Origin: Synechococcus sp. J7-Johnson
GTDB taxonomy: Bacteria > Cyanobacteriota > Cyanobacteriia > PCC-6307 > Cyanobiaceae
Length of the DNA stretch: 58,683 bases
Assembly (NCBI RefSeq): GCF_024345795.1
Contig: NZ_JAGQBU010000018.1
Span: 1 to 58,683 of the forward strand
Direction: 5' to 3'
Part shown: piece after piece, positions 1 to 58,683 of the stretch
How positions within the stretch are numbered: the first letter of the stretch is position 1
How the letters are laid out: each line of letters begins with the position of its first letter
The notes under the pieces: model-generated
Told to the model about the DNA's origin: nothing
Database searches by the model: none
What the model saw: the letters and a program-made list of their open reading frames with translations, nothing else
Program-made: the position numbers and the translations under genes

Positions 1-247
1 ATGCCAGCAGGAGGGGCTCCCATCTCAAGCAGTCTCTGCCTGAGATGCAAACGGGAATCATCTCGCCGTCAAGGGTTCAGCAGAGACGAAGTTCGCCGCG
101 TGCTGTCCCGACCCCTGAACGCTTACGTTAATCAAGATACTTTTTATCGACGGGACAGCGCGCACCCTGTGCATCCAGTTCCCATTCGGTAGCAAAAGCC
201 ACAACGCCGCTGTTCCCATGGGGACACCATCCTGGTGCGGAAGCAGC
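1..247. other. Leader region upstream of the guanidine riboswitch, no gene seen
   Basis: No convincing gene is visible. A 63-codon reading frame begins at base 1, but it has no recognisable motif and a basic, low-complexity composition, so I do not call it. The only AT-rich patch, around 125-150, is a plausible promoter area for the guanidine operon that follows. Confidence 0.5.
127..140. promoter_or_regulatory. Possible NtcA-like box (GTT-N8-TAC)
   Basis: GTTAATCAAGATAC matches the nitrogen regulator NtcA consensus GTA-N8-TAC in five of six fixed positions and lies in the AT-rich patch before the guanidine operon. A clear TAN3T minus-10 box at the usual 20-24 base distance is not visible, so the site could be chance. 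A nitrogen-control site would suit a pathway that releases ammonia. Confidence 0.25.
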
Positions 248-354
248 TCCTAGGGTTCCGGTCCTCCAGCCCGCCAGGGCCACAGGGACGTCTGGTCCGA
301 GAGGAGCTCACCGGGATCACCCGGTTGCACGGAGGGATAAAAGCCCGGGAGACC
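248..354 (+). promoter_or_regulatory. Guanidine-I (ykkC-type) riboswitch
   Basis: Three blocks match the conserved ykkC/guanidine-I aptamer in the right order: CTAGGGTTCCG at 250-260, CTGGTCCGAGAGG at 292-304, and a block from 328 to 351 containing CACGGAGGGATAAAAGCCCG. Between the second and third lies the hairpin ACCGGG-ATCA-CCCGGT. The aptamer ends about 25 bases before the gdmH start, with no separate terminator hairpin and T-run in between, so control may work through ribosome access or an alternative fold of the 3' stem (inference). The riboswitch should turn the downstream genes on when guanidine binds. Confidence 0.93.
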
Positions 355-378
355 GCTTCACTCCATCCGTGACTCTCC

Positions 379-1569
379 ATGAGCGATCCGTCTGGCCCAG
401 AAGGGGCATTTGAGCGGTCACTCGGTCGCCAGGGCGCCGAGGCCCTCGAGAAGGAAGCCCGCCTGCCGCTCACCGGCTGGCAGCAGGAGGTGGACCAGGG
501 CTTGCTCTACGGCCTTGAGGCGGCTGAGAGCATCGTCGATCGGCGCATTTCCACCTTCTCCCGTGGTGAGCTGCCCCACTACGCGGGGATCAACACGTTC
601 ATGAAGGCGCCTTACATCGAGGATGTGAACCGCGTCGGTGAGTTCGATGTGGCGATCATGGGCGTGCCGCATGACTCCGGCACCACCTACCGCCCCGGTA
701 CCCGCTTCGGGCCCCAGGGCATCCGCCGCATCTCGGCCCTCTACACGCCCTACAACTACGAAATGGGCGTCGATCTGCGTGAGTCGATCAGGCTTTGCGA
801 TGTCGGCGACATCTTCACCATTCCGGCCAATAACGAGAAGAGCTTCGATCAGATCTCCAAGGGCGTCGCGCACGTCTTCGCCAGTGGAGCCTTCCCGATC
901 ATTCTTGGCGGAGATCACTCGATCGGCTTTCCCACCGTGCGTGGCGTCTGCCGCCATCTGGGTGACAAGAAGGTAGGCATCATCCACTTTGATCGTCATG
1001 TCGACACCCAGGAGATCGACCTCGACGAGCGCATGCATACCTGCCCCTGGTTCCATGCCACCAACATGGCCAACGCCCCGGCCGAGAACCTGGTGCAGCT
1101 GGGCATCGGCGGCTGGCAGGTACCGCGTGAAGGGGTGAAGGTCTGCCGGGAGCGGGGCACCAACGTGCTCACCGTCACCGACATCTGCGACATGGGCTTG
1201 GAAGCGGCGGCGAAATTCGCGATCGAGCGTGCCACCGACGGCACCGACTGCGTCTACATCTCCTTCGACATCGATTGCATCGATGCCGGCTTCGTGCCCG
1301 GCACAGGCTGGCCCGAACCCGGCGGTCTGCTGCCGCGCGAGGCGCTCAAGCTGCTGGAGCTGATCGTGCGCAACGTGCCGGTCTGCGGCCTGGAGGTGGT
1401 GGAGGTCTCACCGCCTTACGACATCAGCGACATGACCTCGCTGATGGCCACCCGCGTGATCTGCGATGTGATGGCCCATCTGGTGGTGAGCGGCCAGCTG
1501 CCCCGCAAGAGCAAGCCGCCCTGGCTGCATGAAGCCTGCAACATGGCCGTCGATCAGAAGTGGAGATAG
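379..1569 (+). CDS. gdmH: Guanidine hydrolase (nickel-dependent, ureohydrolase family)
   Basis: Hydrolyses guanidine to urea and ammonia in the cytoplasm. The 396-residue protein has the arginase/agmatinase fold signatures: GGDHS (His180), SFDIDCID (Asp297, Asp299) and a metal motif DRHVD (Asp205, His207, Asp209) where most ureohydrolases read DAHxD. The long N-terminal extension of about 60 residues and the neighbours (guanidine riboswitch, HypA/HypB homologues, ABC importer) match the Synechocystis sll1077-sll1082 arrangement, where Sll1077 is a nickel enzyme activated by the two accessory proteins. This distinguishes it from the true agmatinase encoded at 21929-22855. Automated pipelines often call such proteins agmatinase; context argues against that. 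The ATG at 379 follows the aptamer directly. Confidence 0.92.
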   Translation: MSDPSGPEGAFERSLGRQGAEALEKEARLPLTGWQQEVDQGLLYGLEAAESIVDRRISTFSRGELPHYAGINTFMKAPYIEDVNRVGEFDVAIMGVPHDSGTTYRPGTRFGPQGIRRISALYTPYNYEMGVDLRESIRLCDVGDIFTIPANNEKSFDQISKGVAHVFASGAFPIILGGDHSIGFPTVRGVCRHLGDKKVGIIHFDRHVDTQEIDLDERMHTCPWFHATNMANAPAENLVQLGIGGWQVPREGVKVCRERGTNVLTVTDICDMGLEAAAKFAIERATDGTDCVYISFDIDCIDAGFVPGTGWPEPGGLLPREALKLLELIVRNVPVCGLEVVEVSPPYDISDMTSLMATRVICDVMAHLVVSGQLPRKSKPPWLHEACNMAVDQKWR

Positions 1570-1572
1570 GCC

Positions 1573-1965
1573 ATGCATGAGGTCGACATGACCAAGTGCC
1601 TGCTGCTCTCCCTGCATGAGTGGAAGCGTGGGCAGGAGCCCCTGACTCCCGTGGTGTCAGCCGTGCACCTGCAGGTGGGCGACTTCACCTGCGTGGAACC
1701 GGAGGCGCTGCGGTTCACCTTCGCTGCCGCGGTGGAGGGCACCTGGCTCGACGGCTCGACCCTTGAGATCGACACCGTTCCCCTGCGGGCCCGTTGCCTT
1801 GGCTGCTCCAGCGTCTACAGCCCCGATCCCGATCAGGCCTACCGCTCCCCCTGCTGCGATCAGCCCATGGAGGAGATCGTCAGCGGCCGTGAGCTGCGCA
1901 TCCGCTCCGTCGACTACAGCCTGCCGCAACAGGCATCAGATCCCGCCGCCGTTCCTTCGCGCTGA
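1573..1965 (+). CDS. ghaA: HypA-like nickel insertion protein for guanidine hydrolase
   Basis: A 130-residue HypA homologue. It begins MHE, and the His2 of this start is the nickel ligand in HypA proteins. The C-terminal zinc site is present as CLGC (Cys75, Cys78) but the second pair is adjacent, CC (Cys94-Cys95), rather than the usual CxxC. The start lies three bases after the gdmH stop, so the two are surely co-transcribed. No hydrogenase genes are in the window; together with the next gene it probably loads nickel into GdmH rather than into a hydrogenase, as described for the Synechocystis homologues. Confidence 0.88.
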
Positions 1966-1969
1966 TCCC

Positions 1970-2674
1970 ATGCACATGCCCCTCAGCGACACTCTCGGCC
2001 TCAACCTGATGGCCGCCAATCAGCACCAGGCGGATCACAACCGCGAGCACTTCGACGCCTGGAACCTGCTCTGCCTCAACGTGATGAGCAGCCCCGGTGC
2101 CGGCAAGACCTCCCTGCTGGAACGCACGATCACGGCACTTGCGCCTCATCTGGAGATGGCGGTGCTGGAGGGCGACATGACCACCCAGCTCGATGCCCAG
2201 CGCCTCGAAGCGGTGGGGGTGCCGGTGGTGCCGATCACCACCGGCCGCGCCTGCCACCTGGATGCGGCGATGGTGAGCGGCGGCCTGCGTCAGCTCCAGG
2301 CGCAGCTGGATCCGGCCGCTCTCGATCTGCTCTGGGTGGAGAACGTGGGCAACCTGGTCTGTCCAGCTGAATTCGAGGTGGGCGAGCACCTCAAGGTGGC
2401 CCTGCTGAGTGTCACTGAAGGCGACGACAAACCGCTCAAGTACCCGGTGATGTTCCGGGAGGCCGATTGCGTGCTGATCACCAAGGTGGATCTGCTGCCC
2501 TATCTGCCCGTCGCGGTGGAGCGCATCGAAACGCACATCCGCTCCGTCAACCCGGCCGCCGAAGTTTTCCAGGTGTCGGCCAGCAGCGGCGCCGGGCTCG
2601 ATGCCTGGCACCAGTGGGTGCTGGCCACCACCAGGGAGCACACCCGCCAGGCGGCTCTGGTGGAGGTGGGATGA
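1970..2674 (+). CDS. ghaB: HypB-like GTPase for nickel insertion into guanidine hydrolase
   Basis: A 234-residue SIMIBI-class GTPase of the HypB family. Visible motifs are the P-loop SSPGAGKT at residues 40-47, the HypB block [18 protein letters not shown], and TKVDL as the guanine-specificity motif. The N terminus lacks a histidine-rich nickel store and the CxxCGC motif of some HypB proteins. I take the ATG at 1970, five bases after the ghaA stop; an upstream in-frame ATG would overlap most of ghaA. It should pair with the HypA homologue to deliver nickel to GdmH. Its stop overlaps the next start as ATGA. Confidence 0.9.
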
Positions 2675-4014
2675 GCAGCCTGCACTTGCAGCAGCGCAAG
2701 CTCGATCTGCTCAGCCAGGGGGTGAGTTATGCCCTGGCCAGCTTCGTGGATCTGCACGGCACCAGCAAGGCCAAGGCGGTGCCGCTGGCCCATTTCGAGT
2801 CAATGCTGGCAGGCTCCGAGCTGTTCACCGGTGCCGCCCTCGATGGTGTTCCCCAGGATGTCAGCGACGACGAGGTGGCTGCCATCCCCGATCTGGCAAC
2901 GGCCACGGTCCTGCCCTGGCGCCGCGATGTGGTCTGGCTGGCCAGCAGCCTGCACCTGCACGGCCAGCCCTTCGAGGCCTGCAGCCGCAACATCCTGATC
3001 CGCGCCCTGGATGAAGCCGGGCGGATGGGCTTTCGCTTCAACCTCGGGATCGAGACCGAATTCTTTGTGCTGCGTCGCGGAGATGACGGCGTTCTCCGGC
3101 CCGCCAGCTCCCGCGACAACCTCGAGAAACCCTGCTACGACCTCACTGGCTTGCTCGACAATCTGCCCTGGCTCGATGAGCTGGTTCAGGCGATGAATGA
3201 TCTGGGCTGGGGGGTGTATTCCTTCGATCACGAGGATGGCAATGGCCAGTTCGAGACCGACTTCGCCTATGCAGAGGCGCTCACCATGGCGGATCGACTC
3301 ACCTTCTTCAGGCTGATGCTCAAGGAGATCACCCACCGCCATGGGTTGATCGCCAGCTTCATGCCCAAACCCTTCAGTGATCGCACCGGCAGCGGCGCCC
3401 ACTTCAACATGTCGCTGGCGGATCCAGCCACGGGCCGGAACCTCTTCGTGGGCGCCACAGAGAGCGGTATCTCCCCTCTGGCGGAGCAGTTCATCGCCGG
3501 CATCCTGCGCCATGCGCCGGCGATCTGTGCCGTGATCGCCCCCACGGTCAACAGCTACAAGCGGCTGGTGGCCCAGGGCTCGATGAGCGGATTCACCTGG
3601 GCTCCGGTGTTCATCTGCTACGGCAACAACAACCGCACCAACATGCTGCGGATTCCATCCGCTGCCGATCGGGTGGAATGTCGTGCCGCCGACAGTGCCT
3701 GCAACCCCTATCTCGGTGCGGCGATGATCCTTGCTGCGGGGCTCGAAGGTATCAGGGAGGGCCTGGATCCGGGCCCTGCCAATCTCGTCAATGCCTACCG
3801 GCTCAGCCCCCAGCAGCTGGCAGAGCGGGGCCTGAAGGTGTTGCCGCGGACCCTCGGGGAGGCGATCGAGGCCTTTGCCGCTGATCCACTCTCCCGCTTG
3901 GTGTTCGGTGATGCCATGGCCGACGCGTTCATCGACTACAAACGAGCCGAATGGGCCGACTATCACGCCTGCGTGTCCGACTGGGAACTGACGCGCTATC
4001 TCGAGTTCCTCTGA
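2671..4014 (+). CDS. GlnT-type glutamine synthetase homologue (glutamate-amine ligase)
   Basis: A 447-residue member of the glutamine synthetase superfamily, closest in pattern to the rhizobial GlnT / gamma-glutamylmethylamide synthetase group rather than to cyanobacterial GlnA or the large GlnN. Recognisable blocks are ASFVDLHG near the N terminus, [33 protein letters not shown] and the C-terminal NRTNMLRIP. These enzymes join glutamate to ammonia or a small amine using ATP. The start overlaps the ghaB stop (ATGA at 2671-2674), so it belongs to the guanidine operon and would be controlled by the riboswitch. The simplest role is capture of the ammonia released by GdmH; ligation of another amine or of guanidine itself is possible. 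Substrate cannot be read from sequence. Confidence 0.85.
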
Positions 4015-4080
4015 ACAACGATCAGATGTTGATCTCTCCCGCTTCTTGATGCCTTTTTCTATTCCTTCCCCACTCAACCG

Positions 4081-5151
4081 ATGACCTCCATCCCACCTTC
4101 TTCCCTCACCCCCATGCCCACCCCCACATCCCGCACTCAGCATTCCCAGGTTTCTAGGCGCAGGCGGCAACGGCTGCTCGGATTCGGTCTGCTGGCGGTG
4201 CTGGGCGGTGGCCTGCTGGCGAGCTGCCAGAGCCCGCCGCAGACGGAAGCCACGCCCGTGCGGATCGGCTTCAGTGCCTGGCCCGGTTGGATTCCCTGGC
4301 AAGTAACTGAGGAGAAGGGCCTGTTCAAGGCCGCCGGCGTTCCCGTGACTCTTCAGTGGTTCGACGGCTATCTCGATTCGATCAACGCCCTCAACGCCGG
4401 CCAGCTCGACTGCAACAGCCAGACACTCAACGACACGATCAGCTCGATCGCCGGTGGTGCCGATCTGCGGGTGGTGCTCACCAACGACAACTCCACCGGC
4501 AATGATCAGATCATCGCCGCCCAGGGCATCACCGCGGTGCCCCAGCTCAAGGGCCGCAAAGTGGCTGCTGAAGAGGGCACCGTTGATCACTACCTGCTGC
4601 TCCTGGGCCTGAAGAAGGCAGGCCTCACGGCCAAGGACATCGAGTTCGTGCCCCTGGAAACCGGAGCAGCAGCAGCGGCCTTCGTGGCTGAGAGGGTTGA
4701 TGCCGTGGGCGTGTTCGCGCCCTTCACCACCCAGGCGCTCAAGCGTCCCGGCAGCACCACCCTGTTCTCCTCCAAGGAGTTCCCCGGCGCCATCAGCGAT
4801 CACCTGGTCTGCCGCAGCGAATTCGTGGAGAAGAACCCCGAGCAACTGCAGAAGGTGGTGAACGCCTGGTTCGCCACCCTCAAGGAGATCAAGGCCAACC
4901 CAGGCCCCAGTCTCACGATCCTGGCGGCCCGGGCCGGGGTGAGCGAGGCCGAATACAAGGAGTACGACCTCGGCACCACGATCTTCACGCTCGAGCAGAA
5001 CCGCGAGGCGCTCAAGCCCGGCAACACCATGGCCTCGCTGCCGTTTGCCGCCGGCGAGATCAGTACCTTCCTGCAGGAGGTGGGCCTGGCCAAGACGCCA
5101 CCGGATCTCACCAAGCTCTTCGACTCCCGTTTCGTCGATGCGGCTCCCTGA
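4081..5151 (+). CDS. ABC transporter substrate-binding lipoprotein, probable guanidine importer
   Basis: A 356-residue periplasmic binding protein of the NMT1/SsuA/TauA type. After an arginine-rich N terminus (RRRRQR, residues 26-31) comes a hydrophobic stretch and the lipobox LASC with Cys49, so it should be lipid-anchored on the outer face of the plasma membrane. The mature part begins TPVRIGFSAWPGWIPW, typical of this family. A second ATG at 4114 is an equally plausible start and changes only the tail before the signal. Gene order hydrolase-maturation-ABC importer matches Synechocystis sll1080-sll1082. The substrate is inferred to be guanidine or a derivative from the riboswitch and enzymes upstream. 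Confidence 0.85.
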   Translation: MTSIPPSSLTPMPTPTSRTQHSQVSRRRRQRLLGFGLLAVLGGGLLASCQSPPQTEATPVRIGFSAWPGWIPWQVTEEKGLFKAAGVPVTLQWFDGYLDSINALNAGQLDCNSQTLNDTISSIAGGADLRVVLTNDNSTGNDQIIAAQGITAVPQLKGRKVAAEEGTVDHYLLLLGLKKAGLTAKDIEFVPLETGAAAAAFVAERVDAVGVFAPFTTQALKRPGSTTLFSSKEFPGAISDHLVCRSEFVEKNPEQLQKVVNAWFATLKEIKANPGPSLTILAARAGVSEAEYKEYDLGTTIFTLEQNREALKPGNTMASLPFAAGEISTFLQEVGLAKTPPDLTKLFDSRFVDAAP

Positions 5152-5161
5152 GCGAACCGTC

Positions 5162-5908
5162 ATGCGCTCCCCCTGGTTGCTGGGTCCGCTTGGGATCGCT
5201 GTGGTGCTGCTGGCCTGGTCCCTGATCAGCCTCAGCGGCGCGGTGGATCCCCTCTTCCTGCCCAGCCCGCCTGCGGTCTTGCAGGCAGCTGGCGACCAGT
5301 TCCGGGGAGGAATCCTGTTGGCCGACGCGATCGCCAGCATCCGGCGGGTGTTTCTCGGCTTTGCGCTATCGGCTGCCCTGGCCCTGCCCCTGGGCATCGC
5401 CATGGGCAGCAACACGTTGATCTGTCGCCTGCTGGAGCCCCTGCTGGGGCTGATCCGCTACATGCCGGCTCCGGCCTTCATTCCCCTGTTGATCATCTAT
5501 TTCGGCCTGGGGGAGTTGCCCAAGGTGCTGCTGATCTTCATCGGCACCTTTTTCTTCAACACTTTGATGATCATGGATGCGGTGAAATTCGTGCCCCGGG
5601 AGTTGCTTGAAACCGCCCTCACCCTCGGAGGCCGGAAGCTGCCGATCCTCACCCGAGTGGTGGCCCCGTACATCGCCCCCCAGGTGATCGATGCCTATCG
5701 CATCAACATGGCCTCGGCCTGGAACCTGGTGATCGTGGCGGAGCTGGTGGCCGCCAACGAGGGCCTGGGCAAGCGGATCAGCCTGGCCCAGCGCTTTCTG
5801 CGCACCGATGAGATCTTCGTGGGTCTGATCGTGATCGGCCTGATCGGCCTGCTGATCGATCTGGGCTTCCGCGCCGTGCTGCGGCGCAGCTGCCGCTGGG
5901 CCAGCTGA
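5162..5908 (+). CDS. ABC transporter permease, probable guanidine importer
   Basis: A 248-residue integral membrane protein of the BPD-transporter type used for nitrate, sulfonate and taurine uptake, with about six hydrophobic segments. The EAA-like loop is ETALTLGGRKLPILTRVVAP near residues 138-157, the coupling site to the ATPase. The ATG at 5162 is ten bases after the lipoprotein stop; a longer frame from 5045 would overlap that gene and lacks family similarity. It is followed one base later by the ATPase start. Confidence 0.87.
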   Translation: MRSPWLLGPLGIAVVLLAWSLISLSGAVDPLFLPSPPAVLQAAGDQFRGGILLADAIASIRRVFLGFALSAALALPLGIAMGSNTLICRLLEPLLGLIRYMPAPAFIPLLIIYFGLGELPKVLLIFIGTFFFNTLMIMDAVKFVPRELLETALTLGGRKLPILTRVVAPYIAPQVIDAYRINMASAWNLVIVAELVAANEGLGKRISLAQRFLRTDEIFVGLIVIGLIGLLIDLGFRAVLRRSCRWAS

Positions 5909-5909
5909 G

Positions 5910-6677
5910 ATGCACCTTTCCGTCAGTGGCGTCAGCAAGACCTTCGGCGATGGCCGCCACGCCAAGCTCGTGCTCGATGACATCAACCTCTCGATCGATT
6001 CGGGTGAATTCGTGGCCCTGGTGGGCAGCTCAGGCTCGGGCAAATCCACTGTGATGCGCCTTATCGCCGGCCTGGAGCGCCCCAGTACGGGGGTGATCGC
6101 AATGGACGGCAAGCCGGTGCGCGGGCCGGGCTCCGACCGGGGCATGGTGTTCCAGAAATACAGCCTTTACCCCTGGATGACGGCTGCCCAGAACGTGGCC
6201 TTCGGCATGTCGCTGCAGGGACTGCCCAGGGCTCTGGTGCGGGAGCGCACCGCCTATTTCCTGGAGGTGGTGGGCCTGCAGAACGACTCCCGGCGTCTGC
6301 CGAAGGAACTGTCGGGGGGGATGCAGCAGCGGGTGGCGATCGCCCGTGCCCTGGCCGCTGACCCGAAGGTGGTGCTGCTGGATGAGCCCTTCGGCGCCCT
6401 GGATCTGCAGATTCGCGAAACGATGCAGGAGTTCCTCTATGAGCTCTGGCAGCGCTCCGGAATCACCGCTCTGCTGATAACCCACGATCTGGAGGAGGCG
6501 CTGCTGCTGGCCCAGCGGGTTCACATCATGGCGCCGAGCCCCGGGCGGATCGTGCGCACGGTGGAGGCGGATCTGGACCGCTCCAACCTGGCTCACCTAC
6601 GGATGTCCCCGCCGTTCCTGGAGCTGCGGGAGGAACTGGTCAACAGTCTGCGCAACCTCGATGCAGCCGCCAGCTGA
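5910..6677 (+). CDS. ABC transporter ATP-binding protein, probable guanidine importer
   Basis: A 255-residue ATPase of the nitrate/sulfonate/taurine subfamily. It shows Walker A GSSGSGKST at about residue 39, the Q-loop VFQKYSLYPW, the signature LSGGMQQRVAIARAL, Walker B VVLLDEP and the D-loop GALD, followed by the switch histidine in LLITHDLEEA. It energises import through the preceding permease. It starts one base after the permease stop and its 3' end overlaps the Rieske oxygenase frame by 17 bases if that gene begins at 6661. Confidence 0.9.
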   Translation: MHLSVSGVSKTFGDGRHAKLVLDDINLSIDSGEFVALVGSSGSGKSTVMRLIAGLERPSTGVIAMDGKPVRGPGSDRGMVFQKYSLYPWMTAAQNVAFGMSLQGLPRALVRERTAYFLEVVGLQNDSRRLPKELSGGMQQRVAIARALAADPKVVLLDEPFGALDLQIRETMQEFLYELWQRSGITALLITHDLEEALLLAQRVHIMAPSPGRIVRTVEADLDRSNLAHLRMSPPFLELREELVNSLRNLDAAAS

Positions 6678-7770
6678 CGCGGTTGCCATGGCCGCCAACG
6701 GGGCCTCCTTCCCCAGGCGCTCGTTCCTGGCGGCCGAGCACTACGGCTCGGCCGCAGTGGCGGTGCGTGAGCGGGCGGTCTACGCACCGAGGTTCTGGCA
6801 CCCGGTGGCGCCTCTCTCCAGCCTGCCGGAGGGCTCGGTCCTGACTCTAGAGCTCCTGGACCTGCTTTTGCTGCTCAGCCATCCCCCTGGCGGGCCGCCT
6901 CGGGCGTTCCTCAACCGCTGTCCCCACCGCGGAGTGGCCCTGCTGCCGCCTGCGGCCGGCGCCCAGCCCTGCCGCCGTCTGGTCTGCCCCTACCACGGCT
7001 GGACCTACGACCTGGATGGCCGCCTGCGAGCCGCGGCCCGGGAGCCTGAGTTCTTCGATCCCTTCGTGCGCAGCGACTGGCCCCTGACCGGTCTGGCCTG
7101 CGCAGTGCGCGCCTCGATGCTGTGGGTGGCGATCGGTCCCGATCCGCTGCCGCTGGAGCAGCAGCTGGACCTGGTGGTGCAGGAGCTGGGCCCGGAGCTT
7201 GAGCGGCCACGGGTGCTGCTGGCCAGCCTGGAGCGCGACCTGGCCTGCAACTGGAAGATCGCCCACGACAACACCCTCGACGACTACCACGTGGCGATCG
7301 CCCACCCCACCACCCTGCACCGGCAGCAGGGGCCGGTGCGCCACTACCGCCACCGCTTCGCTGCCCACACCAATCTGCTGGCCACACCGGTTGCGGCCCC
7401 AGGCCATGGCGGCCCTGCCGCTGCGGCGGACTTTCTCACCTTCGGAGCGCCGCCGTGGATTCACCTGCTGGCCTGGCCGGATGGTCGCCTGGCCCTGATC
7501 AGCTTTCCGCCCCGCGATCCCGGCCGCTGCCGCATGCAGGTGTGGTTGCTGGGGGACCCCTCGCAGCAGCACCGCGGCCAGGAGTGGATCGAGGAGCTGG
7601 GCGCCTTCCTGGAGGAGGACCGGGCCCTGGTGGAATCGGCCCAGCGAGGTTATGCCAGTGGCCTCAAGCCTGGCCCGGCCCATCGGCTGGAGGGGCGCAT
7701 CCTGCACCAGCAGGCGCTCTATGCGCGGATCATGGGCCTGGAGGAGCCGCCGCGGTCAGATTCCGCCTGA
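6661..7770 (+). CDS. Rieske non-heme iron oxygenase, alpha-subunit type
   Basis: A protein of up to 369 residues with a complete Rieske [2Fe-2S] site, CPH (Cys87, His89) and CPYH (Cys109, His112), followed by the mononuclear iron motif DNTLDDYHVAIAH (His210, His215) and a later EEDRALVE that may give the acidic ligand. This is the layout of ring-hydroxylating and N-demethylating oxygenases such as choline monooxygenase or glycine betaine oxygenase. No reductase gene is next to it. The start at 6661 overlaps the ATPase gene; an ATG at 6688 is the alternative. Overlap suggests co-expression with the guanidine importer. The substrate is unknown; an N-alkylated guanidine or betaine-like compound is a guess from context. 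Confidence 0.85.
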   Translation: MQPPADAVAMAANGASFPRRSFLAAEHYGSAAVAVRERAVYAPRFWHPVAPLSSLPEGSVLTLELLDLLLLLSHPPGGPPRAFLNRCPHRGVALLPPAAGAQPCRRLVCPYHGWTYDLDGRLRAAAREPEFFDPFVRSDWPLTGLACAVRASMLWVAIGPDPLPLEQQLDLVVQELGPELERPRVLLASLERDLACNWKIAHDNTLDDYHVAIAHPTTLHRQQGPVRHYRHRFAAHTNLLATPVAAPGHGGPAAAADFLTFGAPPWIHLLAWPDGRLALISFPPRDPGRCRMQVWLLGDPSQQHRGQEWIEELGAFLEEDRALVESAQRGYASGLKPGPAHRLEGRILHQQALYARIMGLEEPPRSDSA

Positions 7771-8587
7771 GCCAGCTGGCCATGGCCGTGTTGATCTCCA
7801 ATAGATCGGCTACGGGCTGGTTGGTGAAGGGGAGGGTGGGCAGGTAACCGTCGGGGCCGAATTCCGGCGTGAGCGTGACGCACTCCTTGCCCCGTGCGCG
7901 GGCCCGCTTGAGGAACAGCTCCCAGCAGGCCCGGTGCGCTGCCAGGGCCTCGGCGTGCTCGGGCGCGAAGGGATGGCTCACCTGGGGGCCCTGGGCATGG
8001 CCAACCCGGGCATGGATGTGATCGACCCGGTCAGCGATCGCCAGAATCGGCTCAAGATCAGGGGTCATCAGCCGCTCGCAGGCGACGCACCAGTGGCTCA
8101 GATCAGCGGTGAGGCGCAGGGTGGGGTAACGGTTGAGCCATGCCTGGATGCGCCAGGGGTCCGCCAGGCTGCGTGAGCGGTGAGTTTCGAAGCTCACCGG
8201 TGCCGGCGCGGTGGCGGCAAGCTCCAGGGCCCGATCCCAGAACCATTGCTGCTCCGCCCAGCTCCAGCTGTCGCTGCCGCAGATCACCGTGATCCGCAGG
8301 GGCTTCAACGCTCGGCAACGCTCCAGCTGGCTGGCCAGCTGCTGCAGATGCTCAGCAGCTGTCATGGCGAGATCAGGCACGTAGCCGTTGCCGGTGACCA
8401 GCTCCACGATCAGGGCCAGCTCGGTGCGGCCGAACTCGTCCACGGCCAGCTCGGGATCAGTGCCGGCCAGGGCTGGATGGACGAGGTTGGCTTCCACGCC
8501 ATCAAAGCCGCCCTGGCGTGCCTGTTGGATGGCCGCGGGCAGGTCGCCCTGAAATCCCCAGAGGCTGTGCAGGATCAGGGCCCGCAT
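7730..8587 (-). CDS. Xylose isomerase-like TIM-barrel protein
   Basis: A 285-residue protein resembling the sugar phosphate isomerase/epimerase (AP endonuclease 2) superfamily. Supporting stretches are GGFDGVEANL near the start, PVSFETHRSR, RLTADLSHW and DHIHARVGHAQGPQV, which place acidic and histidine metal ligands at the ends of barrel strands as in that family; a C-terminal TPEFGPDGY supplies another acidic residue. It runs against the Rieske oxygenase, with the two 3' ends overlapping by 41 bases. Directly upstream on the same strand is a 65-codon gene whose stop abuts this start. The reaction is not known. Confidence 0.75.
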   Translation of the reverse strand: MRALILHSLWGFQGDLPAAIQQARQGGFDGVEANLVHPALAGTDPELAVDEFGRTELALIVELVTGNGYVPDLAMTAAEHLQQLASQLERCRALKPLRITVICGSDSWSWAEQQWFWDRALELAATAPAPVSFETHRSRSLADPWRIQAWLNRYPTLRLTADLSHWCVACERLMTPDLEPILAIADRVDHIHARVGHAQGPQVSHPFAPEHAEALAAHRACWELFLKRARARGKECVTLTPEFGPDGYLPTLPFTNQPVADLLEINTAMASWLRRNLTAAAPPGP

Positions 8588-8785
8588 TCAGCGCCCGTCG
8601 CCAGGCCCCGCTGCTGCCGTGGCCTGCTCAGCTTCCAGCAGATTGGGCTGGATGCCGAGGTAGACCGCCTCGCGGAACAGGGCCTGGCGGGTCTCGGCGT
8701 CGCCGCAGGCACGGGCTTCGGCCATGCGCTGACGCAGCGACAACACCAGGGCCTGATGGCGGGGATCCTGAGTGGTGTGGGCCAT
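8588..8785 (-). CDS. Small uncharacterised protein, 65 residues
   Basis: I do not recognise it. It is a charged, mostly helical-looking protein (RHQALVLSLRQRMAEARACG, then AETRQALFREAVYLGIQP). Its stop is immediately followed by the start of the TIM-barrel gene with no gap, so the two are likely one transcript. The divergent P-type ATPase begins 71 bases upstream of its start, leaving space for a shared promoter region. Confidence 0.55.
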   Translation of the reverse strand: MAHTTQDPRHQALVLSLRQRMAEARACGDAETRQALFREAVYLGIQPNLLEAEQATAAAGPGDGR

Positions 8786-8856
8786 GGCGATAATTCCTGC
8801 ACCGGTCTTGACCGGGCTTTCATACCCATCACCCTACCGAGAGTTCTCCCAGGCTG

Positions 8857-11436
8857 ATGAAGCCCCTAGACCGCCCCGGCCCTCCCGAGGCCTTCTGGAG
8901 TCAGCCGCTCGCCGAGCTGCTGGAGCAGCTGGCTTCCGGGGAGGAAGGCCTCACCACCGCAGAAGCGGAGCGTCGGCTCCGAAGCCACGGCCCGAACAGC
9001 CTCGCTCCGCCGCCCCGCAGCGGTGGGGCGAGGTTGATGCTGCGCCAGTTCACCAGCCCGATCATCCTGATCCTCGCGGCGGCGGCCCTGCTCTCGTTCC
9101 TGCTCGATTCACCCACCGACGGGCTGATCATCCTGGCGATCGTGCTGATCAGCGGGCTGCTCGGTTTCTGGCAGGAATACGGCGCCGCCGGCGCGGTGGC
9201 CCAGATGCTCCAGACGGTTCAGCCCACCGCCAGGGTGCGACGCGACGGCACTGAGCGGGCCATCCCCGTGGCCGAGGTGGTTCCGGGCGACCGGCTCGTG
9301 CTCTCCGCCGGGGCCGGGATTCCCGCCGACTGCCGCCTGCTGGAGGAATGCGATCTCAGTCTCAACGAGGCAGCCCTCACCGGCGAAAGCTTTCCGGTGA
9401 GCAAGCATCCAACTGTGGTGGAGGCCGAGACGCCTCCAGCCAGACGCAGCAATGTGCTGTTCCTCGGTACCCATGTGGTGAGCGGCAGCGGTACGGCCGT
9501 GGTGGTGCGGACCGGAGCCGCCACCCAGTTCGCGGCCATCGCCGAGCGCTTGCGTCAGCGCAGCCCCGAGACTGATTTCGAGCGAGGTGTGCGCCGCTTC
9601 GGGGCGCTGCTGATGGAGCTGACCCTGCTGCTGGTGATCACGATCTTCGCGGTCAACGTGATCCTGCAGCGGCCGGTGGTGGACTCGTTTCTCTTTGCCC
9701 TGGCTCTGGGGGTGGGGCTCACGCCCCAGCTGCTGCCCGCGATCATCAGCGTCAACCTTGCTCAGGGGGCCCGTCGCATGGCGGCCCGGAGGGTGATCGT
9801 CAAGCGCCTCTCCTCGATCGAGAACTTCGGCAGTCTCTCGGTCCTCTGCTCCGACAAGACCGGCACCCTCACCGAAGGCAGGGCCAAGGTGCAGCGCAGT
9901 TGCGGTGTCGACGGCGGGGCCAACCCGTCGGTGCTGCTTTATGCGGCGGTGAATGCCGGCTTCGAAACGGGATTCACCAATCCGATCGATGTGGCGATCC
10001 GCGATGCGGCGCGCTCCAGCGAGGACGCGAGCGCTGCCATCGACCTCTCCGCATGGACCAAGCTCGATGAGATCCCCTTTGATTTCCATCGCAAGCGTCT
10101 GAGCGTGCTGGCCCGCGCTGACGGCGCCCCGGTGCTGATCACCAAGGGGGCTTTCCTGAAGGTGCTGGAGGTGTGCGACCGGGCTGAAACCGCCGCTGGC
10201 GCCGTTGTGCCGCTGACGGCCGTGGAGGGGGAACTGCGCGAGCGCTATGCCGCCTGGAGTGCCGAGGGATATCGGGTGCTGGCTGTGGCGGTGCGACGCT
10301 GGGACCCCGAGGGGGGCCTGGTGCCCCGCGCGGTGAGCCGGACGGACGAAACCGGCATGACCGTTCTCGGACTGCTGGCCCTCACGGATCCGCTCCGATC
10401 GGGCGTGCCCGCCACCGTTGCCGAACTCGAGTGTCTTGGTGTCCGGCTGAAGATGATCACCGGCGACAACGCCCTTGTGGCGGCTCGGGTGGGTCGTGAA
10501 GCAGGCCTGCGCAATCCCGAGGTGCTCACCGGAGCCCAGTTGCAGCAGTTGTCCGACACCGCCCTGCCGGTGCGGGCCGAGCAGGTGGATGTGTTTGCGG
10601 AGATCGAGCCCAGCCAGAAGGAGCGGCTGATCCTTGCCCTGCGCCGGGCCGGTCACGTGGTGGGCTACCTGGGCGATGGCATCAACGATGCGCCTGCCCT
10701 CCATGCCGCTGATGTGGGCCTCTCGGTGCAGGGGGCGGTGGACGTGGCCAGGGAAGCGGCCGACATCGTGCTGCTGGATCCCGACCTGGCCGTGTTGCTG
10801 GCGGGCATCCGCGAGGGGAGGCGCACCTTTGCCAACACCCTCAAGTACGTGTTCATGGCCACCAGTGCCAACTTCGGCAACATGGTCTCGATGGCCGTGG
10901 CATCCCTGGCCTTGCCGTTTCTGCCGCTGCTGCCCAAGCAGATCCTGCTCACCAACCTGCTCACCGATCTGCCGGAGATGACCATTGCCTCCGACCGGGT
11001 GGATCCTGAATGGATCAGCAGCCCTCACCGCTGGAGCATCCCTTTCATCAAGCGGTTCATGGTCACCTTCGGTCTGGTCAGTTCCCTCTTCGACGTGGTG
11101 ACTTTCCTGGTGCTGCTCCGGATCCTCCACGCCGACGCCGCCCAGTTCCGCAGTGGCTGGTTCGTGGAATCGGTGCTCTCGGCCGCCTCGATCGTGCTGG
11201 TGATCCGCACCCGCGGTCCCCTGCTCCACAGCCGCCCTTCCCGGGCGCTGGTGGGGGCCACTATCGCCGTGGTCGTCCTCACCCTGCCCCTGCCCTGGAA
11301 ACCGTTGGGGCGCCTGTTCGGGTTCGTGCCGTTGCCGTTGGATTTTCTGCTGCCGCTGCTGCTGATCCTCGCGGCCTACGTGGCCAGCGCCGAGCTGGCC
11401 AAGGGCTGGTTCTATCGCCGCTGGACCGGCAGCTGA
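8857..11436 (+). CDS. mgtA: Magnesium-type (P3B) P-type ATPase
   Basis: An 859-residue P-type cation pump of the MgtA/MgtB type in the plasma membrane. In order: an N-terminal cation ATPase domain, paired transmembrane segments near residues 68-110, the actuator motif TGES, the phosphorylation motif CSDKTGTLTEG, the hinge GDGINDAPAL, and C-terminal helices containing LPKQILLTNLLTDLPEMT and the P3B-like FDVVTFLVLL. The asparagine/aspartate pattern after ILLTN resembles Mg transporters more than Ca or heavy-metal pumps, which would carry CPC or other signatures. Known family members import Mg2+. Substrate assignment is by family resemblance only. It stands alone, divergent from the small gene at 8785. 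Confidence 0.82.
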   Translation: MKPLDRPGPPEAFWSQPLAELLEQLASGEEGLTTAEAERRLRSHGPNSLAPPPRSGGARLMLRQFTSPIILILAAAALLSFLLDSPTDGLIILAIVLISGLLGFWQEYGAAGAVAQMLQTVQPTARVRRDGTERAIPVAEVVPGDRLVLSAGAGIPADCRLLEECDLSLNEAALTGESFPVSKHPTVVEAETPPARRSNVLFLGTHVVSGSGTAVVVRTGAATQFAAIAERLRQRSPETDFERGVRRFGALLMELTLLLVITIFAVNVILQRPVVDSFLFALALGVGLTPQLLPAIISVNLAQGARRMAARRVIVKRLSSIENFGSLSVLCSDKTGTLTEGRAKVQRSCGVDGGANPSVLLYAAVNAGFETGFTNPIDVAIRDAARSSEDASAAIDLSAWTKLDEIPFDFHRKRLSVLARADGAPVLITKGAFLKVLEVCDRAETAAGAVVPLTAVEGELRERYAAWSAEGYRVLAVAVRRWDPEGGLVPRAVSRTDETGMTVLGLLALTDPLRSGVPATVAELECLGVRLKMITGDNALVAARVGREAGLRNPEVLTGAQLQQLSDTALPVRAEQVDVFAEIEPSQKERLILALRRAGHVVGYLGDGINDAPALHAADVGLSVQGAVDVAREAADIVLLDPDLAVLLAGIREGRRTFANTLKYVFMATSANFGNMVSMAVASLALPFLPLLPKQILLTNLLTDLPEMTIASDRVDPEWISSPHRWSIPFIKRFMVTFGLVSSLFDVVTFLVLLRILHADAAQFRSGWFVESVLSAASIVLVIRTRGPLLHSRPSRALVGATIAVVVLTLPLPWKPLGRLFGFVPLPLDFLLPLLLILAAYVASAELAKGWFYRRWTGS

Positions 11437-11455
11437 CGCATGGCCTGTGATGGGC

Positions 11456-12310
11456 CTAGCGCAGCTCCGCCTCCAGCAGGCTCAGCCAGGCCTCCGGCAG
11501 CTGCCAGTGGCGGGCTCCCCGCAGGATGGCCGCGGCGTAGTCGCAGCCGGCGTTCAGCCCCGGGGCGCGCCAGGCGGCCGTGGGCACGTAGGTGAGGACG
11601 TCGAGAGGTTCGCCGGCGCCGGTGATCACCTGGACCCGCTGGTGGTGGTAGTGACCGGCCGCCACGCCCTCGCAGCGGTCGAGGGCGGCCCGATCATCCG
11701 GGCTGTGATGGTGCACCACTCCCCAGCAGTGGGCGCCGCTGTGGCGCACGAGCCCGGCGGCGCCTTCCCCCGGAGCACGGCCCAGGCGCCGCTTGTTGAT
11801 CCCCCAGCGCCAGCCCTCCAACCGCGCCACCAGGCCGCTGCCATCCCAGCGGGGGCAGCGCCGCGCCAGCTGGGAGGGGCAGAGGTTCGAGCCGTAGCTG
11901 AACACCGGGGTGCTTCTCCAGTCGCCGTAGGGCACCAGCGGCAGACCGATCACCTGCCCATGGCGGCCCAGGTACACCCAGGCCCGGCTGCCGTCGCTCA
12001 GCCGCCAGCGCTGACGTTGGTACTCGCGGGGCACGTCTTCGAGCCGATCGAGCCGGGCCAGGCCGCTCGCCTCCAGCGCATACAGCTCGCCATGGATCAG
12101 GGCAGGTTCCTGTGGTCCCTGTGCGTCCTGCGCTTCCGGTTCAGTGGCGGCCACCGCCATCGGGTAGGGGCCGAGGTCGTGCAGCCGGGCTCCCCCAAGG
12201 CGCCGCCTCCCGAGGAAGCGGCTCCCGTCGAGCCAGGGGTGGTTGGGCTCACCCCGCTTCAGGCTCCCGTAGACGAATACGTGCTCCGACATCGGGCGAT
12301 CGGCTGCCAC
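11456..12310 (-). CDS. Double-domain gamma-glutamylcyclotransferase-like protein
   Basis: The 284-residue protein holds two copies of the gamma-glutamylcyclotransferase (AIG2-like) fold. The first begins VFVYGSLKRGEPN near residue 11 and has LARLDRLEDVPREY; the second begins VFSYGSNLCPSQL near residue 136 and has RAALDRCEGVAAGHYH. Each copy therefore has its own YGSx substrate loop and a candidate catalytic glutamate in LDxxE. Single-domain members break gamma-glutamyl bonds to give 5-oxoproline. ATG at 12292 (MSEHVF) is an alternative start. It is first after a convergent P-type ATPase and last in a minus-strand run. Confidence 0.82.
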   Translation of the reverse strand: MAADRPMSEHVFVYGSLKRGEPNHPWLDGSRFLGRRRLGGARLHDLGPYPMAVAATEPEAQDAQGPQEPALIHGELYALEASGLARLDRLEDVPREYQRQRWRLSDGSRAWVYLGRHGQVIGLPLVPYGDWRSTPVFSYGSNLCPSQLARRCPRWDGSGLVARLEGWRWGINKRRLGRAPGEGAAGLVRHSGAHCWGVVHHHSPDDRAALDRCEGVAAGHYHHQRVQVITGAGEPLDVLTYVPTAAWRAPGLNAGCDYAAAILRGARHWQLPEAWLSLLEAELR

Positions 12311-12316
12311 ATCGCC

Positions 12317-12766
12317 TCAGCCAGGGAGGGGCTCAGCCTGATCGATTCCCCACTCCTGGCGGATGGCCGGGTTGCTCAGCTCCCAGGCGTGCTCCTGGGC
12401 TGCAAGCGGCGCTGTGCGGTTGCCGGGCTCAAGGCCCCGCCGGCTCAGTTCCCCGCGCACTTCGGCCTGGAAGCACTGGGTTTCGCGCAGCAGATCGGCC
12501 ACCCGTTGCGGCCCCCCCAGCACCTTCTGCATCGCTCCCTGGCCGCTCGAGAGCTGGAGGGTGGCGAGATGGTCCTCCAGCCAGGCCCATTCGTAGGGGA
12601 GCATGGCGTCACTGCACGCCTGCAGGTGTTCGCGGTAGGTCTGCAGATGCTCCTCGAGCACCCGCTCGCTCAGGGGGCTGTAAGTGATGGATGGCGGCTC
12701 ATGGCCGGACTGGCTGGCTCCGGCGCGTTCCCGCAGCCGATTCATGATCTCGCGCAGGTAGCTCAT
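12317..12766 (-). CDS. Uncharacterised 149-residue protein
   Basis: I do not recognise a family. The protein begins MSYLREIMNRLRERAG and is rich in charged and helix-forming residues, with a middle section YREHLQACSDAMLPYEWAWLEDHLATLQ that looks alpha-helical. There is no signal peptide or membrane segment. The ATG at 12766 was chosen because the sequence upstream in this frame is arginine/cysteine-rich noise that overlaps the neighbouring DCC-type gene. It lies 20 bases downstream of that gene and six bases before the cyclotransferase gene, so it is probably co-transcribed with both. Confidence 0.65.
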   Translation of the reverse strand: MSYLREIMNRLRERAGASQSGHEPPSITYSPLSERVLEEHLQTYREHLQACSDAMLPYEWAWLEDHLATLQLSSGQGAMQKVLGGPQRVADLLRETQCFQAEVRGELSRRGLEPGNRTAPLAAQEHAWELSNPAIRQEWGIDQAEPLPG

Positions 12767-12785
12767 GGCGCCGCGATCGCTGACT

Positions 12786-13244
12786 TCAGAGGCTAGGCCG
12801 AGCGCTGTCATCCGGATCGAGCGGCAGCCCCCGCAGCGCCAGGGCACCACGGCGGGCAGCCAACAGCAGGGGATAGAGCGTGCGGCTGCGGTTTTCCTCG
12901 CCGAACACCGCCTTGAGCAGGCCCAGCAGGGCGGAACTGGGTCGTAACTGGGTGCAGAGCCGCTGCACAGCTTCGGCACCATGCCAGCAGCGCTCGCCCT
13001 CGATCAGAACGGCCCCGGTGGCCAGATCGAAGCCCCGTTGTTTGAGCCGTCGGCGCAGCGCGTGATCGGCGCGGCCATCGATGATCCGCAGCTGGGGCAG
13101 GCCGCCACGCAGTTCGCCCATGGTGGCAAAGGCGCTGCAAAAGGGACAGCCACCGTCGTAGATCAGCTGAATCGTTCCTGGCTCAGCGCTGGCGGGTGTC
13201 GTTGAAGCGGCTGAAATCAAGACAGCGGAACTCACTCTGGTCAT
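12786..13244 (-). CDS. DCC-type (DUF393) thiol-disulfide oxidoreductase family protein
   Basis: About 152 residues. The family hallmark YDGGCPFCS follows TIQLI near residue 28, giving a CxxC pair as in predicted thiol-disulfide oxidoreductases. The downstream RIIDGR and ATGAVLIEGERCWHGAEAVQRL fit the thioredoxin-like DCC fold. The start chosen (ATG at 13244) makes the gene overlap the end of the channel gene by 62 bases in another frame; a GTG nine bases further in would shorten this only slightly, so the true start may be closer to the YDGGC motif. Partner proteins are not known. Confidence 0.78.
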   Translation of the reverse strand: MTRVSSAVLISAASTTPASAEPGTIQLIYDGGCPFCSAFATMGELRGGLPQLRIIDGRADHALRRRLKQRGFDLATGAVLIEGERCWHGAEAVQRLCTQLRPSSALLGLLKAVFGEENRSRTLYPLLLAARRGALALRGLPLDPDDSARPSL

Positions 13245-14094
13245 CTCTGACGATAGCGACGAAGGTTTCGTCGAAGCGGATCCGGCTGCTGTTGTAGGCG
13301 GCGCGTTTGTACACCGGGCTGCGCACCGTTTCATCGACGCCTTCGAACGCCACCAGCACCTCCCCGTGGGCGGCGCGCAACTTGGCCTCGCCGAGGCCAT
13401 GCAGAGGACTGTCCGGCCCGATCGGGTGCATCACCGTCCACATCAGCTGGAAGAGGAAGGCCTCGCTGCGCACCAGCTCCAGCCGGTGCAGGCGGCGCAT
13501 CGTCTCCCCCTCGGTGCTGCGTTCATCAATGGCAAGATAGGCCTGCACCTGGGCACTCACCAGATTGTTGTGGTGCACGTTGACGATCCGGAAGGTGAGA
13601 CAGGGCCTCCCATCCCAGGGCTGGACCGTGGCCACCTTGCTGAAGCGGATCTCCGCCCGGCTGCGGGAGAAGCGGGCGAACACCAGGCCCGTGGTCACGG
13701 CGGTGAACACCAGGCTCACGAAGGCCTGGAGGGTGACCAGGGCGTTCACCAGCGGCGAGACGGGGTGAAGTACGCCGTAGCCGATCGAGCCCAGGGTCTG
13801 CACACTGAAGAAGAAGGCATCGCTGAAGCCCGCCACCTGGCCTTGGGGCAAACCGCCGATGCCGGGGGCATCCAGCAGATAGAGCAGCGCGAAGAGCACA
13901 TTCGTGCTCAGGTAGGCCAGGGCGATCAGCAGCAGGAAGGCCGGCCAGGGCACCTTGAGCATCAGCCGGTAGGGCTCCCGCCACTGGCTGATCAGGCTGT
14001 CAATGTTTTCGGCGCGATAGACACCATCGAGCTTGAGCAGGCGCACGGGGCGCAGGCGGCTGGATCGGGTCCGCAGGGGGCGGAAGGGGCTCAT
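13183..14094 (-). CDS. Inward-rectifier potassium channel (KirBac-like)
   Basis: A 303-residue channel with two membrane helices (about 51-74 and 115-137) around a pore loop with the selectivity filter SIGYG at residues 103-107, preceded by TLG. The first filter residue is Ser where most K+ channels have Thr. The C-terminal 160 residues form the beta-rich cytoplasmic domain of Kir channels, with recognisable FRIVNVHHNNLVSAQVQAY and LMWTVMHPIGPDSPL. It is expected to conduct K+ in the plasma membrane and be gated by lipids or ligands. Its start overlaps the stop of the MCE gene as ATGA, indicating one transcript. Confidence 0.88.
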   Translation of the reverse strand: MSPFRPLRTRSSRLRPVRLLKLDGVYRAENIDSLISQWREPYRLMLKVPWPAFLLLIALAYLSTNVLFALLYLLDAPGIGGLPQGQVAGFSDAFFFSVQTLGSIGYGVLHPVSPLVNALVTLQAFVSLVFTAVTTGLVFARFSRSRAEIRFSKVATVQPWDGRPCLTFRIVNVHHNNLVSAQVQAYLAIDERSTEGETMRRLHRLELVRSEAFLFQLMWTVMHPIGPDSPLHGLGEAKLRAAHGEVLVAFEGVDETVRSPVYKRAAYNSSRIRFDETFVAIVRDDQSEFRCLDFSRFNDTRQR

Positions 14095-14963
14095 GGTTTC
14101 GGCGAGGGCGAGGCAGAAGAGCGCTCTGTTGCAGAAGGCACCCCCAGCAGGTGATTGGCACGCTCGGCCAGAGTCCTGATCTCCCGGAGGGTGCCGAGTA
14201 TCTCCGGCTGGGTGTCACGGATCAGGCTGAGGGCGGCTTCGGTGGCCTCCTGGGCCTCCGCACTGGTGGTTTCCAGACGCTGGCCGGTGCGCGTGAACAC
14301 CTGCAGCGTCTCTCGGGCGGTGGCCGCGGTGGCGCCCGATTCCCGCGCGATCTGTCGGCTGAGCTGGCTCGCATCCCGGAGCGTGCCGTTGAAGGTGGCG
14401 ACCGCACCGGGAAGGTCCCGCTCCGCCATGGCGGCGGTTCCCTGGAGGGCGCGGTTCAGCACAAGGCGGGTCTCCCCCAGCTGCACCAGCAGCTGGGCCA
14501 GGTCGGGCGACGCGTCGAAGGGGATCAGCCGGTCGGTCCGGGGTCGGGCCTGACCGTTCCTGGCGGGATCGGCGCTGAGGGCGATCAGGCTGCTGCCGAT
14601 CAGTCCTTCCTGGTAGATGGTGGCTCTGGTGGCGGGGCCCACCAGCGGCTGGTAGCGCTCGGCGATTCGCAGGTCGACCGCCACGCTGCCATCGGGACCG
14701 AGCTGCACCGACTCCACCCGTCCGACCCGGTAGCCGGAGATCGTCACATGCACGCCAGGCCAGATGCCGGTGGCGTTGTCGGTGCGAAAGCGCAGCGCGA
14801 AGCTCGACCCAAGCCAGGCCTGCTGACGCAGAGCCCCCGCCACGATCCAGGTGCCTAAGACCAGGGAACCGAGGACCACCAGCCAGCTGATACCTTCGCT
14901 GAGCCCAAGCCGCCAGCGGCTGTCTGCCTCCTGGGCCGGTGGATCGGTCGGGCTGTCAGTCAT
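14091..14963 (-). CDS. MCE/MlaD-type lipid transport protein
   Basis: A 290-residue protein with one N-terminal membrane anchor (about residues 24-45) and a single MCE domain after it, recognisable by GIWPGVHVTISGYRVGRV and AERYQPLVGPATRATIYQEGLIGSS. The C-terminal part is long and helical, as in proteins that form hexameric rings with a tunnel. Such proteins carry lipids between membranes with an ABC permease and ATPase. The start overlaps the stop of the upstream membrane-protein gene (ATGA at 14960-14963). The only MlaF-like ATPase in the window lies elsewhere, beside a second MCE gene at 42412-43329. Confidence 0.86.
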   Translation of the reverse strand: MTDSPTDPPAQEADSRWRLGLSEGISWLVVLGSLVLGTWIVAGALRQQAWLGSSFALRFRTDNATGIWPGVHVTISGYRVGRVESVQLGPDGSVAVDLRIAERYQPLVGPATRATIYQEGLIGSSLIALSADPARNGQARPRTDRLIPFDASPDLAQLLVQLGETRLVLNRALQGTAAMAERDLPGAVATFNGTLRDASQLSRQIARESGATAATARETLQVFTRTGQRLETTSAEAQEATEAALSLIRDTQPEILGTLREIRTLAERANHLLGVPSATERSSASPSPKP

Positions 14964-15577
14964 CCGATCGGGGGAAGGTTGGGGGGCATCAGGATGGAGA
15001 GCAGAGCCTCCAGGCCGAGGATCGCCAGGATGGCCTCCACCGTGGCGGCGGCAATGCGGCGCGGCAACTCTTCGGGCCGCTGGCGGCAGCGGCGGCCCTG
15101 ACGGGCGCAAAGCCACGCGCTCACTGCCGCCAGGCCGGCCCCGTGCAGGGTCGTGTTCACCATCGCCAGGGGGGTGAGCAGCGCCAGCAGGGGCGGCAGT
15201 TGCCGCAGGGGGTCGGGCACTGAGGTGGCCAGGGCACCGGCCAGCATCGCGGCGCCCAGGAAATAGGGGATCAGCAGGGTGGTGCAGACCGCAGCGGTGG
15301 CCATGCCGGATGCCAGCTCCCAGCGGGCTCCACGGGGGTGGGGGCGGGCTGCCTCGCCCACCCGAAGGGGGGCGCAGCAGCAGATCCACAGCAGGGTTAC
15401 GGCCAGGGGCGCTACGAGATGGAGCAGAGCCACCATCAAGGCTTCCAGGCTTAGGGCGGCGCGCTGGTCCAGCAGGTCGACCAGCAGGTGAATCAGTCCG
15501 ACGCCCAGTGCGGCGGCCAGCACCAGGGTCAGGGGGACGGAGGCGAGCAGTTCGCGTCGGATCCGCTCCACCTTCAC
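14960..15577 (-). CDS. Multi-pass membrane protein, unassigned, coupled to MCE gene
   Basis: About 205 residues with four to five hydrophobic segments. No ATG suits the start; a GTG at 15577 or 15571 is likely. The pattern resembles two families weakly: MlaE permeases, which would suit the MCE gene that overlaps its end, and cyanobacterial DUF3611 membrane proteins (NTTLHGAGLAAVSAWL is like the NT..H..GL..WL stretch I remember from them). I cannot decide between these by eye. The overlap argues for a shared function with the MCE protein, in either case at a membrane. Confidence 0.6.
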   Translation of the reverse strand: MKVERIRRELLASVPLTLVLAAALGVGLIHLLVDLLDQRAALSLEALMVALLHLVAPLAVTLLWICCCAPLRVGEAARPHPRGARWELASGMATAAVCTTLLIPYFLGAAMLAGALATSVPDPLRQLPPLLALLTPLAMVNTTLHGAGLAAVSAWLCARQGRRCRQRPEELPRRIAAATVEAILAILGLEALLSILMPPNLPPIG

Positions 15578-15609
15578 CAGCCTGGGGGAGTTCAGGCTAG
15601 CCAGGGGGT

Positions 15610-16521
15610 TCAGCCCAGCTCCAGGCAGGCCAGGCCGTAGATGTCCTGCAGGGGCAGCTCGGGAGGGGTGCCGCGGTACATGCGCACCGTGCGCCCGGCG
15701 ATCTGAAAGCCCCGCTGCTCCAGCAGGCGATGGGCCCTGGGATTCGCTTCGGGAGCATCGATCAGCACGGGTCCCGTGCGCTCGGAGCAGAGCCGATCGA
15801 GCAGGGCGCCGGCAAGCAGCGGAGCATCCGCCAGCAACGGGCCCAGCCGCCAGCCCACGGCGCCGGCACCATCGGGCAGCAGGCAGGGCCTGATCCGCCC
15901 GAAGCCGCGGCAACAACCCAGTTCATCGCGCACCAGTTCCACGGTGCCGCTGCTCTGCCGCAGCCATTCCCCCAGGAAGTGGGGCCGGGGCGTGGCTTCG
16001 TGACGGGCGTCGTAGCTGAGCACCAGTTCATGGCTGCCGGCATCCGCTCCCAGCTGAACCGCGGCCACCACGCCATAGCCCGGCGGCAGCTGACCCCCGC
16101 TGCAGCGGGCGCGGCATGCGGAGGGAAGGCGCCAGCGCAGGGTGTCATAGGCCGCCTGGAAGCCCCACTGGCCGTAGTCGATCAGCCGCTCGGGCGCCGC
16201 CTCCAGGCCGATGCAGGCCACCCCATCGAGGTGTGCAAGGGCCTGACGCCAGAGCGCCACCCCGTAGCCCCGTCCGCGGAAGGCCGGGCGCACAAGAAAC
16301 AGGCCGATGAATCCATAGCGCTCGTCGTAACGAATTCCTGCGATACATCCCACCGGCTCCTCGGCGAGGCACCCCACCCAGAGGCCAGCGCCATCGGTAT
16401 GGCGATACACACCGGCATCTCCCAGTCCTGGGCAGAAGCCTTCCTGCCGGGCCCATTCCGTCACCAGGGGCAGGTCGGACTCGACCATCGGCCGGATCGT
16501 GAAATCAGGACTGGTGACCAA
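15610..16521 (-). CDS. GNAT-family N-acetyltransferase
   Basis: A 303-residue protein. Residues 1 to about 140 are a GNAT domain: FTIRPMVESDLPLVTEWA at the start, GFIGLFLVRPAFRGRGYG containing the acetyl-CoA loop (RGRGYG), and ERLIDYGQWGFQ near its end. The remaining 150 residues form a second domain with FGRIRPCL and HRLLEQRGFQIAGRTVRMYR, as in GNAT proteins with a C-terminal GNAT-like repeat. The acceptor substrate is unknown. It sits 32 bases upstream of the membrane-protein gene and may be first in that minus-strand run. Confidence 0.8.
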   Translation of the reverse strand: MVTSPDFTIRPMVESDLPLVTEWARQEGFCPGLGDAGVYRHTDGAGLWVGCLAEEPVGCIAGIRYDERYGFIGLFLVRPAFRGRGYGVALWRQALAHLDGVACIGLEAAPERLIDYGQWGFQAAYDTLRWRLPSACRARCSGGQLPPGYGVVAAVQLGADAGSHELVLSYDARHEATPRPHFLGEWLRQSSGTVELVRDELGCCRGFGRIRPCLLPDGAGAVGWRLGPLLADAPLLAGALLDRLCSERTGPVLIDAPEANPRAHRLLEQRGFQIAGRTVRMYRGTPPELPLQDIYGLACLELG

Positions 16522-16826
16522 TGCGGCGACCCCTGGGATGCCCGATCGCCGACATCATGGCCGATTCGTTGTGCTCAGGTCTGGGGCTGGTGATGGCCTC
16601 CAGCTGGATGCCTGGGGTGCTGGTGAGTCGGTCCGGCTCGAAGATCCATGCCGGCGGTGAGCCCGCCCAGGGAAAACCGTTGGAACGATGTGGCTTTCCG
16701 TCAAGCGGCTTGCGGCTTGCATTCGGTCATCAGTTGGCGGGGGTTGTTGGCCTGAACTGGCAGCTGTTTGCTGGTCAAAGCATCTGTTCGATTGCTATCA
16801 TTCGATTGATCCAAGACACGAAAGAC
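16522..16826. other. Intergenic region between GNAT and cyAbrB genes
   Basis: No gene is supported. The cyAbrB frame stays open upstream through here, but the translation has no family similarity. The last 70 bases are more AT-rich and contain the direct repeat TTCGATTG around a TATCAT, which may be the cyAbrB promoter; no well-spaced minus-35 was found. Confidence 0.4.
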
Positions 16827-17195
16827 ATGCTCACCGGACCTGACCTGCTCGCCAAGGTGAAGGAGATGGGTGATTCCTCCAAATCCGACCTGGTGCGCAG
16901 CTGTGGCTACGTGAGTTCCAAGAAAGACGGCAGCGAGCGGCTCAACTTCACGGCCTTCTATGAAGCGCTGCTGGAAGCCAAGGGCGTCAGCCTCGGCGTC
17001 GGCGGTGGAGCCGGTGCCGGCAAGAGTGGCCGCAAGCTCAGCTACGTCACCAAGGTTCAGTTCAACGGCAACCTGCTGATCGGCAAGGCCTACACCGCCT
17101 TGATCGATCTCAAGCCCGGCGATGAGTTCCAGATCAAGCTGGGCCGGAAGCAGATTCGTCTCGTTCCTGTCGGGGGCGACGACGAAGACGAGTGA
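16827..17195 (+). CDS. cyAbrB-family transcription regulator
   Basis: A 122-residue cyanobacterial AbrB-type DNA-binding protein. The N-terminal half reads DLLAKVKEMGDSSKSDLVRS and LNFTAFYEALLEAKG, and the C-terminal half has LIGKAYTALIDLKPGDEFQI followed by KLGRKQIRLVPV, the AbrB-like swapped-hairpin part. An internal glycine-rich linker (GVGGGAGAGKSGRK) is typical. Members regulate nitrogen- and carbon-related genes and are often essential. The ATG at 16827 is preceded by AAAGAC. A hairpin terminator follows at 17266-17297. Confidence 0.9.
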   Translation: MLTGPDLLAKVKEMGDSSKSDLVRSCGYVSSKKDGSERLNFTAFYEALLEAKGVSLGVGGGAGAGKSGRKLSYVTKVQFNGNLLIGKAYTALIDLKPGDEFQIKLGRKQIRLVPVGGDDEDE

Positions 17196-17265
17196 TCGTC
17201 TGCGCGCTGTAGCGGGCTATCTCCCTGCAGCGTCAGGGATTTGCCGCCTGCCATCTCTTGTCTGA

Positions 17266-17297
17266 GAGCTGGCGCTTTCGGTTGAGGGCGCCAGCTC
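17266..17297. terminator. Hairpin between convergent genes
   Basis: A perfect 10-base inverted repeat, GAGCTGGCGC and GCGCCAGCTC, flanks a 12-base loop. It sits between cyAbrB on the plus strand and the broken methyltransferase gene on the minus strand, so it may end transcription from one or both sides. There is no strong T-run after it. Confidence 0.55.
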
Positions 17298-17311
17298 CCC
17301 GGTTCCTGGTC

Positions 17312-17942
17312 TCAGCCCCTTCGGCGCCAGAGTCCAAGCCATTCGTTATCCCGGCTGGGCAGCCCGTGTTGAGCGGGCCCCCACACCTCGGCTTCGAATC
17401 CAGCTCCCCCAAAGAGCTGGTTCACCCGCTCCGGTTGACAGCCGAACGGAGGTCCTCCGCTGCGGGAGTGGCACCAGAACAGGCCCAGCAACCACCCCCC
17501 CTGCGGCCACCATTTCCCCCATGCTGTTGGCGTAGGCCTCCCGCAGGGATGGATCAATCGCGCAGAAGCAGGTGTGCTCCACCACGCCGATCATGCTGCC
17601 TGCTGCCAATCCCTCCTTATGCAGTGCCATCGGGTCAAGGGCATCCACCTGCAGCCACTGACACGACGCTGCGGGCTGATCCAGCCGACGGGCCTCGCGC
17701 AGGGCTTCGGCGCTGATGTCGATCCCGGTCACCGTGAAGCCGAGGCTGGCCAGCAGCCGTGCGTCATGGCCGCGGCCACAACCGGGCACCAGCACCCGGC
17801 CCGGAGGCTGGGGTGCCAGCGGATGTTCGTGAAGAAAATGCTGCAGCGGCGGAGCGGCCCGGCCCAGGTCCCAGCCATCGCGACCATCCAGATATCGCTG
17901 ATCCCAGGCATTTGGTGTCAGGTCAGTGTCTTGAGTCGTCAT
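17312..17942 (-). pseudogene. TPMT-like SAM methyltransferase, frameshifted
   Basis: A class I methyltransferase of the thiopurine methyltransferase type. The first part reads AWDQRYLDGRDGWDLGRAAP, then the SAM motif VLVPGCGRGHDARLLASLGF and TGIDIS. In the starting frame the sequence turns into an unrelated arginine-rich tail after MVAAGG. The expected ending, WLLGLFWCHSR then GFEAEVWG and ending NEWLGLWRRRG, is present in another frame and stops at 17312. The switch lies at seven consecutive G on the coding strand (17495-17501); six G would restore a single frame of about 209 residues. Either the gene is inactive or the run is variable or misread. Confidence 0.85.
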
Positions 17943-18214
17943 GAGCCAGTTCCGCTGAAATTGGTGCTTGGGGGATGGGTGCTCAAGTGGCGTTGAGCGA
18001 GCCCTGGATCCAGCCTCCACCGAAAAGATTCGACCTTTAGGTCAATCGCTGCCCACTCCCGAGCTCTCTGATCTCTACGACAGAGCCTGTCCACTCGGCA
18101 GGTTTGAGATCGAGATTCTCAGCTGCCGTGATGGCGCCGCGGAGCCATTCGCTTCGTTGCCCGTTTTTCCTTTCGAATGCTTGCTATCAGCAGGCATTCA
18201 GGCCAGCAGAGGAA

Positions 18215-18286
<72 letters not shown>

Positions 18287-18351
18287 GTGGCGGCATTCTG
18301 CCGGTACGGCGGCCGACGGTGGTCGTGGTCCACTTCGGGTTGAACCGTGCC

Positions 18352-18861
18352 ATGGCCAGCGGCCGCAACCACGACCGTGCCACCTGGCTGCTGTGCCTGC
18401 CTTTCGGGCTGCTCTGGTGGCCCTGGCTGGGGTTGGCGGGGGTGGCCAGCGCCGGCGGCGCTTTTCTGTTCGGTGGCCTCTGGCTTTCTCCTGATCTCGA
18501 CACCTGTTCCAACCCCAGCCAGCGCTGGGGGCCGCTGGCGCTGCTCTGGTGGCCCTATCGCCGCGGTTTGCGCCATCGCTCCCTGCTCTCCCACAGCCCC
18601 CTGCTGGGCTCGGCCGTGCGGCTGGCCTATCTGGCGGCGTTGGTGCTGGCGTTGAGCGGCTTGCTCGCGCCGTTGGGGGCGCCCGGGCCTGGGCGGTTGC
18701 TGGAGGCGGGGCGGGGGCTCTGGGAGCAGCAAAGACCGCTGCTGCTGGCGGCGCTGGTGGGGGTGGAGGCCAGCAGCTGGTTGCACCTGCTCCAGGATGG
18801 GGATCCCCTGCCGCGTCTGCCCCGGTTGCTGCGGCGGCGGCGCAGGGGGAGACGGGGTTAG
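18352..18861 (+). CDS. DUF2227-type metal-binding membrane protein
   Basis: A 169-residue protein of the predicted metal-dependent hydrolase-like DUF2227 family. It begins MASGRNHDRATWL, with the His-Asp pair typical of that family, and continues FGGLWLSPDLDTCSNPSQRW and WPYRRGLRHRSLLSHSPLLG, placing further Asp and His residues at membrane-edge positions. Two or three hydrophobic segments are present. Biochemical role is unknown. The ATG at 18352 was preferred because MASGRNHD matches the family start. It ends 12 bases before mazG. Confidence 0.75.
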   Translation: MASGRNHDRATWLLCLPFGLLWWPWLGLAGVASAGGAFLFGGLWLSPDLDTCSNPSQRWGPLALLWWPYRRGLRHRSLLSHSPLLGSAVRLAYLAALVLALSGLLAPLGAPGPGRLLEAGRGLWEQQRPLLLAALVGVEASSWLHLLQDGDPLPRLPRLLRRRRRGRRG

Positions 18862-18873
18862 GAGGGAGGCACT

Positions 18874-19752
18874 GTGGCCCTGAGGCCTGTGACCCGCCCC
18901 GATTCCCCCGCCCTGGAGGCTCTCGCCGATCTGATCGCCGTCGTGGCGCGGCTGCGGGACCCGGAAGCCGGCTGCCCCTGGGACCTGGAGCAGACCCATG
19001 CCTCGCTGCTGCCCTACGTGCTGGAGGAGGCCCATGAGGTGGCTGACGCCATCCGTCATGGCGACGACCGGCATCTTGCTGAGGAACTCGGCGACCTGCT
19101 GCTGCAGGTGCTGCTGCACGCCCAGATCGCCAGCGAGGCAGGCCGCTTCGATCTCACGCAGATCAGCCGTGGTCTCCACGACAAGCTGGTGCGGCGCCAC
19201 CCCCACGTATTCGCCGCCCCCGAAACCGCCACAGCCACCAACCGGGGCCTGAGCGGCGACAGCGCCGCGGTGAAGGCCAGCTGGGAAGCGATCAAGGCCC
19301 TGGAGGCCACGGCCGAACCCTCCCGCAGTCCCCTCAGCGATCGCCTCGCCGCCAAGGTGCGTGGTCAGCCCGCCCTGGCCGCTGCCATGACCATCTCCCG
19401 CAAGGCCGCGGCCGCCGGTTTCGAGTGGGACTCGATCGAGGGGGTGTGGGAGAAGGTGCATGAGGAGCTCGATGAGCTCAAACAGGCGGTGGCCAGCGGC
19501 GACCGGGTCCACGCCCAGGAGGAGCTGGGGGATGTGCTGTTCACGCTCGTGAACGTGGCCCGCTGGTGCGGCCTTGATCCGGAGGCCGGCCTGGCCGGCA
19601 CGAACCGCCGCTTCCTCGATCGCTTCTCCCGCGTCGAGGCGGCCCTGGGCGGGGCCCTGCAGGGTCACAGCCTCCCTGAGCTGGAGGGGCTCTGGCAGCA
19701 GGCCAAGGCCCAGATCCGTGCGGATGCCGCAGGTTCCAACCCACCAACGTGA
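18874..19752 (+). CDS. mazG: Nucleoside triphosphate pyrophosphohydrolase MazG
   Basis: A 292-residue two-domain MazG. The first all-alpha NTP-PPase domain has CPWDLEQTHASLLPYVLEEA and HLAEELGDLLLQVLLHAQ, with the ExxE and ExxD metal motifs; the second has EWDSIEGVWEKVHEELDELK and AQEELGDVLFTLVNVARW. It hydrolyses non-canonical or signalling nucleoside triphosphates to monophosphates. The start is a GTG at 18874 behind a clear ribosome binding site (GGAGGGA). Confidence 0.93.
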   Translation: MALRPVTRPDSPALEALADLIAVVARLRDPEAGCPWDLEQTHASLLPYVLEEAHEVADAIRHGDDRHLAEELGDLLLQVLLHAQIASEAGRFDLTQISRGLHDKLVRRHPHVFAAPETATATNRGLSGDSAAVKASWEAIKALEATAEPSRSPLSDRLAAKVRGQPALAAAMTISRKAAAAGFEWDSIEGVWEKVHEELDELKQAVASGDRVHAQEELGDVLFTLVNVARWCGLDPEAGLAGTNRRFLDRFSRVEAALGGALQGHSLPELEGLWQQAKAQIRADAAGSNPPT

Positions 19753-19770
19753 GCCGCTGGAGCCAGCGGC

Positions 19771-20205
19771 TCAGTCGTCGGGACGGGGAGCTTGGGAGCG
19801 GCGCTGGCCCTTGATCGCTCCCCGCAGCTTCTTGGCGCTCAGGCGCCTCTCCACCGAACCCCGGGTGGGCTTGGTTCGCCGCCTGGGCGGTGGTGGCGGT
19901 TCGATGGCGGAGCACAGCAGCTCCGCCAGCCGCCGCAGGGCCGCCTGACGGTTCTGCCACTGGGAGCGGTGCTCCGAAGCCGTGACCACCAGCGCGCCAT
20001 CCCGCATCCGTCCCTCCAGCCGCCTCAGGGCCCGGGCCTTGAGCAGGGGCGGCAGTGCCGTGGTTGCCGCCAGATCGAACACCAGCTCCACCCGTGAATC
20101 GGTGGTGTTCACCCCCTGGCCGCCTGGCCCGGAAGAGCGGGAGAAGCGCCAGTTCAGCTCGGACCCCGGGATCACCAGCCGTTCGTTCAGGGGCAGGTCA
20201 GGCAT
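19771..20205 (-). CDS. arfB: ArfB-type alternative ribosome-rescue factor
   Basis: A 144-residue release-factor-like hydrolase. The catalytic GGQ loop is in SRSSGPGGQGVNTTDSRVEL at residues 24-43, and the tail is strongly basic (RRLSAKKLRGAIKGQRR), as needed to enter the mRNA channel of stalled ribosomes. Family members hydrolyse peptidyl-tRNA on ribosomes lacking a stop codon. The gene faces mazG and follows the carbonic anhydrase gene by 18 bases. Confidence 0.92.
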   Translation of the reverse strand: MPDLPLNERLVIPGSELNWRFSRSSGPGGQGVNTTDSRVELVFDLAATTALPPLLKARALRRLEGRMRDGALVVTASEHRSQWQNRQAALRRLAELLCSAIEPPPPPRRRTKPTRGSVERRLSAKKLRGAIKGQRRSQAPRPDD

Positions 20206-20223
20206 CGATCAACTCGTGGCTCA

Positions 20224-20967
20224 TCACAGCAGCGTCACCGCGCCGCTGGCGATGTCGAAGCAGGCGGGCTGGATGCGCAGCCGGCTGGAGCTCACCGCCT
20301 CCCGCAGCAGGGAGCTGCGTCGGCTCAGCTCCCGGGCGGAATGGCAGGCGTTGTGGCGGACCGCCAGGCTGAGGTCGTCGCCCGGCTCCAGTGCCGCCCG
20401 GATCGGCGTGACCAGGTGCTCCAGCAGGGGGGTGAGCGGTGCTTCGGCCAGGGCGGCGGTGACGGCGCCGCAACCGCTGTGGCCCATCACCAGGATCAGC
20501 GGCACCGCCAGCTCCGCCACCGCGTACTCCAGCGAGGCGATGCCGTCGTCGAAGGCCGTGTTGCCGGCGCAACGCACGTCGAACAGCTCCCCGGACCCCG
20601 AGACGAAGATCCACTCCGGCGAAACCCGGGAATCAGCGCAGCTCAGCAGGGCGGCCCAGGGCCTCTGGCCGCTGGCCATGGCGCTGGGGTCCAACTGACA
20701 ACTGCTCTGCCAGAGGGCGTTCATCAGCGCGGTGCGCTCCTGGGCGCTGCCGGCTGTGGCGGCGGCCTGCCAGGCGCGGCTGAACTGGCGATTGCGGCGC
20801 AGCAGGCTGCCGAGCGGGTCGTCGTGGGGCGTGCAGGCTGAGAGGCTCTGCTCGAGCTCGGGCGTAAGCGCGCCGGCCTCCGCCCGGGCCGGGCCCAGTT
20901 CCGGCAGGGCCAGGGCGCTGGCCGCCAGGCCCGCGCGTTGCAGCCACTCCCGTCGGGTCAGCGTCAT
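20224..20967 (-). CDS. Beta-class carbonic anhydrase with Tat signal
   Basis: A 247-residue beta-carbonic anhydrase. Zinc-ligand motifs are CADSRVSPE and GHSGCGA. The first 30 residues form a twin-arginine signal, TRREWLQRAGLAASALALP, ending near ARA, so the enzyme should be exported folded across the plasma membrane or into the thylakoid lumen. This matches the EcaB type of external cyanobacterial enzymes rather than the carboxysomal or cytoplasmic ones. It would interconvert CO2 and bicarbonate outside the cytoplasm. The divergent speE starts 96 bases away. Confidence 0.88.
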   Translation of the reverse strand: MTLTRREWLQRAGLAASALALPELGPARAEAGALTPELEQSLSACTPHDDPLGSLLRRNRQFSRAWQAAATAGSAQERTALMNALWQSSCQLDPSAMASGQRPWAALLSCADSRVSPEWIFVSGSGELFDVRCAGNTAFDDGIASLEYAVAELAVPLILVMGHSGCGAVTAALAEAPLTPLLEHLVTPIRAALEPGDDLSLAVRHNACHSARELSRRSSLLREAVSSSRLRIQPACFDIASGAVTLL

Positions 20968-21063
20968 CGGCTCAGGTTCATCAAGGGTGCGGGCCCAGGG
21001 ATGCCCGGGTGACAGGGTGCTCCTCTGGAGGCTTAGCTAGGACCGCTCCGAGCGTCAGCAGCC

Positions 21064-21924
21064 ATGGATCCAAGTGCTGGCTGGGTCGATGAAATTCACC
21101 AGGGGGTGCGCTATGGCCTCGAAGCCAAGGTGCTGCTGGAGCAGGCCAGCCCCTACCAGCGGGTCACGATCATCGACAGCCAGCGCTACGGCAAGGGGTT
21201 GCTGCTCGATGGCTGCTGGATGACGGCCGAAGGCCAGGAGCGCCATTACCACGAGCCGCTGGTTCATCCGGCCCTCTGCTCCGCCGCTGCCATTGAGCGG
21301 GTGCTGGTGATCGGCGGCGGCGATGGCGGCACGGCGCGGGAGTGCCTGCGCCACCACGGTGTGCGTCACCTCGATCTGGTGGAGATCGACGGGCTGGTGG
21401 TGGAGTGCGCTCAGCGTTACCTGCCCTCCCTGGGGGGCGGCTGCTGGGACGATCCCCGCTTCCATCTGACCGTGGGGGATGGCATCGCCTGGGTGTCGGC
21501 TGCCGCCGCCGCCAGCTACGACGTGGTGATCGTGGACGGCTCCGACCCCGCCGGTCCCGCCGAAGGCCTGTTCAATCGCGCCTTCTTCCAGCACTGCCGC
21601 CGCCTGCTGCGGCCCGGCGGGGTGTTCGCCACCCAGAGCGAATCCCCGGAGGCTTTCCGCGAGGTGCACCTGGCCAGCGTGAGGTTGCTGCGGGAGGTGT
21701 TCGGCCATGCCGATCCGCTCTATGGCTGGGTGCCGATGTATCCGAGCGGCTGGTGGAGCTGGACCTTCGCCGCCAGCGATGGCCCCCGCTACCGGGAGCC
21801 CATCGCCGAGCGGGCGTCGGCGGTGGCGGCCGGCTGTGAGATCTGGTCGCCCCGCTGGCAGCGGGGCGCCTTCGATGCCATCCCGGCCGGTATTGAGCGG
21901 GCCCTGGCCCATCCCCAGGCCTGA
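21064..21924 (+). CDS. speE: Spermidine synthase (polyamine aminopropyltransferase)
   Basis: A 286-residue aminopropyltransferase. Family motifs are [19 protein letters not shown], the nucleotide-binding [14 protein letters not shown] and [18 protein letters not shown]. It transfers an aminopropyl group from decarboxylated SAM to putrescine to make spermidine. The next gene, four bases on, is agmatinase, which makes the putrescine; the two form a polyamine operon. Confidence 0.94.
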
Positions 21925-21928
21925 GCTG

Positions 21929-22855
21929 ATGTCCGTTCCCGCTGCGCTGCACCTGCTCAATAGCGACCTCTTTGACCGAGACGGCGCCATTTTCATGGGA
22001 TCGCGGCGCGACCCCGAGGGTTGCCGGGTGGGCCTGTTCGGGGTGCCCTACGACGGCACCACCTCCTTCAGGCCGGGCACCCGCTTCGGGCCAGCGGCGA
22101 TCCGGGAGGTGAGCAGCGGGCTGGAAACCTACGACCCACAGCTGGATCTCGATCTCGAGGACCTCCCCTTCGCCGACCTGGGGGCGGTGGCCATTCCCTT
22201 CGGCGCGCCGGAGCCGGTGCTGGAGGCCGTGGGCGAGGCCACCCGGACGGTGCTGGAGCTGGGGCTGCGGCCGCTGATGCTCGGCGGTGAGCACTCGATC
22301 AGCAGTGGCGCCGTGGCCGCCGTGGCCGCCCGCTATCCCGACCTGGCCCTGGTGCAGCTCGATGCCCACGCCGATCTGCGCCAGAGCTGGCTGGGGGCAC
22401 GCCACAGCCATGCCTGTGCCATGCGCCGCTGCCTGGAGGTGCTCCCCTCCGGTGATCTGCTGCAGGTGGCGATCCGCAGCGGCACCCGTGATGAGTTCGA
22501 GGAGTTGCGCCGCACTGGCCGGCTGGTGGGGCAGGACCCGGGTCTGTCGCTGCAGCCCGAGCGGCTGCAGACGGAGCTGGCGGCAGCTCTCGCCCCGCTG
22601 CGGGGCCGGCCGATCTACCTCACCGTTGACCTCGACTGGTTTGATCCCGCCGTGCTGCCCGGCACCGGCACCCCCGAACCCGGGGGCTACCACTGGGGCC
22701 ACTTTGCGGGGCTGCTGGAGGAGCTGCGCCACCAGCGGCTGGTGGCGGCCGATGTGGTCGAACTAGCCCCGGGGCTGGATCCCAGCGGCGTGAGCGCGGT
22801 GCTGGCGGCGAAGGTGACCCGCAGCCTGCTGCTGCTGCTGGGCCAGGCTCAGTAG
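21929..22855 (+). CDS. speB: Agmatinase
   Basis: A 308-residue ureohydrolase. Metal motifs are GGEHSIS, LVQLDAHADLR with the standard DAHAD, and TVDLDWFDPAVLPGTGTPEPGG. It hydrolyses agmatine to putrescine and urea, supplying the substrate for SpeE encoded directly upstream. Its normal DAHxD motif and shorter N terminus separate it from the guanidine hydrolase at 379-1569. The 3' end overlaps the convergent CNB-domain gene by seven bases. Confidence 0.92.
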   Translation: MSVPAALHLLNSDLFDRDGAIFMGSRRDPEGCRVGLFGVPYDGTTSFRPGTRFGPAAIREVSSGLETYDPQLDLDLEDLPFADLGAVAIPFGAPEPVLEAVGEATRTVLELGLRPLMLGGEHSISSGAVAAVAARYPDLALVQLDAHADLRQSWLGARHSHACAMRRCLEVLPSGDLLQVAIRSGTRDEFEELRRTGRLVGQDPGLSLQPERLQTELAAALAPLRGRPIYLTVDLDWFDPAVLPGTGTPEPGGYHWGHFAGLLEELRHQRLVAADVVELAPGLDPSGVSAVLAAKVTRSLLLLLGQAQ

Positions 22856-23244
22856 GAATACGAACCGCTGGAGCGTTGCTCCCGCAGCCGTTCGTGCTGC
22901 TGCCCGATCAACACCACCGCCAGCGTGGGGTGGTTGTGCAGCAGGTTGAGAAAGTTCAGTCGGTCAAGCTTGACGAGCTCCACCGGAGTGCGGGCGATGG
23001 CCTCATTGCGGAAGTATCCCCCGCGCCAGGCGATGTCTTCGTAGCTGAACAGCTCGCCGTGGCGATAGCAGAGGCGATTGCTCGTGGCGTCGATCAGTTC
23101 GACGATGCCCTTGCGGACTCCGTAGATGGCGCGGGCGAGATCACCTGGGTGAAACACATGAGAGCCGGTGGGCAGGGTGAGAGTTTCACCGTCCACCTGG
23201 GAAGCCATCAGTTCAACCGGCGTTGCGGGTGCGAGTGCAACCAA
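22849..23244 (-). CDS. Stand-alone cyclic nucleotide-binding (Crp-like) domain protein
   Basis: A 131-residue protein consisting of a Crp/cNMP-binding jelly-roll only: LPTGSHVFHPGDLARAIYGV, RKGIVELIDA and HGELFSYEDIAW, then the start of a long helix (FLNLLHNHPTLAVVLIGQQ). No helix-turn-helix follows, so it cannot bind DNA in the Crp manner. The usual phosphate-binding arginine motif (RxAxx) of cAMP-binding sites is not evident. It may sense a ligand or partner. A start at MASQVDGE, 12 residues in, is possible. Confidence 0.75.
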   Translation of the reverse strand: MVALAPATPVELMASQVDGETLTLPTGSHVFHPGDLARAIYGVRKGIVELIDATSNRLCYRHGELFSYEDIAWRGGYFRNEAIARTPVELVKLDRLNFLNLLHNHPTLAVVLIGQQHERLREQRSSGSYSY

Positions 23245-23366
23245 TCATCCACCTCCATTCAGGGATCAGAACGCTCAGCATGGCGTGCGCTGCCTGCCTT
23301 GGCTGGCTAGCTGCGTTACACAATGTAGCGAAGATGCAGCGAATTCAATCCACCCCCGGGGGTAGG

Positions 23367-23618
23367 TCAGCTGGCGGCCACCAGCAGGTCGGTGAGGGCG
23401 AGCTGGCGGTTGGCCAGCAACGGAATCGCCACGGGAGCATGGTCGACGCTGGGGAGGCGGGGCGGACGGGGGGTCCAGTGGTGGCACCACAGATCGGCGG
23501 CCAGCTCGGGGTGGATCGCCAGCCGTCGCATCTGGCACCAGCTCTGCTCAGAGCTGCCGAAGGCTGGCTCAGGCGTCTGGCAGTGATTGCAGCTACGACA
23601 GTTCGGGCGCTGGCCCAT
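23367..23618 (-). CDS. Small cysteine-rich protein, 83 residues
   Basis: A short gene found by reading the minus strand of an otherwise gene-free 540-base gap between 23245 and 23786. The product begins MGQRPNCRSCNHCQTPEP, then has QSWCQMRRLAIHPELAADLW and CHHWTPRPPRLP. Cysteines at CxxCxxC, a fourth at WCQMRR and CHH suggest a zinc or iron-sulfur knuckle. The composition looks like a conserved small cyanobacterial protein I have seen without a known function. The remaining stretch, 23619-23786, holds nothing I can identify. Confidence 0.65.
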   Translation of the reverse strand: MGQRPNCRSCNHCQTPEPAFGSSEQSWCQMRRLAIHPELAADLWCHHWTPRPPRLPSVDHAPVAIPLLANRQLALTDLLVAAS

Positions 23619-23786
23619 GGGCACGACCCATTCACGGCACCCAAGGTAAAGAGCTTTTGATTGTTGGGCCAGGGGAAAACCGAACCTGCTGGAAGTCTTC
23701 GGTATTGCCGGGACGGCCCGCCCGGGGGCTCCGCCCACTGGAGCTGCGTCCATAGGATCCCGCCAGCAGTCGCGACGGCCCATCCC

Positions 23787-24923
23787 ATGGCGGACTCCCT
23801 GAAGCGAACCCCTCTGCATGGGGCCTGCCGCGATGCCGGCGCCCGCCTGGTGCCCTTCGAGGGCTGGGAGATGCCCGTGCAATTCCAGGGGCTGGTCCAG
23901 GAGCACAAGGCAGTGCGCGACTCCTGCGGCCTGTTCGACATCTCCCACATGGGGGTGCTGCGGCTCCGGGGCGATGGAGCCAAGGACGCCCTGCAGGCGC
24001 TGGTGCCCAGCGACCTGTTCCGGATCGGCCCGGGTGAGGCCACCTACACCGTGCTGCTCAACGAGGCCGGAGGCATCCGCGACGATCTGATCGTCTACGA
24101 CCTCGGACGCCCTGAAGACAGTGAAGGCCCAGCCGATGAACTGCTGGTGATCATCAACGCCGGCTGCGCCGAAGCTGACACCGCCTGGCTGCGCAGCCAG
24201 CTGGAGCCCGCTGGTCTGGTGATCAGCGACCGCAAGGCCGATGGGGTGCTGCTGGCCCTGCAGGGTCCTGAGGCGATGGCTCGGCTGGAGGCCCTGGCCG
24301 GTGCCGATCTGAGTGGCCTGCCCCGCTTCGGCCACCGCACCATCCACCTGACCGGCACCGCTGCCGGGGATGCCGCCGGGGCCAGCGTCTTCGTGGCCCG
24401 CACGGGCTACACCGGTGAAGACGGCGTGGAGCTGCTGCTGGATCGCGCCGCCGGTGGCGCCCTCTGGGCCCAGCTGCTGGCGGAGGGGGTGACCCCCTGT
24501 GGCCTCGGCGCCCGCGACACCCTGCGCCTGGAGGCGGCGATGCACCTCTACGGCAGCGACATGGACGCCGCCACAACTCCGCTGGAGGCCTCCCTGGGCT
24601 GGCTCGTGCACCTGGAGATGCCTGCCGATTTCATCGGCCGGGACGCGCTGGAGCGCCAGAGCGCCGAGGGGGTGAGTCGGCGGCTCGTGGGGTTGAAGCT
24701 GCAGGGCCGGGCGATCGCGCGCCATGGCTATGCGGTGCTGCGCGATGGCCAGGTGGTGGGGGAGGTCACCAGCGGCACCTGGTCGCCCAGCCTGGGCGAG
24801 GCGATCGCCCTGGCCTACGTGCCGGCGGATGCCACCTGGGTGGGCACCGAACTGGCGGTGGAGATCCGCGGCAAGGCGGAGCCTGCCGTGGTGGTGAAGA
24901 GGCCCTTCTACCGGCGCGCCTGA
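23787..24923 (+). CDS. gcvT: Glycine cleavage system aminomethyltransferase (T protein)
   Basis: A 378-residue T protein. It begins LKRTPLHGACRDAGARLVPF and has QEHKAVRDSCGLFDISHMG, ARTGYTGEDGVELLL and LRLEAAMHLYGSDMD, all typical. It transfers the methylene group from the lipoyl-bound glycine residue to tetrahydrofolate and releases ammonia; in cyanobacteria this is part of photorespiratory glycine metabolism. The start at 23787 follows CCC and matches the family length. The other glycine cleavage genes are not in this window. Confidence 0.95.
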   Translation: MADSLKRTPLHGACRDAGARLVPFEGWEMPVQFQGLVQEHKAVRDSCGLFDISHMGVLRLRGDGAKDALQALVPSDLFRIGPGEATYTVLLNEAGGIRDDLIVYDLGRPEDSEGPADELLVIINAGCAEADTAWLRSQLEPAGLVISDRKADGVLLALQGPEAMARLEALAGADLSGLPRFGHRTIHLTGTAAGDAAGASVFVARTGYTGEDGVELLLDRAAGGALWAQLLAEGVTPCGLGARDTLRLEAAMHLYGSDMDAATTPLEASLGWLVHLEMPADFIGRDALERQSAEGVSRRLVGLKLQGRAIARHGYAVLRDGQVVGEVTSGTWSPSLGEAIALAYVPADATWVGTELAVEIRGKAEPAVVVKRPFYRRA

Positions 24924-24977
24924 GCTCTCCGGCCAGGCGGCCGCCATGGGACACTCTCGGATTGAGTTCCTTTCACC

Positions 24978-26798
24978 ATGCGCAGCCACGGGTGCGGCGA
25001 TCTGCGCAGCAGCAGCGTCGATCAGGTCGTTGAGCTGAGTGGCTGGGTCGACCGCCGCCGCGACCACGGCGGGGTGATCTTCGTCGATCTGCGAGACCGC
25101 AGCGGCACCGTCCAGGTCACCGTCGATCCCGATCTGGGGCCCGAGGCCTTCGCCGTGGCGGAACACCTGCGCAATGAAACGGTGCTGCAGGTGCAGGGCC
25201 GGGTGCGGCTGCGGCCCCAGGAGTCGCTGAACACCCGCCTGGCCACCGGTGAGGTGGAGGTGCTCGCCAGCCGGCTCACGGTGCTGAATGTGGTGCGCAA
25301 GCCCCTGCCCTTCCCCGTGTCGGTGCACGACGAGGAGAACACCCGCGAGGAGCTGAGGCTGCGTCACCGCTACCTCGACCTGCGCCGCGAGCGCATGAAC
25401 GGCAACCTGCGCCTGCGGGCCCGCACGATCCAGGCCGCCCGCCGCTTCCTCGAAGACCAGGGCTTCATCGAGGTGGAAACCCCCGTGCTCACCCGCTCCA
25501 CCCCCGAGGGCGCCCGCGACTATCTGGTGCCATCGCGGGTGTGTGGCGGCGAGTGGTTCGCCCTGCCCCAGTCGCCCCAGCTGTTCAAGCAGCTGCTGAT
25601 GGTGGGCGGCATCGAGCGTTACTACCAGGTGGCCCGTTGCTTCCGCGACGAAGACCTTCGCGCCGACCGCCAGCCGGAGTTCACCCAGCTGGACATCGAG
25701 ATGAGCTTCATGGGCCAGGAGGAGATCCTCGAGCTCAACGAAGCCTTGATCGCCTCGATCTGGAAGGCCGTGAAGGGGATCGAGCTGCCGCGGCCCTTCC
25801 CCCGGCTCAGCTGGCATGAGGCCATGGAGCGCTACGGCACCGACCGGCCCGACACCCGCTACGGCATGGAGCTCACCAACGTGAGCGACCTGGTGGCCGG
25901 CATGGGATTCAAGGTGTTTTCAGGCGCGGTGGCGGCCGGCGGCTCCGTGAAGTGCATCGCCGTGCCAGGCGGCAATGACGCCCTCAGCAATGTGCGCATC
26001 AAGCCCGGCGGTGACGTGTTCAGCGAGGCCCAGGCCGCGGGCGCCGGTGGCCTGGCCTTCATCCGCGTGCGCGAGGGCGGCGAGATCGACACGATCGGCG
26101 CCATCAAGGACAACCTCAGCGCCACCACCAAGGCCGAGTTGCTGCAGCGCACCGGCGCCGTGCCCGGCACCCTGCTGCTCTTCGGAGCCGGCGACACCGC
26201 CACGGTGAACAAGGCTCTCGACCGGGTGCGTCAGTTTCTGGCCCGCGAGCTGAAGCTGGTGCCGCCCGAGCGGGAGAACGACACCTGGAACTTCCTCTGG
26301 GTGGTGGATTTTCCGATGTTCGAGTTCAACGCCGGCGAGAACCGCTTCGAGGCGCTGCACCACCCCTTCTGCGCCCCCAATACCGACGATCTCGGCAGCG
26401 ATCCGGCCCAGTGGGCGGCCACCCTGCCATGCGCCCGCGCCCAGGCCTATGACCTGGTGCTCAACGGCCTGGAACTGGGGGGCGGCTCACTGCGCATCCA
26501 CGATTCGGCCCTGCAGCGTCAGGTGCTGCAGACCATCGGTCTGCCCCCGGAGGAGGGCGAGCGCCAGTTCGGCTTCCTGATGGAGGCCCTCGACCTGGGC
26601 GCCCCGCCCCACGGCGGTCTGGCCTTCGGGATCGATCGCATGGTGATGCTGCTGGCCGGCGAGGAGTCGATCCGCGACACGATCGCCTTCCCCAAGACCC
26701 AGCAGGCCCGCTGCCTGCTCACCCAGGCCCCCGCCGACGTCGCCCCCCAGCAACTGGAGGATCTGCACGTGGCCAGCACCTGGGTGGAGCCGGAGTGA
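24978..26798 (+). CDS. aspS: Aspartyl-tRNA synthetase, bacterial type
   Basis: A 606-residue class II synthetase with the N-terminal OB-fold ([20 protein letters not shown]), motif 2 ([19 protein letters not shown]), the bacterial GAD insertion around residues 300-420, and motif 3 ([12 protein letters not shown]). It charges tRNA-Asp; many cyanobacterial forms also charge tRNA-Asn for later amidation, which I cannot judge here. Confidence 0.96.
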
Positions 26799-26894
26799 CC
26801 GCGGCGAGACACGGCTGATCCCGAAGAGAAACCATCTGTTTCAGGTCGCCCATCGCCGCAAACCCGATGGTGATGGCAGTGCAATCCAGGGTTC

Positions 26895-28064
26895 GTGTCG
26901 GCAGGGTCAACAGCAGCGCTTCAAGGCAACCGGGATCACGAGCCCGGGGCGGCCCGGAACCAATCCCGTCTCCCCAGCAGGGCCAGCGCCGATCTGGTGC
27001 GGCTCTACCTCCAGGACATCGGCCGGGTGGACATGCTCAGCCAGGAGGAGGAGCTGCTGCTGGCCCGTCAGGTGCAGGCCCGTGAGGCTCTGCTGAGCCA
27101 GCGGCTGGAGCACGCCGCCGAGCTGCCGATCCTGCAGACCATGGTTGATCTGGAGCTGGTGCGCCAGCGGCTTGCCAGCCGCCTCACCCACCAGCCCTCC
27201 CATGGCCAGTGGGCGGAAGCCTGCGGCCTGCCCCTGGCCGAGCTGCGCCGAATCCTGCAGGAGGGCCACAGGACCTGGGCCGCTTGCCTGGAGCTCAGCC
27301 TCAGCGATCTCCAGCAACGGCTGCTGCGCGGTCGCCGTGCCCGTGACCGCATGATCCAGGCCAACCTACGCCTGGTGGTGGCGGTGGCCAAGAAGTATCA
27401 GAAGCGAGGGATGGAACTGCTCGATCTGGTTCAGGAGGGCACCCTGGGTCTGGAGCGGGCGGTGGAGAAATACGACCCCACCCGTGGCTTCCGCTTCAGC
27501 ACCTACGCCTACTGGTGGATTCGCCAGGGTGTCACCCGGGCGATCGCCACCCAGAGCCGCACGATCCGCCTGCCGGTCCACGTCACCGAGAAACTGAACC
27601 GGATCAAGAAAGCTCAGCGTCAGTTCGCCAGTGACCATGGCCGCACAGCCACTCTCAGCGAGCTGGCCCAGGCGCTGCAGTGGAGCGAGGATGCCGTGCG
27701 CCTCACCCTGCTGCGGGTGCCCCGCTCGATCTCCCTGGAGACCAGGGTTGGCCTCGAGCAGGACACCCCTCTGGGGGACCTGCTCGAGGACCCCAAAGAG
27801 ACCCCTGAGCAACGCCTCACCCGCCAGCACCTGCAGAGCGACCTCGACGCCCTGCTTGATGAACTCAGCCAGCGCGAGGCCGAGGTGATCCGCCTGCGCT
27901 ACGGCCTCAGCGATGACACCCCACGCACCCTGGCCCAGATCGGCGAGGGGATGCAGCTCTCGCGGGAGCGGGTGCGCCAGATCGAGACCAGGGCCCTGCA
28001 CAAGTTGCGCCAGCCGGCCCGGCGCGGCCGGATTCACGATTACCTCGCCAGCCTCGACGGCTGA
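26895..28064 (+). CDS. Group 2 sigma-70 family sigma factor
   Basis: A 389-residue primary-like sigma factor without the long region 1.1 of RpoD. Region 1.2 is [20 protein letters not shown]; region 2 has [20 protein letters not shown] and [20 protein letters not shown], the minus-10 recognition part; region 3 is [19 protein letters not shown]; region 4.2 has [19 protein letters not shown]. This is the pattern of non-essential cyanobacterial group 2 factors acting in stress or light responses. Start taken as GTG 26895, uncertain. A hairpin follows at 28084-28101, before a Dps gene that it could help regulate. Confidence 0.88.
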
Positions 28065-28083
28065 GGCAGCCCGCTCGCACGCC

Positions 28084-28101
28084 CCAGGGGACGCCCCCTG
28101 G
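28084..28101. terminator. Hairpin after the sigma factor gene
   Basis: CCAGGGG-ACGC-CCCCTGG forms a seven-base GC stem 20 bases after the sigma factor stop and 50 bases before the dps start. No T-run follows on the plus strand, so termination strength is doubtful. Confidence 0.45.
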
Positions 28102-28150
28102 ACGCCGGCGCCGGTGCTGGACTAAACCGGATTCATTCCGCCCTGGTTCC

Positions 28151-28648
28151 GTGAGTAACGCCCCAGCCATCACTGCACCTCCGATCGACATCGGCATCTC
28201 CGATGACCAGCGCCAGCAGATCGCGGCCGGGCTTGGCCGGGTGCTGGCCGACAGTTACGTGCTTTATGGCAAGACCCACGGCTTCCACTGGAACGTGACC
28301 GGGCCGATGTTCAACACGCTCCACCTGATGTTCATGGAGCAGTACACCGAGCTCTGGAACGCGCTCGACGTGATCGCCGAGCGCATCCGCGCCCTCGGCT
28401 GCCCAGCTCCCTTCGGCGGCTCCCGCTTCGCTGCCCTCTCCTCGATCGAGGAAACCCACGGCCATCCCGCCGCGCTCGAGATGGTGCGTGAGCTGGTGCT
28501 CGGCCACGAGGCTGTGGCCCGCACCGCCCGCAGCCTCTTCTCGCTGGTGGAAACCGCCGGCGACCAGCCCACCGCCGACCTGCTCACCCAGCGGCTGCAG
28601 ATCCACGAGAAAACCGCCTGGATGTTGCGCAGTCTCCTTGAGGCCTGA
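28151..28648 (+). CDS. Dps-family ferritin-like DNA protection protein
   Basis: A 165-residue Dps-like protein. The N-terminal helix has [20 protein letters not shown] pattern residues ([11 protein letters not shown]), with His pairs for the inter-subunit ferroxidase site, then [20 protein letters not shown] with acidic ligands. Dps dodecamers oxidise and store iron and protect DNA from peroxide. The start is a GTG at 28151. A long inverted repeat follows immediately. Confidence 0.9.
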
Positions 28649-28650
28649 AC

Positions 28651-28718
28651 CACCTGGGCCTGGCGGCAGGCCGTATTGCCCGCGCAGCGGGCGCGACGGC
28701 CAGAGCCAGGCCCAGGTG
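28651..28718. repeat. Long inverted repeat with nested hairpin
   Basis: CACCTGGGCCTGG (28651-28663) is repeated perfectly as its reverse complement at 28706-28718. Inside the 42-base loop is a second perfect hairpin, GCCCGC-GCA-GCGGGC (28678-28692). It begins two bases after the dps stop, so it is probably a structured terminator or 3' end stabiliser for the dps message. Confidence 0.75.
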
Positions 28719-28752
28719 ATTCAGGCAAGGAGCCTTGGGGCGGGCTCGATAG

Positions 28753-30453
<1,701 letters not shown>

Positions 30454-30590
30454 GCGCCCAGCTGGATTGGATGGAGCAGGGCTGCCGGTGTTCCGCTGTG
30501 AGTCCTCCTGCGGGAAAGCGGGGATCGAGGCCTTTTGTTGTGCAGCTGAGCGTCCGGTCTTCGCTTCCTAGGGTGAGTTCCGTTTGCGCC

Positions 30591-31253
30591 GTGGCCGTGC
30601 CCCCAGCCGGACTCCCGGTGGTGGAAACCTTCCACTCCCTTCAGGGTGAGGGAGTGCACGCTGGCCGCAGCGCCTTCTTCATCCGGCTGGCTGGCTGCTC
30701 GGTGGGCTGCAGCTGGTGTGACACCAAGCATTCCTGGCCGGTGGAGGCCCATCCCCACCGCCGCCTCCAGGATCTGGCGGTGGACACCGCGGCTGCTGCT
30801 GCTTCCGGTGCCGCCTTTGTGGTGATCACCGGCGGTGAACCCCTGCATCACAACCTCGATCCGCTCTGCGCGGCCCTGCGGCGAGGCCGAAGCACCGGCG
30901 CCAGCTCCTGGCCGCTCCCTCTGCACCTGGAAACCAGCGGCGTCGATCCGCTCTCCGGCCGCTTCGAGTGGATCACCCTCTCGCCCAAGCGCCACAGGCC
31001 GGCCACTGCCGAGCTGCTCGCGGCCTGCCACGAGCTCAAGGTGGTGATCCACGAGAGCGCTGATCTGGCCTTCGCGGAGGCGATGGCTGACGCCGCCCTT
31101 GCTGCCCGCCCGGCGGTCAGCGAGGTTCCCCAGCTGCTCCTGCAGCCTGCCTGGGGAAGTGCGGCGGGCCAGGAGCTGGCGATCCAGCACGTGCGCCGCA
31201 ACCCGGCCTGGCGCCTCAGCCTGCAGAGCCACAAATGGCTTGGGCTGCGCTGA
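30591..31253 (+). CDS. queE: 7-carboxy-7-deazaguanine synthase
   Basis: A radical SAM enzyme of about 220 residues. The cluster motif is [14 protein letters not shown], in the CxxxCxxC spacing, preceded by [20 protein letters not shown], which is characteristic of Que[12 protein letters not shown] is the glycine-rich SAM motif. It converts 6-carboxytetrahydropterin to the 7-deazaguanine precursor of queuosine. The start is uncertain: GTG 30591 is taken, with GTG 30573 or 30597 as alternatives. It is followed closely by hisS. Confidence 0.9.
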
Positions 31254-31288
31254 GGGCGGGCCCCAGCGATCCCGCAAACTGTGAGCGA

Positions 31289-32653
31289 GTGAGCAACGCG
31301 GGCGTGGAGAAGCTGCAGAGCCTTCGGGGCATGGTTGATCTGCTGCCGGAGCAGATGCCCCTGTGGCAGCAGATCGAAGCCACGGTCCGCGCCCAGTTCG
31401 AGCGGGCCGCCCTGCGGGAGATCCGCACGCCGCTGCTGGAGGTCACCGAGCTGTTCGCCCGCGGCATCGGCGAAGCCACCGACGTGGTGGGCAAGGAGAT
31501 GTACACCTTCCTCGATCGGGGCGAGCGCAGCTGCACCCTGCGGCCTGAGGGCACCGCTTCGGTGGTGCGAGCCGCCCTGCAGCATGGCCTGCTCAGCCAG
31601 GGGACCCAGCGGCTCTGGTACACGGGGCCGATGTTTCGCTATGAGCGGCCCCAGGCAGGGCGCCAGCGCCAGTTCCACCAGGTGGGAATCGAGCTGCTCG
31701 GCTTTGCCGACCCCCGCAGCGACGCCGAGGCGATTGCGATCGCCTGGGATCTGCTCAGCGAGCTGGCGGTCGGCGGCCTGGCGCTGGAACTCAATTCCCT
31801 TGGTGATCCGGCCGATCGCGCCGCCTATCGCACCACCCTGGTGAGCTGGCTGCAGCAGCACCAGGAGCAACTCGATGCCGATTCAAGGGAGCGGATCACG
31901 ACCAATCCCCTGCGCATCCTCGACAGCAAGAACGCCGACACCCAGGCGGTTCTGGCCGAGGCCCCGCTGCTGATCGACAGCCTGAGTGATGCCAGCCGTG
32001 AGCGATTCAATGCTGTGCGCCGCGGCCTCGACGCCCTGGAGATTCCCTATCAGCTCAATCCCCGGCTGGTGCGCGGCCTCGATTACTACACCCACACCGC
32101 CTTCGAGATCACCAGCAGCCAGCTCGGCGCCCAGGCCACCGTCTGTGGCGGCGGCCGCTACGACGGCCTGATCGAGCGGCTGGGCGGGCCGCCCACGGCG
32201 GCGATCGGCTGGGCGATCGGCCTGGAGCGGCTGGTGCTGCTGCTGGCCCAGGCCCAGGCCGCCGGCACTGTCGCCCTCACCCCACCCACTCCAGACGTCT
32301 ATCTGGTCAGCCGCGGCGAGCAGGCCGAGCGCCAGGCGCTGGTGCTCTCCCGCCAGTTGCGCCAGGCCGGCCGAAGCGTGGAGCTCGATCTCACCGGCGC
32401 GGCCTTCGGCAAGCAGCTCAAGCGGGCCGACCGCTCCGGCGCCCCCTGGGCCGTGGTGATCGGTGAGGGGGAAGCCGAGCAGGGGGTGGTGCTGCTCAAG
32501 GACCTGCGCCGCGGCGGTAAAGCCGCTGAGGTGAACGATGATCTTGCCGAGGAACGCCTGGAGCCGGACGACTTGCTCATTAGGTTTCAGGCCAGCCCCA
32601 TCCAGCGCGAGATGATCATCGGACTTGACCCCATGCCCCAGTCAACGCCGTGA
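31289..32653 (+). CDS. hisS: Histidyl-tRNA synthetase
   Basis: A 454-residue class II synthetase. It begins with [14 protein letters not shown], has motif 2 [20 protein letters not shown], the histidine A motif [15 protein letters not shown], and motif 3 [12 protein letters not shown], then an anticodon-binding domain. A GTG start at 31289 fits the family better than the ATG upstream, which would overlap queE. Its stop overlaps the ugd start by four bases. Confidence 0.96.
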
Positions 32654-34056
32654 GATCCGTTCAGACCATCTGTTGCATTGGGGCGGGCTACGTGGGGGGG
32701 CCCACTATGGCTGTGATCGCTGATCGTTGCCCCGGGATTCAGGTGACCCTCGTGGATCTCAATGCGGCCAGGATTGCGGCCTGGAACGATCCCAACCTGA
32801 GCAGACTGCCGGTTTATGAACCAGGGCTTGCAGATGTGGTGGGTCGTTGCCGGGGCCGCAATCTCCACTTCACCACCGAGGTGGATGGCGCGATCGCGTC
32901 GGCTGACATGGTGTTCCTCTCCGTGAACACCCCCACAAAGACCCGGGGGCTTGGTGCTGGGCAGGCTTCGGATCTGCGATGGATCGAGGCTTCTGCGCGG
33001 CAGGTTGCTGCCCAGGCCACAGGTCACACGATCGTGGTGGAGAAAAGCACGTTGCCCGTGCGCACTGCTGAAACCATCAAGGAGATTCTCGGGGCTTCCC
33101 AGGCGCTCGGTACTGAGGGCAGCAAGAGTTTTTCCGTTCTCTCCAACCCCGAATTCCTGGCAGAGGGCACCGCCATCACCGATCTGGAGAACCCAGATCG
33201 TGTGTTGATCGGTGGTGAGGATCCTGATGCCATTAACGCCTTGGCCGAGATCTACGGACATTGGGTGAATCCTGAGCGGATTTTGCGCACCAATCTCTGG
33301 AGCAGCGAACTCTCCAAGCTCACCGCGAATGCCTTCCTTGCACAGCGTATTTCCTCAATCAATGCTATTGCTGCCCTCTGCGAGGCTACCGGGGCGGATG
33401 TGAAGGAGGTGGCTCGGGCCATTGGCGCTGATTCGCGTCTTGGATCGAAATTCCTCTCCGCCGGCCCTGGCTTTGGTGGAAGTTGCTTCCGCAAGGACAT
33501 TCTCAATCTGGTCTATCTCTGCCGCCACTACGGCCTGGAGGAGGCCGCCCATTATTGGGAGCAGGTGGTGGATTTCAACAGTTGGCAGCAGCAGCGCATC
33601 GCTCGCCTGGTTGTACGCAAGCTGTTCGGCACCGTGAGCGGCAAACGTCTGGCGGTGCTCGGCTTTGCGTTCAAAGCTGACACCAACGACACCCGGGAAT
33701 CACCGGCGATCGGGATCTGCCATGACTTGCTCGAGGAGGGGGCTCACCTGGCGATCCATGATCCCAAAGCGGCTCCACAGCAGATCGCCACCGATCTGGC
33801 CTGTCCACCCTCCAGCCCTGGCCAGGGATTGGCGGAGCTAGGCAGCTGGGACGTGGCGACGGATGTCCGCGAGGCTGTGGAGGGCGCCGATGCTGTGATT
33901 GTGCTCACCGAATGGAGCCAGTTCCGGCGGCTTGATTGGAACAGCTTGGCCAGCAGAATGCGACGCCCTGCCTGGTTGTTCGATGTCCGCGCCATCACCG
34001 ATGCCGAGGCGGCCCGTGCCGCCGGGCTCAAGGTCTGGCGAGTTGGAGAAGGTTGA
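32650..34056 (+). CDS. ugd: UDP-glucose 6-dehydrogenase
   Basis: A 468-residue enzyme oxidising UDP-glucose to UDP-glucuronate with two NAD+. The NAD-binding start is [20 protein letters not shown], and the catalytic cysteine lies in [20 protein letters not shown]. Length and this block resemble the eukaryote-like UGDH group more than the short bacterial type. The start is a GTG overlapping the hisS stop. UDP-glucuronate is the substrate of both genes that follow, so the three form a pathway module. The base composition is visibly less GC-rich than in hisS. Confidence 0.94.
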
Positions 34057-34060
34057 AGTG

Positions 34061-35011
34061 ATGAGCACATCAACCAGGCGTAATCTCGTGACTGGTGGTG
34101 CCGGTTTCGTGGGCTCCACCCTTGTCGACCGGCTGATGGAGGCTGGTGAGGAGGTGATCTGTCTCGACAACTACTACACCGGCTCCAAGGCCAATGTGGC
34201 GCGCTGGATTGGCGATCCAAGTTTTGAGCTGATCCGCCACGATGTCACAGAGCCGATTCGCCTGGAGGTCGACCGGATCTGGCATCTGGCCTGTCCGGCG
34301 TCGCCACGTCATTACCAGTCGAACCCGATCAAGACTGCGAAAACCAGCTTTCTCGGCACCTACAATATGCTCGGCTTGGCGCGGCGTGTAGGTGCGCGAT
34401 TGCTCCTGGCCAGTACCAGTGAGGTGTATGGAGATCCCGAGGTGCATCCCCAGCCCGAAACCTATCGAGGCTGTGTAAATCCGATCGGGATCCGCTCCTG
34501 TTACGACGAGGGCAAACGCATCGCCGAAGCACTTTGCTTCGATTATCAGCGCATGCATGGCACTGAGATACGGGTAGCCAGGATCTTCAACACCTACGGC
34601 CCGCGCATGTTCCCGGATGATGGTCGGGTGGTGAGCAACTTCATCGTGCAGGCTCTCCGCGGTGAGTCGCTCACGCTCTATGGCGATGGCAGTCAGACCC
34701 GCAGTTTCTGCTATGTGGACGATCTGGTGGAAGGCCTGATCCGGCTGATGAACGGAGCGCACACAGGCCCCATCAACATCGGTAACCCTGGTGAATTCAC
34801 GATCCGGCAACTGGCTGAGCAGGTGATCAATCGCATCAACCCGGGTTTGCCACTTACCTACTTGCCTCTCCCGCAGGACGATCCTTTACAGCGTCAGCCC
34901 GTAATTGATCTGGCTCGTCGGGAGCTGGGCTGGGAGCCGAAGATTCCGCTGGAGGAGGGACTGGGACCAACGATTGCTTATTTCCGTAAGGCTCTTGGAA
35001 TCGAAAGATGA
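34061..35011 (+). CDS. UDP-glucuronate decarboxylase (UDP-xylose synthase)
   Basis: A 316-residue extended short-chain dehydrogenase. It has the nucleotide motif [16 protein letters not shown], the family stretch [13 protein letters not shown], the decarboxylase-type [33 protein letters not shown] and the catalytic CYDEGKR (YxxxK). It converts UDP-glucuronate to UDP-xylose. It starts four bases after the ugd stop and overlaps the next gene by four bases. Confidence 0.92.
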
Positions 35012-36066
35012 CGGTCCTGGTCACAGGCGCCGCCGGTTTTATCGGTGCGGCTGTTTGTCGAGTGCTCCTGCAACGCGGTGAGCGGGTGGTGGGTTTGGAT
35101 AATACCAATGATTACTACGACACCACTCTCAAGCTGGCGCGGCTGGCGGACCTGAACGATCTTTCCGCTGCTTTACAGAGCCAGGCTGAAGAAGAAGTCA
35201 AGGGACAGGGTCGGGGCGCCTTCAGCTTCCACAAACTTGATCTCGAGGATCGCACTGGCATCGAGACTCTCTTTGCAGCTGATCGCCCTCGGGCTGTTGT
35301 CCACCTCGCCGCCCAGGCCGGTGTGCGCTACTCGATCGAGAGCCCGGCGGCCTACATCCAGAGCAATCTGGTGGGGTTCGGCCACATCCTTGAAGGCTGC
35401 CGCCACCACAGCGTCGAGCACCTTGTGTATGCCTCGAGCAGCTCGGTGTATGGCGGCAACCGGCGCATGCCTTTCTCTGAGCAGCATCCGGTGAACCATC
35501 CGGTGAGTCTCTATGCAGCCACAAAGAAGGCCAATGAGTTGATGGCTCACACCTACAGCCATCTCTATGGGCTGCCGGCCACTGGGCTGCGCTTTTTCAC
35601 CGTCTATGGCCCCTGGGGCCGTCCAGATATGGCGCCGATGCTGTTCGCCAAGGCGATCCTGGCGGGTGAGCCGATCCGGGTGTTCAACCATGGCCGCATG
35701 CAGCGTGACTTCACTTACATCGACGACATTGTGGAAGGGGTGATCCGCTGCCTCGACAAGCCGGCCACCCCGGATCCAGATTTCGACCCGCTCGATCCCA
35801 ACCCGGCCACGGCGGCGGCGCCCCACCGGATCTTCAACATCGGCAACAGCCAGCCCACACCACTGCTGCGCTTCATCGAGCTGCTCGAAGACGCCCTGGG
35901 GGTGAAGGCCATCCGTCAGTTCGAGCCCATGCAACCGGGGGATGTGCCTGCCACCGCCGCTGACACCTCAGCGCTTGAGGCTTGGATTGGCTTCGCTCCC
36001 CACACCCCCCTCGAGGTGGGAATCGGCCATTTCGCCCGCTGGTATCGCGAGTACTACGGCGTCTGA
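35008..36066 (+). CDS. NAD-dependent epimerase, probable UDP-glucuronate 4-epimerase
   Basis: A 352-residue extended SDR enzyme. Its motifs are [55 protein letters not shown] and the catalytic [19 protein letters not shown] and the whole layout fit the GAE/CapI group that interconverts UDP-glucuronate and UDP-galacturonate. With the two upstream genes it gives UDP-xylose and UDP-galacturonate from one precursor, for surface polysaccharide. A hairpin lies just beyond the stop, but its T-run direction suits the opposite strand. Confidence 0.88.
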
Positions 36067-36079
36067 TTGCACTGCCATT

Positions 36080-36102
36080 AAAAATGGGCCCCATCGGGGC
36101 CC
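36080..36102 (-). terminator. Intrinsic terminator of the psbEFLJ operon
   Basis: Read on the minus strand, a seven-base GC stem GGGCCCC-GAT-GGGGCCC is followed directly by ATTTTTAATGG, a classical U-run. It lies 28 bases beyond the psbJ stop. On the plus strand it is also just after the epimerase gene and could work both ways. Confidence 0.85.
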
Positions 36103-36129
36103 TGGATTCGGGTGGAACGGCACTGAATA

Positions 36130-36330
36130 TCAGGCCGAACCCAGGCCCACGTAGGAGCCGTAGAAGAACAGGCCCACCACAAAGATCACCGCGATGCCAC
36201 CGGCGGTGGCAACCAGCCAGAGGGGGAGAACCCCTTCGGTCCAGCGGCTCTTCCAGGCCACGGCTGGCCTGCCATCAGGAAGACGGTCGGGAAGTCGACC
36301 GTCTGGCAAACCGGATTTCTTGCCGCTCAT
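36130..36330 (-). CDS. psbJ: Photosystem II protein J
   Basis: A 66-residue single-span photosystem II subunit. The C-terminal half has the conserved [20 protein letters not shown] membrane helix followed by [11 protein letters not shown]. The N-terminal extension is basic and longer than in many cyanobacteria. Last gene of psbE-psbF-psbL-psbJ. Confidence 0.95.
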
Positions 36331-36345
36331 GGCTGTGTCTCCCGA

Positions 36346-36465
36346 TCAGTTGAAGAAGTAGCTGGTGAAAAGCACTCCGATCACGAACACAAACAGGAGC
36401 CCCAGATAGAGGCTCGTGCGGTTCATTTCGACCGGAAGGTTGTTCGGGTTGGGGTTGCGCTGCAT
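36346..36465 (-). CDS. psbL: Photosystem II protein L
   Basis: A 39-residue subunit. It begins [20 protein letters not shown] and has one membrane helix ([19 protein letters not shown]), needed for assembly of the photosystem II dimer and plastoquinone-side electron transfer. It lies between psbF and psbJ. Confidence 0.96.
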
Positions 36466-36473
36466 GGTGATGT

Positions 36474-36608
36474 TCAGCGACGGACGAACTGCATAGCTGC
36501 CAGGGCACCCAGGAAAAAGACCGTGGGGATACCCAGCGCATGCAAAGACAACCACCGAACCGTGAAGATCGGATAGTTGCGGGGCGTGGTGCTCGGTGAC
36601 TGGGTCAT
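36474..36608 (-). CDS. psbF: Cytochrome b559 subunit beta
   Basis: A 44-residue protein read directly from the minus strand, too short for most gene finders. It runs [20 protein letters not shown] then [24 protein letters not shown]; the heme-ligand histidine is in LHALG. It forms cytochrome b559 with PsbE. It starts four bases after psbE ends and its stop lies eight bases before the psbL start. Confidence 0.97.
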
Positions 36609-36611
36609 GGC

Positions 36612-36860
36612 TTATTGCAAGCGCTGATCGAGCTGGCCCTTGCCTTCGAAACGCTTGCTCACCACCGGTGCCTTGGCTTCCTGGGCCTGGAAGTAGGCAT
36701 CGGGGCGAGGCGTACCGAAGGCGTCGTAAGCCAGACCGGTGGAGACGAACAGAAAGCCCGCCAGAAAGATCGCCGGCAAGGTGACGGCGTGGATCACCCA
36801 GTAACGGATGCTCGTAATAATCTCGAAGAACGGACGTTCCCCGGTGGAGCCGGCAGCCAT
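36612..36860 (-). CDS. psbE: Cytochrome b559 subunit alpha
   Basis: An 82-residue protein beginning [20 protein letters not shown]; the heme-ligand histidine is in [13 protein letters not shown]. It is an essential core subunit of photosystem II. The ATG four residues inside the longest frame matches the family. The gap of 87 bases to ycf48 should contain any separate psbE promoter. Confidence 0.97.
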
Positions 36861-36947
36861 AGCAGCGGGCAATTCAGCTAGTGGATCTTAGGCCTTGGGG
36901 TCGCTTGGGGGCGAGCGGTGCCCCCTGTTGGTTACACAGGGATGCAG

Positions 36948-37943
36948 TCAGCCCACCCAGCGCAGCAGGTTGCCCCGCTCCCCCAGCAGGAAACCCTTGC
37001 TGTCGCCGCTGAAGACGATCCGGGTGAAGTTGGTGGGCTGGGAGCCCCCCAGGGGATCACGCTTCCAGCTGGACCCGCCGTCCTCACTCACCAGCAGCGT
37101 GCCGCTGCCGCCGCCGGCCCAGATGGCGCCCTTGGGATCCCAGGCCATGTCGAGGTAGCCGTAGCCGTTGGTGATCGGGATCACCGCCTTGCTCCAGGCC
37201 TCCACGTCATCACCATCGGGGTTGAAGCGCAGCTGGGCGCCGCGGGTGACCATCCAGAGCTTGCCGTCGGGCTGGAAGCCCATGCTCTGCAGCCGTTGGC
37301 TGCTGATGCGCTGGTGGGGCTGCCAGGTGGCCTGGCCCGGTTCCCAGGTGGCGAAGAAGTTGCCCAGGCTGGAGACGCTCACATAGCGGCCATCAGGGGA
37401 GCGACGCAGGTCGCGCACGGCGCCGGCGGCATCGCTCACCTCGGCCTGCCAGCTGCCGCCGCCATCAACGGTGCGGTAGATGGCGCCGACGGTGGTGGCC
37501 AGCTCGGCCTTGCCGCGGGCCAGGGCCGTGATCAGGTAGGGATCGCCGGGCAGCTTGGTGTCCAGCAGCAGGCGCTCCCAGTTCTGGCCGCCATCGGTGC
37601 TGTGCAGCAGCAAGCCGGGCTGGCCGGCGATCCAGCCCTCCTGGCCGGTGAAGTCGATGCTGAGCAGGCGGAAGTTCTCGTCTTCCGGCAGGGCGAGGGC
37701 TCGGGTCTCCCAGCTGGCGCCGCCATCGTCGGTTTCGAGGATCAGGCGGTTGCTGCCCACCAGGAAGCCGTGGCGATCGTCGCTGAAGGCCACGTCGAGG
37801 GGATTGGAGCGGGTGTCGAGGGCGACGGGCTGCCAGGGGCTGCTGGCGGCCACGGGCAGGCCCGTGGTGACGCAGCCGCCGAGGCCGAAGGCCAGGCCCG
37901 CGGCCAGCACCAGGCCGATCAGGGAAGAGAACAGGCGTTTCAC
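36948..37943 (-). CDS. ycf48: Photosystem II assembly factor Ycf48
   Basis: A 331-residue, seven-bladed propeller protein of the Ycf48/Hcf136 type. After a hydrophobic leader there is a lipobox (FGLGGC), so it is a lumenal lipoprotein. Repeats with SxDGGxxW are visible (ETDDGGASWE, HSTDGGQNWER, RTVDGGGSWQ, VSEDGGSSWKR). It helps stabilise newly made D1 during photosystem II assembly. The start is a GTG at 37943, five bases after rubA. Next downstream is psbE, the conserved order in cyanobacteria. Confidence 0.95.
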   Translation of the reverse strand: MKRLFSSLIGLVLAAGLAFGLGGCVTTGLPVAASSPWQPVALDTRSNPLDVAFSDDRHGFLVGSNRLILETDDGGASWETRALALPEDENFRLLSIDFTGQEGWIAGQPGLLLHSTDGGQNWERLLLDTKLPGDPYLITALARGKAELATTVGAIYRTVDGGGSWQAEVSDAAGAVRDLRRSPDGRYVSVSSLGNFFATWEPGQATWQPHQRISSQRLQSMGFQPDGKLWMVTRGAQLRFNPDGDDVEAWSKAVIPITNGYGYLDMAWDPKGAIWAGGGSGTLLVSEDGGSSWKRDPLGGSQPTNFTRIVFSGDSKGFLLGERGNLLRWVG

Positions 37944-37948
37944 GGGAC

Positions 37949-38317
37949 TCAGCGCAGGGAATAGAGAGAGAGGAAGAAGGCGAACGCCAGCGCGAAGCCC
38001 CCGAAGATCAGCACGTTCTTCTGGCCGGGGGTGAGCTTGTTCACGCCGAGGCCGAAGTTGAGGTTCTCCTCGAAGCCGCTGGGCTTGTTGCGCGGGCCGA
38101 TGTCGCGGAAGGCCCCCACACGGCTGCGGCAGACCGGGCAGCGGAAGCCGATCGGATCGAGCGATGCGAAAGGGGTGCCGGGGACGATCGCCAGTTTGGC
38201 GATTCCCTCTTCGGGGTCGTAGACGAAACCGCAGCTGCGGCATTCGAAGCGGTGGGTGTCTGGATCGCTTGTCTGCTCCGGAGCTCGTTCCTCGTCGCCG
38301 TCGTTCCCGTTGACCAT
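37949..38317 (-). CDS. rubA: Membrane-anchored rubredoxin
   Basis: A 122-residue protein. The rubredoxin domain has [13 protein letters not shown] and [12 protein letters not shown], the two CxxC pairs of the iron site; a C-terminal membrane helix ([20 protein letters not shown]) anchors it. In cyanobacteria and algae it is needed for photosystem assembly. It is first in the rubA-ycf48-psbEFLJ run and divergent from ndhC, with 88 bases between starts. Confidence 0.95.
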
Positions 38318-38405
38318 GGCGCTGGCCCCTCTGACGTTGACTCGGACTCTATCCAGGCGATCTCTGCCGACGGATGCCAGACTGCGCCCCAGGTTGGGCC
38401 CCTTC

Positions 38406-38768
38406 ATGTTCGTGCTTCCCGGCTACGACGCCTTTCTGGGCTTTCTGCTGATCGCGGCGGCCGTCCCTGTGCTGGCTCTGGTCACCAACAAGTTGGTGGC
38501 TCCCAAATCCCGTGATGGGGAACGCCGCCTCACCTACGAATCGGGCATGGAGCCGATCGGTGGCGCCTGGATCCAGTTCAACATTCGTTATTACATGTTT
38601 GCTCTGGTCTTCGTCATCTTCGACGTTGAGACCGTCTTCCTCTACCCCTGGGCCGTGGCTTTCCATCGCCTGGGTCTGCTGGCCTTCATCGAAGCCCTCA
38701 TCTTCATCTCGATCCTCGTGGTGGCCCTCGCCTACGCCTGGCGGAAGGGTGCCCTCGAGTGGAGCTGA
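38406..38768 (+). CDS. ndhC: NDH-1 complex subunit 3
   Basis: A 120-residue membrane subunit of the photosynthetic NDH-1 complex. It has three hydrophobic segments and the family stretch [20 protein letters not shown] followed by [20 protein letters not shown]. It begins the ndhC-ndhK-ndhJ operon. Confidence 0.97.
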
Positions 38769-38802
38769 TACCCAGCCATCCGGAATCCCGACCAGTCGAA
38801 CG

Positions 38803-39564
38803 ATGACCATCACCCCGTCCAGCCCCGGAATCAGCGAAGCCCCCTCGATCGAGGCCCTGCGCGATCTGCGTGCCGCCACCTGCAACCCGGTGGGTGCCCC
38901 CACGGTCACCTCGGATCTCTCCGAGAACGTGATCCTCACCAGCCTCGACGACCTCCATAACTGGGCCCGGCTCAGCAGCCTCTGGCCCCTGCTCTACGGC
39001 ACGGCCTGCTGCTTCATCGAGTTCGCGGCCCTGATCGGTTCCCGCTTCGACTTCGACCGTTTCGGCCTGGTGCCCCGCTCCAGCCCGCGCCAGGCGGATC
39101 TGCTGATCACGGCCGGCACCGTGACGATGAAGATGGCGCCGGCTCTGGTGCGGCTCTATGAGCAGATGCCCGAGCCCAAATACGTGATCGCCATGGGGGC
39201 CTGCACGATCACCGGCGGGATGTTCTCCGCCGACTCCACCACAGCCGTGCGTGGTGTCGACAAGCTGATCCCGGTCGACCTCTACATCCCGGGCTGCCCG
39301 CCCCGGCCGGAAGCCATCTTCGATGCGGTGATCAAGCTGCGCAAGAAGGTGGGCAATGAGGCCCTCGCCGAGCGGGGCAACCTGCGACCCACCCACCGCT
39401 ACCTCACGATCGAGCACGCCATGAAAGCGGTGGAGCCGATCGTGACCGGTGCCTATCTGCGGGCGGAGAGCCAGCAGGCCGCCTTCGCCGCCGGCGCCGG
39501 GCTGCCCCTTGCCACCCCCGAACCCGAAGCCCTCGCCGCCACCAGCTCCTCCAGCGATGCCTGA
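38803..39564 (+). CDS. ndhK: NDH-1 complex subunit K
   Basis: A 253-residue subunit that binds iron-sulfur cluster N2. The cysteine motif [31 protein letters not shown] and [16 protein letters not shown] supply the four ligands. A divergent alanine-rich tail follows. It overlaps ndhJ by eight bases. Confidence 0.97.
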
Positions 39565-40090
39565 TCCCACCACCGAGCTCAGCCCCGCCCCGATCGGCGC
39601 CGTCAGCCAGTGGCTGACTGATCAGGGCTTCGACCACCAGCCCCTGCCCGCCGATCACCTCGGCGTGGAGATCATTGGGGTGGAGCCGATTTTTCTGCCC
39701 GTGGTGGCCGCCGCCCTCAAGGCCTGGGGCTTCGATTATCTGCAGTGCCAGGGCGGCTACGACGAAGGCCCAGGCGGCCGTCTGGTCAGCTTCTATCACC
39801 TGGTGAAGCTGGCGGCGGCGGTGGCCCAGGGCCCTTCCCCCACCAAGCCCCCAGAAGAGGTGCGCCTGAAGGTGTTCCTTGAGCGCGGCGGCGATCTCTC
39901 CATCCCCACCCTTTATGGCCTGTTCCGTGGCGCCGACTGGCAGGAGCGGGAAACCTTCGACATGTTCGGCATCATCTACTCAGGTCACCCCCATCCCAAG
40001 CGCCTGCTGATGCCCGAAGACTGGAAGGGTTACCCCCTGCGCAAGGACTACGTCCAGCCCGACTTCTACGAGATGCAGGACGCCTACTGA
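39557..40090 (+). CDS. ndhJ: NDH-1 complex subunit J
   Basis: A 177-residue hydrophilic subunit (30-kDa type). Its signature is [20 protein letters not shown] followed by [19 protein letters not shown]. Starts inside the ndhK end. Its 3' end overlaps the convergent yvcK-like gene by seven bases. Confidence 0.97.
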
Positions 40091-41541
40091 GCCAGGCTGC
40101 TCAGCCAGTCGAGTTCATTACCCAATTTCTGACCCTTGGATTTGCGGTAGAAGCGCATCACGGCATGGGCGAGGCTGCGGGAGTCGTGACGCAGGGTTTC
40201 ACTCGGGCGTGAACCCTGCAGGGCGGCGAGCATCACGTCGTAGCCGGCACTGCGCAGCTGGCGTGGATCGCAGAGCACTGGCTCGGCGCCCCGGGCGCGG
40301 TAGTGCTCCAGCAGGGCGATGTCCTTGAGCGGCTCCTGGGCGAGCACCGCCGGGAACAGGCGCTGGTTCACCCCGAGGCTGGCCAGCTGGGCCTCGATCG
40401 CCCGCAGATGTCCGGCCACATCCAGCCGATCGGTTTCACCGGGCTGGGTCATCAGGTTGCAGATGTAGAGCTTCGGCGCTTTGCAGCGGCTGATCGCTTC
40501 AACCAGCTCCGGCACCAGCAGGTTGGGCAGCAGGGAGGTGTAAAGGCTGCCGGGGCCAAGGATGATCAGCTCGGCATTGGCGATGGCCTCGATCGCCCTG
40601 GGCAGGGCCGGCGGCCGCTCGGGGATGCAGCCGAGGCGCACGATCGGACTTGTGGAGTGGCCGATCTTCGATTCGCCCTCGATGCGCTCGCCGTTCTCCA
40701 GTTCCGCCCAGAGGCGCACGTCGGCATTGGTGGCCGGCACCACCTGGCCCTGCACGGCCAGCACCCGGCTGCTGGCCGTGATCGCCGACTCCAGGCTGCC
40801 GGTGATGGCGGTGAGCGCCGAGATGAACAGATTGCCGAAGCTGTGGCCCTCCAGGCCGTTGCCTGCCTTGAAGCGGTACTGGAACAGGCGGGTAAGCAGC
40901 GGTTCCTCCCGGGCCAGGGCCGCCAGGCAGTTGCGGATGTCGCCTGGCGGCTGCACCCCGAGCTCGCGGCGGAGCACCCCGCTGCTGCCGCCGTCGTCGG
41001 CGACGGTGACGATGGCGGTGATGTTGCTGCTGTAGCGCTTGAGGCCGCTCAGCAGGGTGGAGAGGCCAGTGCCACCGCCGATTGCCACGATGTTCGGGCC
41101 GCGATTCAGGCGCCGCTGGGCCAGCAGGGCATCCACCAGCATCGTGTCCTTCTCGGGAGCCAGGGCCTGCTGGATCGAGCCGAAGCTGCGGCTCTGGCCC
41201 CAGATCACCAGGGCCGCCCCGGCGATCAGCACCAGCGGACCGGTGAAGCCCCGTGGCAGCACCCGCGCCACGTTGGTGATCAGCCAGGTGAGCGACTCCA
41301 GCATCCAGTAGATGGGCTTGAGATCGGCCAGGATGGCGGCACCCAGCAGCGCCAGCACCAGCCCGAGGCCCGATGTGAGCACCCAGCGCTTCACCACCAG
41401 CCCTGGTTGCAGCCAGCGCACCGCCCGCTTCGAGCGGCTCACCAGGTCCTGTTGGCGTGGGTCGCCACGGCCCATCCAGGCCGGACGGCGGACCTGCCGG
41501 CGCGGGCGGCGGCTGGGCTGGGGGGGGCGCTGGGAGGTCAA
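40084..41541 (-). CDS. YvcK/CofD-like (UPF0052) protein
   Basis: A 485-residue protein. Residues about 50-115 form two membrane segments; then the YvcK-type nucleotide-sugar-binding domain begins with [20 protein letters not shown] and has [29 protein letters not shown] and [20 protein letters not shown]. YvcK relatives bind UDP-sugars and affect cell-wall and carbon regulation. The membrane-anchored form is common in cyanobacteria. The reaction, if any, is unknown. Confidence 0.88.
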
Positions 41542-41601
41542 GCCGTTGGGGCGTTACGCCACAGCACGGAGCACCAAGAACTGTACGGATGAAACGCCGG
41601 G

Positions 41602-42405
41602 ATGACCGAGGACGCACCAGGTGTCCCTGACGGGCCCGTGCTCGAGCTCGATGGTGTGGGCATGCGCTGGGGCAGCAACACGGTGCTCGACGACTTCAGC
41701 CTCAGCCTGCGGCGGGGTGAGCGGCTGGCGGTGGTGGGACCCTCCGGCACAGGCAAATCGACGGTGCTGCGCATCCTGGCCGGGCTGCTGCTGCCCACGG
41801 CGGGGGAGGTGAGGTTGCATGGCGTCCCCCAGCACTACCTGCGGCTGGACCAGCGCCATCCGCCGGATGTGCGCCTGGTCTTTCAGAACCCGGCCCTGCT
41901 GGGTTCCCTCACCGTGCGCGAGAACGTGGGCTTCCTGCTCTACCGCCACAGCAGGCTGCCGGAGGCCGAGATCCGCGAGCGGGTCAACCGGGCCCTGGAG
42001 GCCGTGGGGCTCTCGGGCATCGAGGAGCGCCTGCCCGGCGAACTCAGTGGCGGCATGCAGAAACGGGTGAGCTTCGCCCGCGCCCTGATCGAAGACCCCA
42101 GCCAACCGGTGGGGCAGCATCCGATCCTGCTGTTCGATGAACCCACGGCGGGGCTCGACCCGGTGGCCTGCACCCGCATCGAGGATCTGATCGTGACCAC
42201 CACCCAGATGGCGGCGGGCTGCTCGGTGGTGGTCAGCCACGTGATGAGCACGATCGTGCGCTCGGCGGAGCGGGTGGCGATGCTCTACCAGGGCCATCTC
42301 CAGTGGCTTGGTTCCGTGCAGGACTTCGGCCACACCGACAACCCTTATGTGGTCCAGTTCAGAACCGGTAGCCTGAGCGGACCGATGCAACCGGCGGAGA
42401 TCTAG
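41602..42405 (+). CDS. ABC ATPase, MlaF-like (lipid transport)
   Basis: A 267-residue ATPase. Walker A is GPSGTGKST, the Q-loop is LVFQNPALLGSLTVREN, the signature is LSGGMQKRVSFARAL and Walker B is LLFDEPTAGLDPV. These, and the overall spacing, fit the MlaF group. The MCE gene follows after six bases. No permease is beside them, so a MlaE-type partner must lie elsewhere. Confidence 0.88.
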   Translation: MTEDAPGVPDGPVLELDGVGMRWGSNTVLDDFSLSLRRGERLAVVGPSGTGKSTVLRILAGLLLPTAGEVRLHGVPQHYLRLDQRHPPDVRLVFQNPALLGSLTVRENVGFLLYRHSRLPEAEIRERVNRALEAVGLSGIEERLPGELSGGMQKRVSFARALIEDPSQPVGQHPILLFDEPTAGLDPVACTRIEDLIVTTTQMAAGCSVVVSHVMSTIVRSAERVAMLYQGHLQWLGSVQDFGHTDNPYVVQFRTGSLSGPMQPAEI

Positions 42406-42411
42406 AGCCCC

Positions 42412-43329
42412 ATGCGTCGCAGTGTGCGAGAGGCCATTGTTGGATTTTCGCTGCTGGCGGCCGTGGTGGGGGGAGCCGGTTTCTGGATGTGGCTCCGGGG
42501 GATCTCTCTCAGCCAGAACAACTGGATCCTGAAGGTGAGCTTCGAGGATGCCGCCGGCCTGGCGGACCGCTCGGCAGTGATCTTCCGCGGCGTGCAGGTG
42601 GGCAGCGTGCGCAAGATCAGGACCACCTCCTCGGCGGTGCTGGCCGAACTGGAGATCAGCGACCCCACCCTGCAGCTGGCTCGCCCCACCCGGGCCCAGG
42701 TGCAGACCGGCACCCTGCTGGGCGGTGATGCCCAGGTGGCCCTGATCAGCAGCGGCAACCCCCTGCCGGAGAGTGCCCCCCTGCCCCGGGCCAAGGATTG
42801 CGACAACAAGGTGATGGTCTGTGCCGGCAGCGAGCTCAAGGGCGTCACGGCCGCCAGCCTCAACAGCGTGACCGAGCTGATGCAGAGCCTGCTGGCCCAG
42901 GTGGATGAGAAGCAGATCGTGGCGGAGATGGCCCGCACCACCCGCAGCTTTGATGCCACCTCCAAAGAGGCCACCGAGTTCCTTCAGCGGGCACAGGTGC
43001 TGGTGGCTGAGCTGAAGCGCTCGGTGGGCAAGGCCGATCCGATCCTGGCCAATCTCAACACCGCCTCCGCCGAAGCGGTGGCGGCCAGTCGCCACGTGCG
43101 CAACGTCACGGCTGCGCTCGACAACCCCAAGACCCTTGCCCAGCTCAAGACCACCGTCGGCAATGCCGAGCGGCTCACGGCCCGCATCGATGCGGTCGGT
43201 GGTGACGTGAACAAGCTCACCGGCGACGCCGAGTTCATGGATGGTGTGCGCAGTGTGGCGATCGGCCTGGGCCAGCTCTTCGATGAGCTCTATCCCGCCC
43301 AGACCAAGGCGGCTCCTAAGCCCCGTTGA
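42412..43329 (+). CDS. MCE/MlaD-type lipid transport protein
   Basis: A 305-residue protein with an N-terminal anchor ([20 protein letters not shown]) and an MCE domain ([20 protein letters not shown] and QVGSVRKI), followed by a long helical tail with repeated polar heptads. Binds lipid in the periplasm and works with the ATPase upstream. An insertion with [15 protein letters not shown] carries two cysteines that could be bonded. It is a second MCE gene in this window. Its 3' end overlaps chlD by 14 bases. Confidence 0.88.
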
Positions 43330-45448
43330 GGGCGTCCAAGGCGATGGCGGCGATCGCCTGATCGCTGGCCTTGGGTAGCTGCACGTACTTGCCGCCAGCT
43401 GCATGGGCCAGGTCCTTGCCCATGCCGCTGCCGATGAACTTGCGTTCGGTGTCGATCACCAGCAGCTTGATCCCCAGGGCCCGGTAGCGGCCGGCCACCT
43501 GGATCACCTCCTCCTTGAGGTCGACGGGTTCGTCCCCCTCAAGCTGCGGCTGGCCCAGGGAGCGGCTGAGGGGCACGTTGCCGCGGCCATCGGTGATCGC
43601 CACCACCACCACCTGGCCGAGATCGCCGGTGGCCAGGGCGTTTGCGGCCACTCGGGCCGCCTGGGACAGACCGTGGGCCAGGGGTGAGCCACCGCCGCAG
43701 GGCATCTGCTCCAGCCGCCGGCGGGCGGCGGTGATCGAGCGGGTGGGGGGCAGCAGCACCTCGGCCTGTTCGCCGCGGAAGGGGATCAGGGCGACTTCGT
43801 CGCGGTTCTCGTAGGCCTCCGTAAGCAGGCGGATCACGGCCCCCTTGGCGCTCTGCATGCGGTTGAGTGCCATCGAGCCGCTGGCGTCGACAAGGAAGAT
43901 CACCAGGGAGCCGGCCTTGCGCTGCAGCTGCTTGGCCCGCAGGTCGCCCTCCTCGACGATCACGGTGCGGTGGGGTTCGCGGGCGCGGCGGGCTTTCTGG
44001 TACGGGGCCGCGGCCCGCAGAGTGGCATCCACGGCGATGCGGCGCACGGGACCGCGGGGGAGCATCGGCTTCACGTAGCGGCCGCGTGAATCGGAGAGCA
44101 CCACCGAGCGCTTGCCGCTGCCACCGCTGCGCGACTTGGCCGCGGCAAAAAGGAGCAGATCGGGATCGATGGCGATCGCCTCTGGATCAAGCAGGAACTC
44201 CTCGGGCACCTGGGGTGGTGCCTGCTCCTCGGGGCTGTCGTCCTCGTCGTTGTCGTCTTCGTCAGTGTCTTCGTCGCTGTCGTCGCCGTCGTCCGGGGAG
44301 TCGTCCTCGCTGTCCTGCTCGGGCGGCTGCTCTCCCTGGGGCGGCGGTGGAGGTGGCGGCGGCGGTTCCAGCGGCTGCTCGGGATCAGGCGGCGGCATCT
44401 GCAGGGCCCGCGGAGCGATCACCAGCCGCACTGCCACCTGCAGGTCGTCGGCGTCCACCGCATCGCGGCCGCTCAGGGCCGCATGGGCCCTTGCCACCCG
44501 CACGGCGTAGAGCTCGGAGCGGTGCCCCTCCACGCCGCCGCGCAGGGCCTCGTTGACCAGGTAGGCGATCTGCTCGCGCACGATCGTCACGTCGGGCAGC
44601 CACTGGCGGGCCAGCAGCAGCTGGGTGGCCAGGGCGTCGGTGTCCTCCTGCCAGCGGGCGCGGAAGGCTTCGCTGGAGCTGCCGTGATCGAGGGCGGAGC
44701 TGGTGATCTCCACCCGCTGCTCGATCTCCAGCAGCTGGTTGGCCGAAAGGGCGATGGCGAAGCGGTCTAGCAGGTGGTCGCGCACCGCCCCCTCCTCCGG
44801 GTTGTAGGTGGCGATCAGCAGGGTGCGGCAGGGATGGGAGAGGCTGAGCCCCTCGCGCTCGATCCGGTTCTCGCCGCTGCCCACCGCCGCCAGCAGCAGG
44901 TTGGTGATGTTGTCGTCGAGCAGGTTGAGCTCATCGACGTAGAGCACGCCCCGGTGGGCTTCCGCCAGCAAGCCGGGCTGGAACACCGACGCCCCGGCCG
45001 CCAGGGAGGCGGCCACATCAACCGAGCCCACCAGACGGTCTTCGGTGACGCCGAGGGGCACCTGGATGAACGGTGCCGGGATCACCGTGGTAGGCAGCAA
45101 TGCCGTGGGGTCGGCGCCGGTGGGATCACCTCCCAGCTGGGTGATGCGGCTGTGGATGGTGGCGTCCCAGTCGTCGGGCCGCTGGGGGTCCACGTTCAGG
45201 CGACGGCAGGCATCACCGAGGGCCAGCACATCGATCGGCGGCAGCAGGGCATGCAGGCCTCGTGCCAGCACAGATTTGCCGGTGCCGCGGCCGCCGGCGA
45301 TCACCACCCCGCCCAGACCAGGATCCACCGCCGCCAGCAGCAGGGCCAGCTTGAGGGTGCCGTGACCGGTGATGGCCGCCAGAGGGAAGGAGCTGGTGCC
45401 TGCCGCTCTTGCACCAGCCGGGGATACTGCAGACCCGCTGACGGCCAT
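43316..45448 (-). CDS. chlD: Magnesium chelatase subunit D
   Basis: A 710-residue subunit of the enzyme that inserts Mg into protoporphyrin IX, the first committed step to chlorophyll. In order: an AAA+ domain with [19 protein letters not shown]; a proline stretch followed by an acidic linker of about 45 residues (residues about 375-425, mostly D and E); and a C-terminal von Willebrand A domain with the MIDAS motif VDASGSM. The partners ChlI and ChlH are not in the window. The start (MAVSGSAV) is the first ATG of the frame. Confidence 0.96.
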
Positions 45449-45504
45449 GGGGGGCGGATGCCTCGAGGAATAGGAGGCCAGTCTGGCCGATTGGTTGCCT
45501 GGCC

Positions 45505-45834
45505 CTAGAAGCGCGACATCGCCTTGATCTTGGCGAGCTTGTCGGCGTCGAGGCCATCGAGTTCCTGGAGCTCCAGCAGGTTTTCCTTCACCAGGCTGGC
45601 GAAGGTGAACAGAATTCCCTCAAGGCGGAAATCGAAACGTCCTTCCATGACGTGGCGCTGGGTGCTCAGGTAGTCGTGCAGACGCCAGAGCGCCTGGGCC
45701 GTGTGGATTGAATCGGCTTCACGGCGCAAGGTGCTGATCACCGTCGAAACGGCACGGCCGTAGGCGTGACTGAAGGCCTCCTGGGCGATGGCCTGCTCGT
45801 CGTCGGTCCAGGTGATCAGTGCCGGCTCAACCAT
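45505..45834 (-). CDS. frp: Fluorescence recovery protein
   Basis: A 109-residue protein of the FRP family. It has [34 protein letters not shown] and [20 protein letters not shown], which align with the Synechocystis Slr1964 pattern including the LWxLHDFLSxxRH helix. FRP binds the active red form of OCP and returns it to the orange form, restoring phycobilisome energy transfer. The ATG at 45834 is preferred over a longer frame that overlaps crtW. It is last in ocp-crtW-frp. Confidence 0.92.
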
Positions 45835-45857
45835 GATGTCTTCCTTGATACAAGACT

Positions 45858-46646
45858 TTATCGCGGCAGCACCGGTGGCGCGAGCCGCAACGATTGGGTG
45901 TGCATGGGCGGGCGGAACCGGCGCATCCCCGGCAGCTGGAACCAGGCCCTGGAAGGGAACTCGTGGTGTTCCCAGTGATAACCGAAGTGGAAACAGGCGA
46001 GCAGGGAGAGCCATACCGGCAGCTCAAGGCTGCGGGCCTGGTGGCGATGTCTCTCCCCCTCTGACTGGCGGTGGGGGAGGTACGTCCCGAAGACGAACAA
46101 CTGCAGGGAGCTGATCAGCAGGGGAAGGGTGCAGATCAACAGCACCGACAGCGGCGCCATGGCCCCGAAGGGCGCGGCCACCACCAGGATGAGCAGGGCC
46201 CACCCTCCCAGCAGGCGCAGCATCTGGCCGGCGGAGAGATAGCTGGCCATGAAGTGGAGATACCAGCGCAGCACACCGCTGCCCTGGCTTGGCTGGTGGT
46301 CGGGATCGGTGGCGGTTCCCGGAGCCTGGTGGTGGCGCAGGTGGTTGGCGCGGCAGGCGTCGTAGGGCAGGCCGGCATAGAGACCAAGGGCCAATTGCCC
46401 CAGCCGGTGGTTCAGCCTGGGCCGGCCTGGGATCAGCAGGCCATGCATGGCGTCGTGTCCGACGATGAACAGGCCGGTATGCAGCACCGAGCGGATGCCG
46501 ATGGCGAGCAGCAGCAGAGGCAGGGGCCAATGGCCGGGGTCAGCTGGCAGCAGCACCACCAGGCTGAGGATCCAGGCCAGCAGGATCATGCCGGCCAACA
46601 GCAGGCCCTTGCCGGTGGCAGGGGCCGGGGCTGTAACAAGGCTCAA
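45858..46646 (-). CDS. crtW: Beta-carotene ketolase, CrtW type
   Basis: A 262-residue membrane di-iron oxygenase. The histidine clusters are HDAMH, HLRHH and HWEHH, with several hydrophobic segments. CrtW adds 4-keto groups to beta-carotene to yield echinenone and canthaxanthin, the keto-carotenoids that OCP needs. It overlaps the ocp stop by four bases (ATGA at 46643-46646) and is followed 23 bases later by frp. The pigment role is inferred from this placement. Confidence 0.92.
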   Translation of the reverse strand: MSLVTAPAPATGKGLLLAGMILLAWILSLVVLLPADPGHWPLPLLLLAIGIRSVLHTGLFIVGHDAMHGLLIPGRPRLNHRLGQLALGLYAGLPYDACRANHLRHHQAPGTATDPDHQPSQGSGVLRWYLHFMASYLSAGQMLRLLGGWALLILVVAAPFGAMAPLSVLLICTLPLLISSLQLFVFGTYLPHRQSEGERHRHQARSLELPVWLSLLACFHFGYHWEHHEFPSRAWFQLPGMRRFRPPMHTQSLRLAPPVLPR

Positions 46647-47596
46647 GGGGCGAACTTGAGCAGCTCGGCAGGGGAGGCCAGCAGATCGATGGCCACGAAG
46701 TAGATCTTGCCGTCGGGATTGAGCAGGAAGCGCCAGGCCACATTCATGCCAACTCCGGCTCCGAACCAGGGGGTCTGCACCTTGCCGGTGACCTTGATCT
46801 GGGTGAACTCGCCGTCGGCGGGTTCGGCAATGCCGGATTCGGGCAGAAGCTTCAGGTTCTGGCAGTCTTCGCGGAAGAATCGCAGGATGGCTTCCTTGCC
46901 CACAATCGGTTTCTGGAAGGGAGGCTGCAGCGCTCCATCCGGCAGGAACAGCTCAATCAGGTTGTCGAAATCGTTGGCGTTGAGCTGATCCATATAGGCG
47001 CTCACCGTGGCGCTGTCGATACCGGCGATCGATACCTTCTGGCGCTGGGATTCAGGGGTGGGAGCTACCACTGGCTCCATGACGCGCTGGGCCTCGCCCT
47101 TGGCGGGGTCGTAACCCATGTCCACGACGAAGTTACGCAGCAGGGTGATCTGCTGGCCCTGCTCGACGTTCTTGAGGGAGCTGAGCACGGAGGCGGCGTT
47201 GGCGGAGAGCTGGTAGCCCTGGGGAATCGGAGCCACGATGCCGGCGGCCATCCACTCGCCGAGCTGATACCAGAAGCCGAGTTTGATATTCACCGACCAA
47301 CCTGAGTAGGTGCGGCCGATGGGGGTGTCGGTGCTGTTGGCCAGATCGCACATCACCTGACTTTGCTGGGCAAAACTCATGCCTTTGAGCTGGCTCAGCA
47401 CGCCTTCGGCGAACTGCATGCGGGCAGCGCCGGGGGCGGCGATGGTGATGGTTTTGCCCATCTCGAGGTAGGCGTACCAGATCAGTGCCAGCTGGTCTTC
47501 GGCGCTGAGCAGCTTGTAGCGGGCCGTGATGGCGGGCACCACATCCGCTGAAAGCGTGTTGGGGAAGATCTGGGCGGCTTTCTCGAGCGTGAACAT
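46643..47596 (-). CDS. ocp: Orange carotenoid protein
   Basis: A 317-residue full-length OCP. The N-terminal helical domain has FPNTLSADVVPAITARYKLL and DQLALIWYAYLEMGKT; the C-terminal NTF2-like domain has LNANDFDNLIELFLPDGALQ and WFGAGVGMNVAWRFLLNPDG. By position, Tyr201 and Trp288 match the carotenoid keto-contact residues, and Arg154 with Asp244 stand where Synechocystis OCP1 has its Arg155-Glu244 bridge (alignment from memory). Blue-green light converts OCP to a red form that quenches phycobilisomes. Full length plus a neighbouring frp fit the OCP1 type. First gene of ocp-crtW-frp, with a candidate promoter upstream. Confidence 0.96.
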   Translation of the reverse strand: MFTLEKAAQIFPNTLSADVVPAITARYKLLSAEDQLALIWYAYLEMGKTITIAAPGAARMQFAEGVLSQLKGMSFAQQSQVMCDLANSTDTPIGRTYSGWSVNIKLGFWYQLGEWMAAGIVAPIPQGYQLSANAASVLSSLKNVEQGQQITLLRNFVVDMGYDPAKGEAQRVMEPVVAPTPESQRQKVSIAGIDSATVSAYMDQLNANDFDNLIELFLPDGALQPPFQKPIVGKEAILRFFREDCQNLKLLPESGIAEPADGEFTQIKVTGKVQTPWFGAGVGMNVAWRFLLNPDGKIYFVAIDLLASPAELLKFAP

Positions 47597-47631
47597 ATGC
47601 TTTGGGTCCCTTTTGTTAAGGAGGTTTGCAG

Positions 47632-47661
47632 ATTCTAGCCGACGGGCCCGGAAGCTGGTAA
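47632..47661 (-). promoter_or_regulatory. Candidate sigma-70 promoter of ocp-crtW-frp
   Basis: On the minus strand TTACCA (47656-47661) and TAGAAT (47632-47637) are separated by 18 bases. They match the consensus minus-35 and minus-10 in four and five of six positions. The minus-10 lies 36 bases before the ocp start. No start-site data are available. Confidence 0.5.
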
Positions 47662-47767
47662 TAAAACTTGCTTGGTGCCAGCTCGCCTCTGGCGGGTCGG
47701 GCGCGTGGTCAGGGCTGACGGGCCAGGGGCTGCACACTGATTTTCGGATCTGCGCGAGGCTGGAGAC

Positions 47768-48190
47768 ATGCTGCGCTTTGTTCTTAACGTCCTTTGGTTC
47801 GTGCTCGGGGGCTTCGTGATGGGCCTGGGCTGGTGGCTGGCGGGCCTGGTGGCCGCCATCACGGTCATTGGTCTGCCCTGGGCTCGGGCTTGCTTCGTGA
47901 TCGGCAACTTCTCCTTCTGGCCGTTCGGGCAGGAGGCGATCAGCCGCCGTGAGCTCACCGGCCGCATCGACTTCGGCACCGGTCCCCTGGGGCTGGTGGG
48001 CAATGTGGTCTGGTTCCTGCTGGCAGGGTGGTGGCTGGCGATCGGCCACCTCAGTTCAGCCCTGGCCTGCTTCGTGACGATCATCGGCATCCCCTTCGGC
48101 ATCCAGCACGTCAAGCTGGCGTTCATTGCCCTGGCGCCGATCGGTATGCAGGTGGTTCCCACGGGAACCCGGCCCCGGCTTCTGGAGTGA
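47768..48190 (+). CDS. YccF-domain inner membrane protein
   Basis: A 140-residue protein with two repeats of a membrane hairpin: NVLWFVLGGFVMGLGWWLAG then ITVIGLPWARACFVIGNFSF, and NVVWFLLAGWWLAIGHLSSA then VTIIGIPFGIQHVKLA. The motif GxPxxxxxxK/R pairs are typical of the YccF family, whose function is unknown. Its 3' end overlaps the convergent gene at 48123-48737 by 68 bases. Confidence 0.88.
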   Translation: MLRFVLNVLWFVLGGFVMGLGWWLAGLVAAITVIGLPWARACFVIGNFSFWPFGQEAISRRELTGRIDFGTGPLGLVGNVVWFLLAGWWLAIGHLSSALACFVTIIGIPFGIQHVKLAFIALAPIGMQVVPTGTRPRLLE

Positions 48191-48737
48191 AGCGACAGCG
48201 CAACAGCGCCAGAGCCTCATCGGGCAACCCCAGGAAACGATCGAGCCAGGCCTCACCGGTGGGCTCGATCGTGGCCACGCCGACAAGCAGGGCCCTGCCA
48301 TCGGCGGCGAGGGGCTGGCCGCAGCAGTGATGCCGCTGGCTTCTGATCTCGCATGTGACCAGCTCCGTGGCCACCAGCAGGGGAGGTGCGCGGTAGAGCG
48401 AGCCCACACGACAGTGGAAGCGCGCCCTGAAATTCAGGGACAGGCAGCCGCTGGCGGGATCGAGAAGACCCTCCAGCTGCTCCGGCTCGATGCTGATGCT
48501 CAGCCCCGGCGGCAGGGGCAAACCCAGAACCCGGGTGCTGCGCCAGTTGAGCGGCGGAATGCACAGCCCCTCCGGCTGGAAACGAAGCGGCCAGCTCCCG
48601 TCCCCGGATGGTTGCCCCAACTGGGCACTGCCGCGACCGCCGCGGGCGTCGTAGCGGAAATGCGGGTAGCCGGCGATGGCCAGGCCGCAGCCCGCCAGGG
48701 TGTTCAGCTCCAGCGCGGCGGCAGGCGGCAGGCTCAT
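48123..48737 (-). CDS. Uncharacterised 204-residue protein
   Basis: I do not recognise a family with confidence. It has AIAGYPHFRYDARGGRGSAQ at the start, PLPPGLSISIEPEQLEGLLD in the middle and FRARFHCRVGSLYRAPPLLV then CEIRSQRHHCCGQPL. No signal or membrane span is evident; the pattern suggests a beta-rich soluble protein. It may be a conserved cyanobacterial family because its codon use is like that of its neighbours. Just upstream is a 17-base tandem repeat that runs into the end of the previous gene. Confidence 0.65.
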   Translation of the reverse strand: MSLPPAAALELNTLAGCGLAIAGYPHFRYDARGGRGSAQLGQPSGDGSWPLRFQPEGLCIPPLNWRSTRVLGLPLPPGLSISIEPEQLEGLLDPASGCLSLNFRARFHCRVGSLYRAPPLLVATELVTCEIRSQRHHCCGQPLAADGRALLVGVATIEPTGEAWLDRFLGLPDEALALLRCRFTPEAGAGFPWEPPAYRSAPGQ

Positions 48738-48739
48738 AT

Positions 48740-48790
48740 CTGGTCTTGGGTCATTTCTGGTCCTGAGTCATGCCTGGTCTTCAGTCATGC
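48740..48790. repeat. Three tandem copies of a 17-base repeat
   Basis: CTGGTCTTGGGTCATTT, CTGGTCCTGAGTCATGC and CTGGTCTTCAGTCATGC follow one another without spacing, with the next four bases (CTGG) starting a fourth. The stop of the PCC-glutaredoxin gene is inside the last copy, and the start of the 204-residue gene lies just beyond the first. On the minus strand each copy contains an ATGA. Confidence 0.85.
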
Positions 48791-49393
48791 CTGGCGCAGG
48801 GCTTCCAGCTCGCCGCGGCCGTGGCGCTGGGCCAGCTCGTCGTAGCCGCCGATCAGCTCCCCATCGAAGAAAATCTGGGGCACGGTCCCGTCGGCGCTGG
48901 GCTCGATCAGTCGGTGGGGAATGCCGAGGGTGCGCAGCATCCGCAGGGCGCGCCTGGAGAAGGGGCAACCGGAGCGCACGGCGATCGTCACCCGGGGCTC
49001 AAGGGACTCAAGGGGTTCATTGGCGCTGGCTTCGGCTCCTGCCGTCTCAGTTCCGGCTGCGGCAGTCGACTCGAGCAGGCCCACCAGCAGATCGGCGCCC
49101 TTGAGCACCCGGGAGCCCGGCTCCAGGTGGCCGCCCCAGACCCGGCACTCCCCATCGGAGAGGCTCAGGTGCAGGTGTACCCCCTCGGGGGAGAGGGTGC
49201 CCTGCAGGGTGATGATTTCGAGCTCCCCGCGCAGCACGGTGGGGGCGATCTTGCCGGGGCACTGGAAGGCGGCCTGGGCCAGGTTGCCCACCACGCCGAG
49301 CACGAAGCCTGAGGCGTTCTGCTCCTGCGCCAGCTGCTCCAGCGACCGGCGCAGGTCGCTGCCGGGCTCGAGGTGGAGCGGCACGGAACGCAT
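48785..49393 (-). CDS. PCC (DUF296)-glutaredoxin fusion protein
   Basis: A two-domain protein of about 202 residues. Residues 1 to about 110 fit the PCC/DUF296 fold (LHLEPGSDLRRSLEQLAQEQ, then SGFVLGVVGNLAQAAFQCPG and GELEIITLQGTLSPEGVHLH ending LSLSDGECRVWGGHL). After an alanine-rich linker, residues about 132-202 are a glutaredoxin with the active site SGCPFSRRALRMLRTLGIPH and a glutathione-site GTVPQIFFDGELIGGYDEL. The active site is CPFS, a one-cysteine form. ATG at 49393 is preferred, with ATG 49408 possible. Confidence 0.85.
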   Translation of the reverse strand: MRSVPLHLEPGSDLRRSLEQLAQEQNASGFVLGVVGNLAQAAFQCPGKIAPTVLRGELEIITLQGTLSPEGVHLHLSLSDGECRVWGGHLEPGSRVLKGADLLVGLLESTAAAGTETAGAEASANEPLESLEPRVTIAVRSGCPFSRRALRMLRTLGIPHRLIEPSADGTVPQIFFDGELIGGYDELAQRHGRGELEALRQA

Positions 49394-49423
49394 GGCAGGC
49401 ACAACCAAGGGGGCGCCGCAAGG

Positions 49424-50320
49424 TTAGGAGGGTGGCTGCGACTCAGACCCGGGGCAACGCGGGGCGGCGAGGATCGCCAGCTTGGGGTGCTGTAGCTCGA
49501 GTCCCAGCTGATGCAGGCGGCGGTTCGAGATCCGTCGGCCGGTGGCGGGAGCAGCTCCCTCGGCAGGGCTGGCGGCGTCGCCTTCCCAGATCACCGGCTC
49601 GAGGCAGGCGGCGCGGCAGCTGCGGTCGACCAGCTCGCGCACGCTGATCGGTTCATCGTCCACGAGGTTCAGGAGTCCATCGAAGCCCTGCTCCACCGCC
49701 CAGGCCAGGGCCGTCACCACATCGTCGCGGTGGATCCAGCTGATCAAGGAAGACCCATCCCCCTGGCGGCGGCTGCCCGCCAGGGAGCGGAAGCGGGGTT
49801 CCAGCTCGCGCCCGGGGCCGTAGATCGCCCCCAGCCGCAGGATCGCGACGCGGCGGTGGGGAGCACGGCAGCCGAGCAGCAGTTCTTCGGCGTGGCGCAG
49901 GATCCGGGCGTGGGGCTCAAAGGGCTGCGGGGGGGTGGTTTCCTCCACCAGGCCCGTGGCCTCGCCATAGACCGAGCAGCTGCTGGTGTACACGAGCTGC
50001 TGGAGCCCTGGCAGCTGGGGCATCACGGCTGCCACGGCCTCCATGCTGCGCAGGTAGGTGGCCTCGTAGCCGTCGGCATTCACCTGACGGCTGCCCCCGG
50101 GCGCCAGACAGAACACGGCCGCCTCGGTGGTCTCCAGGACCTGCCGCAGCTGATCGGGGTCGGCTGCATCCAGCAGCCGCACGTCATCGGCCAGGGGAGC
50201 CAGCTCCGCCAGCCGCTCGCTGCGGGTGGTGGTGACCCGCAGCCAGTGCCTGGCCTGCTGATGCCAGTGGCTTGCCAGGGCGGAGCCCACATAGCCGCAG
50301 CCAACGATCGCGATCCGCAT
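49424..50320 (-). CDS. NAD-dependent epimerase/dehydratase (YeeZ-like SDR)
   Basis: A 298-residue SDR protein. The nucleotide motif is IAIVGCGYVGSALASHW, an atypical GxGxxG for the extended class, as in YeeZ-type proteins. It then has LVYTSSCSVYGEATG and WIHRDDVVTALAWA. The catalytic YxxxK is not clear: where it would be expected the sequence reads HARILRHAEELL. The role is unknown. The ATG at 50320 was chosen; upstream codons lack similarity and overlap the promoter region of the divergent gene. Confidence 0.82.
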   Translation of the reverse strand: MRIAIVGCGYVGSALASHWHQQARHWLRVTTTRSERLAELAPLADDVRLLDAADPDQLRQVLETTEAAVFCLAPGGSRQVNADGYEATYLRSMEAVAAVMPQLPGLQQLVYTSSCSVYGEATGLVEETTPPQPFEPHARILRHAEELLLGCRAPHRRVAILRLGAIYGPGRELEPRFRSLAGSRRQGDGSSLISWIHRDDVVTALAWAVEQGFDGLLNLVDDEPISVRELVDRSCRAACLEPVIWEGDAASPAEGAAPATGRRISNRRLHQLGLELQHPKLAILAAPRCPGSESQPPS

Positions 50321-50393
50321 CAAGACTGGCCTGGCTGGCGAGAAGCTAAGGCGCCGCCACCACACTGGCGCCAGCACCACAGCTCCTGATGCC

Positions 50394-51212
50394 ATGACCG
50401 GCCACGACCGTCAGTGGGAGCTCAACCGGCTCAACTTCGAGGGCCGCTGGTGTGGCACGAGCCGCTGGTATGAGCGCAGCGCCACCGATGTGCTGGACCT
50501 CACCCTCCCCAGCGCGGAGATCGAGGGCACCCGCTACTCCATCAGCTTCTCTGACCTCGACACCGGTCTGTGGGACGGCAGCGGCCTGCGCTTCGCACCG
50601 GACGGCCGCCGCCAGCTGCCCCTATCGCGCGCCGCTTACAACAGCGGCGGACAGTGCTGGCAATTCCGCGGCGCCGCCGGCCAGTCGAGCCTGGCGGTCG
50701 ACGGGCAGCAGCCACGCTTCGGCCACGAGGTGAACATGTTCTGGGGCCGCTCCCGCTCGATGCTGGTGCTGCTCTACGCGCCGCTGGCGTTCGCCCAGGG
50801 CGAATCTCCGCTCTGGCGGTTGCAGAGCCTGGGGGTGGTGCCCTTCCGCTGCGGCCTGGCGCCCGAGCCGGATCCACCCCGCCCTGCGGCCAGCGACTGG
50901 CGGGCCCTACTGGGGGAGCAGGAGGGCTGGCCCGGCGAGCTGGAGCGGCTTGAGCCCATGCGCTGGCCTGTCGTCGATCCGGCGCCGCAGCCGTGCGAAC
51001 CCTTCCGCAGCAGCCGGTTCAGCCACAACAGCCTCACCGCCGGCTTCGACGATGGTCTGGTTTGTTCCCTGCCGGAGCAGCTGCCGGAGGGGGCCTTCGA
51101 GTTGCAGGTGGGCTGCCGCCTTGATGCCGACCACTTCCGGCAGGTGAGCCTGATCTACGACACCCAGCAAAGGCTCACGGCCTGGGAGCTGCGCCGGTTC
51201 AGGAGGCCCTGA
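50394..51212 (+). CDS. DUF3598-like lipocalin-type protein
   Basis: A 272-residue protein. It has NFEGRWCGTSRWYERSATDV, DLDTGLWDGSGLRFAPDGRR and GHEVNMFWGRSRSMLVLLYA, a pattern of two beta-barrel halves that resembles the cyanobacterial DUF3598 family. The assignment is by memory of that pattern. No signal or membrane segment. It faces the type III polyketide synthase gene, with three bases between stops. Confidence 0.65.
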   Translation: MTGHDRQWELNRLNFEGRWCGTSRWYERSATDVLDLTLPSAEIEGTRYSISFSDLDTGLWDGSGLRFAPDGRRQLPLSRAAYNSGGQCWQFRGAAGQSSLAVDGQQPRFGHEVNMFWGRSRSMLVLLYAPLAFAQGESPLWRLQSLGVVPFRCGLAPEPDPPRPAASDWRALLGEQEGWPGELERLEPMRWPVVDPAPQPCEPFRSSRFSHNSLTAGFDDGLVCSLPEQLPEGAFELQVGCRLDADHFRQVSLIYDTQQRLTAWELRRFRRP

Positions 51213-51215
51213 GGC

Positions 51216-52307
51216 TCAGCCCAGCAGGCTGGCTTCCACGGTGAGACCAGGCCCGAAGGCCAGGGCCACCCAGGGCCGCGGAGCCGCCGCGCTGCGCAGT
51301 CGCTCGAGGATGAACAGGATCGTGGGCGACGACATGTTGCCGAACTGGCGCAGCACGGCCGCTGAGGGCTCGATCTGGCTGGGGTCCAGCTCCGCCGTGG
51401 CAGCGACGGCCGCCAGGATGCGCGGCCCGCCGGGGTGCAGGGCCCAGGATCCGATCGAGGCGAGGCTTTCGCCCCGGCAGCTGAGCCAGCGCTCCAGCCA
51501 CGGTCGCAGGTGGGCGGCGATGGTCTCCGGCACCTTGGCGGAGAGGGTCATCTCGAAGCCGTGGTCGGCGATGGTCCACGACATCAGATCGCTGCTGCCG
51601 GGGATGAGCGTAGAGCCGGAGCCCAGCACCTGCAACGGGGGAGTGCCTGATGCTGGGCCTGCGACCTCGGCTGGGGCCGCGGCCACCAGGGCGCCGGCCC
51701 CGTCGGCGAAGAGGGCGTTGGCCACCAGCTTCTCCGGATCCCAGCCGTAGTGCATGTGCAGGCTGCAGAGTTCCACGGCGCAGAGCAGCACGCAGGCACC
51801 CGGATCGGCCTCCACGAAGGCCCGCGCCACCCGCAGACCGTTGAGGGCTCCGTGGCAGCCCATGAAACCCACATGGGTGCGTTCCACATCGGGGTTGAGG
51901 GGCAGCTGCTCGATCAGGGCGAGATCGAAGCCCGGCGCCTGGAAGCCCGTGCAGCACACCGTGACCAGGTGGGTGATCCGCTCTGGTGCCAGGCCCGCAT
52001 CCGCCAGGGCGCGGCGGGCCACCTCCAGCGCCAGGGGTTCGGCATTGGCCTCAAATCGTCGGATCCGCTCGCCCGTGGATGGGCTGCGTTCGCCATAGAA
52101 CGGCATGCGGCCGTGGATGTCGGCCTCATGCTGGGCCGACTCCAGCAGCACGCTGTGACGGACGCTCACCCCGGAGCGCCGCTGGATGCGCGCCAGCAGG
52201 GCCGCGCGTTCCGGCGGGGAGCCGGAGATGCGCTCGGCCATCGCCGCCGATTCCCCCTGGCTGATTAGGTGCCGAGGAACTGCGGTGCCGATGCCGAGGA
52301 TCGTCAT
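51216..52307 (-). CDS. Type III polyketide synthase (chalcone synthase-like)
   Basis: A 363-residue ketosynthase with the full catalytic triad: Cys151 in GFMGCHGALNGLRVA, His291 in SWALHPGGPRIL and Asn324 in FGNMSSPTILF. The start LGIGTAVPRHLISQGESA is typical of bacterial homologues. It would extend a CoA starter with malonyl-CoA to make an alkylresorcinol, alkylpyrone or phloroglucinol-like product. It shares an ATGA overlap (52304-52307) with the oxidoreductase gene upstream. The ATG at 52313 is also possible. Starter and product cannot be read from the sequence. Confidence 0.93.
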   Translation of the reverse strand: MTILGIGTAVPRHLISQGESAAMAERISGSPPERAALLARIQRRSGVSVRHSVLLESAQHEADIHGRMPFYGERSPSTGERIRRFEANAEPLALEVARRALADAGLAPERITHLVTVCCTGFQAPGFDLALIEQLPLNPDVERTHVGFMGCHGALNGLRVARAFVEADPGACVLLCAVELCSLHMHYGWDPEKLVANALFADGAGALVAAAPAEVAGPASGTPPLQVLGSGSTLIPGSSDLMSWTIADHGFEMTLSAKVPETIAAHLRPWLERWLSCRGESLASIGSWALHPGGPRILAAVAATAELDPSQIEPSAAVLRQFGNMSSPTILFILERLRSAAAPRPWVALAFGPGLTVEASLLG

Positions 52308-53434
52308 GGGCATGACATCAGCCGCAGCGGCAGGGATGGCAGGCGCGACGCTGCCCAGAACAGGCCGCGGGCGCTGGTGGGATGGCGCAGCGCCAGGGCC
52401 AGGCTGCGGCAGAGCAGCTGCCGGCGGCCGATCCGTTGCCTGTGGGTGCGACTCCAGCGGCGCTCGAGCGCCGGCTGCCACGTCTGTGTGCCCTCCATCA
52501 CCAGCGGTGTGGCGGCGACGGCGGCGGCCAGGGCCCAGCCCATGCCTTCTCCGGTGAAGGGCTCCACATAGCCGGCGGCATCCCCAAGCACCAGGAAGCG
52601 ATCGCCCGCCAGGGGGGTGGTGCGACGACTGAGGGCCGGAGTGTTCTGCCAGTGGGCCTCCGCCAGCTGGGGTATGGCAGGGAAGCCGGCCTCCGCCAGC
52701 ACCCGTCCGGCGGCCACAGCGGTGCTCCCGCACTCCTGCAGGAGGCTGCGATCTAAGGCGGCTGCCAGGTTGAGGCTGCCGTCCTCCACCCGCACCAGAC
52801 CCACGTAGCCATGGCGGCCCACCGCCATGTGGATGGTGCCCTCCTCCCAGTGATCCTGTTGCCCCATACCTCCCAGCACGCAACCGGCCCCCACTCGCGA
52901 GCGGGGGCTGATACGGGTCTGGGCCGTGGGCTCGTTCTCGAGGCAGCGGTGGGCCAGTCCTGCCGCCACCAGCACCACGGCCGCCTGCAGCAGCTCCTGA
53001 TGGCGGCCCTGGCACAAACTGACGCTGCGGGCGTGGGCGCTGGCTGGACCCAGCTGCGCCGTGGTCTGGGGGCGGAACACGACTCCGGCGCTGACGGCCG
53101 CTTCCACCAGGGCCTGATCGAAGCGGCTGCGGGAGAGGGCCCATCCCGGGGGCAGGGCGCAGGTCGCCTGCCGGCCGCCCAGGCCAAGCCTCAGCCGCCG
53201 CAGCGGTCGCCCGCCCAGGCTCTCGAGCAGGTGGCCCTGGCCCACGGAGGCAAGCGCTGCCTGGGCCTGGCCGTTGAAGCAGGTGCCGCACACCTTCCAG
53301 CGCGGGAAGCGACGCTTCTCCACCAACAGCACCCGCAGGCCCCGCTGCGCCAGATCGAGGCTGGCCAGGGCGCCGGCCGGACCGGCTCCGATCACCACCA
53401 CATCCCAGGGATCGCCGGGCAGGGTCTCAGCCAC
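52304..53434 (-). CDS. FAD-dependent oxidoreductase of the polyketide cluster
   Basis: A 376-residue flavoprotein of the geranylgeranyl reductase/aromatic hydroxylase type. The FAD motif is VVVIGAGPAGALASLDLAQR, followed by LVEKRRFPRWKVCG; the second FAD contact is LVLGDAAGYVEPFTGEGMGW. It lies between the methyltransferase gene, whose end overlaps its start by eight bases, and the polyketide synthase gene. It probably hydroxylates or oxidises the polyketide product. Confidence 0.9.
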   Translation of the reverse strand: MAETLPGDPWDVVVIGAGPAGALASLDLAQRGLRVLLVEKRRFPRWKVCGTCFNGQAQAALASVGQGHLLESLGGRPLRRLRLGLGGRQATCALPPGWALSRSRFDQALVEAAVSAGVVFRPQTTAQLGPASAHARSVSLCQGRHQELLQAAVVLVAAGLAHRCLENEPTAQTRISPRSRVGAGCVLGGMGQQDHWEEGTIHMAVGRHGYVGLVRVEDGSLNLAAALDRSLLQECGSTAVAAGRVLAEAGFPAIPQLAEAHWQNTPALSRRTTPLAGDRFLVLGDAAGYVEPFTGEGMGWALAAAVAATPLVMEGTQTWQPALERRWSRTHRQRIGRRQLLCRSLALALRHPTSARGLFWAASRLPSLPLRLMSCP

Positions 53435-54176
53435 GGGACCAGCTCAGCAGGTATCGCTCCGGCCAGCAGCGCCGCAGCGAGGCGCCCCGCAGCCCAGCCC
53501 GCTCGGCCATGGCGGCCACTTCAGCCAGCTGGAAGGCCCCCTGCACCGAGCGCGGCCCATCGGTGTGCACGATCCAGGAGCGGCTGAGCAGCCGGGTGCC
53601 GGCCCAGGCCAGCCCGTAGCCCAGGGGACTGCGGATCAGGTCGTTCACGAGCACCAGCTGACGGGCCCGCCGGGCCATCAGGGCCAGCAGCATCTCGGCG
53701 TCGTGGTCGTCGAGGTGGTGGAGGAAGAGGGAGGTGAGCACCACGTCGTAGCCGTCAGGGGAGGCGCCGTCTGGACCAGAGGGCAGTGGATCGGCGAGGG
53801 CATCGGCCCGGAAGAAGCGTGCCGCGGCGCCGCGGCGCTCGGCATTGGCGCGGGCGATCGCCACGGCGCTGGGGCTGATGTCGCAGCCCTCGAGGATCAG
53901 CGGAATACCGCTGCGCCGGGCCATCAGGGCGAGGTCGATGGCGGTGTCACCGCCGCCGCAGGCCAGATCCAGCACCCGCAGGGGAGTGCCGCGCTGGCGC
54001 TCTGCCAGCTGGCGGATCGGTGCGAACAGGCTTGCTGAGCAGCGGCTGAGGGCATTGATGCGCCGGAGTCCCGCCAGGGCCAAGGCGTGCTCGCTGGGGT
54101 CGATTCCCGGCTGATCCATCACTTCATCAACCCGCTCACGACGGGTCAGGGACTTCAGGCTTGGCACGGCCTTCAC
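53427..54176 (-). CDS. SAM-dependent methyltransferase of the polyketide cluster
   Basis: A class I methyltransferase of about 249 residues. The SAM motif is VLDLACGGGDTAIDLALMAR; then ILEGCDISPSAVAIARANAE, and YDVVLTSLFLHHLDD as motif II. A GTG start at 54176 was chosen because VKAVPSLKSLTRRERVDEVM runs into the family start; a longer frame to 54248 is possible. First of three overlapping genes, methyltransferase-oxidoreductase-type III PKS, which is a common order in bacterial type III polyketide loci. Confidence 0.86.
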   Translation of the reverse strand: MKAVPSLKSLTRRERVDEVMDQPGIDPSEHALALAGLRRINALSRCSASLFAPIRQLAERQRGTPLRVLDLACGGGDTAIDLALMARRSGIPLILEGCDISPSAVAIARANAERRGAAARFFRADALADPLPSGPDGASPDGYDVVLTSLFLHHLDDHDAEMLLALMARRARQLVLVNDLIRSPLGYGLAWAGTRLLSRSWIVHTDGPRSVQGAFQLAEVAAMAERAGLRGASLRRCWPERYLLSWSRG

Positions 54177-54312
54177 TGTCCTGCCAGGGCGTTGGCGCAC
54201 TATGGCGCCGGCGATCCGGCGTCGGCGCATCCCAGTTCCAGCGGCCATCCTGTTTTGGGCTGCCGGACCAAGCGGTCACAATGGCTGGAGTGATGCCTAC
54301 CGGACCCACTTC

Positions 54313-54792
54313 ATGGCGCCCAGCACCGACACCCCGCCCGCCGGCAACTTAGATCTGCTGCGCATCCTCTGCTGTGTGGCCTGGTCGGATGGCGACTTCT
54401 CCGCGGAGGAGCGGGAGCTGCTGCAGGACCTGGTGGAGCGTTACGTAGTCACTGATGGTGGAGTGACGCTGTCCGCCGAGGCGGTGGAGGCGCTGGCTGA
54501 GCGAACTCTGCAGCCCGATGCGCTCGATGAGCTGATCTCCCGGCTCGATTCCGACGAAGATCGGCAGCTGGCCCTGAAGCTGGGCTACATGATGATTCGC
54601 GTCGGCCGGCGGCCCGGCGATGAGTCGAGTATCAACCCCCTGGAGAAGGTGGCCTACCGACGCCTGGTGGAGGGTCTGGGTCTGGGTGAGGCCGACATCG
54701 CGGAGGCGGAGTGGGCCGCCGAACTCGACCTTCAGGCCCAGACCGGGCTCCAGGGCTTCCTGTCTCGCCACTTCAGCTTCCTGCTGCCCTGA
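54313..54792 (+). CDS. TerB-like protein
   Basis: A 159-residue soluble helical protein. LLRILCCVAWSDGDFSAEER carries the WxDGxxxxxE motif of TerB-like domains that bind metal, followed by KLGYMMIRVGRRPGDE. The family is linked to stress and membrane-associated processes with unclear biochemistry. The ATG at 54313 is preferred; upstream codons in frame have no similarity. It converges on the radical SAM gene. Confidence 0.75.
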   Translation: MAPSTDTPPAGNLDLLRILCCVAWSDGDFSAEERELLQDLVERYVVTDGGVTLSAEAVEALAERTLQPDALDELISRLDSDEDRQLALKLGYMMIRVGRRPGDESSINPLEKVAYRRLVEGLGLGEADIAEAEWAAELDLQAQTGLQGFLSRHFSFLLP

Positions 54793-54805
54793 GCGGATTC
54801 CCCGA

Positions 54806-56410
54806 TCACCGGCCCATGGGAGTTGCTCCCTGCTCCAGCACGGCATTCACCGGCACTGGAACGACAGCCTGATTGGCCTGCCCCTGGCGATAGGCGGCCA
54901 GTTGATTCTCAATCTGCCGCCGCACGATCTCTCGATACTCCATGAAATGCTCGTTGTGGGCACACACGGCCAGGTACTGCTCCGTCACCTTGGGGTTGGA
55001 GCGAAGAATGTCGATCAGGTGATGCCAGAAGGCCCAACGGGTGGAGCGCTTGATCCCCTGACGCCAGCAGACGATCAGCAGCGCCCGGATCACCGCAGGA
55101 TCGGGAAGCTTGAAGGCACTCTTCACCCTGGCTGGGCCGAGTTTAAGGAAATAGCGATGCACCCGGTCGAGGTATTTGCGAGGTTCGTAGAGCTCGCAGA
55201 ACGCTTCGACATACTCCTGGGCAATGTCTTCCACCGGCCTGGTCGGCACGAAGTTCATCAGGGTTGTCTGATTGATGTTGCCGACCTTGTCGATTAGCCG
55301 CCCTTCCTTCTCAAGCCTGTGCCAGAGGGCGGTATGGGGCAGGGCCTGAAGCATGGCGAAGGTGGTGGTTGGAATCCCTGCGGCTTCTGAGAAGGCAACG
55401 ATCCGCTGACCGGCCCCGACCTTCTCTCCATCGAAGCCGATGATGAATCCGGCGATCACCCTCAAGCCGGAGCGGGTGACCTTGTCGACCGAGTCGAGCA
55501 GGGGCGAGCGCATGTTCTGGAACTTCATGGTCGCCGCCAGACTGTCGGCGTCGGGGGTTTCGATGCCCATGAAGACGGCGGCAAAGTTGCAGGCCAGCAT
55601 CTGATCGATGAGTTCCTGATCATCAGCCAGATCGAGGGAAGCTTCGGTATCGAACCGGAAGGGATAGCCATGCTCTCGCTGCCATCGCTCCAGCGCCGTG
55701 AGCATCAATTTCACATTGCGCCTATTGCCGATGAAGTTGTCGTCCACCATGAACACGCCACCCCGCCAGCCGAGGCTGTAGAGGCTGGCGAGTTCGCCGA
55801 TGAGTTGATCCGGTGTCTTGGTCCGGGGTTTGCGGCCATAGAGCACAATGATGTCGCAGAATTCGCACTGGAACGGGCAGCCACGCGAGAACTGCACGCT
55901 CATCGAGTCGTAGGCCTTGAGTTCCAGCAAGTCGTAGCGGGGGATGGGCGTGGAGGTCACATCCGGCTTGACGCCTTCGGAGCTGAATCGCCCTCCCTTG
56001 TCGCCCCTCTCCCAGGCAGCCACGAACATGGGCAGTGTGATCTCACCTTCATCGAGGATCAGGTAATCAGCCCCGGCGGCAACAAGCTCCTCGGGGGTTG
56101 AAGATGGATAGGGACCGCCTACGGCCACGGGCTTGCCAAAATGCCTGGCCAGATTGATCTGGCGAATGATGTCGTCTTTCTGGACGATCATTGCCGACAT
56201 GATCACCAGGTCGGCCCACATCCACTCTTGATCGGTGACTGGCCTGATGTTGACATCAGCCAACTTGAAGTTCCAGTCCTGGGGCAGAATGGCCGCCACG
56301 GTGATCAACCCAAGCGGCGGCAGGAGCACCTTCCTGTTCACCAACTCGAGAATCTTTTCGTAGCTCCAGAATGTTTTGGGAAACTCTGGATAAACCAATA
56401 AGACATTCAT
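54806..56410 (-). CDS. Cobalamin-binding radical SAM enzyme (DUF4070 type)
   Basis: A 534-residue enzyme. The N-terminal domain is a B12-binding fold (MNVLLVYPEFPKTFWSYEKI, VGGPYPSSTPEELV); the radical SAM motif is RGCPFQCEFCDII (CxxxCxxC). Following it are GRKPRTKTPDQLIGELASLY and MVDDNFIGNRRNVKLML, a block shared with hopanoid C2-methylases (HpnP) and other class B methylases; a C-terminal DUF4070-like region follows. It likely methylates or rearranges an unactivated carbon. Whether hopanoids are the substrate is not shown by the context. The region upstream is AT-richer. Confidence 0.85.
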   Translation of the reverse strand: MNVLLVYPEFPKTFWSYEKILELVNRKVLLPPLGLITVAAILPQDWNFKLADVNIRPVTDQEWMWADLVIMSAMIVQKDDIIRQINLARHFGKPVAVGGPYPSSTPEELVAAGADYLILDEGEITLPMFVAAWERGDKGGRFSSEGVKPDVTSTPIPRYDLLELKAYDSMSVQFSRGCPFQCEFCDIIVLYGRKPRTKTPDQLIGELASLYSLGWRGGVFMVDDNFIGNRRNVKLMLTALERWQREHGYPFRFDTEASLDLADDQELIDQMLACNFAAVFMGIETPDADSLAATMKFQNMRSPLLDSVDKVTRSGLRVIAGFIIGFDGEKVGAGQRIVAFSEAAGIPTTTFAMLQALPHTALWHRLEKEGRLIDKVGNINQTTLMNFVPTRPVEDIAQEYVEAFCELYEPRKYLDRVHRYFLKLGPARVKSAFKLPDPAVIRALLIVCWRQGIKRSTRWAFWHHLIDILRSNPKVTEQYLAVCAHNEHFMEYREIVRRQIENQLAAYRQGQANQAVVPVPVNAVLEQGATPMGR

Positions 56411-56690
56411 TGAGTGATATCCAAGGCTGGTGCTGCAAGTTTGCCAAACCTGGCCCAGTGTGGGGATTATGGCACGGATGGCCATCTGGATTGATTATTG
56501 GATGAATCCACGGTTTGAGCTATTGATCAAGGCCGCCAACAGAAGTTCTCGTTTCAACAGCTGAAGGAATGCCAATGGTCGGCTCGAGCGTCGTCAGCTG
56601 TACTCCCGATGCTGGCCGCCAGCAGCAGATCATGAATGAAATCTGTCATCTCTGGTGTATGAAGAAAACGTATGCTTTGCAGGCTGAATC
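56411..56690. other. AT-richer intergenic region, no gene supported
   Basis: Between the start of the radical SAM gene and the end of the glutaminase gene lie 280 bases with lower GC content than the surroundings. A 108-codon plus-strand frame (56569-56895) runs mostly antisense to glutaminase and has no motif, so it is not called. The promoter of the radical SAM gene should be here. Confidence 0.4.
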
Positions 56691-57701
56691 TTATGCAGCC
56701 AGATGGATCTCTGGCTTCGAAGCAAAGAGGTTCAACCCCAGGGCTTCCGAGAGGAATCGTGCCGTGAGCTGCCCGCGCACACTGTTGCCCGCCTCATCAA
56801 GGGGGGGTGAAAAGGTGGCCAGCCCCCCTTTTCCGGGTGCCACCGTGATCATTCCGCCCGCAACTCCGCTCTTGCCGGGGAGTCCGGTGGCATAGAGCCA
56901 GTCCCCGGAGGTTTCGTAGAGCCCCGCGGTGACCATCACCGCCAGCACATGCTGACAGTGGATGGCATCAATCACCTGTTCGCCTGTGACCGGTTGGCGA
57001 CCTCCGTTGGCCAGTGTGGCCGCCATCACGGCGAGATCAGCAGCCGTGACACGCAGGGAGCACTGCCGGGTGTAGAGATCGGTCGCTTCTTCGGGATCCC
57101 ACCAGAGGCGTTGGTGGTCGCTGAGCAGAGTGGCGATGCCGACATTGCGACGGTTGGTGGTCAGCTCTGAGCTGTAGACACGCTGATCTACCTCTAGCTG
57201 CCGGCCGGCGAAGCGTGAGAATCCCTCCTGGATGAAGCCCCACTTCTGTTCGGGTGTCGCTCCCGGCGAAAGGCTGGTGGCGGCGATTGCGCCTGCATTC
57301 ACCATCGGATTGGAGAGGCCCTCACCACTGCGCTCCACTGCCAGCACGGAATTGAAGGGCAGACCAGTGCTGTTCACTCCCAGCTTCTCGCGCGCTTCGT
57401 CCTCACCGATCGCCTGGCAGATGAGGGCGAACTGGAATGGCTTCGAGATGCTCTGAATGCTGAAACATTCGCTTGCATCACCCGCTTCGAACAACGGACC
57501 ACCGCAGCCGGCCACGCAGATCCCGAAGTGATCGGGGCAGGCGGCGGACAGGGCGGGGATGTAGTCCGCAACCTTGCCGTCCGCCACGGGCGAAAAGAGT
57601 TGATGGGCCTCGTTCACCAGGGACTGCACCACTTCGGCGGTGGGCAGATGGCCGGTGGAGACCCACTCGGAAACAGGCGACGGTGGCATCGGGCGTGGCA
57701 A
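56691..57701 (-). CDS. glsA: Glutaminase
   Basis: A 336-residue serine-dependent glutaminase. It has FGICVAGCGGPLFEAGDASE, the catalytic SISKPFQFAL (SxxK), NPMVNAGAIAATSL and the C-terminal GLPGKSGVAGGMITVAPGKG. It hydrolyses glutamine to glutamate and ammonia. The family is complete at about 310 residues. A start four residues in (MPPSPVSEW) is possible. It lies 42 bases downstream of the Anbu gene on the same strand. Confidence 0.93.
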   Translation of the reverse strand: MPRPMPPSPVSEWVSTGHLPTAEVVQSLVNEAHQLFSPVADGKVADYIPALSAACPDHFGICVAGCGGPLFEAGDASECFSIQSISKPFQFALICQAIGEDEAREKLGVNSTGLPFNSVLAVERSGEGLSNPMVNAGAIAATSLSPGATPEQKWGFIQEGFSRFAGRQLEVDQRVYSSELTTNRRNVGIATLLSDHQRLWWDPEEATDLYTRQCSLRVTAADLAVMAATLANGGRQPVTGEQVIDAIHCQHVLAVMVTAGLYETSGDWLYATGLPGKSGVAGGMITVAPGKGGLATFSPPLDEAGNSVRGQLTARFLSEALGLNLFASKPEIHLAA

Positions 57702-57743
57702 CAGAAAGGTCAGGGGAAGCTCTGGGCAGTGAGCGGCTGACTG

Positions 57744-58523
57744 TCAGCGGCTTGCTTCGGCATGCTCCCAGGCGAAGGCGGGCAGCCGATGCAGTGCCTC
57801 TCGCTGGGCGCTGCGCCAGGTGTCGATCACGGTGGCGAGTTCGGGTGCATCCGCCTCCAGAGTGACGTGCTGGGACAGCGTGTGCTCGTTTCGGGGGACG
57901 ATGGCCAGCTCGAAGGGCGGACCCACGGTGAGGTTGGAGCGCTGGGTCAGCACTTCCGAGATCAGGCAGAGCCGGGCGGCATCTTCCAGAGACAGATTGG
58001 TATTACCCACGTTATCGAGGGGCGGCTTTCCATACTTCGTTTCGCCGATCTGCAGGTATGGCGTTTGACTCGTCGCCATCACAGCATTGCCCTGGGGATA
58101 GATCATGTACAAGCCGTGGGGCTCACTTCCGATCTGTCCTCCAAGGATGAAGGAGGCGTCGGCGCTGGTGCCCGCTTGCTCCAGGGCTGCGCGATGTTTC
58201 TGTTGCACCGCGACGCTGACTTCGCCGATATAGGCTGCAGCTTCGAAGAGATAGTGGCACGACCTTAGATCTCCGGCTCCGGAAATGTTGGCATCGGATT
58301 TGCCGGTTTCGATGGCCCGGTCAAGATCCCGCTGGATCACGTGCACCACCGCCTGCGTGGTAGCAAGGTTGCCTGCGGCAAGAAGCACGAACACTCGATC
58401 AGATGCCGGTTGAAATACATACATCTTGCTGTAGCTTGATATGTAGTCAACCCCGGCATTTGTGCGGGAATCGGAGGCAAATACCAATCCTTTCTCAAGC
58501 CAGTAACCGATGCAATAGGTCAC
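57744..58523 (-). CDS. Anbu peptidase (proteasome-like ancestral beta subunit)
   Basis: A 259-residue Ntn-hydrolase. It begins MTYCIGYWLEKGLVFASDSR TNAGVD, with the catalytic Thr at position 2 exposed after Met removal, the Asp in ASDSR, and a Lys in SYSKMY as in the proteasome beta fold. This is the Anbu group, which is normally next to genes for a transglutaminase, an alpha-E protein and an ATP-grasp protein; none is in this window, where an IS element follows. It may lie at the end of such an operon. Confidence 0.9.
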   Translation of the reverse strand: MTYCIGYWLEKGLVFASDSRTNAGVDYISSYSKMYVFQPASDRVFVLLAAGNLATTQAVVHVIQRDLDRAIETGKSDANISGAGDLRSCHYLFEAAAYIGEVSVAVQQKHRAALEQAGTSADASFILGGQIGSEPHGLYMIYPQGNAVMATSQTPYLQIGETKYGKPPLDNVGNTNLSLEDAARLCLISEVLTQRSNLTVGPPFELAIVPRNEHTLSQHVTLEADAPELATVIDTWRSAQREALHRLPAFAWEHAEASR

Positions 58524-58555
58524 GGTCTTATAGCTGCTAAGATTGGGTCAGCTTA

Positions 58556-58683
58556 GGGAACATCTGAAAAACCGGCTAAAATCAATCCAGATCCAAGACT
58601 GAGACTGGAACGGATGGCCGCCCCCCTCCAGCTGGGCTTTACGGACTACGAGCAGATCTGCGCCAAAAAGAGGACGCGACGCC
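58556..58683 (+). mobile_element. IS5-like insertion sequence, cut by the window end
   Basis: GGGAACATCTGAAAAACC near 58556 looks like the terminal inverted repeat of an IS5-family element. The transposase starts at ATG 58614 and its first 23 codons read MAAPLQLGFTDYEQICAKKR TRR, the usual LGFxDYE...KKRTRR opening of IS5-type transposases. The rest is outside. It begins 33 bases upstream of the Anbu start, so it may have replaced the normal upstream neighbours or promoter. Confidence 0.75.

Follow-up and report, generated by a model that had tools for sequence, protein, structure and literature searches.

Accounts of bacterial guanidine use describe, in the published sections drawn on here, an importer combined with a guanidinase and its nickel chaperones or with a carboxylase, a deaminase, and allophanate hydrolase, and, once, demethylation of methylguanidine. 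The guanidinase operon of Synechocystis 6803 consists of gdmH, ghaA, ghaB, and genes for an ABC importer, and has a guanidine-I riboswitch (PMC12186494, PMC12930504). Accessory enzymes may be added to such a set, as in the guanidine carboxylase operon of Vreelandella, where mgdH and mgdL, which encode a 2-oxoglutarate dioxygenase and a lyase, are there for a related compound (PMC12508155). Among glutamate-amine ligases, the closest described systems are the GmaS (GMAS) enzymes. The pocket of RhGmaS includes Gln175 and Asn188, its amine site includes K30' from the neighboring subunit, and Asp177 is the residue proposed to deprotonate the amine; RhGmaS accepts ethylamine and hydroxylamine, and GmaS accepts ammonia with a Km of ~8.7 mM (PMC7948447). 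An Aminobacter that grows on metformin uses gmaS (PMC11446756).

The window analyzed here is the whole 58,683-nucleotide stretch of contig NZ_JAGQBU010000018.1 from Synechococcus sp. J7-Johnson, and it holds an operon that resembles that of Synechocystis 6803 in its gene set and guanidine-I riboswitch but differs in that a glutamate ligase gene, glnT1, is inserted between hypB and the importer genes (Table 1). Where the Vreelandella operon has gained a dioxygenase and a lyase, this one has gained the ligase. glnT1 is a real gene of 447 codons, which begins with an ATG at 2671 and ends with a TGA at 4012-4014, and its dN/dS of ~0.09-0.23 against five relatives (dN 0.02-0.28, dS 0.16-1.22) indicates purifying selection. 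It is the fourth gene downstream of the riboswitch, in the order gdmH, hypA, hypB, glnT1, and its position in a plus-strand gene run that the riboswitch heads and that reaches 7770 suggests that it is under riboswitch control. The gdmH product carries GGDHS, FDRHVD, and SFDID motifs, which we take as support for its identity. The host genome also encodes a 473-aa GlnA and a PF00120 protein of 722 aa that, from its length, is probably GlnN.

Table 1. Features of the riboswitch-led guanidine operon in the window.
Feature	Position	Strand	Evidence or remark
Guanidine-I riboswitch aptamer	239..353	+	Rfam RF00442, 84 bits (gathering 63)
gdmH, Ni-dependent guanidine hydrolase homologue (arginase family)	379..1569	+	PF00491, 260.8 bits
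hypA/ghaA-like nickel chaperone	1573..1965	+	PF01155, 87.5 bits; TIGR00100, 85.2 bits, slightly below cut-off 88.1
hypB/ghaB-like nickel-insertion GTPase	1970..2674	+	TIGR00073, 278.7 bits (cut-off 121.2)
ATGA overlap of hypB stop with glnT1 start	2671..2674	+	
glnT1, GlnT/GMAS-type glutamate-amine ligase, 447 aa	2671..4014	+	TIGR03105, 554.5 bits; tree; AF2 model
glnT1 codons 49-62, loop with clade signature	2815..2856	+	T53, A56 replace GlnA ammonium-site Asp, Ser
glnT1 codons 184-198, catalytic DHED..GQFE segment	3220..3264	+	D186, E195 kept; S184, D197 changed
ABC transporter substrate-binding protein (NMT1/SsuA-like), putative guanidine importer	4081..5151	+	TIGR01728, 207.7 bits (cut-off 163.5)
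ABC transporter permease	5162..5908	+	PF00528, 83 bits
ABC transporter ATPase	5910..6677	+	PF00005, 115.1 bits
Rieske non-heme iron oxygenase	6661..7770	+	PF00355 and PF00848 above cut-off

An earlier note on this DNA had described glnT1 as translationally coupled to ghaB, and the arrangement extends well beyond this strain. Overlaps of 4 or 1 bases between hypB and glnT occur in 41 of 42 cyanobacterial entries with the same gene order, or 39 of 40 distinct records once two duplicated pairs are merged, and the single exception has a 1-base gap. Of the 39 cyanobacterial glnT loci, 36 have a guanidine-I riboswitch, and the remaining three start inside gdmH or glnT. The riboswitch model was built from eight aptamers, that of the window and seven from loci searched again with it; one further set of searched loci was independent of the model. 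Among 386 sampled cyanobacterial genomes (genus and class names follow the taxon on which each sample was centered), gdmH is present in 59. The homologues in 56 genomes other than that of the host are 80-93% identical, and two further ones are fragmentary. With at most four candidates scored per genome, an orthologue of glnT1 (at least 68% identity) was found in seven of the 386 genomes, always 0.7-1.2 kb after gdmH, and was not found in 52 of the 59 gdmH genomes. This recurrence refutes a one-off insertion in a single strain. A Rieske gene is present in 29 of the 39 cyanobacterial glnT loci; coupling of glnT to it was rejected, as the Rieske gene also occurs in two operons without glnT and is missing from 10 of the 39 loci, some of which are cut by a contig end.

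The GlnT1 protein scores above the cut-off (469.6) of TIGR03105, 'type III glutamate--ammonia ligase', and matches Pfam Gln-synt_C with 322.5 bits. Together with the tree, the TIGR03105 score bears out the earlier assignment to the GlnT/GMAS class, and the phylogenetic placement that had been proposed as a check sets GlnT1 apart from both GlnA and PuuA, a polyamine ligase. A GlnA-type identity was ruled out by this placement and by a TIGR00653 score of 322.9 bits (cut-off 429.15). PuuA (gamma-glutamylputrescine synthetase) was likewise ruled out, since NF045547 gave 254.5 bits against a cut-off of 650 and E. coli PuuA branches in the tree as a distant outgroup; the same score makes polyamines unlikely substrates. 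The GlnT1 clade (UFBoot 100) stands apart from the two GMAS clades, represented by 9qur and RhGmaS, and does not group with characterized GMAS, although support at several inner nodes of the mixed group is only 24-59. Rhizobial GlnT shares the TIGR03105 annotation and ~37-38% identity with GlnT1, and S. medicae GlnT groups with RhGmaS. Unlike glnT1, rhizobial glnT has two regular neighbors, a glutamine amidotransferase gene and an FMN glutamate-synthase-like gene, in each of the five annotated plasmid records examined, and sarcosine-oxidase-type genes nearby in three of them.

By sequence, the solved structures nearest to GlnT1 are those of a glutamate--methylamine ligase, the GMAS of Methylovorus mays (9qur), and of GmaS (7cql), and every listed glutamine synthetase ranks lower. 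The top matches to the AF2 model of GlnT1 (pLDDT 87.2) are GmaS structures with Z scores of 50.8 and 50.6, versus 48.2 for the best glutamine synthetase; the 1-naphthylamine glutamylation enzyme (8wwu), also a ligase of the glutamine synthetase fold, is distant at Z 41.6. Aniline AtdA1 is another such ligase that glutamylates an amine other than ammonia, and both it and the 1-naphthylamine enzyme are partnered with Rieske oxygenases. The AF2 monomer served for fold comparison only and was dropped as a model of the amine pocket, because in RhGmaS two subunits contribute to that site.

GlnT1 resembles GMAS in fold, length, and catalytic residues, the conserved set being E128, E130, D186, E188, E195, H244, R298, R322, R327, E336, and R338. 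D186 and E195, the counterparts of RhGmaS Asp177 and Glu186, are invariant in the clade, and the former position is D in all aligned clade and GMAS-group sequences and H in all eight GlnA-type sequences. The amine site differs, with a clade signature of T53, D58, S184, D197, and N246 (A48T, W53D, Q175S, N188D, and H237N in RhGmaS numbering). S184 and D197 occur in 98 of 98 guanidine-linked sequences, where all 21 GMAS-group sequences, two of them with solved structures (9qur and 7cql), have Q and N; only fully identical sequences were merged for this comparison, and the 98 amount to 93 distinct ones by an internal 200-aa core. Both residues are nearer to the GlnA-type states (A/T/K and mostly D) than to those of GMAS. 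T53 and A56, which do not vary within the clade wherever the residue was aligned, sit where eight of eight GlnA-type sequences have D and S, which we take to be the GlnA ammonium-site ligands on a loop at the subunit interface.

The clade extends into proteobacteria, where the fetched loci lack gdmH and mostly carry the guanidine carboxylase pathway instead. A guanidine-I riboswitch lies near 40 of 41 Marinobacter ligase loci. Among the Gammaproteobacteria sampled (369 genomes), the ligase occurs in 11, every one of which also has a CgdB-type gene, a gene present in 30 overall; the hypergeometric and Fisher values calculated in this analysis take no account of common descent. Against our reading, no carboxylase was found in the fetched stretch of 7 of 39 new Marinobacter loci, no guanidine riboswitch at four loci (L218, L259, L263, and L264), and no guanidine-I match in the genomes of six (L135, L136, L141, L146, L148, and L152). 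The carboxylase, CgdA, and CgdB were identified in a single locus (L133) by TIGR02712, TIGR03425, and TIGR03424, which carry the names urea carboxylase and urea-amidolyase-associated proteins, and elsewhere by similarity to that locus; the riboswitches and the literature suggest that they act on guanidine. The ligase clade is linked to both guanidine pathways and in two phyla, a broader tie to guanidine than the one originally noted, and the two pathways have in common guanidine, an ABC importer, and ammonia. A role as substitute for allophanate hydrolase in the carboxylase operons was rejected, as 21 of the 24 genomes searched have atzF above cut-off, nine of them on the ligase contig; the three without it are cyanobacteria, the host included. 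A MetX-like hydrolase adjoins cyanobacterial GlnT2 as well as the Marinobacter ligase.

A trimethylamine-linked branch is nested inside the GlnT1 clade (UFBoot 97-100) and shares its amine-site signature. Its loci include ones with Tmm, Tdm, and Amt (in one, Tmm 821.7 with cut-off 675 and Tdm 1191 with cut-off 1100), and methylamine-class activity is therefore plausible. Genes of the N-methylglutamate-synthase type lie beside 9 of 16 loci of this branch and 12 of 17 GlnT loci outside the clade, but beside none of 95 guanidine-type loci. In the host genome no strong stand-alone glutamate-synthase-domain protein was found, and therefore no evident N-methylglutamate synthase that would use gamma-glutamylmethylamide; stand-alone proteins with this domain, ~440-660 aa long, exist in many of 34 genomes searched. 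The absence applies to the surroundings of the loci and, for strong matches, to the host genome.

We consider it very probable that glnT1 encodes a GMAS-type ligase serving guanidine metabolism, that is, an ATP-dependent member of the GlnT/GMAS superfamily that would have been recruited to guanidine catabolism in an accessory role. On binding guanidine, the riboswitch would switch on the guanidinase, nickel chaperones, ligase, and importer jointly. GlnT1, presumably an oligomer like the RhGmaS dodecamer, would make gamma-glutamyl phosphate, which a small primary amine would attack to give a gamma-glutamylamide; we infer which amine this is, in which direction the reaction runs in the cell, and what becomes of the product. 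A methylamine-class amine is our tentative choice of main substrate, one that may well prove wrong, and the full reading of an accessory ligase of guanidine catabolism acting on such an amine is offered just as tentatively. The amine may derive from N-alkylated guanidines imported along with guanidine, or may itself be taken up directly, and ammonia could be a second substrate at high concentration. The missing N-methylglutamate synthase genes count against methylamine, as a methylamide would need another fate, and so does the replacement of the GMAS pocket residues by S and D. We know of no alkylguanidine hydrolase in the gdmH-glnT1 operon. Ureohydrolases that free alkylamines do exist, such as dimethylguanidine hydrolase; metformin hydrolase reportedly did not hydrolyze methylguanidine (PMC11399263). 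The suggestion in the earlier note that methylguanidine might be the true substrate fares poorly, given the lack of an evident N-methylglutamate synthase in the host and, in the passages concerned, no binding of methylguanidine up to 1 mM by the guanidine-I riboswitch of V. boliviensis, which binds guanidine (PMC12508155), and no urea from a methylated compound, printed as 'methylguanine', with guanidinases (PMC11410670). A review does name methylguanidine among inducers of guanidine riboswitches (PMC12186494). The failure of guanidinases and metformin hydrolase to act on methylguanidine, and of the V. boliviensis riboswitch to bind it, also counts against the methylamine reading.

GlnT1 could instead be a dedicated glutamine synthetase that captures ammonia from either pathway as glutamine. 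The amine product common to the two pathways is ammonia (PMC12186494), GmaS also uses it (PMC7948447), TIGR03105 is named for an ammonia ligase, and S184 and D197 lean toward GlnA; yet T53 and A56 replace the GlnA ammonium ligands, the host already has GlnA and the 722-aa protein, and most sampled gdmH genomes do without an orthologue, which leaves this role unlikely, if a serious competitor. We regard as distinctly unlikely that the enzyme acts on some other amine that co-occurs with guanidine (e.g., hydroxylamine, aminoguanidine, or ethylamine), with its operon position reflecting that co-occurrence. The acceptance of ethylamine and hydroxylamine by RhGmaS (PMC7948447) and the varied partners of GlnT relatives would fit, but the conserved hypB overlap and the riboswitch at the head of the cyanobacterial loci favor a shared pathway.

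Another possibility is that guanidine, or methylguanidine, is itself glutamylated by the ligase to a less basic acylguanidine, as a trap or detoxification from which a partner amidohydrolase releases guanidine. The clade tracks guanidine across two chemically unrelated pathways, and compared with GMAS it has two extra acidic residues, D197 at the amine site and D58 probably near it. Moreover, a creatininase-family gene directly precedes glnT in loci L133 and L134 and in 8 of 10 further gammaproteobacterial ones, and creatininase opens the acylguanidine bond in creatinine. However, the trimethylamine-linked branch has the same signature, neither the cyanobacterial nor the Marinobacter ligase loci yielded a creatininase homologue, the family member scores below its equivalog cut-off (123.6 versus 235), guanidine is a poor nucleophile, and we know of no precedent for its glutamylation. 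We judge this chemistry improbable, and still a little more so its elaboration into a branch of the glutamine synthetase superfamily specific for guanidine and making gamma-glutamylguanidine, cleaved in Gammaproteobacteria by the creatininase-family hydrolase, as a buffering or detoxification loop common to both pathways.

Our literature search found no paper linking such a ligase to guanidine operons, and subscription papers and supplements, which lay outside it, may mention one; in the searched texts with both guanidine riboswitch and glutamine synthetase, the latter term occurs only in reference lists or an unrelated sentence. This branch may be wrongly or incompletely described by the name 'type III glutamate--ammonia ligase', and gmaS-type markers may miscount guanidine users as methylamine users. 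That a glutamate ligase is conserved in the operons of both pathways, among Cyanobacteria as well as Gammaproteobacteria, means that a step may be missing from accounts of guanidine use, possibly one in which guanidine users repeatedly conjugate an amine to glutamate. A ligase branch shared by the guanidine operons of unrelated bacteria with different chemistry suggests that a step in bacterial guanidine handling has gone unnoticed.

The glnT gene is intact, and the assignment of its product to the GlnT/gamma-glutamylmethylamide synthetase (GMAS) family in the earlier note is borne out. The product scores above the cut-off of NCBIfam TIGR03105 (554.5 bits against 469.6) and below those of the NCBIfam models for GlnA (322.9 against 429.15) and gamma-glutamylputrescine synthetase (254.5 against 650). 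The solved structures closest to it by sequence are the GMAS entries 9qur and 7cql, and structure comparison of an AlphaFold2 model (mean pLDDT 87.2) likewise places GMAS nearest, with Z values of 50.8 for 9qur and 50.6 for 7cqn versus 48.2 for the top glutamine synthetase.

The observation that this homologue lies in a guanidine operon was also correct. Behind the riboswitch come, all on the forward strand and with gaps of at most 66 bases, gdmH (guanidinase), the nickel chaperone genes hypA and hypB, glnT, a three-gene ABC transporter and a Rieske oxygenase gene. The glnT start overlaps the hypB stop, and an overlap of 4 or 1 bases is found in 41 of the 42 rows (40 distinct records) from cyanobacteria that share this gene order, the exception being locus L117 with a 1-base gap. 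The GC content of glnT (0.638; GC3 0.81) is near the values of the neighbour genes. The Rieske oxygenase, which is found also in operons that lack glnT, has glycine betaine monooxygenase as its top NCBIfam match, far under the cut-off, and is a candidate N-demethylase of methylated guanidines.

Coordinates of the window features and of related features in other loci
Feature	Sequence	Position	Strand	Remark
Guanidine-I riboswitch	window	239-353	+	heads operon; 84 bits
glnT	window	2671-4014	+	447 codons
Rieske oxygenase	window	6661-7770	+	ends operon
Second GlnT	window genome (G000), contig C7	13441-14652		also as L081 10424-11683
Eight tandem tRNA genes	Phormidium locus L129	192-946	-	adjoin glnT
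Creatininase-family gene	Ferriphaselus locus L133	7178-7939		directly before glnT
Alpha/beta hydrolase	Marinobacter locus L131	6796-7836		by GlnT1
Alpha/beta hydrolase	cyanobacterial locus L074	11968-13110		by GlnT2
Shortened gdmH match	genome G185, contig C1	2651180-2651704
Shortened gdmH match	genome G340, contig C38	7083-7931

Besides glnT, the genome carries GlnA, another GlnT-type gene (44% identity), a GS-like protein whose 722 aa match GlnN in length and a fifth gene with PF00120, as well as urease, one full-length glutamate synthase and a single weak match to the glutamate synthase domain (25.8 bits). The second GlnT, present also in loci L074 to L077, adjoins a MetX-like alpha/beta hydrolase (family PRK07581), and in L075, L076 and L081 also a gene of desaturase type, which in L075 was tested with Pfam FA_desaturase. 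Several Cyanobium-type genomes carry this set some 7 kb downstream from their first glnT.

Orthologues at 91% or more occur in 7 of 9 genomes of the genus, each time in the same operon. Across the phylum sample, 7 of 386 genomes gave a match of at least 68%, with the rest at or below 46% among the matches listed. All seven have gdmH, which occurs in 59 of the 386 genomes (two fragmentary), a coincidence with a chance of 1.4e-6 under random placement among genomes, ancestry ignored. In each of the seven, glnT starts 0.7-1.2 kb downstream of gdmH; genome G178 has the differing order gdmH-hypA-glnT-hypB. A scan of named genomes gave 493 confirmed stretches, and the 80 best of them include 39 cyanobacterial loci at 75% or above, with gdmH in 38 and the guanidine-I riboswitch in 36, and those missing either are contigs beginning inside gdmH or glnT. 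The two shortened gdmH matches, from one cyanobacterial genus and one with an internal stop, possibly reflect decay of the guanidinase.

The same 80 stretches include eight relatives at 65-69% outside the guanidinase-operon cyanobacteria (L129-L136), from Phormidium, Vasconcelosia, two Marinobacter, Ferriphaselus and three proteobacterial MAGs, and gdmH is absent from all eight fetched loci. Four of them (L131-L134) have a guanidine-I riboswitch together with an ABC importer and a large carboxylase of the biotin-dependent type, which in L131 and L134 runs off the end of the locus; L132-L134 have in addition two DUF1989-type genes, cgdA and cgdB, and a guanidine-II riboswitch is found in L133 and L134. 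The Ferriphaselus order is riboswitch, SBP, permease, ATPase, creatininase-family gene, glnT, cgdA, cgdB, riboswitch II and carboxylase. NCBIfam assigns the 1206-aa protein of L133 to urea carboxylase (1965 bits, cut-off 1304) and the cgdA and cgdB products to urea carboxylase-associated proteins (322.7, cut-off 206, and 347.9, cut-off 284.7), families that we take to be the guanidine carboxylase and carboxyguanidine deaminase of the guanidine literature. In Phormidium and Vasconcelosia the degradation genes lie on contigs other than that of glnT. Phormidium tanganyikae is a cyanobacterium with the carboxylase-type set, having carboxylase, CgdA and CgdB behind a guanidine-I riboswitch (contig L268), and Vasconcelosia has gdmH-hypA-hypB with a riboswitch (L267). 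No match to the guanidine-I riboswitch was obtained in the L135 and L136 genomes.

Wider sampling extended the association with the carboxylase pathway. In Marinobacter (the genus of genome G396), glnT is found in 41 of 124 genomes, and 39 newly fetched loci, mostly 19-kb stretches, hold the guanidine-I riboswitch in 38, the carboxylase in 32 and a MetX-like alpha/beta hydrolase adjoining glnT in 38. With L131 and L132 included the riboswitch count is 40 of 41; the stretch L218 has neither riboswitch nor carboxylase. The L131 and L074 hydrolases are homologous (about 41%), and thus the ligase and a MetX-like hydrolase form a recurring pair. Among 369 evenly drawn Gammaproteobacteria (the class of genome G398), glnT occurs at E < 1e-140 in 11 and a CgdB-type gene at E < 1e-50 in 30, and every one of the 11 also has the CgdB-type gene (1.5e-13 by the hypergeometric test, which takes no account of ancestry), although the CgdB match of one, G405, reaches 50% only. 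In 8 of these 11 genomes a single contig carries both genes, no more than 5 kb apart. Ten loci fetched from nine genomes of this class sample (L257-L266) showed a creatininase-family gene by glnT in eight, carboxylase with cgdA and cgdB in seven and the guanidine-I riboswitch in three; three further loci, in a search of L259 and L261-L265, have guanidine-II riboswitches, and L260 is of trimethylamine type. The control set, made up of the remaining 33 GlnT loci from the scan (L138-L171 minus L142), contained zero guanidine-I riboswitches by the model built in this analysis, and no gdmH or carboxylase.

In a tree built from 109 sequences by maximum likelihood (LG+G4, UFBoot), the window gene falls in a clade of 60 (UFBoot 100); an earlier FastTree of 130 sequences, which lacked the later samples, also recovered the clade (0.996). 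Three groups, each with UFBoot 100, make up nearly all of it: a basal one linked to carboxylase and creatininase genes (n=7), that of the cyanobacterial guanidinase operons (24 sequences after thinning) and a mixed one in which filamentous cyanobacteria and proteobacteria occur together (n=28). The inner order of the mixed group is weakly supported, and L166 joins the basal group on a long branch with support 74. L166 and L156 are MAG records titled Bordetella parapertussis that bear GMAS-like genes, and the titles look like misassignments. The mixed group includes a nested branch of proteobacteria (UFBoot 97-100), and several loci of this branch carry genes for trimethylamine monooxygenase, TMAO demethylase and an ammonium-type transporter along with glutamate-synthase-like genes. 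In L149 the monooxygenase reaches 821.7 against a cut-off of 675 and the demethylase 1191 against 1100. Sixteen of the 33 control loci belong to the nested branch or its neighbours. N-methylglutamate-synthase-type genes are present at 9 of these 16 and at 12 of the remaining 17, and at 0 of 95 guanidine-type loci (47 + 48). In this clade linkage to guanidine is thus more common and, judged by position, probably the older state, and the trimethylamine (TMA)-linked branch marks a move into methylated-amine metabolism within the clade.

The ATP, glutamate and Mg ligands of RhGmaS (the 7cql protein) named from PMC7948447 are kept in the glnT product except Gln175, Asn188, Trp189 and His237, and the base Asp177 is retained as D186. 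Up to 98 guanidine-linked, 12 TMA-linked, 21 GMAS-group and 8 GlnA-type sequences were compared. Guanidine-linked sequences have T53, S184, D197 and N246 where the GMAS group has A, Q, N and H, and D58 where 17 of its 21 members have W; T53 and D58 are found in 97 of 97 (one fragment lacks the region) and the other three in 98 of 98. The TMA-linked sequences carry the same signature apart from one X at D197, and the two sets differ elsewhere, e.g., F185/Y and C337/L. All eight GlnA-type sequences have Asp at position 53 and Ser at position 56, which serve as ammonium ligands, and both are lost in the glnT clade. Thus, the pocket of the clade differs from the pockets of both GlnA and known GMAS.

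What might such a ligase do in two different guanidine pathways? Given the conserved residues, GMAS-type chemistry is expected, in which a gamma-glutamyl phosphate would form and then be attacked by an amine. We favor an amine of the methylamine class, because both characterized GMAS and the gene context of the nested branch suggest one, and because methylated guanidines are known to be used as substrates close to guanidine operons (PMC12508155) and by guanidinase relatives (PMC11399263). The case for methylguanidine as the true substrate, a possibility raised in the earlier note, is weak, since binding of methylguanidine was not seen with the one guanidine-I riboswitch tested (PMC12508155) and the guanidinases tested do not cleave it (PMC11410670). 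These data, together with the lack of an N-methylglutamate-synthase gene with guanidine-type loci, are also the weak points of the methylamine-class reading.

Common to both pathways are guanidine, an importer and ammonia, and the ligase may instead capture the ammonia that both share, a role that the earlier note suggested and that is as yet unproven. It may also glutamylate guanidine directly, which is less far-fetched given the extra acidic residues and the creatininase-family partner. The latter lies directly before glnT in L133 and in L257-L259, L261-L263, L265 and L266, mostly guanidine carboxylase operons; the L133 member is under the creatininase equivalog cut-off, and the gene possibly encodes an amide or acylguanidine hydrolase. 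A methylamine-class amine remains the favored substrate.

Among the freely accessible papers searched, we found no published link of a glutamine synthetase homologue to guanidine operons. The link of glnT to guanidine drawn in the earlier note holds as an association across a clade with two guanidine pathways, and it is this clade-wide tie of the ligase to both that is worth following.
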